Origin: Prevotella sp. E13-17
GTDB lineage: Bacteria; Bacteroidota; Bacteroidia; Bacteroidales; Bacteroidaceae
Length of the DNA stretch: 64,000 nucleotides
Assembly: GCF_022024035.1 (NCBI RefSeq)
Contig: NZ_CP091787.1
Span: 2,822,001 to 2,886,000, forward strand
Reading direction: 5' to 3'
Position 1 is the stretch's first letter; each line of letters starts with the position of its first letter. Below, in pieces: positions 1 through 64,000 of this stretch. A program made the position numbers and the translations under genes. The notes below the pieces were generated by a model. The model made no database searches and was not told the origin of the DNA. It saw only the letters and a program-made list of their open reading frames with translations.

Positions 1-1
1 A

Positions 2-1066
2 GATTACGTCATAGATGTTTATATCGTTACAAAATACCTTCCATGGTATCTGCGCTTATTACGCAATATTAATAAACAGGACAGGAAAAAAGAAATCATT
101 CTTGATGGAATAACTTATCACATATTGTGGTATCGCAAATCCATTTTGGAACATATCATAACAGAATGGTTTAGATTGCCTCCCTATTTTCTGAATCGGT
201 TTATATGTAGAATGGCAAAGGAAATGCGCAACTATGATTTCCTGTCTGTCCATTCTGGTTTAGCTGGCAAAATAGCACAAAAAACAAAGGAACTCTATCA
301 TATACCATATTGTATAACTTGGCATGGCTCAGACATACACACGCATCCATTCCAAAGCAAATTGGCTTTTGCGCAAACAAAGTTATTGCTTAATAATGCA
401 TACTGCAATTTTTTTGTGTCACAGGCATTATGTGACAAAGCCACAACGATAACAGACAGTTTTCGGAGTGAAATACTGTATAATGGGATTAGTAGTAAAT
501 TCTGTTGCTATAGTGTTGAAGAAAAGAAAAAACTAAGAAAAACAAAAGGTGTGCCTGACGGGAAAAAAGTAGTTGCCTTTTGTGGTGCATTGTTAGATGT
601 AAAGAATCCACTATCATTGCCACCTATTTTCAAGTCTGTGATGGATAATAGGGAAAACAATTTGATTTTTTGGATAATAGGTGATGGCCCTTTAAAACCA
701 CAAGTGGAGAGTGAGGTGGAATCCCTTCATCTGCCATGCGTTTTTTGGGGTAACCTCCCTGCAGAAGAAATGCCTGTAATGATGAATTGTATCGACGTTT
801 TAGTACTTCCAAGCAAAAAAGAGGGGTTGCCTCTCGTAGTGATAGAGGCATTGGCTTGTGGCTCAAATGCTGTTGGTAGTAATGTTGGGGGGATAAAAGA
901 AGCGGCAGGTGAAGACAATGTATTTGATTTGGATGATAGTTTTGTTAGTCAAATATCAACTCGTATAAATTATTTGCTTCATCATACTGTTGAACAGCCT
1001 TTAAATGAAGTGTTTGACTGGAAAAAAACAGCAAGCAAAGAAAAAAGTGTTTATGACGCCATTTAG
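2..1066 (+). CDS. GT4-family glycosyltransferase, 5' end outside window
   Basis: The reading frame is open from base 2, so the gene starts upstream; the first in-frame start-like codon (TTG at 125) is internal. The visible 355 codons cover most of a GT-B fold enzyme of the GT4 type. The C-terminal half holds the nucleotide-sugar site: a CGAL..VKNP segment, IIGDGPL, and the E-x7-E motif in EGLPLVVIEALACG followed by G..VGG. Family knowledge says such enzymes transfer a sugar from an NDP-sugar to a lipid-linked glycan at the cytoplasmic face. It is the first of a run of polysaccharide genes on the same strand; its TAG stop lies 1 nt before the likely ATG of the next gene. The region is AT-rich compared with the rest of the window. 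The exact donor and acceptor cannot be told. Confidence 0.88.
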   Translation, partial: DYVIDVYIVTKYLPWYLRLLRNINKQDRKKEIILDGITYHILWYRKSILEHIITEWFRLPPYFLNRFICRMAKEMRNYDFLSVHSGLAGKIAQKTKELYHIPYCITWHGSDIHTHPFQSKLAFAQTKLLLNNAYCNFFVSQALCDKATTITDSFRSEILYNGISSKFCCYSVEEKKKLRKTKGVPDGKKVVAFCGALLDVKNPLSLPPIFKSVMDNRENNLIFWIIGDGPLKPQVESEVESLHLPCVFWGNLPAEEMPVMMNCIDVLVLPSKKEGLPLVVIEALACGSNAVGSNVGGIKEAAGEDNVFDLDDSFVSQISTRINYLLHHTVEQPLNEVFDWKKTASKEKSVYDAI

Positions 1067-1067
1067 A

Positions 1068-2303
1068 ATGACAAAGATGATCAGATACATATTGCTAATT
1101 ATATGCTTGTTGATATATATTTATAACATCCAACTGCTAGCAATACCTATTGCTGCGAAGACATTGTTAGCTGTTCCTGGGTTTATTTATTTCCTTACAG
1201 ACAAAAAAAGCAAGGTAACATACCAGAAGTTGCAAAAGTACATTAAACTATTTGGCGTCGCACTTCTACTTTTTTTATGGGGTCTTTTCACAATGGTCAT
1301 TAACGGGTCTGACGAAATGCTTTATCTCGCATATATCAAGAATTTCCTCTTGTGGTTTTTTGAAGTTTATTTTCTTTGCCATTTAGCCAAAAGCTTAGTA
1401 AGCTCTTTCCTTGACCTGTGTAAAATCATCACAATAGTGGTTGCATTTGAAAGTTTATTAGCTCTCTGTTTGAAGTTTAATCCTTCATTTGCTGAGATAG
1501 TTAGTAATATAGTAGAAATGAAAGTGTATCAAGTTAGTTCCGATAATTATATGGATACAAGTGATATGACGGACTTTTCACGAATCATCGGTTTTGGTAA
1601 TGCCGTATACTTTGGTGTTTTGACATCTTGCACGCTTGGTTTGATTTCGTGTGCATACGTATTATATCACAGCAAAAGTATTTTTATTTATATCGTTTGC
1701 TATAATATCATATCAATTGTTTCTATTATGACAGCACGCACTGCGGTCGTTCCCATTGTACTCGGATTGGCTCTGGTATTGTTTTATCATGCGAAAGAAC
1801 GTAATGGCCATGTCATCAGAACAACCATTTTGATTTCCTTGAGCGCATTTGTAACAATTCACCTTGCTCTGACATTTTTACCAGACGACATGCTTGAATG
1901 GCAGATGAAATTATTTGGAAATATGACTGAAAATTCAGAATCAGAGCATTTGCTAAAATGGCTAATAAATACGAAATTTGAGGATAAAACATTATTTATA
2001 GGAGATGCTCATTATAAGGTGGATGATTTCGAATACTATAAAAATGTTGATATTGGCTTCTATAGGCAAATTTTCTACTCTGGGTTAATCGGACTAAGCA
2101 TCATTCTCTATTATAATATAATGATACTGAAATACATTAAAAAGAGTGATATCTCAGACAAAAGCCTTGGCCCATACGTTGCGGTACTCTTTATTTGTTA
2201 CTTGATATCCATGTTTAAAGGTGATATTAATTATGTGGAGCTGTATTTGCTGGTCTTAATGATGTTTGATTTTTCTATTAAAAAGAATATTCTTACAAAA
2301 TGA
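1068..2303 (+). CDS. Wzy-like O-antigen/capsule polymerase, multi-pass membrane protein
   Basis: A 411-aa hydrophobic protein with roughly ten predicted membrane segments and one large polar loop near residues 290-330 (DMLEWQMKLFGNMTEN onward), the layout of O-antigen polymerases that join undecaprenyl-linked repeat units in the periplasm. I place the start at ATG 1068, two bases after the upstream stop; ATG 1053 is the alternative, and the frame is open back to 1005 inside the upstream gene. Its stop overlaps the next start (ATGA at 2300). Wzy proteins share little sequence, so the call rests on topology and on neighbouring glycosyltransferases. An exporter of the Wzx type is not seen in this window and is presumably upstream. 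Confidence 0.75.
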   Translation: MTKMIRYILLIICLLIYIYNIQLLAIPIAAKTLLAVPGFIYFLTDKKSKVTYQKLQKYIKLFGVALLLFLWGLFTMVINGSDEMLYLAYIKNFLLWFFEVYFLCHLAKSLVSSFLDLCKIITIVVAFESLLALCLKFNPSFAEIVSNIVEMKVYQVSSDNYMDTSDMTDFSRIIGFGNAVYFGVLTSCTLGLISCAYVLYHSKSIFIYIVCYNIISIVSIMTARTAVVPIVLGLALVLFYHAKERNGHVIRTTILISLSAFVTIHLALTFLPDDMLEWQMKLFGNMTENSESEHLLKWLINTKFEDKTLFIGDAHYKVDDFEYYKNVDIGFYRQIFYSGLIGLSIILYYNIMILKYIKKSDISDKSLGPYVAVLFICYLISMFKGDINYVELYLLVLMMFDFSIKKNILTK

Positions 2304-3094
2304 AACTATTGATCGTTTGTGTGAACTATAATTCATACGGGGAACTATGCAACTATCTTCAGTCGGTTGACAAATCTGCATCAAATGTAGAGGGTGATTT
2401 ACAACTGGATGTAATAATAGCAGATAATTCTTCCTCAAAAGAGGTCGTTGATTGTGGCGCATATAAAGCTATACAGGTAAAACAGGTCGAACTGCAAAAC
2501 CTTGGATATTTAGGTGGAGCTCAGGCTATCATTAACAACCTTGAAGATGTCAGTCAATACGACTATATAATCATTTCTAATGTGGATTTACAGTTTGAAG
2601 ATGAAACCATCAAACAGCTGAAAGACTTTAAAGCAGGAGACGACGTAGCATGGGTTGCTCCGAGTATTTATTCCGAAAAGTTCAAAAGAAATCTTAATCC
2701 GAGTATTATAAATAGATATAAACGGTGGAAATTATCTTTGCTGAAGCTAACGTACAATAGCTTATTCTATAGTATTTATACAAAGTATTACTATGCCAAC
2801 AAAGGGAAGAATGTGGTGTACCCAATGATGGATATTTATGCAGGTCATGGCTCCATTATTATACTCACCACCAACTTCTTTAGAATCTATCCAAAGATAG
2901 ATTATCCAATATTCCTTTATGGTGAAGAGATATATCTTGCAGAACTCATCAGAAGAAAGCGAATGAGGGTAGTGTACGCTCCTTCGATTGAAATAAAAAC
3001 GACAGGAGGGGTTTCTACATCTAAGATGCCGTCAGACTCTTACTTTAAGTTCAATAAGGCAGCAATCAATTTCATATTGAAAACCTTCTATTAA
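2300..3094 (+). CDS. GT2-family glycosyltransferase (rhamnosyltransferase-like)
   Basis: 264 aa with a GT-A fold signature: an N-terminal CVNYNSYGELCNYL strand, then IIADNSSSKE, NLGYLGGAQA and the metal-binding region SNVDLQF near residue 94. This pattern is typical of rhamnosyltransferase-like GT2 enzymes that carry NxDxx in place of the classic DxD. The start codon overlaps the stop of the polymerase gene, and the stop overlaps the next gene (TAATG at 3092), so translation is probably coupled. Donor sugar is unknown. Confidence 0.85.
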   Translation: MKLLIVCVNYNSYGELCNYLQSVDKSASNVEGDLQLDVIIADNSSSKEVVDCGAYKAIQVKQVELQNLGYLGGAQAIINNLEDVSQYDYIIISNVDLQFEDETIKQLKDFKAGDDVAWVAPSIYSEKFKRNLNPSIINRYKRWKLSLLKLTYNSLFYSIYTKYYYANKGKNVVYPMMDIYAGHGSIIILTTNFFRIYPKIDYPIFLYGEEIYLAELIRRKRMRVVYAPSIEIKTTGGVSTSKMPSDSYFKFNKAAINFILKTFY

Positions 3095-3891
3095 TGGACA
3101 ATAATAATTTGGTGTCAATCATTATGCCTTCATATCAATGTGGGCGTTTTATAGAAGAGAGTATAAGGTCAGTACGGGCCCAGACGTATCCGTATTGGGA
3201 GCTGATAATAGTCGATGATTGTTCAGACGATAGTACCGTTGAGATTGTTTCGGAAGCAAAAAAACATGATAACAGAATATGTTTCATTCGGAATGGTTCC
3301 AACCTTGGAGCTGCAGTTTCCCGTAATTTGGCAATAAGAAAAGCAAAAGGGCGTTGGATTGCTTTTCTTGACAGTGATGATTTGTGGGAACCGACAAAAT
3401 TAGAAAAACAAATCAAGTTTATGGTAGAGAATGGATATGTTTTCTCTTATCATGAATATGTTGAGATAGACCTACATGGTAATGAACTTGGCATCCATGT
3501 AAGCGGTAAAAAACACGTGAAGAAGTTTGATGTATTTGCGTGTTGCTGGCCAGGATGTCTCTCTGTAATGTATGATGCTTCGGCAGTTGGTCTTATTCAA
3601 ATAAAAGATATTAAGAGAAATAATGATACGGCATTGTGGCTGAAAGTGATCCGTAGGGCTGATTGTTATCTGCTGCCAGAGATTCTTGGTAAATATCGTA
3701 GACGTGATGGCAGTATTACCCCAAAAAGGTTATGGGATCGCATTCTGGCCCACTATCCGTTGTTCCGTGTTGCAGAGGAAATGAATCCTATCTCGGCAAT
3801 ATTCTGGGTGATTATGAATATGTTTGGAAATGCATATAAGAAGATGAAGTATGTTAAACAGTATGAGGTGAAAGGCCCCTATCGCGTGTAA
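3094..3891 (+). CDS. GT2-family glycosyltransferase
   Basis: 265 aa. The first ~110 residues are a clear GT2 domain: VSIIMPSYQCGRFIEESIRS, IIVDDCSDDSTVEI, NLGAAVSRNLAI and the DxD-type FLDSDDLW motif. The C-terminal third is less conserved and probably recognises the acceptor. It belongs to the WfgS/WfeV-like enzymes common in Bacteroidales capsule loci. TAATG overlaps join it to both neighbours, so it is part of one polycistronic message. Linkage and sugar cannot be read from the sequence. Confidence 0.87.
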   Translation: MDNNNLVSIIMPSYQCGRFIEESIRSVRAQTYPYWELIIVDDCSDDSTVEIVSEAKKHDNRICFIRNGSNLGAAVSRNLAIRKAKGRWIAFLDSDDLWEPTKLEKQIKFMVENGYVFSYHEYVEIDLHGNELGIHVSGKKHVKKFDVFACCWPGCLSVMYDASAVGLIQIKDIKRNNDTALWLKVIRRADCYLLPEILGKYRRRDGSITPKRLWDRILAHYPLFRVAEEMNPISAIFWVIMNMFGNAYKKMKYVKQYEVKGPYRV

Positions 3892-4835
3892 TGGAAATGA
3901 TTAGCATCATCATACCTTGCTATAACCAGGCCGAATTTTTGCCTGAAACGTTGAAATATGTTCAAAGCCAGACCTATGCCGACTTCGAGTGCATCATTGT
4001 CGATGATGGTTCCACAGACAACTCGGCAGAAATAGTCCATTCATTTATGGTCAATGACCCTCGCTTTTGCCTGGTTTCAAAACAGAATGGAGGAACTGCC
4101 ACGGCACGGAATGTCGGCCTAAAGGCTGCATCTGGCGACTATGTGATTTTCCTCGATGCCGATGACTTCCTGCATCCAGAGGCATTGGCCAGGCAATTGG
4201 AGCATACGACGAAGCGTCAGTTGGACGTCTCGCTCATGGAGTGGAGTTACTTTGTCGAGAGGGAGAACCGCGAGATTGTCTTTATGAAGCATACGCCCAT
4301 TAAGACGCGCATCTTCGTTTCGCTTCATGTCTCAATGCTGACGCGCTGGGGCTTAGATTTTACTTATCCGCCACACGCCATAATGTATCGTATGGATTTC
4401 TTGCGTTCGCTCGGATTGACCTTTTCCGAGAAAATCCGTTACCGCGAAGATTGGGATTTCCTGCTTGACGTGAGCGGTATCCACGGTGTGCGTGTGGCTC
4501 AATTGCGCGATTATGAAGGTGCCTACTATCGGCAGAACCCGAAAGGAAAGACCTGCTCGGGCAGCAAGATGTCGAAAGGCAATTTCATCTATCTTCAATA
4601 TAAGTGTCGAGAGGTGGGGTTTGCCGATTTCCTCCTGCTTTCCTACAGGTTGTCAAGTGAAATGGTCTTGTTGGTGGGACGAATGGTGAAGTTCCGTGAC
4701 TATACGATGCTGTCACACCTCGGCATCCTATTCAGACATTGGCGTTCGGTTCTGATGCTTTTTGGAGGCATCTGTTTTCTGCCTTTAGCTGTTTTGCATG
4801 TGGCAGTACGTTCTGTGTGGGAATATAGCGCTTGA
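3891..4835 (+). CDS. GT2-family glycosyltransferase with C-terminal hydrophobic segment
   Basis: 314 aa. The N-terminal GT2 domain is easily seen: ISIIIPCYNQAEFLPETL, IIVDDGSTDNSAEIV, NGGTATARNVGLKAA and VIFLDADDFL. The last ~40 residues (VLMLFGGICFLPLAVLHVAV) are hydrophobic and may sit on or in the inner membrane next to the lipid-linked acceptor. Base composition is richer in G+C than the genes before it, which hints that the locus is a mosaic. It overlaps the upstream stop by TAATG; 38 nt separate it from the aminotransferase. Confidence 0.87.
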   Translation: MEMISIIIPCYNQAEFLPETLKYVQSQTYADFECIIVDDGSTDNSAEIVHSFMVNDPRFCLVSKQNGGTATARNVGLKAASGDYVIFLDADDFLHPEALARQLEHTTKRQLDVSLMEWSYFVERENREIVFMKHTPIKTRIFVSLHVSMLTRWGLDFTYPPHAIMYRMDFLRSLGLTFSEKIRYREDWDFLLDVSGIHGVRVAQLRDYEGAYYRQNPKGKTCSGSKMSKGNFIYLQYKCREVGFADFLLLSYRLSSEMVLLVGRMVKFRDYTMLSHLGILFRHWRSVLMLFGGICFLPLAVLHVAVRSVWEYSA

Positions 4836-4873
4836 TTATTAAATTAAGATAAAAGAAACGTTATATAACAAAA

Positions 4874-6142
4874 ATGAAATCGATGAAAATTCCTTTCTCT
4901 CCTCCCGATATGAGTGAGGAGGAGGCTAAAGAAGTAAGAGAGGCTATATTGTCTGGATGGATTACGACAGGGCCGCGAACCAAGAAACTGGAAGCACAGA
5001 TATCAGAATACGTTGGAACAGCCAAAACCGTTTGCCTGAGTTCGGCAACAGCTTCTATGGAAATGGTGCTTCATTTGCTGGATGTACAACCAGAGGACGA
5101 GGTAATCGTTCCGGCATACACCTATACGGCTACGGCCTCAGTTACACAACATGTGGGTTGCCGGTTGGTCATGGTGGATAGCCAGAAGCACAATGTTGAG
5201 ATGGACTATGAGCAGTTGGAGCAGGCTATCACGGAGAGAACCAAGGTGATTATGCCGGTGGATATAGCAGGCATCGTGGCCGACTATGACAGGGTGTATG
5301 AGATTGTAGAGCGGAAGAAGAGCCTGTTCAGACCTGCCAATGCGCTGCAGGCGAAGATAGGCAGGATTGTTGTAGTGGCAGACTGCGCCCATGCATTTGG
5401 TGCTGTAAGAAAAGGAAAGATGGCTGGAGCCATTGCGGATTTCAGTGCATTCAGTTTCCATGCAGTGAAAAACTTCACTACTGCTGAGGGGGGTGCTCTG
5501 ACATGGAGATTGCCTTTCGGGAATGATATTGTACCGACTGATGTTGATTATATGCCGATTGTACCCAAGAAAGAAGGTGAAACCTGGAATGAGATGCTAT
5601 ACAGGATATCCCAACTGTTCAGTCTGCATGGACAGAACAAGGATGCCCTTGCCAAAACAAAGGTCGGAATGTGGGAATACGACATCATCGGCCCATGGTA
5701 TAAATGTAACATGACGGACATCATGGCATCTCTTGGCTTGGTGCAGATGCGGCGTTATCCCAAGATGCTGGAGAGAAGACAGCAGATCGTGGCTCGCTAC
5801 AATGCTGCACTCGACGGCCTGAATGTGGTATTGCTGAATCACAAGGATGCAGAGCATTGTAGTTCGCATCACTTGTATATGGTTCGTCTGCCGGGTAAAA
5901 GTCGCGAGGAGGTGAACCGGGTGATGGAGCAGATGGCAGAACGAGGCATTGCCACGAATGTACATTTCAAACCACTGCCGATGATGACGGCATACAAGGC
6001 ACTGGGCTTTCGTATTGCTGATTATCCGAATGCGTACCATCTGTTTGAAAATGAGATAACACTGCCATTGTACACCCGTCTCAACGACGAGGAAGTGGAC
6101 TATGTGATAACTAACTTCGTAGATATCATCAAGAATTTGTGA
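4874..6142 (+). CDS. DegT/DnrJ/EryC1/StrS-family PLP-dependent sugar aminotransferase
   Basis: 422 aa. Family landmarks are present: the N-terminal PFSPPDMSEEE, GWITTGP, the SATAS loop near residue 58, AYTYTATAS at 81, the PLP-binding ADCAHAFGA (D170, H173) and the Schiff-base lysine in FHAVKNFTTAEGG (K199). These enzymes add an amino group to a 4-keto or 3-keto nucleotide sugar. The adjacent PglC-type transferase suggests that the amino sugar made here may be the first sugar put on undecaprenyl phosphate, as with bacillosamine-like residues; that is inference. About 25 extra residues around 145-165 resemble an insertion I associate with Bacteroidales members. Start ATG 4874 is chosen; ATG 4883 is also possible. 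Confidence 0.93.
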   Translation: MKSMKIPFSPPDMSEEEAKEVREAILSGWITTGPRTKKLEAQISEYVGTAKTVCLSSATASMEMVLHLLDVQPEDEVIVPAYTYTATASVTQHVGCRLVMVDSQKHNVEMDYEQLEQAITERTKVIMPVDIAGIVADYDRVYEIVERKKSLFRPANALQAKIGRIVVVADCAHAFGAVRKGKMAGAIADFSAFSFHAVKNFTTAEGGALTWRLPFGNDIVPTDVDYMPIVPKKEGETWNEMLYRISQLFSLHGQNKDALAKTKVGMWEYDIIGPWYKCNMTDIMASLGLVQMRRYPKMLERRQQIVARYNAALDGLNVVLLNHKDAEHCSSHHLYMVRLPGKSREEVNRVMEQMAERGIATNVHFKPLPMMTAYKALGFRIADYPNAYHLFENEITLPLYTRLNDEEVDYVITNFVDIIKNL

Positions 6143-6759
6143 AAAGATTATTCGATATAGTCGCGAGCGGACTTGGACTCATTCTGCTAAGTCCCCTCTT
6201 TTTGGTTCTTGCCATTTGGATTAAGGCAGATTCAAAGGGACCGGTGTTTTATCGCCAGATACGTGTAGGAAGGTACAACAGGGATTTCCGTATCTTTAAG
6301 TTCCGCTCCATGCGAGCCGGTTCTGACACGGGAAGCCTTATTACGATTGGTGGCCGCGACCCTCGCATCACGCGTTCCGGCTACTTGATCCGTAAGTTCA
6401 AGCTCGACGAACTGCCTCAGCTCATCAATGTTTTTGTGGGCGACATGAGTCTGGTGGGGCCGCGGCCGGAGGTTCGCCACTATGTGAACTACTGGACACC
6501 CGCGCAGATGCACGTGCTGGATGTCCGCCCTGGTATCACCGATCCTGCGTCTATTAAATTTCTTAACGAGAATGAATTGTTGGAAAAGACTGAAGACCCG
6601 GAAAAATACTATATAGAGGTCATCATGCAGGAGAAGATAAGGTTGTATTTGGAATATGTCGAGAAGCATAACTTCTTTTATGACCTGGCGTTAATATTTA
6701 AAACCTTTGGGGTAATCGTGAAAGAAAAATTATTCAGCGGCTCCTCTATGCAAAGTTAG
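6139..6759 (+). CDS. Initiating sugar transferase (PglC/WcaJ-type phosphoglycosyl transferase)
   Basis: 206 aa, the short form of the family. One N-terminal hydrophobic helix (residues ~4-28) is followed by the catalytic domain: GPVFYRQIRVGR, FRIFKFRSM, KFKLDELPQLINV, DMSLVGPRPE and RPGITDPASI. These enzymes move phospho-sugar from a UDP-sugar to undecaprenyl phosphate, the first step of glycan assembly. The start is GTG at 6139, embedded in the stop of the aminotransferase (GTGA overlap), which supports coupled translation and a shared pathway. Confidence 0.95.
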   Translation: MKRLFDIVASGLGLILLSPLFLVLAIWIKADSKGPVFYRQIRVGRYNRDFRIFKFRSMRAGSDTGSLITIGGRDPRITRSGYLIRKFKLDELPQLINVFVGDMSLVGPRPEVRHYVNYWTPAQMHVLDVRPGITDPASIKFLNENELLEKTEDPEKYYIEVIMQEKIRLYLEYVEKHNFFYDLALIFKTFGVIVKEKLFSGSSMQS

Positions 6760-6774
6760 CGAATTTCACAAATT

Positions 6775-6990
6775 ATGGATAAGATAAACTTGAATGATAA
6801 GACCTTATTGGTTACTGGTGCTGCCGGGTTTATCGGTAGTAATTTAGTAAAGAGACTGCTTAGAGATGTGAAAGGAGCTACCATTATTGGCATTGACAAT
6901 ATCAATGACTATTATGACGTACGACTGAAAGAGTATCGTCTCAGTGAACTGAATAAGAGTGTACCAAAAGTACAATATGGGAGTTTATAA
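6775..6990 (+). pseudogene. Truncated NAD-dependent UDP-sugar epimerase (N-terminal remnant)
   Basis: 71 codons that match the start of a GalE/CapI-like UDP-glucuronate 4-epimerase: LLVTGAAGFIGSNL carries the GxxGxxG dinucleotide site and IIGIDNINDYYDVRLKEYRL the strand-helix after it. Full-length members have about 330-350 residues, so the YxxxK catalytic site and substrate domain are absent. After the TAA there is no recognisable continuation before the hairpins at 7104. It marks the 3' edge of the polysaccharide locus and looks like a recombination scar. Confidence 0.75.
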
Positions 6991-7103
6991 ATACAGAAGG
7001 CATCGACGCCGATGTTCGTCACCGTAGAGGGGATGGTGATTGCGCATTTAGTTGTTTGCAAGGCAAAAAAGCCGAGTACGGCTACCAGATACTGATAGCT
7101 TTA

Positions 7104-7153
7104 AACAGAAATCCACCGAGACATCAAGTAAGACGTCTCGGTGGATTTCTGTT
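7104..7153. terminator. Perfect 19-bp inverted repeat between convergent genes
   Basis: Left arm 7104-7122 and right arm 7135-7153 are exact reverse complements (AACAGAAATCCACCGAGAC), with a 12-nt loop. It lies between the end of the polysaccharide locus and the end of the convergent 2185-aa gene and probably stops transcription from both sides. No long T-tract follows on either strand, so the mechanism is uncertain. Confidence 0.65.
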
Positions 7154-7160
7154 CAGGTAT

Positions 7161-7183
7161 AGGGTAGGCATCACGCCTACCCT
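7161..7183. terminator. Second hairpin at the 3' end of the 2185-aa gene
   Basis: Arms AGGGTAGGC (7161-7169) and GCCTACCCT (7175-7183) with a 5-nt loop, placed 7 nt after the stop of the minus-strand gene. Together with the larger hairpin beside it, it makes a double stop signal. Confidence 0.55.
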
Positions 7184-7189
7184 ATCGTA

Positions 7190-10100
7190 TTACTTCAAAA
7201 CAACTTTTTTGCCGTTGATGACATAGACAGCACCCTTCTTCAATGCACCTGTCACCTTGCGGCCTCTCAGGTCGTAAACCTTACCAGCCTCAACAGCAGC
7301 CTTGATATTAGCGATACCAGTTATCAACGTTCTAAAGCTATCCTCTGCACTGATCAGTGCCTGTTTGGCAGCAGTCAGCGACTCTACCGTAGCATCAGTA
7401 GCATCGAGAGCAGCTTTGGCGGTAGTAATCGCCGTAGCCAGTGCCTGATTGGCCTCTGTTCCCATGTCGGTCTTAGCCAACTCTTCGGCAGCGGCAATCT
7501 CTTCGGCCAGAGCCTGCTTGGCAGCAGCCAGCTCGGCAGCAGCCTTTGTCACCAGTGCATCTACCACAGCCTTGAGAGCAGCCTTGGCGGTGGTCAGCGA
7601 CTCTACGGTCGCATCGTCGGCATTCAGGGCAGTCTCGGCAGCGGTAATACCGTCAGCCAATGCTTTAGCACTTGCCTCAACATAGTCGTCAGCATTCAGT
7701 GCCTTGGCAGCAGCGATCTCATCAGACAGAGCCTGCTTGGCAGCAGCCAGTTCGGCAGCAGCCTTTGTTACAAGTGCGGCAACCACAGCCTCGAGGTCGG
7801 TCTTAGCCGTAGTCAGCGAAGCAACCGTAGCCTCAGCAGCATTCAGGGCTGTCTCGGCAGCAGTAATACCGTCGCTCAGAGCATTTGCGCTGGCCTCGGT
7901 ATAGTCATCTGCATTCAGAGCCTTGGCTGCATTGATAGCAGTCAGCAGACTATCCTTAGCAGCATTCAGGTCGGCAGTAGCCTTGTCGATGACCTTCACG
8001 TACTTCACATTATTAATAATGAACCAGCCATTACCAACAAATGAGGGGTTGTTGACAGTGAGGTTCAGCACGCCATCCTCGCCTACATAAGCGAAGGTCT
8101 CAACCAGGTACTTACCCTCGTCAAACTTAGCCTTAGCCTGCTGCATAGAGTTAGGATCATTGCCCTCACCCTTGTCGGCAGCCCAGCTCTTCACTTGCAC
8201 CTTGTTGCCGTTAGCATCCAGGTAAGCCTGTACGGTGTTATAACCAGACTCATAACGGGCTACACACTCTTCAGCGCCACCATTACGATAGAAGGCCTGC
8301 ATGGTCACCTTGTAAAGTCCCTTCTCAAGACCCTCTACGGTCTGTGTATAAGAACCCGTAGCCTGCCACATCTCCGTACCGTTATCATTGGTAGCGGGCT
8401 GATTGTCTTGTGGTCTTACCACGGTCTGTGTCCAGCCGTGACCAGCAGCGAAGGTCAGCTCATTAGCCTCGCCTTCAACCAGTTCGGCATCGTTGGCAAT
8501 GCCGGCAGCAGTCTTGGCAGCAGCAATCGCAGCAGCCTCGCGACCAGCAATCAATGTATTGTACTCATCCTTCGTCAAGAACTGCCATTCGGCCTGAGCC
8601 TCATCAGAGATATTTTCGCCCATGATAGCATTGCCAGCCACAGCCCACTTGTCGGCATCGTCCTTCGTGTAAACATAGAGACGGTTGTCGGCCACGTCGC
8701 GACTGCTGTTGTGCAGGTAGAAGCCGTTCTGTGTTCTCTCAAGCTTATAAGCGCGAACACGGTCGCCAGAGCAGTCTGCATACATCCAGTAGTCGTCACC
8801 ATAGTACAGACCATTGTCAAACGACTGCAGTTTGTAGGTCTCATTGGTCATGTCAACCGTCACGTTGACAGCCACGCCATAGTCGTCGGCCACGGCACGA
8901 GTGCCATGAGAGCTACCACGACTGAGGAACTTCTCGGAGAACGGATTGTAAACATAGTAAGTACCCTCCTGCAGAGGCAGGTTAGCAACGAGGAAGGTTT
9001 GTTCGGCCGTCTTCAAGGCCTCAACGGCAGCATCTACAGCAGCGGCATCGTCGGAAGTGAGCAACTGCTTAGCAGCGTCGATAGCACCATCGAATGCGGT
9101 AAGTCCTTCTGTACGTGTTGCTGTCTTCAGAGCCTCTGCCTTAGCAATCTCGTTGGTCAGCACTTCCTTAGAAGCCTCAAGCAAGAAGAGCAGCTTCACA
9201 TTGTCGAAGCCAACAACGTTTTCGTTGGCAGCCGTCTGCTTGATATTCAGGCTGATCGTAACGTCTGACTTCTCGGTCAGTGTGAAGTCAACAGCATAGT
9301 TACTCCAAGTGCTGTTGCCAGCAACATTCTTGCTGACGCCAGCAGCACTGATCGTTGCAGAAGCGCCGCCAGCACCATTGAAGAATGCGTCTGCCATCAG
9401 GCGGTAATCGCCAGGCAGCAGTTTCACGGTCTGCGAGAGTGTCAGGTTCTCGCTGTTACCCCAACGGAAGCGCGTCCAGTAGGTGTTGGCACCACCATTT
9501 TCAGGTTGTGGTCTGTTTTGGAAGTTGTTCCATGCCTGACAGTTGGCGTTCAGCGCCGTCATATCGTTCGACTCACCATTCTCGTAGGCAACATTCCAGC
9601 CTGCAGGCTGATAGATAGCACGGTCATTCTTGGGTGTAGCATATACAGAATACTCACCCTCGAAGTCGCCATTAACCAGTTGCTTAGAAGGATCGAACTT
9701 CAGCACGAAATCCTTTGTCAGACTGCCCTCTTCGAACGATACGTCAGCAACGGTTTCCTTCTCGTAAATGTCATATTCAGCCTCTACATCGTAAGTACGT
9801 CCGTTCTGGATGACGTTAATGCTGTAAGCACCCTCTGCATCAGCTGTTCCCGTGTACTGCACACCAGCACCATCGTTGCTGGTCAGTGTGACAGTGGCAC
9901 CAGCCAGAGCTTCACCCTTGCCGTTCTTCACCGTGCCAGAATAGGTAGTAGGAGCTACCTCCAAAGCTATATGGAGCACAGGCAGAGCAGACGATGACCA
10001 ACTATTTGTTTCAAACGTAGTCCGGGTATCATTTTGGTGATAGTATGCCAGATTGTTGGTTGCCGAAGTACCAGCCTCGAAGCTTGCTGACTTCCACTGA

Positions 10101-13100
10101 TCAGAATTAGAACGCATCAGCAGACGAAGCGATTTACCTGTATGGTAAACAAGAGGTTCAGCGAAATTCAGCGTAATAAAGTCAACTGGCTCAGAAGAAG
10201 AACCCAGCTTAGGCCAAGTCATTTCCTTGTCTGCAACAATCTGCGTGAGAGATTCTGTGTTATAAAGACCATCAGCAGGCTTTTCCTGCGCAGCGTCATC
10301 AGTCCACTCATACCACACGTTAAATGTTGATTTAGTCTCATCTGTTGTCTTGTAGCCCTTGATGGTGATCGACTTGATCTTTGCACCATCTGACAAGCCA
10401 TAAGAGCCAGACAGCACTGCAGAAGTGAACAGAGAAACAGACTCACTATTATAATAGCTGAGGTTCAATGGTACGCTCGTTGAGAATCCACCTGTTTCGG
10501 CAGTTGCCTCAGCCTTAGCCTCTTCTGCAACGAATGTCACATCAACAGGAGCAGTAGCAACCTTATAGTCGCCAGCCTTCACCTCTACATAGACGGGGAA
10601 GGTACCAACCTTAGATGTCATGAAACCTACAGAGAGTGCAGTGCCAGCATCGCTGAGCTTGTGAGTTGCGGGGATAGTCACCGTAGTGCCTGTGCCAGCA
10701 GCCACACCGTTCACATAGGCTGTCACGGTATAGCCCTCGGCAGGCTCATCGGCCAAGCCCAGGTTCAGCACATTGACGGTAGCCGTCTTGGTTATGTTCT
10801 GCATGGCTTCGGCAGGGATGTTGCTCGAAACGATGGTCAGGTCGTGAGCTACGGCAGCAGCCTGCTTCAGACCATAGATCTCATCAACATAAGAACGGCC
10901 ACTAATCTCGAAGGCTACATAATAGTCGCCAGCCTCAGCAAATGACACCTCAAAGGTCTGGAAGTCGGTGGTCAGAGGATTCTCTTCATCCTTACCGCTG
11001 ACACTGAACAATGGTGTGCGAGTATCGTTCTCTGGATCAAAGTTCACCAGTTCGTCGCGGGTTGCAGCGGCATAAACCACCACTTTACCCTCGTTCCAGC
11101 TGTCGCTATAGATCTTTGCATCAAACATCAGTTTATCGCCGGCAGTAGCCGTCAGCTTTGGAGTGATAAAGAGGTTGTTGGTGGAACTCGACGAATTGAT
11201 GGCATAGTTGCCCGTAGCCACATAAGTAGTGCTGACATTGCTCTGATAGACAGAACCGGCAGGCCACTGATTACTCTCTGCGCCGAAGTTGGCATAGAAC
11301 TTGGTAGGATCCAGTTTCACGCCGCTGATAGGCAGCGTGAAGGTCTTGTCGCCACTATAAGTGATGACCATATCGCCACTGTAAGAGCCGGCTGTCTCGG
11401 CAGAGAATGTGATGTCGAGCGCCTGCGATGCAGTAGCCAATCCACTATTCTCACCATTAAAGGCAGGCACCGTCATGGGGAACTGAGCTGTTGTGGTGAA
11501 GCCCTCGGGCAGCGAGATGCTGTTCACGGTCAGAGGTGCTGGTCCCCAGTTGAAGATAACGAAGTTCTGCGTATCGGCCGTATTGGTCTTGCCAAACGTG
11601 ATGGCTTGCGTACGGTCATTGGGCTCATACCACTTAGAAGTGGGAACACTGTTCAGGAAGTGGAAGATAGGTTCGTTGGTCACGGTGAGGTCGAAAGGCT
11701 CGCTCTCGAACTTCACGCCGCCACCGAAATCTATCACCACCTTGGTGCCCTCGTAGGTCGTGGTGTTCTCGACAACAGGCGTCCACGAGAACGAGAACGA
11801 CTTCGACGAAGTGGCGCTGGCTGTCAGAGCTACAGGTGTAGCCTCTGCCAGAACGGTCTCACCATATACGTACTTCACGGTGTAGGCACTGGCCATCTCA
11901 TCGGTCAGAGGAATCACATCCAGGCTGGGCTTCTGCAGTGCTGTTCCGCTCTTCACTGAAGCATCGGGCCAGCTGACGCTCTTGATATAGAGGTCGTGAG
12001 CCACATCCACCTTGGTCAGTCCGACCAGGTTGTCAATCTTAAACTCGCCATAGAGTGCGAAGGCCACATAGTAGTCGCCCTCGGCAGGGAAGGTCACCGA
12101 CTTGCTGACCCAGTCAGAAGAACCGATAGCCTCGGCACCTTCTTTCTCGGCTGCTGTGAAGTAAGCCACAGGCTCGCCCCAGTTCTTGCGGTCGGTAGAA
12201 ATATAAACCTTAGCATAGTAATTGTCACCACTGACGCCTTTCACACTGAACGACAACTTCTCGCCGGCTGCAGCGTGCAGCTTTGGCGTTATAAAACGAT
12301 TGTTTTCCGTAGCGTAACTGCTGCCAGTGCGACCCTTCAAGAAGATGTCATACTTGCCTTCTGAATAATTATAGTCAGTATTAATACCGCCCTCGGCAAC
12401 GACACCTGCGGGATATGTCACCGCCGATGACTTGCCCTCACCATTGAAATCGGCAAACCACGTATTACTGCTGATCACATTGGCAGAGAAAGGCAGCGTA
12501 TAGGTCTGCTCGGCTTTGTCCTTGTCAAGATAGGCAATGACCAGATTGCCGCCTAAATCACCAAAGGCTGTAGCTTCCTGCGTGATGCTCAGAAGCTGCT
12601 TGCCTCCCTTTTCTATAACAAGTCCACCTTCTGGAATCACCGGCATATTGGCACTGGTGAAGCCCGCAGGCAGAGTGATGCTCTTGATCATCAGCGGAGC
12701 CGTACCCGTATTGGCAATCTCATATTCCTTCGTGGTGCTCTCCTTGATGACGCCCCAGTTCTCTGCAGCATCGATGCTTGAGGTCGAGGTGGTGTTGGCT
12801 TTGCGGAAAACGAACTTTGGCTCGTAGGCTATCCAGTACGACTGAGTACGCTGAACAACCGTTCCGAACAGGTTCTCCTTCAGGTCCATATTAATATAGG
12901 TATAGGTGTTGGGCCAGATTGTAGGATCTACCTCGGCTGATACCTCAAAAGGATCAGACGTTTCACCAACAGCCAGGGCCTGGGGAACGGACACTGTGCT
13001 ATAGACAAAGCCCGTGCTACGGTTGAAGATAGAGACGCTGAAGTTCTCATCGCCCTCTTTCAAATCCACATCGCCCGTGTTCTCTACCGTCACGGTATAT

Positions 13101-13747
13101 TTCACGAGCACTTTGCCGTTGGCCTGCTGCTCCCAGTAGATGGTACCGTTGGTGGCAGAAGGAACGGCCGAAACAATCTTAATCTTGCTTTCGGGAACAA
13201 TCACGGCTTCGGTTGCCGAGAAATTATCCAGATAGACATACGAGCTGCGAATACCAATACGCTCGCCGGCATCGTCAACAGGAATAGTGAACTCGGTGAA
13301 AGCATTACTCGTCAGACTTGTTACATCTACAGCAATCTTGTCGCCACGCGTCAGATTGCCAGCACCATCTTCATTGATTTTATAGAATTCAAGAAGCGGT
13401 GTATAATAAGAAGCAGTCCCTTTTGCAGCAATCTTCACAGTACCCTTCACAACAGGCGTTACGAGCAAGTCGTAGGTGCTGTTACTTTTTTGGTTAGTAC
13501 TGCAACTCAAGGCACCGCTTCCATCCACGCCCGCTGACGACGAGTAGGAATAGCTGACATAGACTTCATCGTCAGTGTAGCTACTTGTGTAGGTACTGAC
13601 AATGTGCCGCCAGTTGGAAGCCACCTGGAAAGCATGATCGCTGGTTTCAATCTTCGTGTTGAAGTCAGCCAAATAAGCATCAGCCATGACGCCTTGGCCT
13701 GATAGCAATGCTACCAGCGTTAAAAGTAGAAATCGAATTCTGTTCAT
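7190..13747 (-). CDS. Very large exported multidomain repeat protein with T9SS-like C-terminus
   Basis: 2185 aa. A signal peptide (residues 1-22, cut after GVMA) is followed by choice-of-anchor/jelly-roll-like blocks that recur (FITPKL.A.AG.KL near 490 and 910), CARDB-like linkers beginning VAHDL, a carboxypeptidase-regulatory-like Ig domain (YSGTVKNGKGEALAGATVTL, ~1390), a carbohydrate-binding-like block (LVNGDFEGEY, ~1470), and three Ala-rich helical FIVAR-like repeats of 73 residues before the end. The tail, VYDLRGRKV then KKGAVYVINGKKVVLK, resembles the sorting tails of T9SS substrates in Prevotella. It should therefore be exported and attached to or released from the cell surface. The role is unknown; adhesion or glycan binding fits the domains. 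It has its own promoter at 13818-13848. Confidence 0.85.
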   Translation of the reverse strand: MNRIRFLLLTLVALLSGQGVMADAYLADFNTKIETSDHAFQVASNWRHIVSTYTSSYTDDEVYVSYSYSSSAGVDGSGALSCSTNQKSNSTYDLLVTPVVKGTVKIAAKGTASYYTPLLEFYKINEDGAGNLTRGDKIAVDVTSLTSNAFTEFTIPVDDAGERIGIRSSYVYLDNFSATEAVIVPESKIKIVSAVPSATNGTIYWEQQANGKVLVKYTVTVENTGDVDLKEGDENFSVSIFNRSTGFVYSTVSVPQALAVGETSDPFEVSAEVDPTIWPNTYTYINMDLKENLFGTVVQRTQSYWIAYEPKFVFRKANTTSTSSIDAAENWGVIKESTTKEYEIANTGTAPLMIKSITLPAGFTSANMPVIPEGGLVIEKGGKQLLSITQEATAFGDLGGNLVIAYLDKDKAEQTYTLPFSANVISSNTWFADFNGEGKSSAVTYPAGVVAEGGINTDYNYSEGKYDIFLKGRTGSSYATENNRFITPKLHAAAGEKLSFSVKGVSGDNYYAKVYISTDRKNWGEPVAYFTAAEKEGAEAIGSSDWVSKSVTFPAEGDYYVAFALYGEFKIDNLVGLTKVDVAHDLYIKSVSWPDASVKSGTALQKPSLDVIPLTDEMASAYTVKYVYGETVLAEATPVALTASATSSKSFSFSWTPVVENTTTYEGTKVVIDFGGGVKFESEPFDLTVTNEPIFHFLNSVPTSKWYEPNDRTQAITFGKTNTADTQNFVIFNWGPAPLTVNSISLPEGFTTTAQFPMTVPAFNGENSGLATASQALDITFSAETAGSYSGDMVITYSGDKTFTLPISGVKLDPTKFYANFGAESNQWPAGSVYQSNVSTTYVATGNYAINSSSSTNNLFITPKLTATAGDKLMFDAKIYSDSWNEGKVVVYAAATRDELVNFDPENDTRTPLFSVSGKDEENPLTTDFQTFEVSFAEAGDYYVAFEISGRSYVDEIYGLKQAAAVAHDLTIVSSNIPAEAMQNITKTATVNVLNLGLADEPAEGYTVTAYVNGVAAGTGTTVTIPATHKLSDAGTALSVGFMTSKVGTFPVYVEVKAGDYKVATAPVDVTFVAEEAKAEATAETGGFSTSVPLNLSYYNSESVSLFTSAVLSGSYGLSDGAKIKSITIKGYKTTDETKSTFNVWYEWTDDAAQEKPADGLYNTESLTQIVADKEMTWPKLGSSSEPVDFITLNFAEPLVYHTGKSLRLLMRSNSDQWKSASFEAGTSATNNLAYYHQNDTRTTFETNSWSSSALPVLHIALEVAPTTYSGTVKNGKGEALAGATVTLTSNDGAGVQYTGTADAEGAYSINVIQNGRTYDVEAEYDIYEKETVADVSFEEGSLTKDFVLKFDPSKQLVNGDFEGEYSVYATPKNDRAIYQPAGWNVAYENGESNDMTALNANCQAWNNFQNRPQPENGGANTYWTRFRWGNSENLTLSQTVKLLPGDYRLMADAFFNGAGGASATISAAGVSKNVAGNSTWSNYAVDFTLTEKSDVTISLNIKQTAANENVVGFDNVKLLFLLEASKEVLTNEIAKAEALKTATRTEGLTAFDGAIDAAKQLLTSDDAAAVDAAVEALKTAEQTFLVANLPLQEGTYYVYNPFSEKFLSRGSSHGTRAVADDYGVAVNVTVDMTNETYKLQSFDNGLYYGDDYWMYADCSGDRVRAYKLERTQNGFYLHNSSRDVADNRLYVYTKDDADKWAVAGNAIMGENISDEAQAEWQFLTKDEYNTLIAGREAAAIAAAKTAAGIANDAELVEGEANELTFAAGHGWTQTVVRPQDNQPATNDNGTEMWQATGSYTQTVEGLEKGLYKVTMQAFYRNGGAEECVARYESGYNTVQAYLDANGNKVQVKSWAADKGEGNDPNSMQQAKAKFDEGKYLVETFAYVGEDGVLNLTVNNPSFVGNGWFIINNVKYVKVIDKATADLNAAKDSLLTAINAAKALNADDYTEASANALSDGITAAETALNAAEATVASLTTAKTDLEAVVAALVTKAAAELAAAKQALSDEIAAAKALNADDYVEASAKALADGITAAETALNADDATVESLTTAKAALKAVVDALVTKAAAELAAAKQALAEEIAAAEELAKTDMGTEANQALATAITTAKAALDATDATVESLTAAKQALISAEDSFRTLITGIANIKAAVEAGKVYDLRGRKVTGALKKGAVYVINGKKVVLK
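7320..7965 (-). repeat. Tandem 219-bp (73-codon) repeats in the 2185-aa gene
   Basis: Three copies of an Ala-rich unit with the pattern AAKQAL..EIAAAKALNADDY..AS..AL..GITAAETALNA. The segment beginning AGCCTGCTTGGCAGCAGCCA at 7511 recurs at 7730, exactly 219 bp away, with few changes. The two right-hand copies are most alike, the third more diverged. Such repeats can change number by recombination. The protein product is predicted to form helical hairpins (FIVAR-like spacer). Confidence 0.8.
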
Positions 13748-13817
13748 ACGCGTAAAATTAAAGTTAGTATTTTATAAAACAGGTATATTTGTTACACATT
13801 GTTAGCGTATATCTATG

Positions 13818-13848
13818 CAAAATTATGAATTATAATCGAAATATACAA
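13818..13848 (-). promoter_or_regulatory. Promoter of the 2185-aa gene
   Basis: On the minus strand the -7 element TAATTTTG (13825-13818) fits the Bacteroidetes TAnnTTTG consensus, and TTG at 13848-13846 sits 20 nt upstream as the -33 element. The start codon is about 70 nt downstream. Confidence 0.6.
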
Positions 13849-14032
13849 ATAATTATTAAATTATTTTTAAAAGTATGAGTACGCCAATGACATTTTTGAA
13901 CACAAAAAAAAGTGAATAAGTCACGAAATCGCTGATGGAACCGATGTTTTTTTAACCAAAACAGTGAAAACCCGCCTACGGCCATGAGGCATTCTTTTGA
14001 TAGAAATCAATTAAAGTAGAAATCAGATAGAA

Positions 14033-14077
14033 AAAGGACAGGATTACCCCCTCCCTTGGGAGGGTCAGGGTGGAGTT
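14033..14077. repeat. Left copy of a 45-bp direct repeat flanking the phased array
   Basis: Matches 14378-14422 without gaps at 39 of 45 positions. The core is a short G/C-rich dyad, CCCTCCCTTGGGAGGG. It looks like a dispersed REP-like element of the kind seen in Bacteroidales intergenic regions. The two copies bracket the 22-nt array. Confidence 0.75.
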
Positions 14078-14105
14078 GTTCTTGGTCGGGATAGGAACGG
14101 TTTCG

Positions 14106-14391
14106 CACTGTCATAGTGCTGCTTTCGTCTTGTTATAGTTTCGCTTTTGCGTTGTAATAGCTTTACTTTTGATGTCCGTCCAGCCCCTAGATGTGGCGCA
14201 TCCAGCCCCTGGAACGGGTCGTTTTAGCCCCTGGATGCGGTTGTTCTAAGGGCTGGATGTAGAGCATCCAGGGGCTAGACCAGAAATGATAGCTTCGGTT
14301 TTAGACTTCAGAAACGCCTCTTCAAGACTTTAGAATACGTGCTTTTAGACTTTAAAACGACCCTCTCCAGACTCTGGAAAGGACAGAATTA
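14106..14391. repeat. 22-nt phased array of degenerate 13-bp dyads (array 1)
   Basis: Thirteen consecutive 22-nt windows carry a 13-mer element at a fixed offset. Elements starting at 14113, 14135, 14157 and 14289 are of one type (ATAG..6..TTT, for example ATAGCTTTACTTT). Those at 14179, 14201, 14223, 14245 and 14267 are dyads around CCC or GGG (TCCAGCCCCTGGA is perfect). Those at 14300, 14322, 14344 and 14366 are dyads around ACT (TCCAGACTCTGGA is perfect). The last group is shifted by 33 nt, 1.5 periods, so it keeps helical phase. No ORF with coding character crosses it. It forms the main content of the 758-nt gap between 13748 and 14505. The function is unknown. Confidence 0.8.
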
Positions 14392-14422
14392 CTCCCTCCC
14401 TCGGGAGGGCCGGGGTGGGGTT
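14378..14422. repeat. Right copy of the 45-bp direct repeat
   Basis: Partner of 14033-14077 (six mismatches in 45). It overlaps the last dyad of the phased array and precedes the terminator of the minus-strand operon. Confidence 0.75.
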
Positions 14423-14440
14423 CGGTTTTGTTCAATGAGC

Positions 14441-14483
14441 AAAAAAATGGGAGCAACGCCAACATAATAGCATTGCTCCCATA
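14441..14483 (-). terminator. Rho-independent terminator of the exported-protein operon
   Basis: Read on the minus strand, ATGGGAGCAA and its complement form a 10-bp stem around a 16-nt loop, followed directly by a run of seven T. It lies 23 nt after the stop of the 613-aa gene. Confidence 0.85.
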
Positions 14484-14505
14484 CTTGATTCTACCAGTCA
14501 GGGAA

Positions 14506-16347
14506 TCACTTGACAACGACCTTACGGCAACGGCCGTCGGCCTGTCGTTCAACGACGATGCCACGATGACCCTTGGCTGCATCCAGACGCTTACCATCGA
14601 GCGAGAAATACTGCGAAGCACCAACCGAGCCCGTTACCGTTGAATGGACAGCAAGCAGAGTGCTCAAAGAAACGCTGTTGGCATTGATGATATCCTCCTC
14701 CAGCACGTTATCGTCGGTCACACGGTCGGTGGCCTTTGTCAGCAGTGCTATCACGCTGAGGTTGGCAGGCACGAAATCAGTTGGCACCGTATAGCTGACC
14801 TGTTCATGATAGTGTCCTTCGGCATCGGGGGTGAGTTTCTGGCCCAATGGAGCCGTCAAGAAAGCCCGCAACACGTGGTCGTGCAGGTAGTTCTTGTTGG
14901 TGGTAGCACGATCCAGAAGCATGTCATAGCTCACCTGCGGACTCTTCACCCGATCCTCGGTGAGCAGCAGCGTGAGTGCCACATCACCGTAGATGGCACG
15001 TGCCTCCTCCAACAACTGTCCGTCTGCCTGGATAGTCAGCTGACGAGAGTTCTCATTATAGTCGGCCAACACACCCACCGTGGCAAACGACGGGAACTCC
15101 AGGTCTTGCATCACCACATCGCCAATGATGCCAGCCGACATCTCGACGGGGATAGCAGGCAGGTAGTCGTTGACGTCATAGGCTATATAAGCCTCGCCTG
15201 GGAAGTATGAGCGGTTGCTGGTGAAGGTGGGATAGGCATAGGCATAAAGTTCCTCCAGATAGCTGGCGCCATCGACTGCCAGTTCGTTGCCCTTGCGGAA
15301 CACATTGGCAACACAAACCTGTGGAGCTTGCTCCAGCATTTTGCCGACAGCCTTATCAAGGAAAGGCACATAGACCGAGTTCTGGTCGCTATAGATTTCC
15401 AGATAGGCCTGACTGCGATTGACGCGCTCGCGATAGATGGCAAACTGTGCCGTCAGGCTCTTCTCCTTATCGTTGGACAACGCCTCACCCTGCAAACTCT
15501 TGATAAAAGCCTTGATGGTGTGCATGCCTATAGCCAGATTCTCAGGCAGTGCCACCTCATACTGCCAAGAATAAGGCATCGCACTGGGTACATTTTCGTT
15601 AACGGTGGCCTCGACGACAGGCAGGTTGTCTATCTGATAACCCACCACAAAGGTGGTCAGCGTGTCGCGTCCCACATTTTCGAAGTTGGCCAACAGGTCG
15701 AATTTTTCGTTAGGCTGCTTGTATTTGAAGCCCGCATCAAAATACGTGATCTGCATGTCGTGAGCAGGCAAATTGCTCACATCGATAATCAGCTGCACAC
15801 AGAGACGACCGATGCCTGAGATGGGATAGAAGGCCTCGCCGCTACCAAAATTGCCATAGACCATGAAAGAATTTTCCAGATCTTGACCAAAACCGCAGAG
15901 AGCACCCTCACCAGCTTGGGCCATCTCACTACTCTCGTGGTAGTCGAAGCCAAACAGATACTGTACATTTTCCTGTATCGTGATGCCCTCGCCATTGAAG
16001 AAGACAGTGTTCCAGCCTTCATAGGTTTTCTGGTTCTGCGTGTAAAGTTCAACGACACCCGTTTCTCCTACCTTATTAAGAAACACGCGCGTGCGTCCAA
16101 CGCTCTGACTGACGGCAAAACGGATGCCCACAATCTTGCATCCCACATAGGGAGCAGTGGTCTTGGCCGACAACAGTGCACCAACAGGATAGACGCCTTC
16201 CTGACCAATATAGCCACCCTTTGTGGTGATGCTATCGGTCTGAGTATAGCCCAACACGCGCTGGTTGGGAGCCAAGCCCTGCGCCCACGCTACCGAGAAT
16301 GACAGCAACAGGGTTGAGAGCAGTGCAACAATGGTATTCTTTGTCAT
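14506..16347 (-). CDS. Exported Omp28-like protein with T9SS-like tail
   Basis: 613 aa. A signal peptide ends near LSFSVAWAQ (residue ~22). The first ~200 residues form a beta-rich domain (VGCKIVGIRFAVSQ, YLFGFDYHES) like the one seen in exported Bacteroidales adhesin-type proteins. It is followed by an Ig-like stretch starting PAHDMQITYFDAG. Residues ~310-560 match what I recall of the Omp28 region (SQAYLEIYSD, PTFTSNRSYFP, YNENSRQLTIQ). The tail, YFSLDGKRLDAAKGHRGIVVE then CRKVVVK, has the Gly-then-basic pattern of the neighbouring proteins. The start is ATG 16347, whose A is the last base of the upstream TGA, rather than GTG 16350. It is the last gene of a three-gene operon. Confidence 0.8.
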   Translation of the reverse strand: MTKNTIVALLSTLLLSFSVAWAQGLAPNQRVLGYTQTDSITTKGGYIGQEGVYPVGALLSAKTTAPYVGCKIVGIRFAVSQSVGRTRVFLNKVGETGVVELYTQNQKTYEGWNTVFFNGEGITIQENVQYLFGFDYHESSEMAQAGEGALCGFGQDLENSFMVYGNFGSGEAFYPISGIGRLCVQLIIDVSNLPAHDMQITYFDAGFKYKQPNEKFDLLANFENVGRDTLTTFVVGYQIDNLPVVEATVNENVPSAMPYSWQYEVALPENLAIGMHTIKAFIKSLQGEALSNDKEKSLTAQFAIYRERVNRSQAYLEIYSDQNSVYVPFLDKAVGKMLEQAPQVCVANVFRKGNELAVDGASYLEELYAYAYPTFTSNRSYFPGEAYIAYDVNDYLPAIPVEMSAGIIGDVVMQDLEFPSFATVGVLADYNENSRQLTIQADGQLLEEARAIYGDVALTLLLTEDRVKSPQVSYDMLLDRATTNKNYLHDHVLRAFLTAPLGQKLTPDAEGHYHEQVSYTVPTDFVPANLSVIALLTKATDRVTDDNVLEEDIINANSVSLSTLLAVHSTVTGSVGASQYFSLDGKRLDAAKGHRGIVVERQADGRCRKVVVK

Positions 16348-18776
16348 CACTTAACTACTTTTTTATGATTCATAATATACACGCCTTTAGTGGCATTCTT
16401 CACTTTCTGACCAGACAATGTGTAGATGTCGGTTGGCAGAGCAACGAGGTTGTAGGTGCGAGGTGTTGCGATGCCATCAACGATGTCCAACTGATACTGG
16501 GCCATCTCTGACTCGCCATTCTTATAAATGGCCTTGATGCCAACCACATGACTGCCGGGCTGGACAGCCTGAAGCACATAGCCTGGTGTCTCGGCAGAAC
16601 CGACCAACTGATTGTCGAGATAGATGTCGAAGCGCACCACATTGCCATAATCGATGACCTCGCCACCATCTTCCTTCCCTACCGTGAAGTCATCAACCTG
16701 GGCCAGGAAGGTGTCGTAAGACGTATAGTGCACAGCCAGACGCACGGTCTGACCAGCATAGTCGGCCAACGATGTGTTGTAGCGCGACCACTGACCTGCA
16801 CTGACAGGATCGGCAACACTCAGCACACGGAAGTCCTCGGGACGCGTGCTGCCATTGCTGATACAGAACTCCATGGTCTCGGGGTAGTTCATGTCGTAGC
16901 CTTTGGCGGTGATGGCGAAAGAATAGTCCTCGTGGATGTCGAACAAAGGCGAGATGAGCCACTTGTCATTCTTGCCACGCTGTGCCGAGAAGAAAATCAC
17001 GGTCTTGTCACCCGTGGGAGCCATGATGGCAGGATCATTGGGAGCCATCGCCGGACGGGTGTTCTTGGGATTGAACACCATAGGTGCGATAGCGGTAGGA
17101 TTGGTGGCTGTGCCAGAACCAGGGAAGGCCACAATATTGGTCATGCCGCCAAGAGCAATGGGATAGACGGGTTGCTTGTCGTTGTCGATGCTTATCCAAT
17201 CGCCAAAAGAGCCGGTGGCAAAGTCTTCGTATTCCTCGAAACTGTCGGAGAAGCTCAGCACCTGATTCCAACGCAACGTATAGGTGCCATTCTCGCCCTT
17301 TGTTGCAGTGATGTTATAGGGCAGGATGATATGGTCTGTCAGTTCCACTTGAACTTGCCTATCGGCAGAGACCTCGATGGTCTGCTGGTAATCGTTAAAG
17401 GCGCCTTCTGCCACATTGAGCAGGTAGGTGCCATTGGGCAGCGAGGCAACCACGGCCTTACCGTCGGCCACCACCAGTTCGTAGCTCTCGCTGGTGGCAG
17501 CGTTGACCAACTGCAACAGTTGTCCATCGACCGTCAGCTTGCTGTTGGCCGAAACCAGGAACTCCACCTTCGAGAAATCGGCAGCAGCAGCAATCTCGAC
17601 AGGAATGGTCACGAGCTCACTTTGTGCTGCTCTATAGACAGCCTTCACACCCAAAGTGTGAGAACCCGAGGGGATATTGTCGATGGTATAGGAATAGGCC
17701 TCAGTAGTGGCTATCTCCGTTTCGTCGAGGAAGATATGGAACACCTCGTTGGGGTTGGCGGGCGAACGCAACTGACGAGCAGCAGGAGGAAGTTGCGATT
17801 GTCCCACATAGACATTATCCACCATCAGCATGAAAGAGCCGTTGGCATTATAATGGCTGATGTAGCGAATAGCAAACTTCACCTGCTGACCGGCATAATC
17901 AGAGAGGTCGTAGGTGAAGGCTTTCCAACCAGTATAGTCAACCGACTCATAGTTGCCTTTGTCCAGACGGACGAAGTCTGACTGAACGGGGTTGTCGGTC
18001 TTGGTGGTGACATAGACCATGAAGCGCTCGGGGAAACGGTCGGCAGCCTTAGCCATGAACTCCAGGATATTGTCGGTGCCCACCGTGATGACCGGCGAGA
18101 TGAGCCAGTCGTCATTCTGATTGCCCGAGCTGGTGCGGGTGAAACCGACATACTGTTTTCCGTCATAAGGACGAAGTATGGGGTAGTCGTACCACCAGGT
18201 GGGTTCTACGGTCAGGGGATTGATGATCTGGGCATACTGCATCACGTTGCGGTTGGGATACATACCCAACAGGGCTGCGGCAGCCTCTTGGTCGCCATCG
18301 ATACCGGTCCAGTCACCAAACTGTGTGAGCCAGCCATCGTAACTTTCGAAATCGTCAAAGAATGCAGGTGCCTCTTTGTTCCACGACAGGGTCACACTAT
18401 TCTTGCCGGTAAAGACATCATGCTGTGTTGCGGTCTGGAGCGAGAACGGTGTGCGGGTCTTCTCGACCAGTTGCACCTCGACCGTGGCCTCTGCTGTCTC
18501 AACCAGAAATTCCTTTTCAGCCTTCTCGAAGCCGGCACGCTCGATGGTCACACGATGCTTTCCGGCAAACACCTTCAGTGTGCAACGGCCCTCGGCATTG
18601 AGCGTGAGAGGACCATAGTCGGCCTGATATTCGGTCTGCTCGAGTTTGACCGACTGTCCATTTAATAGGTCGCCTTCGACACTGCTAACCTGAATGGTGA
18701 GTGTTTTATCACGGTTCTGTGCCAACGCAGACACACAGAACAAACAAAAGAATAATAAAAGTTTGATATGTTTCAT
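16347..18776 (-). CDS. Exported cleaved-adhesin/choice-of-anchor J protein with T9SS-like tail
   Basis: 809 aa, starting at ATG 18776 (the frame is open 16 codons further, but only MKHIKLLLFFCLFCVSALAQ gives a signal peptide). A carboxypeptidase-regulatory-like domain (~25-105) is followed by two similar cleaved-adhesin modules, one around FFDDFESYDGW and one around FSDSFEEYEDF, each ending in a SPV/SPL...DNILEFMAK-like strand pattern, then Ig-like linkers. The tail, LSGQKVKNATKGVYIMNHKKVVK, resembles a T9SS sorting tail. The modules resemble the haemagglutinin/adhesin domains of gingipains, so host or matrix binding is plausible. TGATG overlap with the downstream gene. Confidence 0.82.
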   Translation of the reverse strand: MKHIKLLLFFCLFCVSALAQNRDKTLTIQVSSVEGDLLNGQSVKLEQTEYQADYGPLTLNAEGRCTLKVFAGKHRVTIERAGFEKAEKEFLVETAEATVEVQLVEKTRTPFSLQTATQHDVFTGKNSVTLSWNKEAPAFFDDFESYDGWLTQFGDWTGIDGDQEAAAALLGMYPNRNVMQYAQIINPLTVEPTWWYDYPILRPYDGKQYVGFTRTSSGNQNDDWLISPVITVGTDNILEFMAKAADRFPERFMVYVTTKTDNPVQSDFVRLDKGNYESVDYTGWKAFTYDLSDYAGQQVKFAIRYISHYNANGSFMLMVDNVYVGQSQLPPAARQLRSPANPNEVFHIFLDETEIATTEAYSYTIDNIPSGSHTLGVKAVYRAAQSELVTIPVEIAAAADFSKVEFLVSANSKLTVDGQLLQLVNAATSESYELVVADGKAVVASLPNGTYLLNVAEGAFNDYQQTIEVSADRQVQVELTDHIILPYNITATKGENGTYTLRWNQVLSFSDSFEEYEDFATGSFGDWISIDNDKQPVYPIALGGMTNIVAFPGSGTATNPTAIAPMVFNPKNTRPAMAPNDPAIMAPTGDKTVIFFSAQRGKNDKWLISPLFDIHEDYSFAITAKGYDMNYPETMEFCISNGSTRPEDFRVLSVADPVSAGQWSRYNTSLADYAGQTVRLAVHYTSYDTFLAQVDDFTVGKEDGGEVIDYGNVVRFDIYLDNQLVGSAETPGYVLQAVQPGSHVVGIKAIYKNGESEMAQYQLDIVDGIATPRTYNLVALPTDIYTLSGQKVKNATKGVYIMNHKKVVK

Positions 18777-18792
18777 AGCTTTGATAAAGAAA

Positions 18793-18838
18793 AAGGGTAA
18801 TGAGCGCACCAACAGTCGGTGCATGGCTCACTACCCTT
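18793..18838 (-). terminator. Interrupted long hairpin between operon genes
   Basis: AAGGGTA, TGAGC and CACC on one side pair with GGTG, GCTCA and TACCCTT on the other. On the minus strand the stem is followed by a T-rich run. It lies in the 76-nt gap after the 1123-aa gene and may end part of the transcripts or protect the upstream message. Confidence 0.6.
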
Positions 18839-18852
18839 AAATACTATTCAGT

Positions 18853-21800
18853 TTAACGGCGAATGGTCTTCACAGTCTTACCGTTTGCGGTCTTAACAAC
18901 ATACATACCCTTACCAAGGTTCTGCATAGCCTGAACAGCACGGCCCTTGGCCACGAGAACACCATTGACGCTATAGACGGTCACCTCGCTATCGGCAGTC
19001 ATCATGTTGTCGATGGCATTGGGAGTCTGACCCGGCGTCACGTGCGTGAAGGTGAAATCGTCGAAGAATGCCATCCAGTTGGCAGTACCAGTGGTGTGGC
19101 GCACAGCAACATAGACATCCTTACCAGCAAAGGCAGAGAGGTCGGCCGTGAAGTGGTGCCACTGGTTCTCGGGGAGATATTCCATCTCGCGGGCAGGCAG
19201 CACAACCTTGAAATCAGCGGTTTTGGTGTTGCTCTCCTCGCTGACAAGCACTGTTACCGTGTGGAGGTCGTTGTCGCCAACGAACACGCTGTTCTGTGTG
19301 CCCAGGTTGCGAGCATAGAAGTCGAAGGTGGCACCCTGGCCAATCTTCAGCGGACGGCTGATGAGCCAGTCGTCGGCTGCCGAGTTATCATCAGGAGCTG
19401 TAGCCACAATAGTACCAATGCCAGAATGAGCTGCCAAGTTAGGATTGTTGTGAACAGCCTGCGTGAAGGCATAACGGCCACCATCGTTCTCAATCTCGGT
19501 GAGGTAGTAGTTGGACTGATAGGTCACCTTCTTATCCACATCGATTGTGGTGAAGTCGGCAGTCCACTCATAGTCGAGAGAATTCTTTTCGAAGCCATAG
19601 AAGATGACATCCTCAGCCAGCCCCTCGCCCTTGACGGGGAACTCTGCCTTCAGACCACTCTCAAACTCGACGGTCATCACATCCTGAACCTCTTTGGCTG
19701 CCTCCTTGGCTGTGAAGGTCACATTGAAAGAGATGCCACCCTCGACAGGTATCTCGGTACCTGCAGCAATAGAACTCTGGAAACTGTTGGTGCCGAAAGT
19801 AACGCTCTTAACCTTCTGGGCATTCTTACCGCGGTTCAGCATGGTGATGTCGGCAGACTTAGCGCCCTTGTTGTAGTTCACTTGACCAGCATCCCAACCG
19901 TCTTTATTGAAGATGACATAGTCGCCCACGATGCCGTTGATAACAATATTATCGAGGGCTGCTTCGCCTGTAGAGTTGCCATAAGTAGTGTTGACCCAGC
20001 GGAACTGAACACGCTTGCCGGCATAGGCTGTCAAGTCGATGGTTTCGTGACGCCAGTATTTCTTGCCGTCAGTACCATCAATCGTGTTCTCTGAGATATA
20101 AGAAGCCTGGGTCCAGTTACCATTGACACCAATCTCGAAGACGATATCGCTCACACCATTGCCACCAGGCACGTTCTGTTTCTTCAGCAATCCAGTCTCA
20201 TCAATCAGCAAATCGGAAGGATGAGCATCACCCCAATCGAAAGAGATGTTCATGTTCTGGCCCTCTGCTGGAAGTACGAATTCGGGCGAAACCAAAATTG
20301 AGCTCTCACCCTTATTCTTCCAACCTGTTGCCAGCGAAACGCCCTTACCACCATAAGGATAGATATTATTGGGACTCCATGGCTGGAAAGTGGGGTATGA
20401 GCCTGTGGTTGTGCTCAACCAACCTGTAGGAACAGGCATATCCTTATTACATTTGTCGAAATTCTCCTCCCAAGGGAACTCAAGTACTGACGCATCGGGC
20501 TGCGTTGTGAACGAGAAAGTGTTAGAAGCGGTTTCACCCTTGTCGTTATAAGCCACGATCTTCCACTTATAAGTGGTCTCATAGGCTGCTTCGGGGATTA
20601 CAATTGAGAGGGCGTTGTTGACATTTGCACCATCAACGAGGTTGTTCACCTCTGAATTGCTGCCTACAAAAACTTTATAACCAGTAGCGAACTGGGCAGG
20701 GCCCCACTCCAGCTTAATGTTCTTGGGATAGATATTGGCTGCGCCACTGGTTGGTGTCAGCAAGGTGGCCTTGCCAGGGGCATCGTTCATGCCATAGACA
20801 TTGGGCAGCAGCACGCGGTCGAGGGTAAAGTTTGACAATTCGGGAACCTCTTCCTCTTCACCAGAAACAGCAACGGGATATACAAAACGAACATAGCACT
20901 CATCACTACCAGTAGGCAGGGTGACCTCAGCGGTGAGAAGCTTATTCAGATGAGCCTCATCGTATTCGCTCTTCCACACTTCGTTCCAGTTGTCGCCGCC
21001 ATCGGTGCTCACTTCAACAGAAACATCGAGGTCGGGTACGCTCTCGCCCTCATACTGATTGAAATAGGTGAAGACCAGCTTGCCGCCGTTGGTCAGGTCG
21101 AGACGGGGTGAACGCAGGGTAGCCTTTGAATAGCCACCACCGCAATAAGCACTGTGATCGCCCTCGATGGCTGCATTGGCCCAGCTCCAACCGTTGTTCT
21201 TCCAGCCTGCAGGTGGGAAGTAGTCGTTGAAGGTCTCGATGAGATAGCCATCGGGCAGGAACTGTTTGTTAGCACTCAATGCAATCTTCACATCACCGCC
21301 TGTGGTGTGAATGGTCACGTCAGCCTGACTAGGGCTGGTCAGCGTGGCCGTATATGACAACTGGAAGCGCACCTGATCGTTCTTGTCGAGGTTCACGCTC
21401 TCGGTATCAATGTTGATACCCACGTTCTCTGGCTTGTCAATACCAGTAATCTTCAGACCATTCTTACCAGTGTTGGTCATGGTGATCACCTCTGTATAGA
21501 GTTTCTCACCAATATACATATTGCCGAAGTTGTAACGATCCAAATTAACAGTCGCAACAGGACCTGTAGGCGGTGTGAACTGCTTGACACTGATGTCATC
21601 CAGCCAAGCGATGTTGGCACTGGTGGTAAACATCTTATAGACAAAAGCCAGCTTCACCTTCTGCCCCTTCCAGTCGGAGAGGTCCACCTTAGACACATGA
21701 CGGTCCCAGGTGTTGATAGGGAACACGGTGACACCGCTCTCTTTCAGCATGTTCTTATCCTGAATAGAGAAGACGGTCTCGGCACCTGCCAGATTATCAT

Positions 21801-22224
21801 TCTCGACAACACGCACCTGAAGGTCGTAGCGAGAGTTATCCTGACAGTTCATAGGACTAACCATCCAAGTGAACTGCAACTCGTAGGTGTTGTCCAGATT
21901 CAGTTCGGGCGACAACAGGATTTCCTCACGGGGACCCGAACCATCTACAACATTGACATTGACGGGAGCATCGCAAGCAGCACAGCCGGCGCCGCTGATG
22001 ACGGGACCCGACTGACTGGTGGGATCACGATATTCATTAAACCAGTTATAGCGATAGTTCTCGCCCTTGTAACTATTTACCGTGGTCCATCCAGTACCAC
22101 GAGTGAGGGGAGATGACTGCGACACTGTTGCGCCAGTCTCGAAATCTTCTTCGAGAATGGTCTGTGCTTGTGAAGTCAAAACGCCAAGAAAAATGGCAGA
22201 AATAATTAGTAGTTTTCTTTTCAT
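18853..22224 (-). CDS. Exported multidomain adhesin-like protein (choice-of-anchor J, Fn3)
   Basis: 1123 aa from ATG 22224; upstream in-frame codons lie in the promoter. The signal peptide MKRKLLIISAIFLGVLTSQAQ is followed by three choice-of-anchor/cleaved-adhesin blocks (ILEEDFETGATVSQ; LIETFNDYFPPAGW; FPWEENFDKCN), each with DDISV- or DNIVI-type closing strands, CARDB-like linkers, and a fibronectin type III-like domain near 510 (KATLLTPTSGAANI then YKWKIVAYNDKG). The tail reads KGMYVVKTANGKTVKTIRR. First gene of the operon with the 809- and 613-aa proteins. These are probably surface or secreted factors; the ligand is unknown. Confidence 0.83.
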   Translation of the reverse strand: MKRKLLIISAIFLGVLTSQAQTILEEDFETGATVSQSSPLTRGTGWTTVNSYKGENYRYNWFNEYRDPTSQSGPVISGAGCAACDAPVNVNVVDGSGPREEILLSPELNLDNTYELQFTWMVSPMNCQDNSRYDLQVRVVENDNLAGAETVFSIQDKNMLKESGVTVFPINTWDRHVSKVDLSDWKGQKVKLAFVYKMFTTSANIAWLDDISVKQFTPPTGPVATVNLDRYNFGNMYIGEKLYTEVITMTNTGKNGLKITGIDKPENVGINIDTESVNLDKNDQVRFQLSYTATLTSPSQADVTIHTTGGDVKIALSANKQFLPDGYLIETFNDYFPPAGWKNNGWSWANAAIEGDHSAYCGGGYSKATLRSPRLDLTNGGKLVFTYFNQYEGESVPDLDVSVEVSTDGGDNWNEVWKSEYDEAHLNKLLTAEVTLPTGSDECYVRFVYPVAVSGEEEEVPELSNFTLDRVLLPNVYGMNDAPGKATLLTPTSGAANIYPKNIKLEWGPAQFATGYKVFVGSNSEVNNLVDGANVNNALSIVIPEAAYETTYKWKIVAYNDKGETASNTFSFTTQPDASVLEFPWEENFDKCNKDMPVPTGWLSTTTGSYPTFQPWSPNNIYPYGGKGVSLATGWKNKGESSILVSPEFVLPAEGQNMNISFDWGDAHPSDLLIDETGLLKKQNVPGGNGVSDIVFEIGVNGNWTQASYISENTIDGTDGKKYWRHETIDLTAYAGKRVQFRWVNTTYGNSTGEAALDNIVINGIVGDYVIFNKDGWDAGQVNYNKGAKSADITMLNRGKNAQKVKSVTFGTNSFQSSIAAGTEIPVEGGISFNVTFTAKEAAKEVQDVMTVEFESGLKAEFPVKGEGLAEDVIFYGFEKNSLDYEWTADFTTIDVDKKVTYQSNYYLTEIENDGGRYAFTQAVHNNPNLAAHSGIGTIVATAPDDNSAADDWLISRPLKIGQGATFDFYARNLGTQNSVFVGDNDLHTVTVLVSEESNTKTADFKVVLPAREMEYLPENQWHHFTADLSAFAGKDVYVAVRHTTGTANWMAFFDDFTFTHVTPGQTPNAIDNMMTADSEVTVYSVNGVLVAKGRAVQAMQNLGKGMYVVKTANGKTVKTIRR

Positions 22225-22265
22225 CTTTGTTGAACTTACATTGTTTATTGTTACTATTTTGGCGA

Positions 22266-22273
22266 CAAAGTTA
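22266..22273 (-). promoter_or_regulatory. Promoter -7 element of the exported-protein operon
   Basis: TAACTTTG on the minus strand, 42 nt before ATG 22224. A TTG at 22292-22290 is only 16 nt upstream, closer than usual for the -33 element. Confidence 0.55.
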
Positions 22274-22381
22274 CACATTTTTATTGAATCAACATCATTT
22301 TTATGCATAAAACTTTCATTTTATAAGTACAAACCCGCATTTCATGGGGATTACAGGAATGAAAAAAAGGACTTATAATAC

Positions 22382-22412
22382 TTGTATATATCGAAAAAAA
22401 CATTTACTTTTG
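22382..22412 (+). promoter_or_regulatory. Promoter of tamB-tamL
   Basis: TTG at 22382 and TACTTTTG at 22405-22412, separated by 20 nt, fit the Bacteroidetes -33/-7 pattern. Because the promoter covers 22382-22412, the long open frame that begins there cannot use its first codon; ATG 22427 or 22436 must be the start. Confidence 0.75.
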
Positions 22413-22435
22413 CAGTCGTTATAAATATGCAGAAT

Positions 22436-25400
22436 ATGAGTAGAAAGGTCAAGCGGATAGGGATTGTGGTCCTCATTCCTGTTTTATTGTTTCTTTTGCT
22501 CTTTATATTAATATATGTGCCACCCGTGCAAAACTGGATGGTGCAGCAGGTTGCTCACGTCGCTTCGGAGCAGACGGGCTACGATATTTCCGTGGAACAT
22601 GTGGATTTGGACTTTCCTCTGGATTTGGGAGTGGACGGGGTCGTGGTGAAAAGCGAGACTGCCGACACGCTGGCCGACATCAAAAGAGTGGTGATCGACG
22701 TCAGACTGCTGCCACTGATAGTGGGCAACGTGGTGGTTGACGAGCTGAGCATCTGTGAGGCGAAAGTAAACACACTAAGCCTGATACCCGACATTCAGGT
22801 GAAAGGCCAGATAGGACGACTGCAACTGGAGCCCAGCAAGATACACCTGCTGGCTGGCAAGGCGGACTTGAGCACAATCTCACTGGGCGATGCCGACGTG
22901 ACCATATTGATGAGCGATACGGCTGCCGTAGATACAACAGAGTCTGAGCCCTTACTTTGGCGCATAGGCATTGAGAAACTGACTGTAAGAAACACGCAGG
23001 CAACGCTGCACATGCCGGGCGACTCCATGCTCGTGGGTGGCTATATCGGTGAGGCAAACCTACTGGATGGTGACATTGACCTGGGCAAAGAGGACTACAG
23101 GATAGGTCATTTCGAATGGAAGAAGGGCCGGGCCTACTACGACCTGCCCTACGAACCACGCCAGGAACGGGGCATGGACTACAACCACATTGCCGCATCA
23201 GACATCAACATCAGCATCGACTCAATAGCCTTCAAGAGCCCACTGACGCAACTGATCGTCAGACAGGCCACACTGAAGGAGCAAAGCGGACTTGACATCA
23301 CCGAACTGCGCGGCGCTGTCAGCGTGAGCGACGCCAACGTCAAACTGGCTTCACTGCTGCTGCGCACGCCACAATCAGACATCAGTGGCAATGCATATGT
23401 GGACTTCAGCATTGCAGACTCTGTCAATCCTGGAAAGATGCACATCGACATGATGGCGCATCTGGCGATGAAAGACATGCTGGTGTTTGCACCCGACCTC
23501 GATGCAACGATGGTGCGCCACTGGCCCGCCATGCCGCTGACACTGACAGGGCGCATGGATGGCAATATGAAAGAGGCTGAAATCCATGAGCTTTCGGCCG
23601 CAATTCCCATGGTTTTCCGCATGGAAACCAACGGTAAAGTGGCCAACTTGATGGACACCGACAAACTGATGGCTCAACTCGACATGAGGGCTGAGACGTA
23701 TAACATGGGCTTTTTGACACCGATGTTTGGTCTGCCAGCCAACATACGCATTCCCGGTGGCTTATCGCTGAACGGAGATGCTGACATCAACGGGCCTCAA
23801 TACCATGCAAACCTGTTTGCTCAGCAATGGTCAGGGGAACGTAGCGTCACCGCGAACCTGCAGTTTAACAGAAACACGGAGGCTTACCAAGCTGACATAG
23901 ACATACACAGACTGGACCTGCATGCGTTCATGCCCAAAGACTCGCTCTACGACCTGAGTGCTATGTTCTTTGCCAAAGGACAAGGACTGGACTTCCAGAA
24001 CCGCAAGTCGTGGATGGATGCCGAGGGCGAGATCAGCAAGTTGCAATACGGCAAGCTACACTTGGACAGCATCCTGCTGATGGGACACCTGAAGAACGGT
24101 CACGGTCAACTGGAGGTGAACGGCAGGAACCGTGTGATTGATGGCGACATCTGTCTGGATGCACGCATCGGTCAAAAGGAGGCTATCTCGCAACTGGGCG
24201 TCAGCACCCAACTGAACCTGCTGGACCTCTATGCGCTGGGAGTGATGGACGAACCGCTGCAGATAGGACTGGCGGGCAACTTCAACGTGAACAGCGACCT
24301 GAAGCAGAGTCACAAGCTGAGCGGACTGTTCAGCGACATCTATCTGCGGGACTCTGCCAACACGTTCCACCCAGAGAACCTCGGCGTGCTGATCAGTGCA
24401 CAACCCGACACCACCTATGCCCGACTGCAGAACGGCAACCTCATCGTGAAGTTTGATGCCAGCGGTAACTACGAGAAGCTGATAGACAAGCTGACCATAC
24501 TCGGCGACACCATCATGGAGCTGAACAATCGCAGGGCGATAGACCAGCAGGCCATCAAACGACTACTGCCAACCATGCGACTGTACGTGACAAGTGGCAG
24601 AGAGAACCCGCTGGCAGACATTCTGCGCGTATCGCAAAACATTGATTTCAAAGATTTGGCTATCGACCTGTCCACCTCTGCAGAGAGGGGTGTCAACGGG
24701 CAGGCGCATCTTTACGGTCTGAATGCCGACTCGATACGCATTGACACCATTCAGGTAACGCTGAAAGACAGTGACCACGGACTGACGTTCCAAAGCAGGG
24801 TGGCCAACAATCGTCGCAACCCTCAGTTTGTATTTACGGCAACTGCAGATGGACTGTTGCAAGAACATGGGCTGAGCCTGGGCGTGCGTTTCTATGACAG
24901 CAAGGGCGACTTGGGCTTGCGACTGGGCTCAAAAGTGGAAATGGAAAGCGACGGTCTGCGCTTCACGCTGATGCCCAGCAGACCAACTATCGGTTATAAG
25001 GAATTTGCTCTGAACAAAGATAACTTCTTGTTCCTGCGCAACGACTTCAAACTTCAGGCTAAGGTAGATCTGCTGGCCGACGACGGGACGGGTATCAAGG
25101 TATATTCGGAAAGTCAGGACTCAACTCTCCTTCAGGACTTGACCGTCAGCCTGCACCGCATTAACTTGGCACAACTCACCGCTGCCCTACCCTACGTGCC
25201 ACGCATCACAGGACAGCTGGATGGCGACTATCACTTGATGATGGACCAGAAGCGACAAATCTCTGTGGCCAGCGACATGCAGGTGAAGGAGATGACCTAC
25301 GAGGGAAGCCCGATGGGAACCATCGCCACGGAATTTGTATATCTGCAACGAGAAGACCAGACGCACGCCGTGGAAGGCACGATGATGCAGAACGGCAGAG

Positions 25401-27049
25401 AGGTAGCCACGCTGAAAGGTAACTACCGTAACAAGAAGGAAACGGGCGGAAAGGAACAACTGGACGCCGACCTGTCGTTGATGCATGCGCCACTATCGCT
25501 TATCAACGGATTTATTCCTGACCAACTGATCGGTCTGGAGGGATTTGCCGACGGCGACATCAGCGTGAATGGCTCGTTAGACAAGCTGGACATGGACGGC
25601 GAGGTGATGCTCGACTCGGCCTACCTGATCAGCATCCCCTACGGTGTCCGTCTGCGATTTGACAACGATCCTGTGCTCATACAGGATTCTAAACTGCTGT
25701 TGGAGAACTTCACGATGTATGCCTACAACGACAACCCTTTGAATATTCAAGGAGTCATCGACTTTGGCGACATGGACAACATGAGCATGAACGTACGCAT
25801 GAAGGCTACGAACTACCAGCTTATCAATGCCAAACAGACGGCCAAGTCGCTGGCTTTCGGTAAAGCCTTCGTGAACTTCTTTGCCGTGATGCGCGGCCCA
25901 ATGAACCAACTGAAAATGATGGGCAAGCTGGATGTGCTGGGCACCACAGACCTCACCTATCTGTTGTTAGACTCGCCACTATCGTCAGACAATCAGTTAG
26001 ACGAACTGGTGAAGTTTACGGACTTCAGCGATTCTACGCAAATGGTTATCGAACGTCCCGCGCCCGAAGGCATGGACATGGACCTCCGCATCAGCATTGA
26101 TCCCGGCGCACACGTGAAATGCGGACTGAATGCCGACATGAGCAACTATGTAGATCTGTTTGGCGGTGGCGACCTGCGCATGCGTTACAACAACACCGAG
26201 AGCCTGACACTGAACGGAAGGTACACACTGACCAGCGGTGAGATGAAGTATTCGCTGCCAGTCATCCCGCTGAAGACGTTCACCATACAGGACGGTAGCT
26301 ATGTGGAATTTACGGGCGAAGCCATGAACCCCACACTAAACATCACGGCGACAGAACGCAACAGAGCCAGCGTGGGCAGCGATGGTCAGGCATCGAGGAG
26401 TGTGCTGTTCGACTGCGGCGTAGTGATTACACAGACACTGAACAACATGGGATTGCAATTCATTATCAATGCGCCTGAAGACATGAGCATCTCGAGTGAA
26501 CTGCAGGCTATGACGCCCGAGCAACGGGGCAAGCTGGCAGTAACCATGCTGACCACTGGTATGTATCTGGCCGACGGAAACACGAGTGGGTTCTCGATGA
26601 ACTCGGCACTGAGCTCATTCTTGGAAAGCGAGATCAACAACATCACGGGCAATGCCCTGAAGACCATTGACCTGAGCGTTGGTCTGGACAACAGTACAGA
26701 CGCCACAGGACAGATGCACACAGACTACTCGTTTAAGTTTGCCAAGCGATTCTGGAACAACCGCCTGAAAGTACAGATTGGCGGTAAGGTCTCATCGGGA
26801 AACGAAGCACAACAGAACGGACAGAATCAGTCGTTCTTTGACAATGTGACCATGGAATATCGACTAACACCAACATCGAATCAGTATGTAAAGCTGTTCT
26901 ACAACCAGAACTTCTACGACTGGTTGGAGGGTTACACCGGTGAATATGGCGGTGGCTATATCTGGAAGCGCAAACTGGATTCGCTGTGGCCACGCAAAGA
27001 GGATAGCGACACCATCAAGACTCCACAACCATATGAAAAGAAGAAATAA
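22436..27049 (+). CDS. tamB: TamB-like translocation and assembly module protein
   Basis: About 1537 aa. A single N-terminal membrane anchor (residues ~8-29) is followed by a very long region of amphipathic beta-strands rich in D-L-D and I-x-V patterns, with AsmA-like repeats, ending in the DUF490/TamB domain (~1080-1500; LNGRYTLTSGEMKYSLP, GEAMNPTLNITATE, VQIGGKVSS). By family knowledge it spans the periplasm and works with a TamA-type Omp85 protein in outer-membrane assembly, possibly lipid transport. The next gene encodes that partner and overlaps by 17 nt. Start ATG 22436 (MSRKVKR) is preferred; 22427 is possible. Confidence 0.9.
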   Translation: MSRKVKRIGIVVLIPVLLFLLLFILIYVPPVQNWMVQQVAHVASEQTGYDISVEHVDLDFPLDLGVDGVVVKSETADTLADIKRVVIDVRLLPLIVGNVVVDELSICEAKVNTLSLIPDIQVKGQIGRLQLEPSKIHLLAGKADLSTISLGDADVTILMSDTAAVDTTESEPLLWRIGIEKLTVRNTQATLHMPGDSMLVGGYIGEANLLDGDIDLGKEDYRIGHFEWKKGRAYYDLPYEPRQERGMDYNHIAASDINISIDSIAFKSPLTQLIVRQATLKEQSGLDITELRGAVSVSDANVKLASLLLRTPQSDISGNAYVDFSIADSVNPGKMHIDMMAHLAMKDMLVFAPDLDATMVRHWPAMPLTLTGRMDGNMKEAEIHELSAAIPMVFRMETNGKVANLMDTDKLMAQLDMRAETYNMGFLTPMFGLPANIRIPGGLSLNGDADINGPQYHANLFAQQWSGERSVTANLQFNRNTEAYQADIDIHRLDLHAFMPKDSLYDLSAMFFAKGQGLDFQNRKSWMDAEGEISKLQYGKLHLDSILLMGHLKNGHGQLEVNGRNRVIDGDICLDARIGQKEAISQLGVSTQLNLLDLYALGVMDEPLQIGLAGNFNVNSDLKQSHKLSGLFSDIYLRDSANTFHPENLGVLISAQPDTTYARLQNGNLIVKFDASGNYEKLIDKLTILGDTIMELNNRRAIDQQAIKRLLPTMRLYVTSGRENPLADILRVSQNIDFKDLAIDLSTSAERGVNGQAHLYGLNADSIRIDTIQVTLKDSDHGLTFQSRVANNRRNPQFVFTATADGLLQEHGLSLGVRFYDSKGDLGLRLGSKVEMESDGLRFTLMPSRPTIGYKEFALNKDNFLFLRNDFKLQAKVDLLADDGTGIKVYSESQDSTLLQDLTVSLHRINLAQLTAALPYVPRITGQLDGDYHLMMDQKRQISVASDMQVKEMTYEGSPMGTIATEFVYLQREDQTHAVEGTMMQNGREVATLKGNYRNKKETGGKEQLDADLSLMHAPLSLINGFIPDQLIGLEGFADGDISVNGSLDKLDMDGEVMLDSAYLISIPYGVRLRFDNDPVLIQDSKLLLENFTMYAYNDNPLNIQGVIDFGDMDNMSMNVRMKATNYQLINAKQTAKSLAFGKAFVNFFAVMRGPMNQLKMMGKLDVLGTTDLTYLLLDSPLSSDNQLDELVKFTDFSDSTQMVIERPAPEGMDMDLRISIDPGAHVKCGLNADMSNYVDLFGGGDLRMRYNNTESLTLNGRYTLTSGEMKYSLPVIPLKTFTIQDGSYVEFTGEAMNPTLNITATERNRASVGSDGQASRSVLFDCGVVITQTLNNMGLQFIINAPEDMSISSELQAMTPEQRGKLAVTMLTTGMYLADGNTSGFSMNSALSSFLESEINNITGNALKTIDLSVGLDNSTDATGQMHTDYSFKFAKRFWNNRLKVQIGGKVSSGNEAQQNGQNQSFFDNVTMEYRLTPTSNQYVKLFYNQNFYDWLEGYTGEYGGGYIWKRKLDSLWPRKEDSDTIKTPQPYEKKK

Positions 27050-29426
27050 CTATATAGCATGCTTACTGTTGATGGTGCTTGCCGTGTCGTGCTCCACCAC
27101 CAAGCTGGTTCCCAAGGACGATAAGTTGTTCACGGGACTCACGAAGATAGAATATAAGAACTATGTGGACAATGACTACTTCATTGAGACACAGGAAGAG
27201 ATAGAAGCGGCCCTGGCAACTGCTCCTAACGGAGCGTTGTTTGGTTCAAGCTATTACCGCACGCCCTTCCCCTACAAGCTGTGGATATACAACTATGCAC
27301 ACGGCTCGAGCGGGAAATTCAAGCAGTGGCTCAACAAATCGTTTGGAAGAGCTCCTGTATTGATGAGCCAGGTGAACCCTGCTTTGCGAGCCTCAGTGGC
27401 ACGCTCGGTATTAAGAAAGAACGGATACATGCACGGTGACGTGACCTATCAGGAGGTGCCTCAACGCAATAGGAAGAAGATGAAAATCGGCTACACGGTA
27501 GTGCTCGACACACTGTACACGATAGACACACTGCAGTACGTCAACTTCCCCGAAAGAATGCAGGCACTCATCGACTCGACCAAAAACGAAGCGAAAATCG
27601 TGAAGGGCTCGCCATTCTCGGTGGCATCGCTTGACGGTGAAAGAAACCGACTGAGCCAACTGTTCAGAAACAATGGCTACTATTACTATCAAGCGGGATA
27701 TGCTTCGTATCTGGCTGACACATTTGATATTGAGAACCACGCTAAACTGCGTTTGCAACTGGCCGACTCGCTGCCCAAACAGGCCTTGCGCCCATGGTAT
27801 GTGGGTAACGTCACCGTGAACCTGCGGAAGTCCTTCCGTGAGGAGATGACCGACAGCATCGGCCGTAGTTTCCTGAAGGTGTTCTGGGGCGGAAACAAGA
27901 AGCATGCGCCCATCAGACCACGCGTGATCTTCCGTGACATGAAATTGCGCTCAAGAAAGGCTTTTAGCTATGAAGACTATCAGCAAACGGTACAGAAGCT
28001 GAATGCCACCGGCGTGTTCTCATCGGTTGACCTGCAGTTTGCACCACGCGACCGCGACACACTTGACATGACACTGAACTGTACGTTCGACCAACCATGG
28101 GACATCTACGTGGAAGGGAACTTCGTCAACCGCACGATAGGACGCATGGGACCTGGAATAAAGGCTGGTATTGTGCGCAGAAACGCATTTCGTGGCGGGG
28201 AGAAACTGGACATCAACGTGCATGGCTCGTATGAATGGCAGACCAGCTCGCAGGAAAGAAACATGAACACGTATCAATATGGTGCCGATGCTTCTGTTGA
28301 ATTTCCACGCATTGTGGCGCCATTTGTCAGCGAACGACTAAAGCGAGATAAGAACGGACGCTTCAAACGTCCTCGTCGTTTCTTTGCCACGCCATGGACC
28401 ATTGCAAAGATATCTACCGACATCGTCAATCGTCCTGACTACTATAAGATGCACATCGTCAGCGGTGAATGGACCTATCGATGGCAGATGAGAGAGAGTA
28501 CACGGCATGAATTCTCACCACTGACACTGAAATATCAGTTTATCAACACCCGCACTCAGCGCTTCGACGAGATGCTGAATCAAAATCCGTACCTGATGAC
28601 ATCCATGGATGACTACTTCATCCCGAAAATACGCTATACACACATCTACCAAGGTTCGGCCAGCAAACATCGTTCACCGGTGCACTGGGAAACCGTCATT
28701 GAGGAGTCTGGCAATGTAGTGGCTCTTTATGATGTGCTGATCCAGGGTCACGGATGGAACGAGAAAGGAAAGAAACTCTTTAAAAATCCCTACTCACAAT
28801 ATGTGAAGATTGAGACAGACCTGACCAAGACATGGAAGATAGACAACAAATCGCAACTGGTGGGTCACCTAAATGCTGGCCACATGTGGTGTTTTGGCAA
28901 CTCGGATGATGCGCCCTTCAGCGAACGCTTCTATGTTGGCGGTGCAAACAGCATCCGCGCTTTCACGGTGCGCAGCATTGGCCCCGGAGGGTTTGGTGGT
29001 CAAGTCAACAAACAGATGTCGTACTTGTTGCAGAATGGTAACACGAAACTGGTGATGAATCTGGAATACCGCCGCCAACTGTTCGGCAGTCTTTACGGTG
29101 CCATCTTTCTTGATGCAGGCAACGTGTGGAACAACACTGACTACAGTATAGACCAAAGCACCGCGACAAACAGCGACGAACTGTCATTCATTGAGAATTG
29201 GAACAAAGCAGCCAGCGAAACAAAATTCGATGCAAGAAATCTGCTGAAGCAGTTGGCGACCGGCACTGGTCTGGGACTGCGCTACGACCTCGACTTCTTG
29301 GTGGTGCGTATTGACTGGGGCTTTGGTCTGCATGTGCCCTATCAAACGTCGAAAAACGGTTATTTCAATATCCCACGTTTCAAAGATATGCACTCACTGC
29401 ATTTTGCCATCGGATACCCATTCTAA
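27033..29426 (+). CDS. tamL: TamL: Omp85-family outer-membrane lipoprotein, partner of TamB
   Basis: 797 aa from ATG 27033, which gives a lipoprotein signal ending LAVSC (Cys20). POTRA-like regions (~60-330; YMHGDVTYQEVP, GNVTVNLRKSFRE, KLNATGVFSSVDLQF) precede a C-terminal 16-strand barrel of the BamA/TamA type (GGEKLDINVHGSYEW; FYVGGANSIRAFTVRSIGPG has the lid-lock-like G-x-x-S-I-R-A-F; terminal HFAIGYPF). Lipidated TamA homologues are known in Bacteroidetes and are called TamL. The overlap with tamB supports a functional pair. Confidence 0.88.
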   Translation: MKRRNNYIACLLLMVLAVSCSTTKLVPKDDKLFTGLTKIEYKNYVDNDYFIETQEEIEAALATAPNGALFGSSYYRTPFPYKLWIYNYAHGSSGKFKQWLNKSFGRAPVLMSQVNPALRASVARSVLRKNGYMHGDVTYQEVPQRNRKKMKIGYTVVLDTLYTIDTLQYVNFPERMQALIDSTKNEAKIVKGSPFSVASLDGERNRLSQLFRNNGYYYYQAGYASYLADTFDIENHAKLRLQLADSLPKQALRPWYVGNVTVNLRKSFREEMTDSIGRSFLKVFWGGNKKHAPIRPRVIFRDMKLRSRKAFSYEDYQQTVQKLNATGVFSSVDLQFAPRDRDTLDMTLNCTFDQPWDIYVEGNFVNRTIGRMGPGIKAGIVRRNAFRGGEKLDINVHGSYEWQTSSQERNMNTYQYGADASVEFPRIVAPFVSERLKRDKNGRFKRPRRFFATPWTIAKISTDIVNRPDYYKMHIVSGEWTYRWQMRESTRHEFSPLTLKYQFINTRTQRFDEMLNQNPYLMTSMDDYFIPKIRYTHIYQGSASKHRSPVHWETVIEESGNVVALYDVLIQGHGWNEKGKKLFKNPYSQYVKIETDLTKTWKIDNKSQLVGHLNAGHMWCFGNSDDAPFSERFYVGGANSIRAFTVRSIGPGGFGGQVNKQMSYLLQNGNTKLVMNLEYRRQLFGSLYGAIFLDAGNVWNNTDYSIDQSTATNSDELSFIENWNKAASETKFDARNLLKQLATGTGLGLRYDLDFLVVRIDWGFGLHVPYQTSKNGYFNIPRFKDMHSLHFAIGYPF

Positions 29427-29470
29427 AGGTGTGAGACAGAGACGTATATGGCACTTTTCCAAAAAATCAT

Positions 29471-29501
29471 TTGGCTACTTCAACAATTAATAGTAACTTT
29501 G
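29471..29501 (+). promoter_or_regulatory. Promoter of the nucleotidyltransferase gene
   Basis: TTG at 29471 and TAACTTTG at 29494-29501, with 20 nt between, 41 nt before the ATG. Confidence 0.75.
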
Positions 29502-29541
29502 CAGCATTAATATTTCAACTATAATTAAAAAGAAAAGAACA

Positions 29542-30483
29542 ATGAAGCCTACTTTATTCTTGCTCGCTGCTGGCATGGGCAGCCGCTACGGTGGCCTGAA
29601 GCAGCTTGATGGTCTGGGTCCCAATGGTGAGACTATCATGGACTATAGTATCTACGACGCCATTCAGGCTGGATTCGGCAAAATCGTATGGGTCATCCGT
29701 AAAGACTTTGAAGAGCAGTTCCGCACTCAGATTCTGGCTAAATACGAAGGACAGGTACCTTGCGAGCTTTGTTTCCAAGCTCTCGATGCACTGCCCGAAG
29801 GTTTCAAAGTACCCGAAGGACGCGTAAAGCCTTGGGGCACGAATCATGCAGTATTGATGGGTAAGGACGTTATCAAGGAACCTTTCTGCGTCATCAACTG
29901 TGATGACTTCTATGGTCGTGATGCTTTTATGCAGATTGGTAAATATCTGAGCAACCTGCCCGAAGGTGCCAAGAACCAGTATGCGATGGTTGGCTTCCGC
30001 GTAAGCAACACGCTTTCTGAGAATGGCACGGTAGCTCGTGGCGTATGTGCATACAACGACAAGCGTCATCTGACCGATGTTGTTGAGCGCACCGAGATTG
30101 TACGTTGTGCAGAAGATGGTTCTAAAGCAGGCGATGCCAATCAGCCTATCCGCTTCAAGGATGAGAACGGCAAGTGGGAGGCACTTGGCGAAAACGTCCC
30201 TGTATCTATGAACATGTGGGGCTTCACTCCTGACTACTTTGAGTACTCAGAGGCATACTTCAAGGAGTTCCTCAGCGATCCTAAGAACATGGAGAACCTG
30301 AAGGCTGAGTTCTTCATTCCCTTGATGGTCAACAAACTCATCAACGAAGGCACCGCCACCTGCGAAGTGCTCGACACAACCAGCGTTTGGTTTGGTGTTA
30401 CCTATGCAGCCGACCGCGAGGCAACAGTGGCACGCATCAAGAAGTTGGTTGACGATGGCGTATATCCCAACAAGCTGTTCTAA
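29542..30483 (+). CDS. Sugar-phosphate nucleotidyltransferase-like protein
   Basis: 313 aa. The N-terminus TLFLLAAGMGSRYGGLKQLDG is the NTP-transferase signature (GxGxR and a conserved lysine), and VINCDDFYGRDAF supplies the metal-binding aspartates near 115. The rest of the chain (VEFFIPLMVNKLINEG-like end) is what I recall as a Bacteroidales-specific subfamily whose product is not settled; family members make NDP-sugars from NTP and sugar-1-phosphate. It stands alone, with its own promoter and terminator. Confidence 0.82.
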   Translation: MKPTLFLLAAGMGSRYGGLKQLDGLGPNGETIMDYSIYDAIQAGFGKIVWVIRKDFEEQFRTQILAKYEGQVPCELCFQALDALPEGFKVPEGRVKPWGTNHAVLMGKDVIKEPFCVINCDDFYGRDAFMQIGKYLSNLPEGAKNQYAMVGFRVSNTLSENGTVARGVCAYNDKRHLTDVVERTEIVRCAEDGSKAGDANQPIRFKDENGKWEALGENVPVSMNMWGFTPDYFEYSEAYFKEFLSDPKNMENLKAEFFIPLMVNKLINEGTATCEVLDTTSVWFGVTYAADREATVARIKKLVDDGVYPNKLF

Positions 30484-30505
30484 GCTTTAACAGATAGCAA
30501 GCATA

Positions 30506-30545
30506 AAAATAGCGACCTCATCTTCGGAATGAGGCCGCTATTTTA
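30506..30545. terminator. Bidirectional terminator between convergent genes
   Basis: AAAATAGCG-A-CCTCAT pairs with ATGAGG-C-CGCTATTTT around CTTCGG, one mismatch in 16. An A-run precedes and a T-run follows, so it can act on both the plus-strand nucleotidyltransferase gene and the minus-strand transporter gene. Confidence 0.88.
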
Positions 30546-30601
30546 TTAGCTATTATAATAATATAATGTGGGATTTTCCATCCTAATGCGCAAGACACGC
30601 A

Positions 30602-32107
30602 TTAGATAATATGGAAAGTGCCCATCAGATAAACCAAGCCAAAGCCCAATATCATCGATATGAAACCCATGATGATACCTATCTTCGACATTTCTTTCTG
30701 CTTGACATAACCAGTTGCGAAAGCAAGAGCATTTGGTGGAGTAGAGATAGGCAGAATCATGGCAGATGAGGCAGCGATAGCCACACCGATAAGAACGGTT
30801 GGTGTACCTCCGATAGGTGCAAGTTTGTCGCCCATTGCACCGCAGACCATTGCCAAGATTGGCATCAGCAAGGCTGCAGTAGCTGAATTTGAGATAAAGT
30901 TAGACAACAGATAGCAGATAGCACCACCGATGAGCAGGATAAGTAGTGGTGAGAACTCACCGAAGGGGATGCTCTCTACGGCATTGGCCGCCAGACCAGA
31001 CGCGTTAAGACCATAACCAAGTGCGAAACCGCCTGCAACCATCCAGATAACGCTCCAGTTAATCTGCTCAAGGTCGCGCTTGTTGATAACGCCTGTGAGT
31101 GCAAAGATGCAGAATGGAATCATTGCCACTGTGTTGGCGTTAATACCAGTATAACGGTCAGAAAGCCAAAGGACTACAGTAATGATGAATGTAACGATAA
31201 CTACCCAAGAATGGAATCCCTTCTGCATACCACCATCAATCTTTAGCTCAACAGTCTTCTGACTGAAGGGGAAGAACTTAAGCAACAGACGCCAGCTGAT
31301 GAACAACAGCAACATAACCAGTGGGAACATGAACATCATCCACTGTCCGAAGCCAAGGCCCATATTCAATCCCTCAGGATCATTAAGATACTTCAAGGCA
31401 ATAGAGTTTGGAGGCGTACCGATAGGCGTCCCCATGCCACCGAGATTGGCCGCTACGGGGATAGACATTGCCAAGGCAACACGGCCCTTACCTTCTGGAG
31501 GAAGCTGATGGAATACAGGTGCGAGGAATGTGAGCATCATTGCTGCTGTAGCGGTGTTAGACACAAACATGGAGAACAGACCCGTGATGAGCAGAAAACC
31601 CAAAAGTACCATTTCACTTCGTGTTCCGAACGGACGGAGCAGCACTTTAGCCAACTGTGCATCGAGGCCAGTCTTTGTGGCGGCTATAGCCAACACAAAA
31701 CCACCGATGAACAGCATGATGATAGGATCGGCAAACGATGCCATCACACCTTTATGAGAGAGAAGAGTTCCAACTTCGTCTGGGTTTACCAGCGGTGCTA
31801 TGCCACTGTCAGAACAGAATAGCAGCATCAGTACGATGATAGAAATAGATGTTGCCCATGAAGAAACGATTTCTAAGATCCACATCAGCGTAGCAAAAGC
31901 GAAAATGGCTATGATGCGCTGTTGAATGACTGTTAACCCGTCAATACCAAACATGTCGGATGGCAAGAACCAAAGCAGCAGTGTGACGATAGCTACCGTT
32001 GCAATCTTTGCTGCAGTCTTACATTTGTTACCTGGGTGATATTTACGTTCGTGACGCCATTTCCTGGCTACGTCAACAAGTTGAGTACCTATGTGTTGGT
32101 GTACCAT
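30602..32107 (-). CDS. SLC13/DASS-family sodium:anion symporter
   Basis: 501 aa with about eleven to twelve membrane segments. Family motifs include two SNT/SNS-type substrate loops: FVSNTATAAMML (~185) and LSNFISNSATAALLMP (~420), plus the NLGGMGTPIGTPPN and ISTPPNALAFATGY stretches. These match Na+-coupled carriers of dicarboxylates, citrate or sulfate (VcINDY relatives). The amphipathic N-terminus before the first helix is longer than usual, about 40 residues. Its promoter faces that of the uxs gene. The exact anion cannot be read from sequence. Confidence 0.9.
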   Translation of the reverse strand: MVHQHIGTQLVDVARKWRHERKYHPGNKCKTAAKIATVAIVTLLLWFLPSDMFGIDGLTVIQQRIIAIFAFATLMWILEIVSSWATSISIIVLMLLFCSDSGIAPLVNPDEVGTLLSHKGVMASFADPIIMLFIGGFVLAIAATKTGLDAQLAKVLLRPFGTRSEMVLLGFLLITGLFSMFVSNTATAAMMLTFLAPVFHQLPPEGKGRVALAMSIPVAANLGGMGTPIGTPPNSIALKYLNDPEGLNMGLGFGQWMMFMFPLVMLLLFISWRLLLKFFPFSQKTVELKIDGGMQKGFHSWVVIVTFIITVVLWLSDRYTGINANTVAMIPFCIFALTGVINKRDLEQINWSVIWMVAGGFALGYGLNASGLAANAVESIPFGEFSPLLILLIGGAICYLLSNFISNSATAALLMPILAMVCGAMGDKLAPIGGTPTVLIGVAIAASSAMILPISTPPNALAFATGYVKQKEMSKIGIIMGFISMILGFGLVYLMGTFHII

Positions 32108-32159
32108 TTTGTTTAATTGTTTTTGTAATTTTTATAGTTTGATTACTAAAATTCGAGCG

Positions 32160-32191
32160 CAAAGGTACAAAAAAAATACTTATAAACACAA
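32160..32191 (-). promoter_or_regulatory. Promoter of the SLC13 transporter gene
   Basis: Minus-strand TACCTTTG (32167-32160) with TTG at 32191-32189, 21 nt upstream. Confidence 0.65.
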
Positions 32192-32227
32192 ATAATTATT
32201 GCATTTTATTTTCGTTCACGTTTTTCT

Positions 32228-32257
32228 TTGTAATAACCTTTTTTTTTCATACCTTTG
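32228..32257 (+). promoter_or_regulatory. Promoter of the UDP-glucuronate decarboxylase gene
   Basis: TTG at 32228 and TACCTTTG at 32250-32257, 19 nt apart and 41 nt before the ATG. Confidence 0.7.
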
Positions 32258-32297
32258 TAGGCGAAAATACTATAATATAATAATGTTCTATTAAACT

Positions 32298-33236
32298 ATG
32301 AAGAAGATTCTAGTTACAGGAGGTGCTGGATTTATTGGCTCTCACCTGTGTGAACGTCTGGTAAACGAAGGAAATGATGTAATATGCCTAGACAATTTCT
32401 ATTCTGGTTCGAAAGAAAACGTGTGGCACCTGATTGGCAGGCCTAACTTTGAATTGGTGCGCCATGATGTCGTAAATCCTTATTGGGCAGAAGTCGATGA
32501 GATATATAACTTGGCTTGTCCAGCATCGCCCATCTACTACCAAAACGATCCCATACAAACGACCAAGACTTCAGTATTCGGAGCCTATCACATGCTTGGC
32601 CTTGCACGTCGAACACACTGCAAGATACTGCAGTCGTCAACAAGCGAAGTGTATGGCGACCCCAATATTCATCCACAACCAGAGAGCTACTGGGGCAACG
32701 TGAACCCAATAGGCCGCCGGTCTTGCTACGACGAAGGCAAGCGTTGCGCCGAGACTTTATTCTTTGACTACCACCGTTTACATGGTGTTCGTTCAAAGGT
32801 GATACGTATTTTTAACACCTACGGACCTCGCATGGCCACTAACGATGGGCGCGTAGTTTCCAATTTTGTCGTTCAGGCACTTCGCGGTGAAGATCTGACC
32901 ATCTACGGTGACGGCCAGCAAACACGCTCCTTCCAATACGTCAGCGACCTGATCGAAGGCATGATTCGAGTTATGGCTACAGACGATTCATTCTTGGGCC
33001 CAGTGAATTTAGGAAACCCCGGCGAATTCACCATGCTTGAACTTGCAGAGAAAGTGATCAAGAAGGTCGGTGGCAAGAGCAAGATTGTCTTTCGCCCCCT
33101 GCCCAGTGACGACCCAAAGATGCGCCGTCCAGACATCACACTGGCCAAAGAAAAGCTTGGTTGGGAACCCAAAGTAAAGCTTGACGAAGGACTTGATTAT
33201 ATTATTGAATACTTCCGTGAGAAGCTAAACACTTGA
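32298..33236 (+). CDS. uxs: UDP-glucuronate decarboxylase (UDP-xylose synthase)
   Basis: 312 aa, the usual size. An extended short-chain dehydrogenase fold: NAD site GGAGFIGSH (residues 8-16), LDNFYSG, the family-typical [20 protein letters not shown], and the catalytic Tyr144/Lys148 in CYDEGKR, followed by [10 protein letters not shown]. It converts UDP-glucuronate to UDP-xylose, a cytosolic precursor for surface glycans. Single gene with its own promoter, away from the polysaccharide locus, so probably a housekeeping supply enzyme. Confidence 0.93.
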
Positions 33237-33306
33237 CCTTGAATAAAAAAAAAGCAAGCGCTGTTAATTATTGAAAAGAAAAAACCGCGTTTTACGAATT
33301 ATTTTG

Positions 33307-33314
33307 TACCTTTG
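33307..33314 (+). promoter_or_regulatory. Promoter -7 element of purH-mreBCD
   Basis: TACCTTTG, 33 nt before the ATG of the IMP cyclohydrolase gene. No clear TTG at the expected -33 distance. Confidence 0.55.
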
Positions 33315-33346
33315 CAGCTCGTTATAATATATCACATATAAATACT

Positions 33347-33940
33347 ATGGCTGAAGTAAAAAAGATTAAGACTGCCTTGATTTCGGTCTTCCACAAAGAC
33401 GGACTCGACGAGTTGCTGAAAAAGCTTAATGCTGAAGGAGTTAGCTTCCTGTCAACAGGTGGCACACAGAAGTTCATTGAAGAACAGGGTTACAAATGTC
33501 AGAAGGTGGAAGATGTCACGACCTACCCTTCTATTTTGGGCGGACGCGTTAAGACCTTGCATCCAAAGGTATTCGGAGGAATCCTTGCACGTCGCGACAA
33601 CGAAGGCGACCGTGAGCAGATGGCACAGTATGAAATCCCCGAGATTGACCTGGTTATCGTTGACCTCTATCCCTTCGAGCAGACCGTAGCAAGCGGTGCA
33701 AGCGAAGCCGACATCATTGAGAAGATTGACATTGGCGGTATCTCACTGATTCGCGCTGCTGCCAAGAACTTCAAAGACGTAGTCATCGTTCCTTCAAAAG
33801 CAGAATACAGCGTGTTGCTCGACATTCTAAACAAGAAGGGTGCTCAGACCGACATTGAGGACCGCAAGATGTTTGCCACACGCGCATTTGGTGTCAGCAG
33901 CCATTACGACACAGCCATTCACAGCTGGTTTGAAAAATAA
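33347..33940 (+). CDS. purH: Stand-alone IMP cyclohydrolase (N-terminal half of PurH)
   Basis: 197 aa that match only the MGS-like IMP cyclohydrolase domain of bifunctional PurH: KTALISVFHKDGLDEL, STGGTQKFIEE, GGRVKTLHPKVFGGIL and IDIGGISLIRAAAKNF. It closes FAICAR to IMP, the last step of purine synthesis. PurH usually has over 500 residues with a C-terminal AICAR transformylase; here the frame ends cleanly at TAA 33940 and mreB begins 19 nt later, with no transformylase remnant. A separate transformylase gene must exist elsewhere if the pathway is complete. The gene seems to share a transcript with mreB. Confidence 0.88.
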   Translation: MAEVKKIKTALISVFHKDGLDELLKKLNAEGVSFLSTGGTQKFIEEQGYKCQKVEDVTTYPSILGGRVKTLHPKVFGGILARRDNEGDREQMAQYEIPEIDLVIVDLYPFEQTVASGASEADIIEKIDIGGISLIRAAAKNFKDVVIVPSKAEYSVLLDILNKKGAQTDIEDRKMFATRAFGVSSHYDTAIHSWFEK

Positions 33941-33959
33941 TAATTGATTCATAACATTA

Positions 33960-34982
33960 ATGGGTTTCTTCAGTTTTAGACAAGAGCTGGCCATGGACCT
34001 TGGCACAGCAAACACAATTATCATCAGTGATGACAAGATTGTGGTGGACGAGCCTTCTGTCGTAGCGCTCGACCGTCGTACGGACAAAATGATTGCCGTA
34101 GGACAAAAGGCCAAGTTGATGTACGAAAAGACACACGATAACATTCGTACCATCCGCCCTTTGCGCGATGGTGTGATTGCCGACTTCTCTGCTTGCGAAC
34201 AGATGATGCGTGGACTCATCAACATGGTTCACACGGGGCATCATTTCTTTTCACCTTCACTTCGCATGGTCATCGGTGTACCTTCTGGTTCTACTGAGGT
34301 TGAGTTGCGTGCCGTACGCGACTCTGCCGAGCATGCTAACGGCCGCGATGTCTATCTGATTTTCGAGCCCATGGCCGCAGCTATCGGTATTGGTGTTGAT
34401 GTTGAAGCACCCGAAGGCAACATGATTGTTGACATAGGTGGCGGTTCAACCGAGATTGCCGTCATCTCATTGGGTGGCATCGTATCCAACAACTCCATCC
34501 GCACAGCTGGTGACGATTTGACTACCGACATTCAAGAATACATGCTTCGTCAGCATAACATCAAGGTTTCCGAGCGTATGGCCGAGCGTATCAAAATTCA
34601 CGTAGGCTCTGCTCTGACAGACCTTGGCGATGAAGCTCCCGAAGACTATATCGTACGTGGTCCCAACCGCATCACAGCACTGCCTATGGAGGTGCCTGTA
34701 TGCTATCAGGAGATTGCCCATTGCCTAGACAAGACGATTGCTAAGATTGAGAATGCCGTTCTGTCTGCATTGGAAAGCACACCTCCCGAATTATATGCAG
34801 ATATCGTCAAGAACGGTATCTATCTCAGTGGCGGTGGCGCATTGCTGCGCGGTCTTGACCAGCGTCTGACGGACAAGATGAACATTCAGTTCCACGTTCC
34901 CGAAGATCCTCTCCGTTCTGTTGCTAAGGGTGCTGGTATTGCACTTAAGAATGTTGATCGATTCTCGTTCCTGATGCGATAG
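33960..34982 (+). CDS. mreB: Rod-shape actin MreB
   Basis: 340 aa with the actin-fold nucleotide motifs: MDLGTANTII (phosphate 1), VIGVPSG, FEPMAAAIGIG, DIGGGSTEIAVI (phosphate 2) and YLSGGGALLRGL (adenosine). Forms membrane-bound filaments that guide the elongation complex. First of a mreB-mreC-mreD-mrdA-rodA cluster, the complete elongasome set, so the cell is probably rod-shaped or ovoid. Confidence 0.97.
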   Translation: MGFFSFRQELAMDLGTANTIIISDDKIVVDEPSVVALDRRTDKMIAVGQKAKLMYEKTHDNIRTIRPLRDGVIADFSACEQMMRGLINMVHTGHHFFSPSLRMVIGVPSGSTEVELRAVRDSAEHANGRDVYLIFEPMAAAIGIGVDVEAPEGNMIVDIGGGSTEIAVISLGGIVSNNSIRTAGDDLTTDIQEYMLRQHNIKVSERMAERIKIHVGSALTDLGDEAPEDYIVRGPNRITALPMEVPVCYQEIAHCLDKTIAKIENAVLSALESTPPELYADIVKNGIYLSGGGALLRGLDQRLTDKMNIQFHVPEDPLRSVAKGAGIALKNVDRFSFLMR

Positions 34983-35842
34983 TGAATAACCTGCTCGCAT
35001 TCATCATCAAATACTACCACTGGCTGATTTTCCTCATTTTGGAAATCGTCAGTGGTGTGATGTTGTTTGGATACAACAACTATCAGGGGAGCATGTGGGT
35101 ATCCTCATCGAATGCCATTGCAGGAAATGTATATAAATGGCAGTCAAGTTTTGCACAGTTTTTCTCACTGACAAAGCGCAGCGAACAACTAACGCAACGC
35201 AACATCTACTTAGAAGAAAGACTGCATGAACTCAGAAAGGAGAATGCCAGATTACGAGGAGACACCACCTTATTCTTACCCGACGAGAAACAAGTATTGA
35301 GTCAGGTAAGATGGATTCCTGCCAAGGTGGTTGACAATTCTGTTAATAATCCCGACAACTTGATAACTATTGACCGTGGCAGTGCTGATGGCATTAAGCG
35401 CGACATGGGTGTGGTTTGCGGCAAGGGCATCGTTGGCGTTGTATATATGGTCAACGACCACTACTCTGTAGTACTACCCGTGCTGAACCGCCATTCACAT
35501 ATCAGCTGCACTATCCGCGAGAGCGACTATTTCGGTTATTTGGTATGGGATGGCAAGGATCCAGCCATCGCCTATCTGGAAGACGTGCCCCGCCACGCAA
35601 TCATCAAGAAAGGCTATTGGGTAGAGACCAGTGGTTTCTCTACCATCTTTCCCCCAGGCATCTCTGTAGGCAGGATTTTAGCCATCTACAACTCACCAGA
35701 TGGTCTTTCTTATCGAGTGAAAGTCCGTCTCTCTACAGATTTTGGTAAGCTACGCGATGTGTGTGTATTCGACGACCCCTCCATAGCCGAGCGTGCTCGT
35801 TTGAATACCGCAGCCAATGATTCACTATCAAAATTGAAGTAA
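34982..35842 (+). CDS. mreC: Rod-shape protein MreC
   Basis: 286 aa: one N-terminal membrane helix (residues ~12-30), a coiled-coil (~60-90, LTQRNIYLEERLHELRKEN) and a beta-rich periplasmic domain with NLITIDRGSADGIKRDMGV and YRVKVRLSTDF. Links MreB to the penicillin-binding protein in the periplasm. The start is GTG 34982, whose G is the last base of the mreB TAG, indicating coupled translation. Confidence 0.93.
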   Translation: MNNLLAFIIKYYHWLIFLILEIVSGVMLFGYNNYQGSMWVSSSNAIAGNVYKWQSSFAQFFSLTKRSEQLTQRNIYLEERLHELRKENARLRGDTTLFLPDEKQVLSQVRWIPAKVVDNSVNNPDNLITIDRGSADGIKRDMGVVCGKGIVGVVYMVNDHYSVVLPVLNRHSHISCTIRESDYFGYLVWDGKDPAIAYLEDVPRHAIIKKGYWVETSGFSTIFPPGISVGRILAIYNSPDGLSYRVKVRLSTDFGKLRDVCVFDDPSIAERARLNTAANDSLSKLK

Positions 35843-35845
35843 GCA

Positions 35846-36346
35846 ATGATATACGAACTATTAAAACGGGTGATGCAATTCTTGTTGCTTGGACTTGCTC
35901 AGGTTCTTGTTTTCAACGGCATGGACATCCTTTATGGCGCCCTTCCCCTTATCTATGTTTACTTCGTCATCATGTTTCCACGTAATTATCCCAAGTGGGC
36001 TATTTTACTTTGGAGTTTTGCCATGGGCGTCACCATGGACATGTTCACCAACACGCCTGGCGTTGCTGCTATGTCACTCACACTGATTGGCGCATTGCAA
36101 CCCTATCTCTTAGAATTGTTCCTACCCCGCAATGCAGATGACTACATCAAGACATCCGTCCGCACATTGGGCTTCGGCAAGTTCCTTTCGCTGACATATA
36201 TCCTGATGATCATCTATTGCGTCACATTTTACACCATCGAAGCCTTCAGCTTCTTCAACTTCTTCCATTGGTTCATGTGTATCATTGGAAGCAGTCTGCT
36301 GACAACCATCTTAATTCTGGCATTAGAGAGTCTTAGAAAGAAATAA
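35846..36346 (+). CDS. mreD: Rod-shape membrane protein MreD
   Basis: 166 aa with five to six membrane helices and little else, as usual for MreD. Identified by size, topology (FNGMDILYGALPLIYVYFVI; WSFAMGVTMDMFTNTPG is the conserved loop) and its place between mreC and mrdA, 3 nt after the mreC stop. Confidence 0.9.
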   Translation: MIYELLKRVMQFLLLGLAQVLVFNGMDILYGALPLIYVYFVIMFPRNYPKWAILLWSFAMGVTMDMFTNTPGVAAMSLTLIGALQPYLLELFLPRNADDYIKTSVRTLGFGKFLSLTYILMIIYCVTFYTIEAFSFFNFFHWFMCIIGSSLLTTILILALESLRKK

Positions 36347-36357
36347 AAAAGGAGAAA

Positions 36358-38208
36358 GTGAAAGATAACTCAGGCGAATATAGGAAGCTTGTCATTGCGA
36401 TGGTGGCTGTTGCGATTGTCACCATCTATATCCTGCGTCTTTTTTCACTGCAGCTGATGAGCGATGACTATAAGAAGAATGCCGACTCTAATGCCTTCCT
36501 AAAACGTATCGAATATCCTGCACGCGGCATTATCACCGACCGCAATGGCGAGCTACTGGTTTACAACCAGCCCGCCTACGACATCATGGTGGTGGTCAAC
36601 GAAGCAAAAGACCGATTTGACACCCTTGAGCTCTGTCAGGCACTGAACATCACCCGCGAAGAGTTCGACCAACGGATGACCATGATGAAGGACCGCAACA
36701 AAAATCCTGGTTACTCACGTTTCACCCAACAGATGTTCATGAGTCAGCTGTCCGATCAGGAGTTCAGCATCTTCCAAGAAAAGAAATACCGTTTCCCCGG
36801 CTTTTACGTACAGAAGCGCAGCATCCGTCAATACCGATACCCCTTTGCAGCCCACGTTTTAGGCGACGTAGCAGAAGTATCACCTGCTGATATAGAGAAC
36901 GATGACTACTATCAGCCGGGCGACTATATAGGTAAGCTCGGAGTCGAACGCTCTTACGAGCAACAACTGCGTGGCCAAAAAGGCGTACAGATATTGTTGC
37001 GCGATGCCCATGGACGCATCCAAGGCAGCTACCAGAATGGCATCTACGACCGCAAGCCTGTGGCCGGCAAGAACCTGACCCTCAGCATTGACTATAAGTT
37101 GCAAGAACTGGGCGAGCGACTGTTAGAAGGCAAAATTGGTTCTATCGTTGCCATCGAACCAAAGACCGGCGAGGTCCTCTGTATGGTCAGCTCACCCAGC
37201 TATGACCCACGCATGATGGTGGGCCGTAAGCGCTCCAAGAGTCACAACCAACTGAGTCGGAACGCCTGGAAACCCCTGCTCAACCGCAGTATCATGGGTC
37301 AGTATCCTCCCGGTTCAACCTTCAAGACCACCCAGGCACTCACCTTCTTGAGCGAGGGCATCATCACCGCCCAGACAGCCTACCCCTGCTACCACGGGTT
37401 CGTCTTCAAGGGCCTTCGCGTGGGTTGCCACGGTCATGCCTCTCCCCTTCCCCTTGTGCCAGCCATCTCCACCTCGTGCAACGGCTATTTCTGTTGGGGA
37501 CTCTACCATATGATCGGCAATCGTCAGAAGTACCACACTGTACAGGATGCCATGAACACCTGGCGCGACTATATGGTCTCCATGGGCTTTGGCTATCAGC
37601 TGGGCATCGACCTACCGGGCGAGAAGCGAGGTCTTATCCCCAACGCACAGTTCTACGACAAAGCCTATAAAGGCTCATGGAACGGACTGACCATCATCAG
37701 TATCTCCATTGGTCAGGGCGAGGTAAACGCCACACCGCTGCAGATTGCAAATTTGGGGGCTACCATAGCCAACCGCGGCTATTTCATCACCCCACACGTA
37801 GTCAAAAACATCAAAGGCGAAAAGCTGGACACACTCTATACCAACAAACGCTACACCATGGCCAACAAGCAAGCCTACGACTATGTTGTGCAGGGCATGC
37901 GCTCAGCCGTGCTGGGCGGCACATGTAAGGCATTGTCTGCTTACGACTTCATGGCATGTGGCAAGACAGGTACGGCACAGAACCGTGGTCACGACCACTC
38001 CGTATTTATGGGCTTTGCGCCTATGGACGAGCCTAAGATTGCCGTTGCTGTCTATGTAGAAAATGGTGGATGGGGTGCCACCTATGGCGTGCCCATCGGT
38101 GGACTTATCATGGAACAATTCATCAATGGCGAGCTCTCGGCAGCATCGCAGAGCAAAGCCAGCGAAATACAACATAAACGTATTGACTATGGTGCAGGCA
38201 ACAGATAA
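36358..38208 (+). CDS. mrdA: Penicillin-binding protein 2 (elongation transpeptidase)
   Basis: 616 aa: N-terminal membrane helix (~10-30), dimerisation region with PARGIITDRNGELL, and a transpeptidase domain with the three active-site motifs STFK (Ser320), STSCN, and KTGTA (536-540). Crosslinks peptidoglycan during side-wall growth with RodA. The start is GTG 36358, and unusually for Bacteroidetes a strong AGGAGA Shine-Dalgarno stretch sits 4 nt before it, which fixes this start. The end overlaps the rodA start by 20 nt. Confidence 0.95.
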   Translation: MKDNSGEYRKLVIAMVAVAIVTIYILRLFSLQLMSDDYKKNADSNAFLKRIEYPARGIITDRNGELLVYNQPAYDIMVVVNEAKDRFDTLELCQALNITREEFDQRMTMMKDRNKNPGYSRFTQQMFMSQLSDQEFSIFQEKKYRFPGFYVQKRSIRQYRYPFAAHVLGDVAEVSPADIENDDYYQPGDYIGKLGVERSYEQQLRGQKGVQILLRDAHGRIQGSYQNGIYDRKPVAGKNLTLSIDYKLQELGERLLEGKIGSIVAIEPKTGEVLCMVSSPSYDPRMMVGRKRSKSHNQLSRNAWKPLLNRSIMGQYPPGSTFKTTQALTFLSEGIITAQTAYPCYHGFVFKGLRVGCHGHASPLPLVPAISTSCNGYFCWGLYHMIGNRQKYHTVQDAMNTWRDYMVSMGFGYQLGIDLPGEKRGLIPNAQFYDKAYKGSWNGLTIISISIGQGEVNATPLQIANLGATIANRGYFITPHVVKNIKGEKLDTLYTNKRYTMANKQAYDYVVQGMRSAVLGGTCKALSAYDFMACGKTGTAQNRGHDHSVFMGFAPMDEPKIAVAVYVENGGWGATYGVPIGGLIMEQFINGELSAASQSKASEIQHKRIDYGAGNR

Positions 38209-39658
38209 ACATCCCGGTGTATTGCAGTCTATTGACTGGTGGACCATTGCCATATACATGGCGCTGCTCATCTTTGGCTGGATCAGTGTCTGTGGTGCCA
38301 GCTATAGTTTTGAAGAGCCCAACCTCTTCTCTTTGTCAGCCCGTTCCGGCATGCAGATTGTATGGATAGGCACGTCGCTGTTTCTGGGTCTCGTACTTCT
38401 GTTGCTCGACGACAGATTCTACGACACCTTTGCCTTTGTCATCTATGGTGTCCTACTGCTGCTACTGTTTGGCACCATATTCAATCCTCATAGCATCAAA
38501 GGCTCACATTCTTGGCTCGTATTAGGTCCACTGCGACTGCAGCCAGCCGAGTTTGCCAAGTTTGCCACCGCACTGGCTTTGGCCAAGTTCATGGGGCGAT
38601 TCCGCTATAATATCCACAACACCAAAGACTTTCTGCTGACGTTGGCAATCATCTTCGTGCCCATGTTCTTCATCATCATGCAGCGAGAGACAGGTTCCGC
38701 CCTGGTCTATCTGTCCTTCTTTCTCATGCTCTATCGTGAAGGCATGACCGGCAGTGTCTTGTTCACCGGTGCAGCCATGGTGATATACTTCGTCATAGGC
38801 ATCCGTTATGCCGAACCGCTTCTGCTCAACACCCCCACATCTATTGGCAGGTTCGTTGTATTGTTGCTGATACAGATATTCTCCTCAGCCTTGATAGGTA
38901 TTTATTGTCGCAATCTGAAACAGGCCATCCATTGTCTGGAACTATGCTTAGGCATCACCGTGCTCTGCCTACTGTTCTCTGTTTACGTCATCCCCTTCGA
39001 CCTTTACTGGGTCCAGATGGTACTCAGCCTCATCCTTGTGGGCTACCTTTTGTGGCAGTCCCTGCTCACCAGGTTCCAGAACTACCTGTGGATAGCCCTG
39101 TTTGCCATGGGATCTATTCTGTTTTTCAGTTCTGCCGACTATGCACTGAACAACATCCTCGAGCCTCACCAGCGCACACGTATCAACGTGCTATTAGGTT
39201 TGGAAGAAGACCTGAAGGGTGCTGGTTATAACGTGCACCAGAGCGAGATTGCCATTGGTTCTGGCGGTCTCCGCGGAAAGGGATTTCTGAATGGAACGCA
39301 AACCAAGTTAAAGTATGTGCCCGAGCAAGACACCGACTTTATCTTCTGCACCGTGGGAGAAGAAGAAGGTTTTGTAGGAGCTGCCAGCGTACTGCTTCTG
39401 TTTCTGGCGTTGATCTTACGTTTGATACAACTGGCCGAACGTCAATCAACAGCCTATGGGCGTGTCTATGGCTATTGTGTGGTGTCAATCTTCCTATTCC
39501 ACGTCTTTATCAACGTAGGCATGGTGTTAGGACTAACCCCCGTTATTGGCATTCCCCTTCCATTCTTCTCGTATGGAGGTTCTTCGCTATGGGGTTTCAC
39601 CTTCTTGCTGTTCATCTTCCTACGCATTGATGCCGGCAGAAACATGGCGCATCGCTAA
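38189..39658 (+). CDS. rodA: Peptidoglycan glycosyltransferase RodA (SEDS family)
   Basis: 489 aa from ATG 38189; the frame is open further upstream but only inside mrdA. About ten membrane helices with SEDS landmarks: HSWLVLGPLRLQPAEFAK, QRETGSALVYL, GAGYNVHQSEIAIGSGGLRGKGFLNGTQ, YVPEQDTDFIFCTVGEE and IGIPLPFFSYGGSSLW. The loop around residues 230-330 is longer than in E. coli RodA. Polymerises glycan strands with PBP2. Last gene of the mre cluster; it converges on gldH with 2 nt between stops. Confidence 0.94.
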   Translation: MVQATDKHPGVLQSIDWWTIAIYMALLIFGWISVCGASYSFEEPNLFSLSARSGMQIVWIGTSLFLGLVLLLLDDRFYDTFAFVIYGVLLLLLFGTIFNPHSIKGSHSWLVLGPLRLQPAEFAKFATALALAKFMGRFRYNIHNTKDFLLTLAIIFVPMFFIIMQRETGSALVYLSFFLMLYREGMTGSVLFTGAAMVIYFVIGIRYAEPLLLNTPTSIGRFVVLLLIQIFSSALIGIYCRNLKQAIHCLELCLGITVLCLLFSVYVIPFDLYWVQMVLSLILVGYLLWQSLLTRFQNYLWIALFAMGSILFFSSADYALNNILEPHQRTRINVLLGLEEDLKGAGYNVHQSEIAIGSGGLRGKGFLNGTQTKLKYVPEQDTDFIFCTVGEEEGFVGAASVLLLFLALILRLIQLAERQSTAYGRVYGYCVVSIFLFHVFINVGMVLGLTPVIGIPLPFFSYGGSSLWGFTFLLFIFLRIDAGRNMAHR

Positions 39659-39660
39659 TC

Positions 39661-40128
39661 CTACTTCAGTTTCTTCAGTGTGACACCGACATCTGCGACA
39701 CCTGGCAGATCATTATCCAGCATGAAATGATTTACACGGACATATAAAGTATCACTGTCGCTCAGCGTCACCTGTCCCAGTGGCAGACAATGATAATAAC
39801 GGCTGATGCCCGTCCCTATCAGCTTACCAGTACGGTTAGCCATGTCCACCTGCAGTGTGTCTGTGCGCTTCATTCCCGACACCGACTGTTGGTTAGCGAT
39901 CATGCTCAACTGCATATACGGATACTCCACGCTGTTGCGCAGTCCCAGTTCCTCCTGATAAGTACCGGCAGGTATGCCAAATATCTCAAAAACCAACGTA
40001 TCATTCTGTTCCCAGCCATCCAGTTCCACATGTTCGTAATGGCTGAAAACAGTCTTACGATTGCACCCGACAATTGTCAGGGCAATCGTAAGAAAAATAA
40101 GGATGAGCCCTCTATTGCTGTTGCTCAT
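39661..40128 (-). CDS. gldH: Gliding-motility-type lipoprotein GldH
   Basis: 155 aa from ATG 40128. The signal sequence ends in TIVGC (Cys22), a lipoprotein site. The body (FSHYEHVELDGWEQNDTLVFE, then ELGLRNSVEYPY and GVADVGVTLKKLK) matches the GldH family, a beta-sandwich lipoprotein of Bacteroidetes tied to gliding and T9SS function in flavobacteria; its role in non-gliding species is unclear. The first 17 nt lie inside the 3' end of ricT. Last gene of a metF-holB-ricT-gldH run. Confidence 0.86.
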   Translation of the reverse strand: MSNSNRGLILIFLTIALTIVGCNRKTVFSHYEHVELDGWEQNDTLVFEIFGIPAGTYQEELGLRNSVEYPYMQLSMIANQQSVSGMKRTDTLQVDMANRTGKLIGTGISRYYHCLPLGQVTLSDSDTLYVRVNHFMLDNDLPGVADVGVTLKKLK

Positions 40129-41245
40129 TATTGTTATTGCGTCTGTCAGACGGCTTTTTCTTTTTCTTCTTTTTCTTCTTAGACTTATCGAAGCGCGTAA
40201 TACTGTCGCCTGCCAACAAGTCAACAGGTCCACTCTCCTTTTTCTGATTACCCTCCTCCTGCAGGTTTTCGGGTTTCTCACCGCGGCGGTTCATCTCGAT
40301 CACCTCTTTGGCTCGTTCGGCAGTAATCGTCTCCAAGTTGGCAGCAATACGCTTATCTGTAGAGTATGTGACAAGACCAGCCAGTATGTCTGCCTTGAAA
40401 TAATAGTAGTCCGAGTCAAGCGTCTGCAATACGGCATCGCGACTTGGCAACTGGCGTCCAGCCTCCATGTATTCATCCACCTCATAGTTCAGACAGCATT
40501 TCAGCTTGGCACACATGCCAGCCAGCTTCTGCGGGTTCAGCGAGATGTCCTGATGACGGGCAGCACCTGTCGCCACACTAATGAAGTTCTTCATCCACGT
40601 GGCACAGCACAGCTCACGACCGCAAGGTCCCGTACCACCGATACGACCAGCCTCCTGGCGGGCACCAATCTGTTTCATCTCAATACGCACGTGGAAAGCA
40701 GCAGCCAGGTCCTTAATCAACTGACGGAAGTCCACACGCTCGTCGGCGATATAATAGAAGATAGCCTTATTGCCATCGCCCTGATACTCCACATCACCAA
40801 TTTTCATATCCAGCCCCAGTCCCTTCGCTATTTTTCGACTCTCAATCATGGTCTGATGCTCAAGAGCCTTAGCCTCATGATACTTGTCCATGTCCACCTG
40901 GCGGGCCAGTCGATAGATGCGTTTGATGTCGTCTGCCGATTTCAGATTAGCCTTCTTGATCTGCAGTGCCACCAAGCGTCCTGTCAGCGTTACCACACCG
41001 ATATCATGTCCCGGACTGGCCTCAACAGCCACGATATCGCCTTTTTTCAGAGGCAGTCGGTTGATGTTGTGATAGTAGCCCTTGCGTGTATGCTTGAACT
41101 GAACCTCGACCAAGTCGGTCGAGTCAGCATTGCCCGGCACGTCGGCCAGCCAGTCATAGGTGTTCAACTGGCGGTCCTGTCGGCCGATTGCCTGATGACA
41201 GAGTCCACGGTCACAGCCTGTACGTATTTCTAATTCTTTTTCCAT
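40112..41245 (-). CDS. ricT: PSP1-domain protein RicT/YaaT
   Basis: 377 aa. The PSP1 region (~25-250) has VEVQFKHTRKGYYHN, GDIVAVEASPGHDIGVV, ADERVDFRQLIKDLAAAFHVRIEMKQIG and the cysteine-rich GPCGRELCCATWM plus CAKLKCCLNYE, which in B. subtilis RicT helps bind Fe-S clusters. The end is a Lys-run of nine followed by PSDRR, four Asn, E and three Gln, low-complexity and probably disordered. In Bacteroidales it often sits beside gldH and holB. The molecular role here is not known; RNA maturation is the B. subtilis precedent. Confidence 0.88.
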   Translation of the reverse strand: MEKELEIRTGCDRGLCHQAIGRQDRQLNTYDWLADVPGNADSTDLVEVQFKHTRKGYYHNINRLPLKKGDIVAVEASPGHDIGVVTLTGRLVALQIKKANLKSADDIKRIYRLARQVDMDKYHEAKALEHQTMIESRKIAKGLGLDMKIGDVEYQGDGNKAIFYYIADERVDFRQLIKDLAAAFHVRIEMKQIGARQEAGRIGGTGPCGRELCCATWMKNFISVATGAARHQDISLNPQKLAGMCAKLKCCLNYEVDEYMEAGRQLPSRDAVLQTLDSDYYYFKADILAGLVTYSTDKRIAANLETITAERAKEVIEMNRRGEKPENLQEEGNQKKESGPVDLLAGDSITRFDKSKKKKKKKKKPSDRRNNNNEQQQ

Positions 41246-41252
41246 TTCACAT

Positions 41253-42380
41253 TCATTGTTTAGGCGGTATCAGCAGTACGATGATTTTCAGTACGAAATC
41301 GAAGAACACGATTTTGGCATTAGCGTTCTGTCCGATGTCGCGAATGGCCACGTTGGCCAAATCGTAAAGCTGTAATATATTGTTTTCGTTGATAAAACGT
41401 GCAAAGTTGCGTGCGAACTCTTCCTCCTGCTGCGACATGTAGCACAGATCCTGCTGATGGAAATTATACATGAAGTTCTCGCGCAGCATACGCATAAAGA
41501 ACTGCAAGAAGCGCTTTTGCTTCTCTCGTCCGAAGCCACTCAGCGTCTCACTCCATTTACGCAAGTCCTTCACTTTGCGCATATAAGCCAGTCGCATCAG
41601 CACCTTGAAGAGGTCCAGAAACTGTTCGTTCTCTGTACCTTCCTTCAGTTCTTGAAGTGCCTTTAGCCACGAGCCTCCACACAGTCGGCTGATGCGTATG
41701 GCCTTGTCGGCATCCACGCCGTGGCGTTCCACCAGTGCCTGTTGCACCTCCTCGTTGGCAAGCCGCTTCACGTCGATGCGCTGCACACGGCTTCTGATTG
41801 TTTCCAACAGTTTGTCGGGCTCCTCGCACACCATCAGGAATACTGTCTGCAGCGGTGGTTCCTCAATGAGTTTCAGCAACTTGTTGGCACATTCAATGTT
41901 CATGCGTTCTGGCAACCAGATGACAGCCACCTTGTAACCACCCTGACTCGACTTCAAACTGAGCTTGCGCACCAGTTCATCACTTTCGCCCGCCGTGATG
42001 ATAGCCTGTTGATTCTCACCCCCCATGGCTGTCATCCACTGATCCATCGAGAAGTACGGTCCTTGCATCATCAGGTCGTGCCACTCGTGAGCGAAGTCAT
42101 CGCTCACCGGCTTGTGGTCGCTGCTCATCGATGGTAGCTTGATCGTTGGGAAGGTGAAGTGCAGATCGGGATGCTCCAGTTTTGCCAACATCGGGTGCTC
42201 CTTCACGTTGTCGTCATCGTTGCCTTCCAACAAATAGCAACCAAAGGCCACCGCCAATGCCAACTTGCCCACACCCTGCGGACCGCAAAGCATGATGGCA
42301 TGCGGCAGACGGTCTTCTGCCACCATCTGCTTCAAGCGCGTCTTGCACTCCTGTTGTCCTATGACCTCACCAAACCTCAT
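41253..42380 (-). CDS. holB: DNA polymerase III subunit delta prime
   Basis: 375 aa. The AAA+ clamp-loader fold is clear at the start: FGEVIGQQECKTRLKQMV, HAIMLCGPQGVGKLALA (Walker A) and further on NKLLKLIEEPP and VFLMVCEEPDKLLETIRSRVQRI (sensor region). Part of the clamp loader that opens the beta clamp. ATG 42380 overlaps the metF stop (TAATG). Confidence 0.92.
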   Translation of the reverse strand: MRFGEVIGQQECKTRLKQMVAEDRLPHAIMLCGPQGVGKLALAVAFGCYLLEGNDDDNVKEHPMLAKLEHPDLHFTFPTIKLPSMSSDHKPVSDDFAHEWHDLMMQGPYFSMDQWMTAMGGENQQAIITAGESDELVRKLSLKSSQGGYKVAVIWLPERMNIECANKLLKLIEEPPLQTVFLMVCEEPDKLLETIRSRVQRIDVKRLANEEVQQALVERHGVDADKAIRISRLCGGSWLKALQELKEGTENEQFLDLFKVLMRLAYMRKVKDLRKWSETLSGFGREKQKRFLQFFMRMLRENFMYNFHQQDLCYMSQQEEEFARNFARFINENNILQLYDLANVAIRDIGQNANAKIVFFDFVLKIIVLLIPPKQ

Positions 42381-43336
42381 TATGCCAACTGCTTTACTAT
42401 CTCCACAACCGATTCAACAGCACTGATGGTATAGAAATGTATATCGTTCACACCATGTGCATACAGTTCGCGACACTGCTGGGTAGTCCATTCAATACCC
42501 AACTGACGGGCGTCCTCGTCGGTCTTACATTTCACGATTTCACGGGCCAGCGCCTCGGGGATATCACAATGGAAAGTACGCGGCACTACGGTCAACTGCG
42601 TGAGCTTTGCCAGAGGTTTTATGCCGGGAATGATCGGAATGGTGATGCCCATGCCTCTGGCTTTATCCACAAACTGGAAATATTTCTCATTGTCAAAGAA
42701 CAGTTGCGTCACCGCATATTGCGCGCCCAGGTCTTGTTTCTGTTTCAGGTATTGCATGTCCATCTCCAGATTGGGTGCCTCCTCATGCTTCTCGGGATAG
42801 CAAGCTACCCCAATATCAAATTTCTTTCCAGGGTTCTTGATGGGCGAGCCATCCGCAAAGAAGCCCTCATTGAAACTCATCACCTGCTTAATCAGATCGG
42901 TGGTATGTGCATGTCCACCAGGAGTAGCCTTGAACACACTATCCTCCTTAGCTTTGTCACCGCGCAACAGCAGCAGGTCGGTGATTCCCAGAAACTGCAA
43001 GTCCAGCAACTCATATTCGATATCCTCAATCGTAGCACCGCTACAAATCACATGAGGCTGAACAGGCACATTGAAGCGCTGTTGAATGGCGGCTGCAACA
43101 GCTATCGTGCCGGGGCGCCGACGTTGTCGCTGACGCTCGAAACGTCCGTCGCTCAGTTCTTTATATACATATTCACTATGATGTGTAGTGATATTGATAA
43201 AAGCGGGGTTCAGTTCGCACAGTTTAGCGATGTCACCAAACAGCTTATCGGTGCCCGTACCTTTCAGTGGTGGAAGCACCTCAAATGAGAACTGCCGCTG
43301 TTGGCTTTCCTGGTTGATAATATTTGCAACTGCCAT
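42380..43336 (-). CDS. metF: 5,10-methylenetetrahydrofolate reductase
   Basis: 318 aa, a TIM-barrel flavoenzyme: FSFEVLPPLKGTG at the N-terminus (catalytic Glu19), FINITTHHSEY, HVICSGATIEDIEYELLDLQFLGITDLLLLRGD, DIGVACYPEKHEEAPN and YAVTQLFFDNEKYFQF. Makes 5-methyl-THF for methionine synthesis. First gene of the operon; promoter element at 43365. Confidence 0.95.
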   Translation of the reverse strand: MAVANIINQESQQRQFSFEVLPPLKGTGTDKLFGDIAKLCELNPAFINITTHHSEYVYKELSDGRFERQRQRRRPGTIAVAAAIQQRFNVPVQPHVICSGATIEDIEYELLDLQFLGITDLLLLRGDKAKEDSVFKATPGGHAHTTDLIKQVMSFNEGFFADGSPIKNPGKKFDIGVACYPEKHEEAPNLEMDMQYLKQKQDLGAQYAVTQLFFDNEKYFQFVDKARGMGITIPIIPGIKPLAKLTQLTVVPRTFHCDIPEALAREIVKCKTDEDARQLGIEWTTQQCRELYAHGVNDIHFYTISAVESVVEIVKQLA

Positions 43337-43364
43337 TCTTTGTTATTCTTAGCACATTTCGGTG

Positions 43365-43372
43365 CAAAGTTA
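43365..43372 (-). promoter_or_regulatory. Promoter -7 element of metF-holB-ricT-gldH
   Basis: TAACTTTG on the minus strand, 28 nt before the metF ATG; no good TTG at the -33 position. Confidence 0.6.
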
Positions 43373-43420
43373 CGAAAAAAACTTGTAAAAGCGAAGCGAT
43401 TTTGGAAGAATAACGCTAAC

Positions 43421-43504
43421 CGTTTCTAAGAAACGCTTGCCAAAGCAAGAATTCGGCCTAAAATATAGGAAAGACAGGGATTTAGAGCCCCTTGATAAGG
43501 GGCG
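43421..43504. other. Noncoding stretch with three small perfect hairpins
   Basis: CGTTTCT-A-AGAAACG (43421-43435), CTTGC-CAAA-GCAAG (43436-43449) and GCCCCTT-GAT-AAGGGGC (43488-43504). They lie upstream of metF in the 706-nt gap between 43337 and 44042. No coding frame is supported. They may be remnants of the mobile region next to them. Confidence 0.5.
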
Positions 43505-43570
43505 GCTATAATGCAGCGATATGCAAATTGGGGAGAATCGGTGAAGAAGTTAGGTTTCTAAATCGTAACC

Positions 43571-43692
43571 TCATTTAGCCATCTCCTTCATCTTTGTGAC
43601 GAAACTGTTGAAGCTCGTCAGCAGTTCTTCGACGAGCGAAGCGGCAAGCCGATTACCTCGTAGGTACTGCGCTCAATTGAAATTACTTCCAT
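43571..43692 (-). pseudogene. Decayed small gene of the MEVISIE-type mobile-element HTH family
   Basis: Starts ATG at 43692 with MEVISIERSTYE, the typical opening of small DNA-binding proteins found on Bacteroidetes integrative elements. The frame is then lost; another frame continues RLAASLVEELLTSFNSFV and ends TKMKEMAK-TGA at 43571. A TACCTTTG promoter element stands at 43728-43721. About 40 residues remain, so the HTH part is gone. Suggests that an element was once inserted here. Confidence 0.5.
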
Positions 43693-43720
43693 GTCTTGTT
43701 TCGTTTTTATAATCTGCGGA

Positions 43721-43728
43721 CAAAGGTA
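43721..43728 (-). promoter_or_regulatory. Promoter -7 element of the decayed small gene
   Basis: TACCTTTG on the minus strand, 29 nt before ATG 43692. Confidence 0.45.
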
Positions 43729-43765
43729 CATCATGATTTCCGGATAAGATCACTCTGAAAATTTC

Positions 43766-43917
43766 TTGTTGTGAAATAACAATTCAGGGAAACAAAAGCC
43801 TAATGTCTGCCGAGCTTGCTCATCAGAAAGCAGACACGCATCTTTGTGTGGCACTCCACAGAAAAGTGCGTATTAGGCTACACCCTTCTACGGGAACTGT
43901 TTGCGGTATGGCAAACA
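43766..43917. other. Structured noncoding block with an ideal three-way junction
   Basis: Three structures follow one another. First TTGTTGT-GAA-ATAACAA (43766-43782). Then a junction: P1 AGCCTAAT (43797-43804) with ATTAGGCT (43872-43879); P2 GTCTGC (43805-43810) with GCAGAC (43830-43835); P3 ACGCA (43836-43840) with TGCGT (43867-43871), capped by TGTGG-CACT-CCACA (43847-43860). The three helices abut with no unpaired base between them. Last, TGTTTGC-GGTATG-GCAAACA (43898-43917). No ORF is supported here. It could be a structured RNA, a single-stranded DNA recombination site, or the end of a mobile element; the strand cannot be decided. Confidence 0.55.
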
Positions 43918-43987
43918 AAAGGGAATAACAGGCGACCGCTATTGTGGCATATGTTCATAAAAAACTCTAAAAAAAGAACTTTCTTCT

Positions 43988-44017
43988 TTGTAGGATGAAT
44001 AGTTTTCACTAACTTTA
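43988..44017 (+). promoter_or_regulatory. Promoter of the XRE/GIY-YIG/restriction-modification operon
   Basis: TTG at 43988 and TAACTTTA at 44010-44017, 19 nt apart; the last base departs from the TAnnTTTG consensus, which may make it weak or regulator-dependent. Confidence 0.5.
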
Positions 44018-44042
44018 CACCCAAACAACAAATCTGAAAGAT

Positions 44043-44261
44043 ATGCAAGACGTAAATCGCCTAAAAATTGTGCTCGTAGAACAGAAGAAAACCAGCAAAT
44101 GGTTATCAGAAGCATTGGGGGTAAATCCATCCACCGTTTCCAAATGGTGCACAAATTCGTCGCAACCAGACATCGAGACATTAGCAAAAATCTCGAAGCT
44201 ATTAGATGTGAGTGTAGAGGAACTATTTAATAAGAAGTTCATGGAGTCTGTTGCAAAATAA
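44043..44261 (+). CDS. XRE-family HTH regulator (possible controller protein)
   Basis: 72 aa, a bare Cro/C1-type helix-turn-helix: LKIVLVEQKKTSKWLSEALGVNPSTVSKWCTNSSQPDIETLAKISKLL. The recognition helix is NPSTVSKWC. Size and place, just before a restriction-modification gene on the same strand, fit a C protein that times enzyme expression; this is inference. The base composition is AT-rich compared with the core genes to the left, consistent with transfer of the whole island. Confidence 0.88.
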   Translation: MQDVNRLKIVLVEQKKTSKWLSEALGVNPSTVSKWCTNSSQPDIETLAKISKLLDVSVEELFNKKFMESVAK

Positions 44262-44313
44262 CTACTATGCCAGTAGATAATAATGAAATAGAAATTAACA
44301 GAATCAGAATTAT

Positions 44314-44961
44314 ATGAGCAACAAAGAACCTGGCTATGTTTACATACTGACTAATCCCAGTTTTCGCGAGGATTGGGTGAAGATCGGCAAGAGTTCACGT
44401 CCTGTGGATGTGAGAAGCAAGGAACTGGATAATACTGCCGTTCCCTTGCCCTTCGAGATATTCGCCACAATGAAAACCACGAAATACAACGAGGTAGAGA
44501 AGTTGGTACATAAGACCATTGACCGCCTTACTGACTTACGCATCCGCCAAAACCGCGAGTTCTTCAATGTGGCTCCACAGATGGCCCTCGACATCTTCCG
44601 CGATATTGCCAGTGCGATAGACGATGCCGAAGTAACACTCTACGAAGATAACAAGCCCATCGTGGAAAGCGAACACAAGGAGCCACAGAAGCGAGAGGTG
44701 AAACGCCCCCGTTTTAAGTTCTCCATGTGTGGCATCAAGATTGGTGAACAAGTCACCTTCGACCCAACGGGTCTTGTCGTGAAAGTAGCCTCCGATGACA
44801 GCATCGAATACGAAGGACGCATCTATAAACTCTCCCCCTTCGTTGGCACCTTCATGCCAGAGGAACATTGTAATGCCTCTGGTGCCTATCAAGGTGCCAA
44901 ATATTTCTCGTATAATGGGAAAGTACTGGATGAGATTAGGAAAGAAAAAGAAATAAGTTAG
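44314..44961 (+). CDS. GIY-YIG nuclease-like protein (T5orf172 domain)
   Basis: 215 aa. Residues 8-100 form a GIY-YIG fold of the T5orf172 type: GYVYILTNP, then WVKIGKSSRPVDVRSKEL (the YIG-equivalent and conserved Arg), NEVEKLVHKTI (metal-binding Glu region) and REFFNV (closing Asn). The C-terminal half (RPRFKFSMCGIKIGEQVTFDPTG, IEYEGRIYKLSPF) resembles the short domain often fused to T5orf172 and may bind DNA. It stands 12 nt before the restriction-modification gene and probably belongs to the same defence unit. Confidence 0.83.
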   Translation: MSNKEPGYVYILTNPSFREDWVKIGKSSRPVDVRSKELDNTAVPLPFEIFATMKTTKYNEVEKLVHKTIDRLTDLRIRQNREFFNVAPQMALDIFRDIASAIDDAEVTLYEDNKPIVESEHKEPQKREVKRPRFKFSMCGIKIGEQVTFDPTGLVVKVASDDSIEYEGRIYKLSPFVGTFMPEEHCNASGAYQGAKYFSYNGKVLDEIRKEKEIS

Positions 44962-44973
44962 TATTTCAATAAT

Positions 44974-47900
44974 ATGGCAAACAAACAGACGCATAGCATA
45001 GAAGAAATCGTAGAGCAATGGGCGAAAGAACAACTAAAAGGAATCAAACTCTACGCTAAAAACGATTTTATCAATGCACAAATAGAGAAAGCCCTCAAAA
45101 CTGCTCCATCTAAAAAAGGTGGTAAAGGTCCCAATTATCCTGATATTAAATGCATCATTCCAGCAGCAGATGGTGATATTCCCGTCATGATAGAGGTAAA
45201 GGGGATGAAAGATGCGCTCATCAAGCTCAATGAAGAAACAGGATTGCCTGACAATGTGACAAAAAAAGGTGAGCCAAACTTTACGAATATCGCTAAGTAT
45301 GCTGTCAATGGAGCTGTCCACTATGCAAATGCCATCGTTCGTCATACGACCTACAAAGAAGTGCTTGCCATAGGAGTGAATGGATATAAAGACGAAACTG
45401 ATGAAATTATCTATGAAGTCAGCGCATGGTATCTTTCACGTAAGAATCTTTTCCTACCCAAAGAGATTGGGCGTTACAGCGACCTGTCTTTCCTGTTAAA
45501 GAAGTATCAGCAGACATTGTTGAAGCAACTTGCCAATATTGACCTAACCGAAGAGGAAATAGAACAACAGAAATCCAACTTAGAGGATGATATTGAGCGC
45601 AAGCTTAAGGAACTAAACCAAAAGATGCAGGACGAACTGCGGATTGTTGTTAACCAACGTGTACAGCTTGTAACGGGCTTGATTATGGCTGGGCTTGGGG
45701 TAAAAAATGATGATGGAACATTCAAAGTTCATCCATTGCAAGAAGACGAATTACGTGGTAATACTGACTCGGAAAACAATGATGGAGCCGTTATTATGAG
45801 CAAAATCAAGTCTTACTTGAAGGACAAGAGTCTTCCTATGGAAAAAATAGACATGATCGTCCGTATACTTAAAGTTGTATTTGTCGATTCTGGTTTAGAG
45901 GTGCCTGTCAATGGAGAAAGTAAACTTAAAACATTGTATCATGACATCAAAATTGATATTATCCCCTTCCTGACTGGCGAACTGCATAATCTTGACTTCA
46001 CAGGTAGATTGTTTAATGTTCTGAATGCCTGGGTCGATGTACCAGATGGAGCAAAAAATGACGTTGTACTCACGCCACGTTCTGTTACAGAATTAATGGC
46101 GAAACTCTGTCAGGTGAATAAAGACTCATACGTTTGGGACTTTGCAACAGGTTCTGCAGGATTTCTCATTTCCGCAATGCATTTGATGATTGCCGATGCC
46201 AAAGCTAATATCCCCAATCCGGATGAAAGAACAGAGAAAATCCTACACATCAAGACAGAACAGTTGCTTGGTATAGAGAAACTGGCCGATATATATCTGC
46301 TTGCCGTATTGAATATGATTCTGATGAAAGATGGATCAGCGAACATCATTCAGGGGGATTCCTTGAAGGATTTCAAAGGCAATTATGAACAAGGTGAATT
46401 GAAGGGAAAGCCCTTCCCTGCTGACGTGTTCCTACTGAATCCTCCATATTCCGCTGCAGGCAAAGGTTTTGTATTCGTAAAACGTGCCCTCGGCATGATG
46501 ACACATAAAGGAATGGCCGCCGTACTCATCCAAGAAAATGCTGGCAGTGGCAATGGTTTGCCATATACGAAAGAAATTCTTAAAGGGAATACGCTTGTGG
46601 CTTCAATTAAGATGCCAATAGACTTGTTTATAGGAAAATCATCAGTACAGACAGCTATCTATGTGTTTAAAGTGGGCACACCCCATACGAAGAATTCAGT
46701 AGTGAGGTTTATTGATTTCTCAAATGACGGCTATTCACGTATGAACCGTCGTCATTCCAGTCAAAGTGTAAATCTCCGTGATACCGATAATGCTCATGGG
46801 CGTTATGCTGAAGTCGTAAATTTGGTGCGATATGGAAAGGGTGTTAACAATGAGAATATTAAATACTATAATGGCTCCTATATAGAAGACTATATAACAC
46901 TTAAAGGTAACGATTGGACTTATGGTCAGCACAAAAATATTGACCCCATTCCTACAGATGCAGATTTCCGAAAAGTGGTGAAAGAGTATCTCTCATTGCG
47001 AATATTAGAAATCATTAAGAATGAAGGAGGAAGTGGTTTGGGCATAAAAGACTGTACCTTAACTAGAAAAGACTATGAAGCATTGAGTTTTATAGAAACA
47101 GGACGAATAAAAACTAAGCCAGTGATAATAGGTGATATTCTCACCGGGGAAAAAGGTGATGTTGACATTCAGAATAAGGATATTAATGGTAGAGGATTCT
47201 ATTTTATCAATTCAGGTGTTCAAAACTTTGGAATTAAAGGTAAGACGGATTGCATAGCTAAAGTATTTCCTCCGAATACCATCACAATAGATTTCTTTGG
47301 TAATGCCTATTATAGACCTTTCCACTATGTCATGGCTACACATAACCATGTGTTTTCTCTGTCAGGAGATATAATTAAAAATGAGAATGTGGGATTATAT
47401 CTCAGTGCTTCCATGTCATATTTGAGCAAAATTTACTCATTTAATAACATGGGGACTTGGCCCATTTATAAGACATCTTTGATTTATTTGCCCACAACAA
47501 CCGAGGGAAATATTGACTACGTTTTCATGGATACTTGTATTAGTGCTATCAAGAAACAATGTATCGCAGCACTAATGAAAGCCATAACACAGGATGCTAT
47601 TGTAAATGATCAGGTTTTAGAAATACAACCAACATCTAATAATGTGGTTGAGATGTCTAATCCATCAAGCCATTATTCAGAATATGACTTTGCCCCCTTA
47701 ATGGCAGCCGAACCTTTCGAGTGCTATAAGTGGGAAGGGTTTGACCAAAGCATTTGCGATTTCTTTGGAGGTGACAAAACTATTCTTATTGGGTGCTATA
47801 AGGGGAAGAAATACAAAGATTGGATTCACACCCATAACATTTATACCATAAGGTTAGGGGATACCAAAGGTTCTATGGAAGCTAATCGAAAACTCTTTGA

Positions 47901-48165
47901 AAGTACCTCGTTGCTGGTCTTATATGAACTTGGCAAACCTAACAAACTTTCTGCATATAAGATTGTAGGCAATAAGGAGATGAGTAAAGAAGAACTCTTG
48001 GCTATGGAATATCCAAATAAAAAGCCACGAAAGAGTTATATGACATTTAGCGTCAAACTTCTTGAAATGGATTTGACTTTCTTAATAGAGCACCATCTTG
48101 TTGAAAGGTTGATTGAGCTTAATCCAGAAAATGCGAAAGGTACTCCAGTTTTTATCCAACCTTAA
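44974..48165 (+). CDS. Fused restriction-methylation-specificity enzyme (type IIG/I-like)
   Basis: 1063 aa. N-terminal PD-(D/E)xK nuclease: YPDIK (PD at 56-57) and IEVKG (EVK at 74-76). A helical stretch, including a coiled coil around 185-225, leads to an N6-adenine methyltransferase: WDFATGSAGF (motif I, ~388) and NPPY (motif IV, 489-492). From ~700 to 880 comes an HsdS-like recognition domain (DILTGEKGDV, SLSGDIIKNENVGLYLSASMSYLSKIYSF, TSLIYLP). The last ~170 residues are not recognised. One chain thus carries cleavage, methylation and target recognition. Start ATG 44974. AT-rich like its neighbours. Confidence 0.87.
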   Translation: MANKQTHSIEEIVEQWAKEQLKGIKLYAKNDFINAQIEKALKTAPSKKGGKGPNYPDIKCIIPAADGDIPVMIEVKGMKDALIKLNEETGLPDNVTKKGEPNFTNIAKYAVNGAVHYANAIVRHTTYKEVLAIGVNGYKDETDEIIYEVSAWYLSRKNLFLPKEIGRYSDLSFLLKKYQQTLLKQLANIDLTEEEIEQQKSNLEDDIERKLKELNQKMQDELRIVVNQRVQLVTGLIMAGLGVKNDDGTFKVHPLQEDELRGNTDSENNDGAVIMSKIKSYLKDKSLPMEKIDMIVRILKVVFVDSGLEVPVNGESKLKTLYHDIKIDIIPFLTGELHNLDFTGRLFNVLNAWVDVPDGAKNDVVLTPRSVTELMAKLCQVNKDSYVWDFATGSAGFLISAMHLMIADAKANIPNPDERTEKILHIKTEQLLGIEKLADIYLLAVLNMILMKDGSANIIQGDSLKDFKGNYEQGELKGKPFPADVFLLNPPYSAAGKGFVFVKRALGMMTHKGMAAVLIQENAGSGNGLPYTKEILKGNTLVASIKMPIDLFIGKSSVQTAIYVFKVGTPHTKNSVVRFIDFSNDGYSRMNRRHSSQSVNLRDTDNAHGRYAEVVNLVRYGKGVNNENIKYYNGSYIEDYITLKGNDWTYGQHKNIDPIPTDADFRKVVKEYLSLRILEIIKNEGGSGLGIKDCTLTRKDYEALSFIETGRIKTKPVIIGDILTGEKGDVDIQNKDINGRGFYFINSGVQNFGIKGKTDCIAKVFPPNTITIDFFGNAYYRPFHYVMATHNHVFSLSGDIIKNENVGLYLSASMSYLSKIYSFNNMGTWPIYKTSLIYLPTTTEGNIDYVFMDTCISAIKKQCIAALMKAITQDAIVNDQVLEIQPTSNNVVEMSNPSSHYSEYDFAPLMAAEPFECYKWEGFDQSICDFFGGDKTILIGCYKGKKYKDWIHTHNIYTIRLGDTKGSMEANRKLFESTSLLVLYELGKPNKLSAYKIVGNKEMSKEELLAMEYPNKKPRKSYMTFSVKLLEMDLTFLIEHHLVERLIELNPENAKGTPVFIQP

Positions 48166-48286
48166 TTAATGTATTTATGGGTAAGTAACAACATATTTGA
48201 TAGACGGAGATCCGAAAGGGACTCAATATTTGTTCATCAGCAATAAGATTTGCCAGATGTATGTGATAATTGGAGTATAATTTGTA

Positions 48287-48300
48287 ACGTTTGCAAACGT
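48287..48300. promoter_or_regulatory. Perfect 14-bp palindrome, putative operator
   Basis: ACGTTTGCAAACGT ends 9 nt before ATG 48310. A repressor bound here would block transcription or initiation of the AlbA-type regulator; self-control through its C-terminal HTH is one option. Confidence 0.55.
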
Positions 48301-48309
48301 GATATTAGT

Positions 48310-49839
48310 ATGGACGAGAAAACGATAAAAGAAGCTCTACGGAAAGGTGAACGGGTTACGCTGGAGTGTAAACGGGCTAAGGCAGAGGTCCCGAAGTCGG
48401 TTTGGGCAACTTATTCGGCCTTCGCTAATACGATTGGCGGACTGATTCTGCTTGGCGTGAATGAAGACCTGCAGGAGAGAAACATCTTGAAGCGTTACCA
48501 GATAGTTGGTGTGGATGAGCCGATGAAGATTATCACGGACTTCTGGAACACCCTCAACAGCGACAAGGTGAATGAGAACATCCTTCTTGACAACGATGTT
48601 GAGGTGGTAAATGTGGATGGAGCGCAGATTGTTTGCATTCATGTTCCGCAGGCAGACTGGAGAGCAAAGCCCATCTATCTGAACGGAAATGTATATAAAG
48701 GTACGTATAGGCGCAACAATGAAGGTGACTATCATTGTACAGAGGCTCAGGTGAAAGCGATGATACGTGACTCCAATGTGGATGGCAACGATAGCATCCT
48801 GATAGAATACTATGGTATGGATGACATTGATCCAGATTCCTTGCGTCAGTACCGTACCGAGTTTAGGCAGGAGAATAGTACCCACGTTTGGAACAGGGTT
48901 GACGATAAGACTTTCCTCAGAAATCTTGGTGGCTATACTGAGGACAGACAGACTGGCAGAGAGGGATTGACGCTGGCCGGACTGATGATGTTTGGAAAGG
49001 GACTTGCCATAAGAGACAGGTTCTCCAATTTTCGTATGGACTATTTAGACATGAGCCATCTGGTGGGTGATGAGCGGTATCATGACCGACTGACATACGA
49101 CGGGTTATGGGAGAATAACCTGTATCAGTTCTTCCGCATCGTATCACCAAAGGTTCAGTTCGACCTGCCGAGACCTTTCAAATTGGAGAAAGGCGGCAAG
49201 AGGAATGATGACACACCTCAACATGAGGCTGTTCGTGAAGCCTTTACCAATGCCATTATCCACTGCGACCTGATGATGGATGCTGGCATTCTGAGAATAG
49301 AGAAGCATGATGACCGTCTATGTTTCCGCAATCCAGGACTATTGAAGTTGCCAGTAGAGGCCATCTATCGGGGCGGTAACTCAAAGGCTCGTAATCCAAA
49401 GATTCAGAATATGCTTCGGATGATTGGTTTTGGTGAGAATGTCGGCTCTGGATTCCCCAAGATTATTGCAGCATGGAAAGAAACCAACTGGGGTGAGCCA
49501 CAGCTGATGAATAAACTGGATGTTGACGAAGTGGAACTTGTACTGCCTGTGCCATCGGTTAAGTCAAGCACGACCGAGTTGTCTAATGAGTTATCCATAG
49601 AGTTGCCTGAAGGGTTGTCTATAAGGTTATCTAAAGAGTTGTCTAAAGGGTTATCTGAAACTGCTGCTAACATATATAAGATGATATATGCAGATAATTA
49701 TATCACAAGAAGTGATATTGCGAATAGAATCGGAATATCTGTAACAGCAGTCCAAAAGCATATCAATAAACTTAAATCATTGAGATTCATTGACCGTGAC
49801 GGATCTACTGGTCATGGTAATTGGAGAGTAATAAAGTGA
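48310..49839 (+). CDS. AlbA_2/Schlafen-type ATP-binding transcriptional regulator
   Basis: 509 aa from ATG 48310; the open frame begins 20 codons earlier but crosses the 14-bp palindrome. The N-terminal AlbA_2 domain (~15-130) has VTLECKRAK, YSAFANTIGGLILLGVNE and GTYRRNNEGDYHCT. The central part has HATPase_c_4-type motifs: HEAVREAFTNAIIHCD and GFGENVGSGFPKI. A tetrapeptide repeat linker (LSxE, seven copies) leads to a winged HTH (ITRSDIANRIGISVTAVQKHINKLKSLRF). Members are often annotated as RecG-like regulators and turn up in defence islands; the role of this one is unknown. It is 144 nt after the restriction gene and likely has its own promoter. Confidence 0.85.
   Translation: MDEKTIKEALRKGERVTLECKRAKAEVPKSVWATYSAFANTIGGLILLGVNEDLQERNILKRYQIVGVDEPMKIITDFWNTLNSDKVNENILLDNDVEVVNVDGAQIVCIHVPQADWRAKPIYLNGNVYKGTYRRNNEGDYHCTEAQVKAMIRDSNVDGNDSILIEYYGMDDIDPDSLRQYRTEFRQENSTHVWNRVDDKTFLRNLGGYTEDRQTGREGLTLAGLMMFGKGLAIRDRFSNFRMDYLDMSHLVGDERYHDRLTYDGLWENNLYQFFRIVSPKVQFDLPRPFKLEKGGKRNDDTPQHEAVREAFTNAIIHCDLMMDAGILRIEKHDDRLCFRNPGLLKLPVEAIYRGGNSKARNPKIQNMLRMIGFGENVGSGFPKIIAAWKETNWGEPQLMNKLDVDEVELVLPVPSVKSSTTELSNELSIELPEGLSIRLSKELSKGLSETAANIYKMIYADNYITRSDIANRIGISVTAVQKHINKLKSLRFIDRDGSTGHGNWRVIK
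49576..49659 (+). repeat. Seven tandem 12-nt repeats coding for LSxE linker
   Basis: Units such as GAGTTGTCTAAT, GAGTTATCCATA and GGGTTGTCTATA encode LSNE, LSIE, LPEG, LSIR, LSKE, LSKG and LSET. The period of 12 nt keeps frame, so copy number can change without loss of the protein. It connects the ATPase part to the winged HTH. Confidence 0.85.
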
Positions 49840-49933
49840 CAGGCAAACTCAGAAGAAAAAGTGATGGGTTGATTTGACGCTTTCAAAAAGAATGCTTACC
49901 TTTGAGCCTGCATCTCGAAGTTACTCACGTTCG

Positions 49934-49960
49934 AAAATACTCAAATAAATTTGGTATTTT
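49934..49960. promoter_or_regulatory. 27-bp near-perfect inverted repeat over a -33 box
   Basis: AAAATAC-T-CAAAT-AA-ATTTG-GTATTTT. The right arm contains the TTG (49951-49953) of the promoter ending at 49981, so a dimeric regulator bound here would interfere with that promoter. Confidence 0.55.
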
Positions 49961-49981
49961 GCTCACTCATTCGTAACTTTG
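49951..49981 (+). promoter_or_regulatory. Promoter in the long intergenic region
   Basis: TTG at 49951 and TAACTTTG at 49974-49981, 20 nt apart, a full consensus. No plausible gene follows within 700 nt; a hairpin begins at 49982. Confidence 0.65.
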
Positions 49982-50120
49982 CACCCGATGATGAGTCATA
50001 GTACGGCTGGTGGCTCACCGTCGGGTGTTCTTTCTTGCGTCCCGTTGGTAGCAAGCGAGCATAGCTCGAGCGGATGCAGTTTATAGCAGGATGCGGAATT
50101 GAGTACGGTTGCCAATTCGT
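49982..50120 (+). ncRNA. Candidate small structured RNA
   Basis: Right after the promoter come three stems: CACCCGA (49982-49988) with TCGGGTG (50021-50027), extended by TGAG/CTCA inside; CGAGC-ATA-GCTCG (50056-50068); and GAATTG (50096-50101) with CAATTC (50113-50118). A T-rich stretch follows at 50124-50132. No reading frame here has coding character. Part of the first stem may lie before the transcription start, since only about 5 nt separate it from the -7 element. No known RNA family is claimed. Confidence 0.4.
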
Positions 50121-50287
50121 AACCCAGTTTTTCCTCAATCCTCCAGACAGCCTTTATGCAAAGAAATTCTGCGATTTCTTACAAAGCAACGAAAAAAACG
50201 AGGGAAGAACAAAAGAAATAACAGGAAAAAGTGGCAGTTTTAAGGCATAAAAGGGCAACTATTATTAGATGAGAGTTAAGGAATAGG

Positions 50288-50485
50288 CGTGCAATAGTTT
50301 TACTTTTGGTGGCAATCTAGAGTCTAGAAAGGATGATTCTAGGGGCTAGAAATGACTAATCTAGGGGCTAGAATGAACTCATCTAGGGGCTAGAATAGAC
50401 TGATCTAGGGGCTAGAATCAAACTAAAAGTAAAGGTATTGCAAGATAAAACGGATGCTTTAAGTGAGGAAAAGTGTAGGTTTAAG
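50288..50485. repeat. 22-nt phased array of 13-bp dyads (array 2)
   Basis: Five 13-mers start at 50316, 50338, 50360, 50382 and 50404, exactly 22 nt apart; four are the perfect dyad TCTAGGGGCTAGA and the first is TCTAGAGTCTAGA. On the left, one period away (50294), is ATAGTTTTACTTT; on the right, one period away (50426), the same type of element occurs inverted (AAAGTAAAGGTAT). Two further 22-nt units end in TTTAAG (50442-50463 and 50464-50485). With the candidate RNA and promoter elements this is the content of the 864-nt gap from 49840 to 50703. Confidence 0.85.
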
Positions 50486-50600
50486 CCCCCCAAAAGGGCT
50501 ATTTTCCTCAACAAAGACGTTAGAAATGGAAAATGGAAATTTAGCGATGAAATGGGCGAAAAATAAAAATTGCAGGTCAGAAATATTACAATTTTTCACG

Positions 50601-50642
50601 TTTGGCACAAACGGAAAGTACTTTGGCACAAACGGAGAGTGA
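50601..50642 (+). promoter_or_regulatory. Two tandem 21-nt direct repeats upstream of the GH38 operon
   Basis: TTTGGCACAAACGGA followed by A/G-AGT occurs at 50601 and again at 50622, exactly 21 nt (two helical turns) apart, ending 18 nt before the -7 element at 50661. The place and spacing fit an activator binding as a dimer, such as the AraC-type output domain of a hybrid two-component regulator; one begins at 63893. Confidence 0.65.
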
Positions 50643-50660
50643 AATTAATTCCTAATCGCA

Positions 50661-50668
50661 TAACTTTG
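50661..50668 (+). promoter_or_regulatory. Promoter -7 element of the mannosidase-SusCD operon
   Basis: TAACTTTG, 35 nt before ATG 50704. No TTG at the usual -33 distance, consistent with need for an activator. Confidence 0.6.
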
Positions 50669-50703
50669 CGGTCGAAAAAACCTAAAATCGCTAAATAGTA
50701 ATA

Positions 50704-53700
50704 ATGAGTCAACACAAAACCTTAATTAGGTTGTATTTATTGTTTCTACTGGTCATGCCTCAGCGCATGTCTGGTCAGACGGCTGAGGGTACGCTCTTCT
50801 TCATCTCAAATTCACATTTAGACACACAATGGAACTGGGATGTGCGTACCACCATTAGCGAATACGTGCGCAACACGTTGCAACAGAACTTCACACTACT
50901 AGACAAATATCCCAACCTGGTTTTCAATCACGAAGGAGCCATCCGCTACATGTGGATGAAAGAATACTACCCCGAACTCTATGCCCAACTCAAAGAATAC
51001 GTAGCCCAAGGGCGCTGGCACATTAGTGGCTGCGCTATAGATGCCAACGACGTGATGGTGCCATCGGCAGAGTCCGTGATGCGCAACTGGCTCTGTGCCA
51101 ATCAGTTCTTCAAGCAGGAGTTTGGCGTGCGTGGAGGCTACGACGTGATGCTGCCCGACTGTTTCGGTTTCTCATACGCCCTACCCTCGCTGATGCACCA
51201 CTGTGGTTTCAAAGGGTTTCACACGGCCAAACTGGCATGGGGTTCGGCCGACTACGATCAACTGCCTCCCTTCGGCATTTGGCAGGGTGTTGACGGTTCG
51301 CAGGTGTATGCTGTCTATAAGCCCGGTGCCTACGACAACCACGAGCAGTACAACAAAAACATGGCCACCGACAGCGAGATGGCAAGCATCATTGCTGACA
51401 ACCATCATAAATATGGTGTGGCTGCCGAGATTCGCTATGTCGGTCCACGAAGCGACCGTGGCGGCGGTCTGCAAGACAATGCCTCGCAGCAAGGTGAAAA
51501 CACCCCCTATTGGCTGAACCTCAGCGCCAAGACCGAGGGTGCCACCAACGTCAAGATGGCCACACCCGATGAAATCTTCGATTTCCTTGACCAGCACAAA
51601 AACAGTAAATATCACGTAAAGAATGGTGAGCTGCCCATGCGCACTCACGGCGTAGGTGCCTATACCTCGCGCACCATGCTGAAGCGGTGGAATCGCAAGA
51701 ACGAGCTGTTGGCTGACGCCTGTGAAAAGGCTGCCTCGCTGGCCCAGTGGTTGGGCGTTCAAGCCTACCCACAGACTGAGATCAACGAGGCTTGGGTGCG
51801 CAATCTATGGCAGTCGCACCACGACGGCATCACGGGCACCAGCATCCCCAACGCCTACTATTACTCCGTAGGCGACTACGTGCTGGTCAACAAATCGCTG
51901 GCACAGACCATGGCCACAACAGCAGGCAGCATCGTCAGCAGAATGAACACACAGACAGAAGGACTACCAGTGGTTGTCTTCAACCCTCTGTCGTTCACCC
52001 GTACAGACATTGTGGAAGGCAAGCTAAAAACCGACGAAAATCCCGATGGAATCGCCGTTTTCTGCAAAGACGGCACCGAGGTTCTTTCACAGATAAGCCA
52101 CTACGACGAGACCACCGGCGAACTGACGTTCATCTTCGCCGCCACCGTACCTTCGCTGGGCTACGCCACCTACGACGTCAGACTGGGCGAAGCCTCGTCC
52201 ATGACATCCGACCTGCAGGCCAGCAAGCGCACCCGCCAGTTGTCCAACGGCCAATACCGCTTGACACTCTCTAGCACGGGCAACCCCATGCAGCTTATCA
52301 ACATGGCCACAGGCACCAACCTGCTCGCCAACTCGCAATTGCAGATGATCTACGACCATGAAGACGCATGGCCCTCGTGGGAAATCTCCTATACCGACAT
52401 ACAGCGCCAGCCAGAGCTTGTAGACGAGAATGTCACCATCGAACTGGCCGAAGACGGTCCGCTGCGCAAGAGCTTCCGAGTGGTCAGAGAGAAAAACGGT
52501 TCTACTTTTGTGCAGTATGTACGCATGAACGCGCTGAACAACCGCATAGACATTGACAACGAAGCCGACTGGCAGTCGCGTGGACGTATGCTGAAAGCCT
52601 GTTTCAAGACACCCTTCGGCACCCCGAAAGCCACCTACGACCTCTCGCTGGGCACCATCGAGCGTGGCAACCGCAACAGGAACCAATACGAGGTGCAGGG
52701 CCACCAGTGGGCCGACCTTTCGACCACCGACGGCAGTTATGGCCTGTCTATTCTCAACGACTGCAAATATGGTTGGGACAAGCCCGACGACTACACCCTT
52801 CGACTGACCCTGATTCACACGCCATCTACAGGCAACAACTACACCTACCAGGCCGATCAGGACTTAGGTGTGAACCTGTTCACCTACGCCCTTTTTCCCC
52901 ACGATGGGGCATGGAGCCAGCAGACGCAGATGGCAGCTGCACAGCTCAACCAGCCATTGCTGGCGTTCACTGCGCCGAAACACGACGGTACGCTGAATCC
53001 CAAGGCCAGCCTCGTCTCGCTGAACACCGACCAGGTATCGGTGAAGGCTGTGAAGAAAGCCGAGGAGAGCGACGAGCTGATTGTGCGCGTCTATGAATGG
53101 AGCGGACAGCACCACGACCGCGTCAGCATGACATTCCCCGCCGACATCCTCTCGGCTCGTGAGGTCAACGGACTGGAAGAATCACTTGGCGAAGCCAGCT
53201 ACGACGGTCGTACGCTGGTCTTCGACATCGAGAAATACCAACCCAAGACCTTTGCCGTGAAGTTGCAGACGACCGGCGTACAGCCCTCGTCAACCGACGA
53301 GACTTCAACAACCATCGCCCTACCCTACAATGCCGACGTGATGAGCTATGACTCGAAGAAGAACGATGTGCAGGGCATCAGCGACCTGGCCTATCCTGCC
53401 GAGCAGATACCCGATGTGCTGACCACGGGTGGTGTGGCATTCACCATGGGCAGTCGCGCAGGTGGCGATAAGAATGCGGTGCGCTGCAACCAGCAGACCA
53501 TCGACCTCACAACGGCTAAAGGGCGCAAGCTATACCTGCTCATGGCCTCAACCAACAAAAAAGGTACGATGGCCGAGATAAAGATTGACGGTCAAACCTA
53601 CCACATCGAAGTGCCCTACTACGGTGGCGTGACAGGTCAGCTGGCTTCGCCCTACAATACCGGCACCCACTATCGCCAACAAGACGTAGCCCTCTGCACC

Positions 53701-54675
53701 ACACACAGCCACAACATAAGCGGCAACAGCAACGAGGCCTATCGTTTCCTATACATCTACAAGTACGCACTGGCCCTGCCCGAACACGCCCAGACACTGC
53801 AGTTGCCCACCAACAACACCCTCTACTTGTTGGCTGCCACCACGTCGGACAACCCCAGCGACGACATCACACCGCTGACAGCACTCAACACCTATATTAA
53901 TTATCAGGAGCTGGACTACCTGGAAGAAGGTCACTGTGGTCAACGTCTGGAGCCACAGACCATTGCAGCCAGTCAGCAAATCAACAACAACGAAGCAGGC
54001 AAGATGGCTGCCGACAACGACGAGATGACCAAATGGTGCGTCAGCGGCAACCAGAACCAAACGCCCTATCTGGAATATCGATTCAGTGAACCCATGCAAA
54101 TCTGCCAATGGATGGTGCTGAATGCCGGCAACGAGGCTGGCGACTACATCACCAAGGCCTGCAAGTTGCAGCGCTACGAGGGCGGCAGATGGGTGGACGT
54201 GGATGTAGTGACGGCCAACCGCGAGAACAAGATAGTGCGCGGTGTGGCACCATTCACCACCAGTCGCGTGCGCCTGCAGATTACACAGGGCGAACAGCAG
54301 AACTTTACCACACGCATCAACGAGTTTGCTGTCTTTGGCACACCCGCAAGCACACTCAGCATAGAAGACTTAACAGTGGCGGACACCAACCACCGCCGCT
54401 CCCTATTGCTATATGGCAACACCCCCAACCCCTGCGCCGGCATGACACACATCCACTGTCAGGTGCCGCCAGGCGTTGACAAGCTGACGCTGCACCTGAC
54501 CACCATAGACGGTAGGCAGGTCTGCCAACAAGACTACTGCGTCGGCCCCGGCGACCAACAGCTCACTTGGCGAGGCATGCTGCCAGAAGGCATCTATCTC
54601 TACTACCTGACCGCTCAAAGCAAGAGCGGAACATTACATACCAACGCAAAGCGACTTTTTGCTTCATATCATTAA
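50704..54675 (+). CDS. GH38-family alpha-mannosidase, exported, T9SS-like C-terminus
   Basis: 1323 aa with a signal peptide (to ~25, RMSGQ). The GH38 catalytic domain begins at once: SNSHLDTQWNWD (metal ligands His38, Asp40), LPDCFGFS (nucleophile-position Asp152) and WQSHHDGITGTS (372-374 HHD). The middle helical domain (~320-400) and the beta-sandwich C-terminal domains of the family follow to ~870. A discoidin-like (F5/8C) stretch lies near 1130-1220 (NNNEAGKMAADNDEMTKWC, LEYRFSEPMQICQWMVLNAG), then a T9SS type A-like domain (GNTPNPCAGMTHIHCQVP, EGIYLYYLTAQSKSGT). It removes alpha-mannose from glycans such as N-glycans or yeast mannan. First gene of the utilisation locus. Confidence 0.92.
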   Translation: MSQHKTLIRLYLLFLLVMPQRMSGQTAEGTLFFISNSHLDTQWNWDVRTTISEYVRNTLQQNFTLLDKYPNLVFNHEGAIRYMWMKEYYPELYAQLKEYVAQGRWHISGCAIDANDVMVPSAESVMRNWLCANQFFKQEFGVRGGYDVMLPDCFGFSYALPSLMHHCGFKGFHTAKLAWGSADYDQLPPFGIWQGVDGSQVYAVYKPGAYDNHEQYNKNMATDSEMASIIADNHHKYGVAAEIRYVGPRSDRGGGLQDNASQQGENTPYWLNLSAKTEGATNVKMATPDEIFDFLDQHKNSKYHVKNGELPMRTHGVGAYTSRTMLKRWNRKNELLADACEKAASLAQWLGVQAYPQTEINEAWVRNLWQSHHDGITGTSIPNAYYYSVGDYVLVNKSLAQTMATTAGSIVSRMNTQTEGLPVVVFNPLSFTRTDIVEGKLKTDENPDGIAVFCKDGTEVLSQISHYDETTGELTFIFAATVPSLGYATYDVRLGEASSMTSDLQASKRTRQLSNGQYRLTLSSTGNPMQLINMATGTNLLANSQLQMIYDHEDAWPSWEISYTDIQRQPELVDENVTIELAEDGPLRKSFRVVREKNGSTFVQYVRMNALNNRIDIDNEADWQSRGRMLKACFKTPFGTPKATYDLSLGTIERGNRNRNQYEVQGHQWADLSTTDGSYGLSILNDCKYGWDKPDDYTLRLTLIHTPSTGNNYTYQADQDLGVNLFTYALFPHDGAWSQQTQMAAAQLNQPLLAFTAPKHDGTLNPKASLVSLNTDQVSVKAVKKAEESDELIVRVYEWSGQHHDRVSMTFPADILSAREVNGLEESLGEASYDGRTLVFDIEKYQPKTFAVKLQTTGVQPSSTDETSTTIALPYNADVMSYDSKKNDVQGISDLAYPAEQIPDVLTTGGVAFTMGSRAGGDKNAVRCNQQTIDLTTAKGRKLYLLMASTNKKGTMAEIKIDGQTYHIEVPYYGGVTGQLASPYNTGTHYRQQDVALCTTHSHNISGNSNEAYRFLYIYKYALALPEHAQTLQLPTNNTLYLLAATTSDNPSDDITPLTALNTYINYQELDYLEEGHCGQRLEPQTIAASQQINNNEAGKMAADNDEMTKWCVSGNQNQTPYLEYRFSEPMQICQWMVLNAGNEAGDYITKACKLQRYEGGRWVDVDVVTANRENKIVRGVAPFTTSRVRLQITQGEQQNFTTRINEFAVFGTPASTLSIEDLTVADTNHRRSLLLYGNTPNPCAGMTHIHCQVPPGVDKLTLHLTTIDGRQVCQQDYCVGPGDQQLTWRGMLPEGIYLYYLTAQSKSGTLHTNAKRLFASYH

Positions 54676-54697
54676 TTAATTATTAATCTTTTAAACT

Positions 54698-57600
54698 ATG
54701 TGTAAATCATTACATGGACTAAAAAAAATCCTTTGGTTTAGCACTTGTCTTGCTGGCATCACTGGGAACCAGCGCACAGACCGAAATCAGCACCGCTGAA
54801 GGTCTGAAGGCAATGGCTAATGATTTAACGGGTGAATACGTGCTGACAAGCGACATCACCCTGAGTGAAGAATGGACGCCTATCGGCAATGCCCAAAATC
54901 CATTCTGCGGAACATTCAACGGACAGGGCCACACCATCAACGGTCTCCGTATCGGCGGCGGTGAGAACCTCGGTCTGTTCGGTTCGGCCAGCGGCGCCAG
55001 TATCGAGAATGTTCGACTGACCAACGCTGAAGTCGGAATCTACGGCAACGGCAAGGCCGTAGGTACCATTGTCGGCAACGCCAATGGCGTCACCATCAAG
55101 AACTGCTTCACCTCGGGTGTTGCCAATGGTCATGACCACGTAGGTGGTATCGCTGGTGACGTGCGCAACGGCTCAGAGATCATCAACTGTATGAGCACCA
55201 TGGCCGTCTATAGCTCAGGCTATCAGGCTGGTGGTATTGCTGGCGACAACTTCGACGGTAGCTACACCAACAACCTGTTCCTGGGTCAGGTGTATGCCGG
55301 CAACAGCTGGAACGGCTGCGGTGGTATCGTTGGTCTGCAGGAAGGTCCTGGCAGCTGTACTATCAATGGCTGTGTGGCTGCCCCCGTTTCTCTGGGTGTG
55401 GCTGATGGTGTTGCCAACTATCACATACACGCCATCGTGGGTAACCCCGACCCAGACCCCAAGGCAGTGCTGAACAACTGCTTGGCTTTGGATCCCGTGC
55501 GCTACTACGTCGGCAGCATCCGCACTGGTGCAGACATCACCGGCGGCAAACTGGACACCATCGTGAAGAGCCAATTTAACGGTATTCCCAAGACCGAGGC
55601 TGAACTGAAGCAAAAAGCCACTTACACAGCCATTGGTTGGAACGAGCAAGCTTGGGATATGGCCGACGGCCGCTTCCCTGTACTGCAGGGTATGTCAGTG
55701 CCTTTCGATGGAGACTACGTGGTTCACAACAGCCTGCCTGAGTTCTTCAAGGGCACCTCTGTGGATCTGGCTCCCTTTTCTACCTTAGACCGTCAGGTGA
55801 CCATCATCAGCAGCAACCCCAATGTGATTGCCGTTGATGGTACAAAGATAACCGCCGTTGCCATTGGTCAGGCCGTCGTTACCATCTCTACCGAAGGCGA
55901 CGCCCTCATCAAAGGCTTCAGCAAGAGCATCGACATCACTGTCAACAGCATGGATACCGACATCAAGAATGCCGACGAGCTGCTGACCAAGCTGAAGCAG
56001 AACCCAAGTGGCGAGTTCGACATCGTAGCCGACATCGACCTGACCGGTGTTGAGTTCACCCCACTGCCCGAGTTCACCGGTAAGCTGCATGGCAACGGTC
56101 ACGTGATTCGTGGCATGCGCTTCGACAATTCCGGTCAGGCCAACGTGGGTCTCTTCTCTACCACCCGCAGCGCCCTCATCGAAGACCTGGGCTTCGAGGA
56201 TGCTTACTTGGTAGGCAATGAGAACGTAGGTGCCGTAGCCGGTCACGTCTATGGCGGTATCGTTCGTCGCATCTTCGTCATGAACTCATACATCGAGGGT
56301 CGCGACCACGTAGGTTCTTTCACCGGCGACATGAGCAACGACTTCGGTGCACTGAGCGAAATCTCTGACTGTATCTCTGATGCACAGGTAAAGACCCGTC
56401 AGTACCAGTCGGGCGGTATGGTTGGTGTGGCCAACGGTGGCGTACTGAAGAACTGTCTGTTCAGCGGTACTGCAGAAGACCTGCGCAACAACTCTTGCAA
56501 CAATGGATTCATCTCTCTGATTGACTCTGACACCTATCCCACCACCATCACGAACTGCTTCTCTGGAGCTGCCCACATCAATGGTGGCGATCCCAACACC
56601 CCACGTATTGCACAGTCTAAGCGCGACAACACCGTGCTCTCTAACAACTACGTGATGGCTTCTACCGTTTGCAACGGTTCGTTCAGCACCGTTTCCGGCA
56701 GCGCAGACAACGAGCAGGGTGCAATGATCGACGACAACACCGCACGCACCAAGGCTTTCTATGCCAACACACTGGGTTGGGACTTCGAGAACACCTGGAC
56801 CTTCCTGCCTAACGCCGAAGGAAAGATGTTCCCCGTACTGAAGATCATGAAGACTCCGCTGAAGACTCGCATCATCGACGACGAGTTCAACTCTGCACTG
56901 GTCTATGAGGCTGGTTCTGAGTTCAAGGATCTGACCAAGGTTCACGCCTCATGGGGTCAGGCTCTTGACATCAAAATCACTGAAGGTGAGAACCTGGTTG
57001 ACGTGGTTGACGGCACCAAGCTCTACTGCTCTGACGAGGATGGCGTATTCCTCGGCATGGGTACACTGACCATCCAGGCCAACATGCCTAGCGACCTAGC
57101 CGAACTGTTCACCGTGGTTGGTGAGAACAGCTTCTCTATCCCCGTAACTGCCAACGATATTGTTACAGAGATCTCTACAGTAGAAGATCTGAAGAACATG
57201 AAGAAGATGCCTTCAGGCAAGTTCGTCCTGACTGCCGACATAGACATGAAGGACGTTGAGTTCGAGGGTCTCTTCAACGATGGCAATGCCTTCTCTGGTA
57301 CCTTCGACGGACAGGGACACCGCATCAAGAACGCTACCGTAAACGTAGCCAGCGGCGACAACAAGGGTATCTTTGGCAACGTGAACGGTGGTATCATCAA
57401 GAACGTAGCCTTCGAGGACTTCCAGGTTATCTCGCCCAATAAGAGTGCCAACCGCATCGGCTTCATCGGTCGTGCCGAGAACTGTACCATCGAGAACGTA
57501 GCACTGACTGGTAAGGTTATGGGTAACGACCACGTTGCTCTGCTGGCCGGCGACGGTGTGAATGCTACCGTTGAGAACTGCTATGTATGGGGTGAGGTGA

Positions 57601-58277
57601 CTGCTAACCAGCAGATTGGCGGTATCTTCGGATGTACACTTGACAAGGGTGCTACCATCCGCAACACATACTACAATGGTAAGATGGATGCCGTGTTCCG
57701 CGGTTGCGCCGGTGGTTTCATTGGTTTGGTCGATGTAGCCAACAGCGAAATCACCATCGAGGGTTGTGTATCTATCGGCGACATCTGGTCTTCTTCCAAC
57801 AACTGGAGCCACGCTGGTTCGTTCATCGGAAAGAATGGTGCGGGCGACACGCCTAACGGTAAGATTACCTTCACCAACAACATTGCCAACCAGTATCAGG
57901 ACCTCGTAGGTGTACCCGAGAATCCTTGGCCTTTCAGCAACGAGACTGCTGAAGGTGGATTCGTAGAATATCAGACCGACGTTCCCACACAGATGCTGGA
58001 GGAGCAGAGCACCTACACAAACATTGGATGGGACTTCGAGAACATCTGGACCTTCGACACCAACTCTGGTTACAAGTATCCTGTTCTGAAGAACATCGGC
58101 TACGTTCCTTTCACCCTGTCAGAGGAGAACAACAACCCCGACGGCATTGTTGAACTGAACGGACAGCAAACAACTGTTGCCAAGAAGCACATCTACGACC
58201 TGAACGGACGCCAGATGAAAGGCAACCTGAAGAAGGGTGTCTATGTTGTGAATGGCAACAAGGTAGTGATTAAATAA
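54698..58277 (+). CDS. GLUG-repeat exported protein, signal peptide broken by A8 frameshift
   Basis: Main frame is open from 54723 to TAA 58277. The natural start is ATG 54698: MCKSLHGLKK, but the run of eight A (54721-54728) puts the next codons out of frame; with seven A the chain would read on as SFGLALVLLASLGTSAQ, a normal signal peptide. Three modules follow, each a sheet-forming lead (TGEYVLTSDI, SGEFDIVADID, SGKFVLTADID) and a right-handed beta-helix of GLUG-type repeats (HVGGIAGD, KNCFTSG, NVGAVAGH). A Big_2-like Ig domain lies near 360. The tail IYDLNGRQMKGNLKKGVYVV then NKVVIK is a T9SS-like signal. Operon member; likely a surface glycan binder or adhesin. Confidence 0.8.
54719..54730 (+). 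other. A8 homopolymer frameshift site in a signal peptide
   Basis: CTAAAAAAAATC. An in-frame TAA (54720-54722) blocks the downstream frame from starting further upstream, and the frame from ATG 54698 stops soon after the tract. A loss of one A, at DNA level or by polymerase slippage, restores one continuous gene. Confidence 0.8.
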
Positions 58278-58307
58278 TAATTTATACTTGAAAAACAGTA
58301 AGTAAAT

Positions 58308-61300
58308 ATGAGAATAACAGCAGATTGTATCAAAAAAACGCTGCTATCGTTCTTTGCCACAATGATGGTGACCTGCGCACTCGCAGGTCCCATCAAAGTG
58401 ACGGGACGCGTACAAGACGTCAACGGCGAACCGCTCATTGGCGTCACCGTACAAGTGAAAGGCACATCAAATGGTGTAATGACCGACGTCAACGGCCAGT
58501 ACACCATCAATTGTTCTGAGGGCGACATCATCACCACCTCTTACGTGGGCTATAAGGCTGAAGAGCGCAAGGCCAACAAGACCCTGATTGATATCATCCT
58601 TCACGAGCAAGTCAACGACATCGACGAGGTAACCGTAGTAGGTTACTCTACGCGTAAGAAGATCTCGGTGCTGGGTGCACAGACCACACTGAAGATGGAT
58701 GATGTGAAGGCACCTGTTGCCAACATGACCTCTGTGCTGGCCGGTCGTGTGGCTGGTGTGGTATCGGTACAGCGTACCGGTGTGCCCGGACAAGACGACT
58801 CAGACATCTGGATTCGTGGTATCTCTACGTTGACCAACCGCAACGAGGGCCCTCTGGTGCTGGTGGACGGTATCGAGCGTAGCTGGAACAACCTGTCGCC
58901 CGAGGACATCGAGTCTATCACCGTGCTGAAGGACGCAGCCTCTACGGCCGTCTATGGTGTACGTGGTGGTAACGGTGTCATCATCATCACCACGAAGCCT
59001 GGTGAGGTGAGCAAGCCAAAGTTCTCTTTCGACGTGTTCCAGGGTATCACCTCGCTGACCAAGGTGCCCGACCTGGTCGATGGTATCGAATACATGCATG
59101 CCGTGAACGAGGCCTATCAGACCAGCCGTGGCTACGACTACTATGGTGCTAACCAGATTATCAACACAAAGATTGCCAACGGCATGCCTCTGACTGCCGA
59201 TGAGCTGACCTACAAGCAGGGACTGATTGACGGCAATGGCGGCAAGCTGCCCGCTTCTATCAACAAGTACCTGTATCCTAATGTGGACTGGATGCGCGAG
59301 ATGTATCACAAGTATGGATGGAACCGTCGTGCCAACGTCAACATCCGTGGTGGTGCGCCCAACGCCAGCTACTACATCTCTCTGTCGTACTATACCGAGA
59401 AGGGATTGACCAAAGACGATCCTTCACAAGATTTCAGCTCAGAGATTGACTATAATCGCTATAACTTCCTGACCAACGTCAACCTGAAGGCCACTAAGAC
59501 CACCAATCTGGACGTGGGTGTCAGCGGATGGCTGGCCAGCGGCAACTATCCTCACGAGGAACTGAAAGACATCTTCAGCCGTGCCATGACCACCAACCCC
59601 GTCATTTTCCCCGTGCAGTATGCCGATGGTCGCAGCCCTGGCTCGTCACCCCACGACTACAGCCTGGACTCTCCTTGGGAGACACTGACGCGCCGTGGTT
59701 ATCAGACGCAGCACCAAACACAGATCAACACCAACCTGAAGTTGACACAGGACTTGGGCTTCTTTGAATGGAGCAAGGGTCTGAGCGCTCGTGCATTGGT
59801 GGCTTTCGACTTCCGTGCCACTCAGGCATTGAAGTACAAGGTGCGCAACTCAAGTTGGAAACCCACAGGTCGCCAACAGGATGGTGTGTGGGTTGAAGAC
59901 ACCAACCTCTATCCTCAGCTTACCGACGAGAACGGCAACCTGCTGTGGGTGAAAGATGCCAACGGCAACGACACCTCCACGCCACTGCTGGACACTCGTC
60001 CAGAGATGCTGCTGCTCACCGAGCAGTATCGTGGCAACAACTCTATGAACGTGACTGCCGACAAGTGGGTTTATCGTACTTTCTACTTTGAAGGTGCCCT
60101 CGACTATCGTCGCACATTCAACCGCTACCACAACGTCACCGGACTGTTGCTGTTCAACATGCGCAGCTATCTGGATGCCAACAAAAACGAATTGTTGCAG
60201 ACACTGCCCTACAAGCAGCAGAGCCTTTCTACACGCTTGACCTACGACTACGACAACCGTTACTTCGTAGAACTCAACGGTGGTTACACCGGTTCTGAGA
60301 ACTTCAAGCCAGGCCATCGCTTCGGTTTCTTCCCTGCTGTGGCATTCGGTTGGGTACCCTCTAACGAGAAATGGTGGGATCCCATCTCTAAGTACATCTC
60401 GTTCTTCAAGATTCGTTATTCTAACGGTAAAGTAGGTAACTCTTCTACCGACGGCCGCTTCACCTACTTCACACAGATTGGTGACATGGGCGACGACGGT
60501 AAGTATAGCAGCTACTGGGGCAACGACGGACTGGGTTTCAAGCGCTACGGCTACACCCCACAGTGGTCTGTGGTTCACAAGCAGGACCTGGGTATCGAAA
60601 TCAACTTCCTGGACAATGAGCTGACCTTCATCGTGGACCTCTTCAAGGAGAACCGTTCTAAGATCTTCGTATCGCGTGACAACGTGCCTCTCTCGGCCGG
60701 TTTCGCCACTGGAATATCTGCCAACGTGGGTAAGGTTGAGAACAAGGGTATGGAGGCTTCGTTCGAATACCACCATCAGTTTGGCAAGGACCTCTACATG
60801 TCATTGCGTGGCAACATGGCCATGAACGACGACAAGGTCATTGAGAATGCTCAGGCCGATCCCGCTCATCCTTGGCTGGACCGCCGCGGTCACAACGTGC
60901 TGGCTGAATGGGGCTACGTAGCCGAAGGTCTTTACACCAGCGACCAGCAGATCAAGGATCGCAACATCACCCAGTTTGGTGAGACCTATCCCGGCGAGCT
61001 GGTGGCTCCTGGCGACATCATGTATAAGGATATGAACGGCGACGGTCATATCGACGAGTACGACCAGGTATGCATCAGCCGTGGCGATGTGCCACGCATC
61101 TACTACGGTTTCGGTGGCGACCTGCGCTGGAAGAACGTTGGTCTTGGCATCCTGTTCCAAGGTGTAGCTGATGCCGATCGCATCCTGCGCGGCAACGGTA
61201 TCCGTCCTTTCACCTCAACGTCTGGTGGTGGCACCCTCTATTCAAACATTGCCGACCGTTGGAGTGCAGACGATCCTGAGAACACCGATGTCTTCTATCC

Positions 61301-61592
61301 ATTACTGGCATGGGGTGAGAATGACCCTCACAACATCAACAACTTCAAGACCAGCACCTGGTGGAAACGCGATTTCAGCTTCATGCGCTTGAAGCAGTTC
61401 ACCATTTCATACTACTTCCCCAAGTCATGGACTCGCAACAGCTTCCTCAGTGGTGGTCGTTTCTACCTGATGGGCGAGAATGTTTTCACCTTCAGCAAGT
61501 TCAAGCTGTGGGATCCCGAGTTGAATACCGACAATGGTATCTCTTATCCCAACGTACGCACATTCTCTATTGGTGTCAACTTCAACCTCTAA
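58308..61592 (+). CDS. SusC/RagA-family TonB-linked outer-membrane transporter
   Basis: 1094 aa. Signal peptide to ~27 (ALAG), a carboxypeptidase-regulatory-like domain (~29-105; VTGRVQDVNGEPLIGVTVQVKG), a TonB-contact stretch (DEVTVVGYSTRKK, ~112), a plug domain (~125-230; VAGVVSVQRTGVPG, IWIRGIST, PLVLVDGIERSW, TVLKDAASTAVYGVRGGNGVIIITTK) and a 22-strand barrel ending in FSIGVNFNL. Imports oligosaccharides with the SusD lid encoded 19 nt downstream. The substrate is probably the mannoside trimmed by the GH38 enzyme of the same operon. Confidence 0.95.
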   Translation: MRITADCIKKTLLSFFATMMVTCALAGPIKVTGRVQDVNGEPLIGVTVQVKGTSNGVMTDVNGQYTINCSEGDIITTSYVGYKAEERKANKTLIDIILHEQVNDIDEVTVVGYSTRKKISVLGAQTTLKMDDVKAPVANMTSVLAGRVAGVVSVQRTGVPGQDDSDIWIRGISTLTNRNEGPLVLVDGIERSWNNLSPEDIESITVLKDAASTAVYGVRGGNGVIIITTKPGEVSKPKFSFDVFQGITSLTKVPDLVDGIEYMHAVNEAYQTSRGYDYYGANQIINTKIANGMPLTADELTYKQGLIDGNGGKLPASINKYLYPNVDWMREMYHKYGWNRRANVNIRGGAPNASYYISLSYYTEKGLTKDDPSQDFSSEIDYNRYNFLTNVNLKATKTTNLDVGVSGWLASGNYPHEELKDIFSRAMTTNPVIFPVQYADGRSPGSSPHDYSLDSPWETLTRRGYQTQHQTQINTNLKLTQDLGFFEWSKGLSARALVAFDFRATQALKYKVRNSSWKPTGRQQDGVWVEDTNLYPQLTDENGNLLWVKDANGNDTSTPLLDTRPEMLLLTEQYRGNNSMNVTADKWVYRTFYFEGALDYRRTFNRYHNVTGLLLFNMRSYLDANKNELLQTLPYKQQSLSTRLTYDYDNRYFVELNGGYTGSENFKPGHRFGFFPAVAFGWVPSNEKWWDPISKYISFFKIRYSNGKVGNSSTDGRFTYFTQIGDMGDDGKYSSYWGNDGLGFKRYGYTPQWSVVHKQDLGIEINFLDNELTFIVDLFKENRSKIFVSRDNVPLSAGFATGISANVGKVENKGMEASFEYHHQFGKDLYMSLRGNMAMNDDKVIENAQADPAHPWLDRRGHNVLAEWGYVAEGLYTSDQQIKDRNITQFGETYPGELVAPGDIMYKDMNGDGHIDEYDQVCISRGDVPRIYYGFGGDLRWKNVGLGILFQGVADADRILRGNGIRPFTSTSGGGTLYSNIADRWSADDPENTDVFYPLLAWGENDPHNINNFKTSTWWKRDFSFMRLKQFTISYYFPKSWTRNSFLSGGRFYLMGENVFTFSKFKLWDPELNTDNGISYPNVRTFSIGVNFNL

Positions 61593-61611
61593 CAGTATAA
61601 TATAGATAATC

Positions 61612-63699
61612 ATGATTAATAAAACAAAGAAATATTGCTTTGGAGTCTTGCTGACCGCCATGACTGCGTTCACACTCAGCTCATGCGACGACTACTTCGA
61701 CGACGTGCCCAACAACGCCACTTCGCTCGAGGATGTCTTCTCTAACCGTGGGCAGACTCTCAGTTGGTTGTCCAACGTTTATTCTTATATCCCCAACACC
61801 CTGCAGACCCGCTATCAGGGAGGTACCAGCAACGGTATGATGCTGCATGCCTCACTCTCGGGCTATCAGCCTTGGAGCGATGGTGGTAATGGTAAGCATC
61901 TGAACATCATCAACGGTACGCTGTCGCCTTCTACGGGTTGGGTTGCGGACATGTTCACCAACTATTATCGTGGCATTCAGTATGCCAACGTGTACTTGCA
62001 ACACGTGGATGAGTGTGCCCCTATGAGCGACAGAGAAAAAGCTACCACCAAGGCTGAGTGCCGTGCGCTGAGAGCTTATTTCTACTTCTGTCTGATGAAG
62101 AACTTCGGTCCTGTGGCTATCATTGGCGACCGTGTGAACGGTGTAGAAGACGACCTGGGCAACATGATGGAAGAGCGTAGCACCGTGGACGAGTGCTTCG
62201 ACTACATTCTCAGCGAGTTCGACGATGTGCTGAGCAGTGGCGACCTGCTGACCAAGTATGACGATGAGAACACCTTCATCCGCCAGTATGCCGGCAACTT
62301 CACCGAAGAGACCGTTCGCGGTATCCGTTCTGAGGTGCTGTTGTTCCGCGCCAGCTATCTGTTCAATGGCGATCCATTCTATGCCGACGTTACTAATCCC
62401 GACGGCAAGAAGCTGTTCCCCCAAGCTCGCGACAACCAGAAATGGATTGACGCCCGCGATGCTGCCAAGGAACTGATCGACGATGGCCAGTGGCGACTGG
62501 TGCTGCGCAACAGCAGTGGCGAGCTGGTCAACTCGGTTGATCAGTCATGTCCCTACAACTCTGTTCTCTATGCCTGCATCGGCAACAGCGACAACGAGGA
62601 GATGATTGTGGGCACCACCAAGAACTCTACCGACACCTATCCTATGGTGCCGCGCAACAATGGTGGTTCGCTGCCCGCTCCCTACGGAACTGTTGACGGC
62701 GGTGCAGGTGCTTACACCGTGCCCTTGGAGTTTGTGGACCTCTACTTCACCAACAAGGGCTTGCGCATCGAAGAAGACCCTGACTACTTCACCTATGATG
62801 AGTATGGCGACGAGACTCAATATACCAACGCACTGGTGAACCTGCGTAAGACCACCTACAACGACCCTTATTCCGGCTACAACTACTTCACCATGCAGAA
62901 CGCACATCCTATCATGAAGCAGTTCTACGACCGTGAGGCTCGTTTCTATCTGGGCATCACCTTCCAGAATCGTCCTTGGAACATTGGCAATGGTAAGAAC
63001 GCTCCCAGCGAGATGAACTACTCGGGCAACTCTGGTCCTAACTCTTCTGGTACGCACGACTACCCTGTCTTCGGCACCATCTGCCGCAAGAGCTGTCAGT
63101 ATGCAAGTGCACTGGGTGGTTGGAACTACTGCGTTCTGCTGCGTCTGGGCGAGGTTTACCTGAACTATGCCGAGGCTTGTGCCGAGCTGGGCGACCTGGA
63201 GGAAGCCCTGACTGCCGTCAATGCCATCCGTGCACGTGCTGGTGTGGCAGAGTATAAGCTCAATGCCAGCGACAACAGCAAGGGGGCTCGCGGCGAAGAC
63301 CGCATTGCCCTGCCAGCCTACGATCAGACTACAGTGCTGAAGGCCATCTATCGAGAGCGCCTCATCGAGATGGCTTTCGAGAACAAGTACTACTACGACG
63401 TTCGTCGTTGGGGTGTGGCCGAAGGTAAGTGGCGCACCAATGGCGAGGAACTCACCGACGGTTGGATCTACGCTCCCTACCACAAGGGTGGTGAAGGTGG
63501 CGACCTGTATGGCTACAACCTCTATGGCAGCAACACCGCCACCGACCTGAAGTTCTACAAGCGCGTAGTACAGCAGCACCGTATCTTTGCTAAGCGCATG
63601 TCGCTGCTGCCCATTCCTCAGGAGGAGCTGAACCGCAACCACCTCTGTGTGCAGAACAAGGGTTGGGAAAGCACGGTTGACGAGCAAAACAAGCAGTAA
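61612..63699 (+). CDS. SusD/RagB-family surface glycan-binding lipoprotein
   Basis: 695 aa. Lipoprotein signal ending LSSC (Cys25), then the SusD fold: DDYFDDVPNNATSLEDVF, YYRGIQYANVYLQHVD, KAECRALRAYFYFCLMKNFGPV, and late in the chain VLLRLGEVYLNYAEACAELGDLEEALTAVNAIRARAGV (TPR helices) and IYRERLIEMAFENKYYYDVRRWG. Longer than the ~550 residues of many family members. Acts as the lid on SusC. Last gene before the terminator at 63723. Confidence 0.95.
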   Translation: MINKTKKYCFGVLLTAMTAFTLSSCDDYFDDVPNNATSLEDVFSNRGQTLSWLSNVYSYIPNTLQTRYQGGTSNGMMLHASLSGYQPWSDGGNGKHLNIINGTLSPSTGWVADMFTNYYRGIQYANVYLQHVDECAPMSDREKATTKAECRALRAYFYFCLMKNFGPVAIIGDRVNGVEDDLGNMMEERSTVDECFDYILSEFDDVLSSGDLLTKYDDENTFIRQYAGNFTEETVRGIRSEVLLFRASYLFNGDPFYADVTNPDGKKLFPQARDNQKWIDARDAAKELIDDGQWRLVLRNSSGELVNSVDQSCPYNSVLYACIGNSDNEEMIVGTTKNSTDTYPMVPRNNGGSLPAPYGTVDGGAGAYTVPLEFVDLYFTNKGLRIEEDPDYFTYDEYGDETQYTNALVNLRKTTYNDPYSGYNYFTMQNAHPIMKQFYDREARFYLGITFQNRPWNIGNGKNAPSEMNYSGNSGPNSSGTHDYPVFGTICRKSCQYASALGGWNYCVLLRLGEVYLNYAEACAELGDLEEALTAVNAIRARAGVAEYKLNASDNSKGARGEDRIALPAYDQTTVLKAIYRERLIEMAFENKYYYDVRRWGVAEGKWRTNGEELTDGWIYAPYHKGGEGGDLYGYNLYGSNTATDLKFYKRVVQQHRIFAKRMSLLPIPQEELNRNHLCVQNKGWESTVDEQNKQ

Positions 63700-63722
63700 G
63701 CATCATTCACAATCCTAATAAT

Positions 63723-63758
63723 AAGCGTGTGCCGCAAACTAATACGGCACACGCTTTT
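63723..63758 (+). terminator. Terminator of the mannosidase-SusCD operon
   Basis: AAGCGTGTGCCG pairs with CGGCACACGCTT around CAAACTAATA, followed by TTCTTTG. It is 23 nt after the SusD stop. Confidence 0.9.
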
Positions 63759-63847
63759 CTTTGTCCTGCGGAGAAAAGGAAGCCACGCTGTCTTTCTAAA
63801 TAAAGTTAAATAAACTGGCGGTTTTCGTACAACAAGAAAACAATGTT

Positions 63848-63855
63848 TAACTTTG
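63848..63855 (+). promoter_or_regulatory. Promoter -7 element of the hybrid sensor gene
   Basis: TAACTTTG, 37 nt before ATG 63893. It overlaps the 10-bp palindrome CTTTGCAAAG (63851-63860). Confidence 0.55.
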
Positions 63856-63892
63856 CAAAGCTAAATACATAAAGCTTGAACTAAATAGTAAG

Positions 63893-64000
63893 ATGCGACG
63901 AAGGCTGTATGGTTTATTCCTATTGGCATGCGTCCTAAAGTCAGCTTGTGCCTATAATATCAAGCACATCCAAGGACTAACCAATAGTTTTGTATTGTCC
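63893..64000 (+). CDS. Hybrid two-component system sensor/regulator, N-terminal fragment
   Basis: 36 codons run to the window edge with no stop. A signal peptide (MRRRLYGLFLLACVLKSACA) is followed by YNIKHIQGLTNSFVLS, the opening of the two-component regulator propeller seen in HTCS proteins of polysaccharide loci (usual pattern: ...dGLsnnfVlsi). Full proteins have ~1300-1400 residues with sensor, kinase, receiver and AraC-type DNA-binding parts. It is likely the regulator of the operon to its left. Confidence 0.75.
   Translation, partial: MRRRLYGLFLLACVLKSACAYNIKHIQGLTNSFVLS

Follow-up and report, generated by a model that had tools for sequence, protein, structure and literature searches.

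BIMEs and REP clusters are described as abundant extragenic palindromic units that are combined as mosaics, as are the elements of the array 2 family. IHF binds BIMEs, and E. coli REP units are longer and are not known to lie in one 22-bp register. The family studied here likewise consists of palindromic units that vary in number and are assembled into mosaics outside genes; what sets it apart from BIMEs is its shared 4-5-4 layout, the presence of two kinds of unit and a middle that changes fast. The STAR elements of Staphylococcus aureus also lie between genes and combine a short conserved core with variable spacers, but their core is a different one and their spacing is longer. CRISPR arrays are built from near-identical repeats of at least 21 bp with spacers of about 30 bp, which the 13-bp cores and 9-bp spacers found here do not match. 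In E. coli, BIME-2 is described as bound and cut by gyrase (PMC6379681). The 130-bp motif of gyrase and the strong gyrase sites described in the same source share with the present elements a helically periodic arm composition around a centre, as fits wrapping; the motif differs in being a statistical motif of E. coli, described there without dyad units of two types, and the likeness here is compositional. PINSR, a 188-bp repeat of Prevotella intermedia/nigrescens with 177 and 184 copies in two strains, is also intergenic, lineage-specific and without terminal inverted repeats; compared by description only, it differs in having one consensus sequence, and no 22-bp dyad plan is reported in the description used (PMC4755523). 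BrickBuilt, a MITE of Porphyromonas gingivalis, is described with 23-nt direct repeats without spacers, 19 copies, and a leader and a tail (PMC4596501). It resembles the present family in its short tandem bricks, its position between genes of a Bacteroidales genome and its carriage by a MITE, and the family departs from that description in its period of 22 bp, its dyad cores, its variable spacers and the lack of MITE ends at array 2. RepRanger (PMC12306157) lists Bacteroidota genomes, and the part of this source considered here makes no mention of Prevotella. Literature searches, with subscription papers outside their coverage, found no publication on this 22-bp dyad repeat.

Architecture and register of the element

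The window analysed here is the whole 64-kb stretch at positions 2822001-2886000 of the 3.45-Mb contig. The first-pass annotation had described array 2 as five dyads 22 nt apart, with a cap one period away on either side, and this layout was confirmed. The dyads start at 50316, 50338, 50360, 50382 and 50404, the first being TCTAGAGTCTAGA and the other four all TCTAGGGGCTAGA, and the caps are ATAGTTTTACTTT (50294-50306) and AAAGTAAAGGTAT (50426-50438; reverse complement ATACCTTTACTTT). A cap had also been reported for array 1, and ATAGCTTTACTTT at 14157-14169 does lie one period ahead of the dyad at 14179. The statement that inverted caps bound array 2 stands in so far as both caps are present; it is incomplete as a boundary, in that about four B units stand on each side of the A block and only the innermost ones are the caps, thus two of eight B units, each itself dyadic. 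Core and caps form the middle of a larger 277-bp intergenic element that extends beyond the earlier description and follows the plan four B, five A, four B dyads, with every step 22 bp (Table 1). The A dyad is TCTAGNNNCTAGA, with the triplet CCC/GGG, ACT/AGT or, less often, ACC/GGT. The B dyad is AWAG-N5-CTWT, often AWAGTGSCACTWT, and B spacers are often like TGCANTGCA. The 22-bp units are made up of 13-bp cores and 9-bp spacers.

Table 1. Features of arrays 1 and 2 in window coordinates, and identity between orthologues by part of the element. The unit score cut was 2; units marked weak fall under it. Identities come from 15 pairs representing 12 elements of the present genome, with the duplicate locus L133 left out.
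Feature	Position	Strand	Remark
Whole array 2 element, 13 units x 22 bp, B4-A5-B4	50228..50504		genome 2872228-2872504; profile score 154.5
Array 2 left B units at 50228, 50250, 50272 (weak, 1.7) and 50294 (left cap)	50228..50306		units and spacers almost the same in L088 and L091
Array 2 A block, five TCTAGNNNCTAGA dyads, triplets AGT, GGG, GGG, GGG, GGG	50316..50416		8 units in RUI122 L088, 7 in X. brevis L091
Array 2 right B units at 50426 (right cap), 50448, 50470 and 50492 (weak, 1.6)	50426..50504		printed 22-nt register
Array 1 main block: four B, five A (CCC CCC CCC GGG GGG), two more B-scoring units	14091..14323		unit-profile scan
Array 1 second block: four A units of ACT type, shifted by half a unit (5.5 units past first A unit)	14300..14378		unit-profile scan
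MITE-like repeat fragment carrying array 1, both true ends absent in window copy	13991..14380	+	family comparison
A arm			ortholog identity 643/724 (0.888)
B core			ortholog identity 1176/1380 (0.852)
Flank			ortholog identity 631/786 (0.803)
B spacer			ortholog identity 753/951 (0.792)
A spacer			ortholog identity 397/652 (0.609)
A triplet			ortholog identity 131/216 (0.606)
Register units under score cut			ortholog identity 207/235 (0.881), as conserved as A arms

The earlier proposal of a dispersed element with one grammar, made from two loci, is borne out and can be put more strongly. With up to one mismatch, TCTAGNNNCTAGA occurs seven times in the window (shuffle mean 1.4; none of 100 shuffles reached seven), and exact copies occur at 59 places in the genome against two for the reversed control; ATAGNTTTACTTT occurs 33 times (19 + 14 on the two strands) against once for the control. 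The first 400 kb, taken as an arbitrary stretch, were scanned with a unit profile; scores rose to 186, against 15.5 in one simulated sequence. Twelve merged elements in this stretch scored at least 70, and at this density a whole genome would carry about 100. Of 31 sampled elements, 12 have a checked counterpart at the orthologous locus in Xylanibacter brevis ATCC 19188 (X. brevis) or Prevotella sp. RUI122 (RUI122), a count in which presence is favoured by the fetching of the relatives' loci mostly through the A pattern. The commonest plan is bbbbAAAAAbbbb. Of 38 A blocks in the present genome, 28 have five units, nine have four and one has three; in the comparison of three genomes, five-unit blocks make up 29 of 39 in the present genome, 31 of 41 in X. 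brevis and 20 of 32 in RUI122, near-identical copies being included in these counts. Several elements carry a second A block, mostly ACT-type, that is shifted by half a unit. Within each block the triplets are uniform, with a value of 0.890 in the present genome (shuffle mean 0.551) and, in the comparison of three genomes, of 0.893 there (0.560), 0.681 in X. brevis (0.475) and 0.808 in RUI122 (0.459); spacer identity is 0.417 within blocks and 0.335 between them.

The register was also found independently of sequence, by a graded autocorrelation of dyads that was used in place of a strict count of perfect dyads, because the latter was too insensitive. In four sets from the present genome only lag 22 exceeded 6 sd, and in X. 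brevis lags 22 and 33 did so; over the whole 400 kb, lag 22 reached 10.7 and lag 36 reached 6.0. The strict count placed lag 22 first in one of three sets from the present genome, in the window and in X. brevis. Where one strong unit follows another at 20-24 nt, the step was exactly 22 nt in 277 of 279 cases in the present genome, where elements were located by register scan, and in 159 of 161 in orthologous segments, which were cut by their flanks; the remainder were 23. In the present genome a further 71 steps were 11 nt, from the half-phase dyads, and 19 were 44 nt. Net indels in the element alignments, edges included, were multiples of 11 in only 15 of 45 cases.

Mobility and turnover of units

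The first-pass annotation had raised the explanation that the arrays are part of a transposon, and this applies to array 1 and fails for array 2. Array 1 lies in a MITE-like repeat present at at least 29 places including itself, with 91-97% identity over 244-412 bp. The copies were found through one exact B unit and may therefore exceed 29; one further copy shows in L223. Five copies have both ends and measure 428 to 699 bp. Their ends, GGCTCA/TGAGCC, are terminal inverted repeats, and the 8-bp target duplications are perfect in four of the five and agree in 7/8 bases in the fifth. One copy (L225) carries no array. Around array 2 (49600-51200) there is no bounding GGCTCA/TGAGCC pair, and the MITE matches array 2 only inside the array. 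The IS1595 transposase family (PF12762) was dropped as the parent of the MITE, having no matches in the present genome, and a search for empty sites was uninformative, with the neighbourhoods of L087 and L108 rearranged. On either side of array 1 stands a copy of a module, GGACAG-ATTAC-CCTCCC-GGGAGGG (window 14040-14080 and 14374-14420), the two being similar, and stretches resembling it also lie beside some other elements. One copy of the array 1 repeat (L192:2028-2304) adjoins a match to the Y1 tyrosine transposase (genome 1135871-1136230).

The locus of array 2 is common to three genomes. Its B units and spacers hardly differ between the present genome, X. brevis and RUI122, and the A units number five, seven and eight, respectively, with differing triplets. 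Over the orthologous pairs, A spacers and triplets (61%) diverge faster than flanks (80%), while A arms keep 89% identity (Table 1). Pair by pair, the A spacer lay below the flank in 15 of 15 and the A arm above it in 11 of 15, it being noted that repeat alignments may pair wrong units and so depress A-spacer identity. B cores are only slightly above flanks. A blocks are replaced within conserved frames, often still with five units. For example, L029 and L058, with flanks about 98% identical, keep most B units and have different A blocks (five versus four units). Conversely, among the matches listed, L117/L121 and L033/L034/66957 share A blocks and differ in their outer B units. From these shared and replaced A blocks we infer ectopic exchange between elements, with units exchanged in register as the proposed cause of the replacements.

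Such exchange also enters a rival reading, in which the arrays are decayed, recombining mobile repeats without host function that descend from MITE-like elements, with dyads and register maintained by mutual conversion. The MITE-like family of array 1 with its target duplications, the A blocks shared, among the matches listed, by elements with different neighbours, and the uniform triplets within blocks favour this reading. However, conversion should homogenise spacers too, and their identity is 0.417 within and 0.335 between blocks, while A arms are conserved and evolve more slowly than the flanks in most pairs. In addition, array 2 has no MITE ends and occupies the same locus in three genomes. 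We therefore regard a purely mobile origin as possible and rather doubtful.

The set-wise behaviour of the triplets likewise bears on a reading of the A dyads as recombination or inversion sites, with palindromic arms around a 3-bp crossover and a recombinase that reshuffles and flips units. Triplets are uniform per block and change as a set between orthologues, and the number of A units varies (5, 8, 7). RUI122 L118 and X. brevis L104 have similar spacers, and ACT stands against AGT at four of the five units, as a flip of the cores would give. Against this, flipped triplets were found in only two of 60 A units mapped between the present genome and its orthologues, and no link to a recombinase was seen in the one family searched, Y1_Tnp. 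Matches to Y1 tyrosine transposases number three in the present genome, four in X. brevis and none in RUI122, and an element lies within about 1.5 kb at one of six examined loci. Site-specific inversion is thus a very improbable account of the A dyads; RAYT as the spreading enzyme was dropped as well, as it shows no consistent link to the elements at these loci.

Double-stranded DNA or RNA

Composition and covariation were analysed in 101 of 112 blocks, nine near-identical copies and blocks of fewer than four units being left out. In 564 B units, A+T content peaks at positions 21-2 and 10-13, that is once per 11 bp; its amplitude is 0.113 at 11 bp, nearly as high at 5.5 bp (0.103) and 0.009 at 22 bp. 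B arm pair 1-11 consists of A or T in about 0.9 of cases and is complementary in only 0.367, which is under the expectation for independence, and covariation is absent at pairs 3-9 and 4-8. Other pairs covary: A 2-10 (+0.097), A 5-7 (+0.12), A 1-11 (slightly, +0.017), B 0-12 (+0.07) and B 5-7 (+0.142). Selection for a stem leaves the arm positions that do not covary unexplained, and shape or minor-groove readout could account for them instead. Arm covariation thus mostly weighs against a hairpin.

Nevertheless, the element might work as RNA or single-stranded DNA, either as a string of small stem-loops or as one long hairpin, and serve as a target of an RNA-binding protein, a terminator or a stabiliser of mRNA 3' ends. 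On paper, an A unit forms a 5-bp stem with a 3-nt loop. Array 2 folds more stably than shuffled sequences, with z -4.1 on the plus and -4.7 on the minus strand, T-G mismatches (89) outnumber C-A mismatches (36) when units are oriented by the loop C, and some arm pairs covary. The folds of array 2 pair the left and right caps, and the suggestion that its two sides are inverted copies holds for array 2 itself (0.73, among the top of 106 blocks). It does not hold in general, the halves of an element being no more complementary to each other (0.476) than to those of other elements (0.497), and the long hairpin was rejected for lack of average element-specific complementarity across the 106 blocks. 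Loop orientation is mixed within many blocks, therefore a single transcript strand would carry differing loops. Five of 30 elements lie between divergent genes, B pair 1-11 is less complementary than expected by chance, and Rfam gave no match at E up to 1 in window 49800-50800. A role as RNA or single-stranded DNA is therefore unlikely.

Taken together, the element probably acts as double-stranded DNA. Close relatives keep the frame and differ in the middle bricks, a pattern that speaks for protein-docked or wrapped DNA more than for a gene or an RNA. With moderate confidence, we propose that the array 2 family represents helically phased putative protein-docking or wrapping sites between genes, BIME-like in role. 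The 22-bp unit would correspond to two helical turns and is dyad-symmetric, so that a dimeric DNA-binding protein, or a DNA-wrapping enzyme such as gyrase, could sit on every second turn on the same face. Bending or wrapping would be eased by the A+T-phased arms of the B units, and the A block may supply specific sites plus a set length. Short ectopic recombination would exchange units in register among elements, and one array may have been taken up and dispersed by a MITE. In a BIME-like role, the elements would likely anchor chromosome structure or supercoiling next to genes, perhaps with a preference for sites between convergent genes. It is tempting to go further, and very tentatively, about 100 such putative protein-wrapping platforms might form a new class of Prevotella chromosome-architecture element, with dyads every second turn, A+T-phased B arms and a five-site central specificity cassette that is swapped as a block.

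To our knowledge, chromosome organisation in Bacteroidota is poorly known. The exact two-turn register, the countable plan and the natural variants of the middle at fixed loci could serve as bait for finding the reader protein, and these variants double as controls for phase, unit number and triplet type. The family also offers a case of extragenic repeats seen changing in register inside conserved frames, and of a MITE spreading a ready-made array.

Relatives and genomic context

In the collection of named genomes, the double dyad was found in 75 stretches, of which X. brevis holds 38 and RUI122 31 (69 together). Four of the remaining six were examined: those of RUG12190, a Xanthomonas plasmid and Falcatimonas are arrays without the plan, and Sheep_2_mag_37 has A units alone. 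In the latter stretch (L097:165-297, on a 3-kb contig that may be misbinned), A-type units follow one another, most of them GGT, with no B unit among them. The B core AWAGTGSCACTWT occurs 152 times in X. brevis, 82 times in RUI122 and not in Sheep_2_mag_37 (controls 2, 2 and 0). Among 150 genomes of the genus, TCTAGGGGCTAGA was present in the present genome alone, and TCTAGRGKCTAGA was present in 10 of 299, with 58 occurrences in the present genome, 195 in G280 and one to six in the other eight.

A loose B pattern was searched in 936 kb from 28 other genomes of the genus, arranged in 24 sets with five short contigs pooled. Triples occurred nine times at lag 22 (six loci) versus seven times over all 30 other lags together; for pairs the excess was weaker, with 54 at lag 22 versus 21-47 elsewhere. 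One of the six loci is an ordinary tandem repeat (G024), three lie in G044, the genome with the largest sample (180 kb), enlarged following an initial match, and two in G065. The loci of G044 and G065 include AAAGGCGGCCTTT and AAAGGCCGCCTTT with TGCATTGCA and TGCAATGCA spacers. Therefore, short B-type arrays without A blocks exist in at least two other sampled genomes (2 of 28), which suggests that the grammar is wider than the clade. The loose B pattern alone detects these arrays; the graded dyad statistic misses both (lag 22 at 4.3 in G044 and 4.2 in G065), and a profile trained on X. brevis found nothing at threshold 22 in the other genome sets. G003 and G009, with strong lags other than 22, and G028, where lag 22 stems from near-identical 22-bp repeats, were not counted as the same element. 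Unrelated near-identical 22-bp tandem repeats of four to five copies occur in two other genomes of the genus (L144:1545-1635 and 14682-14768; L141:13816-13914).

All 31 strong elements are intergenic by our own codon-usage gene calls, made with no published gene finder, two of them reaching into the end of a gene, by 44 bp and by 4 bp. Neighbouring genes are oriented ++ at ten, +- at nine, -- at six and -+ at five of these elements, with one unresolved; for the 12 elements of the arbitrary stretch the numbers are five, three, two and two. Convergent neighbours are thus seen at nine of 30 elements versus 25 of 221 gene pairs (p 0.0097) in a set that was partly picked by TCTAG matches and includes MITE copies, and at three of the unchosen 12.

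Array 2 itself lies between an SLFN/AlbA-type gene and a GH38 alpha-mannosidase gene. The stretch from the MTHFR gene to array 2 (window 43381-50181) is a variable spot between genomes: here it holds an N6-methylase/S-domain fusion, a T5orf172 protein and the SLFN/AlbA-type gene, while its counterpart is a different sequence in X. brevis and about 70 bp in RUI122. Upstream of the GH38 gene, TTTGGCACAAACGGARAGT occurs twice as direct copies 21 nt apart (window 50601-50640), perhaps as an operator or promoter feature.
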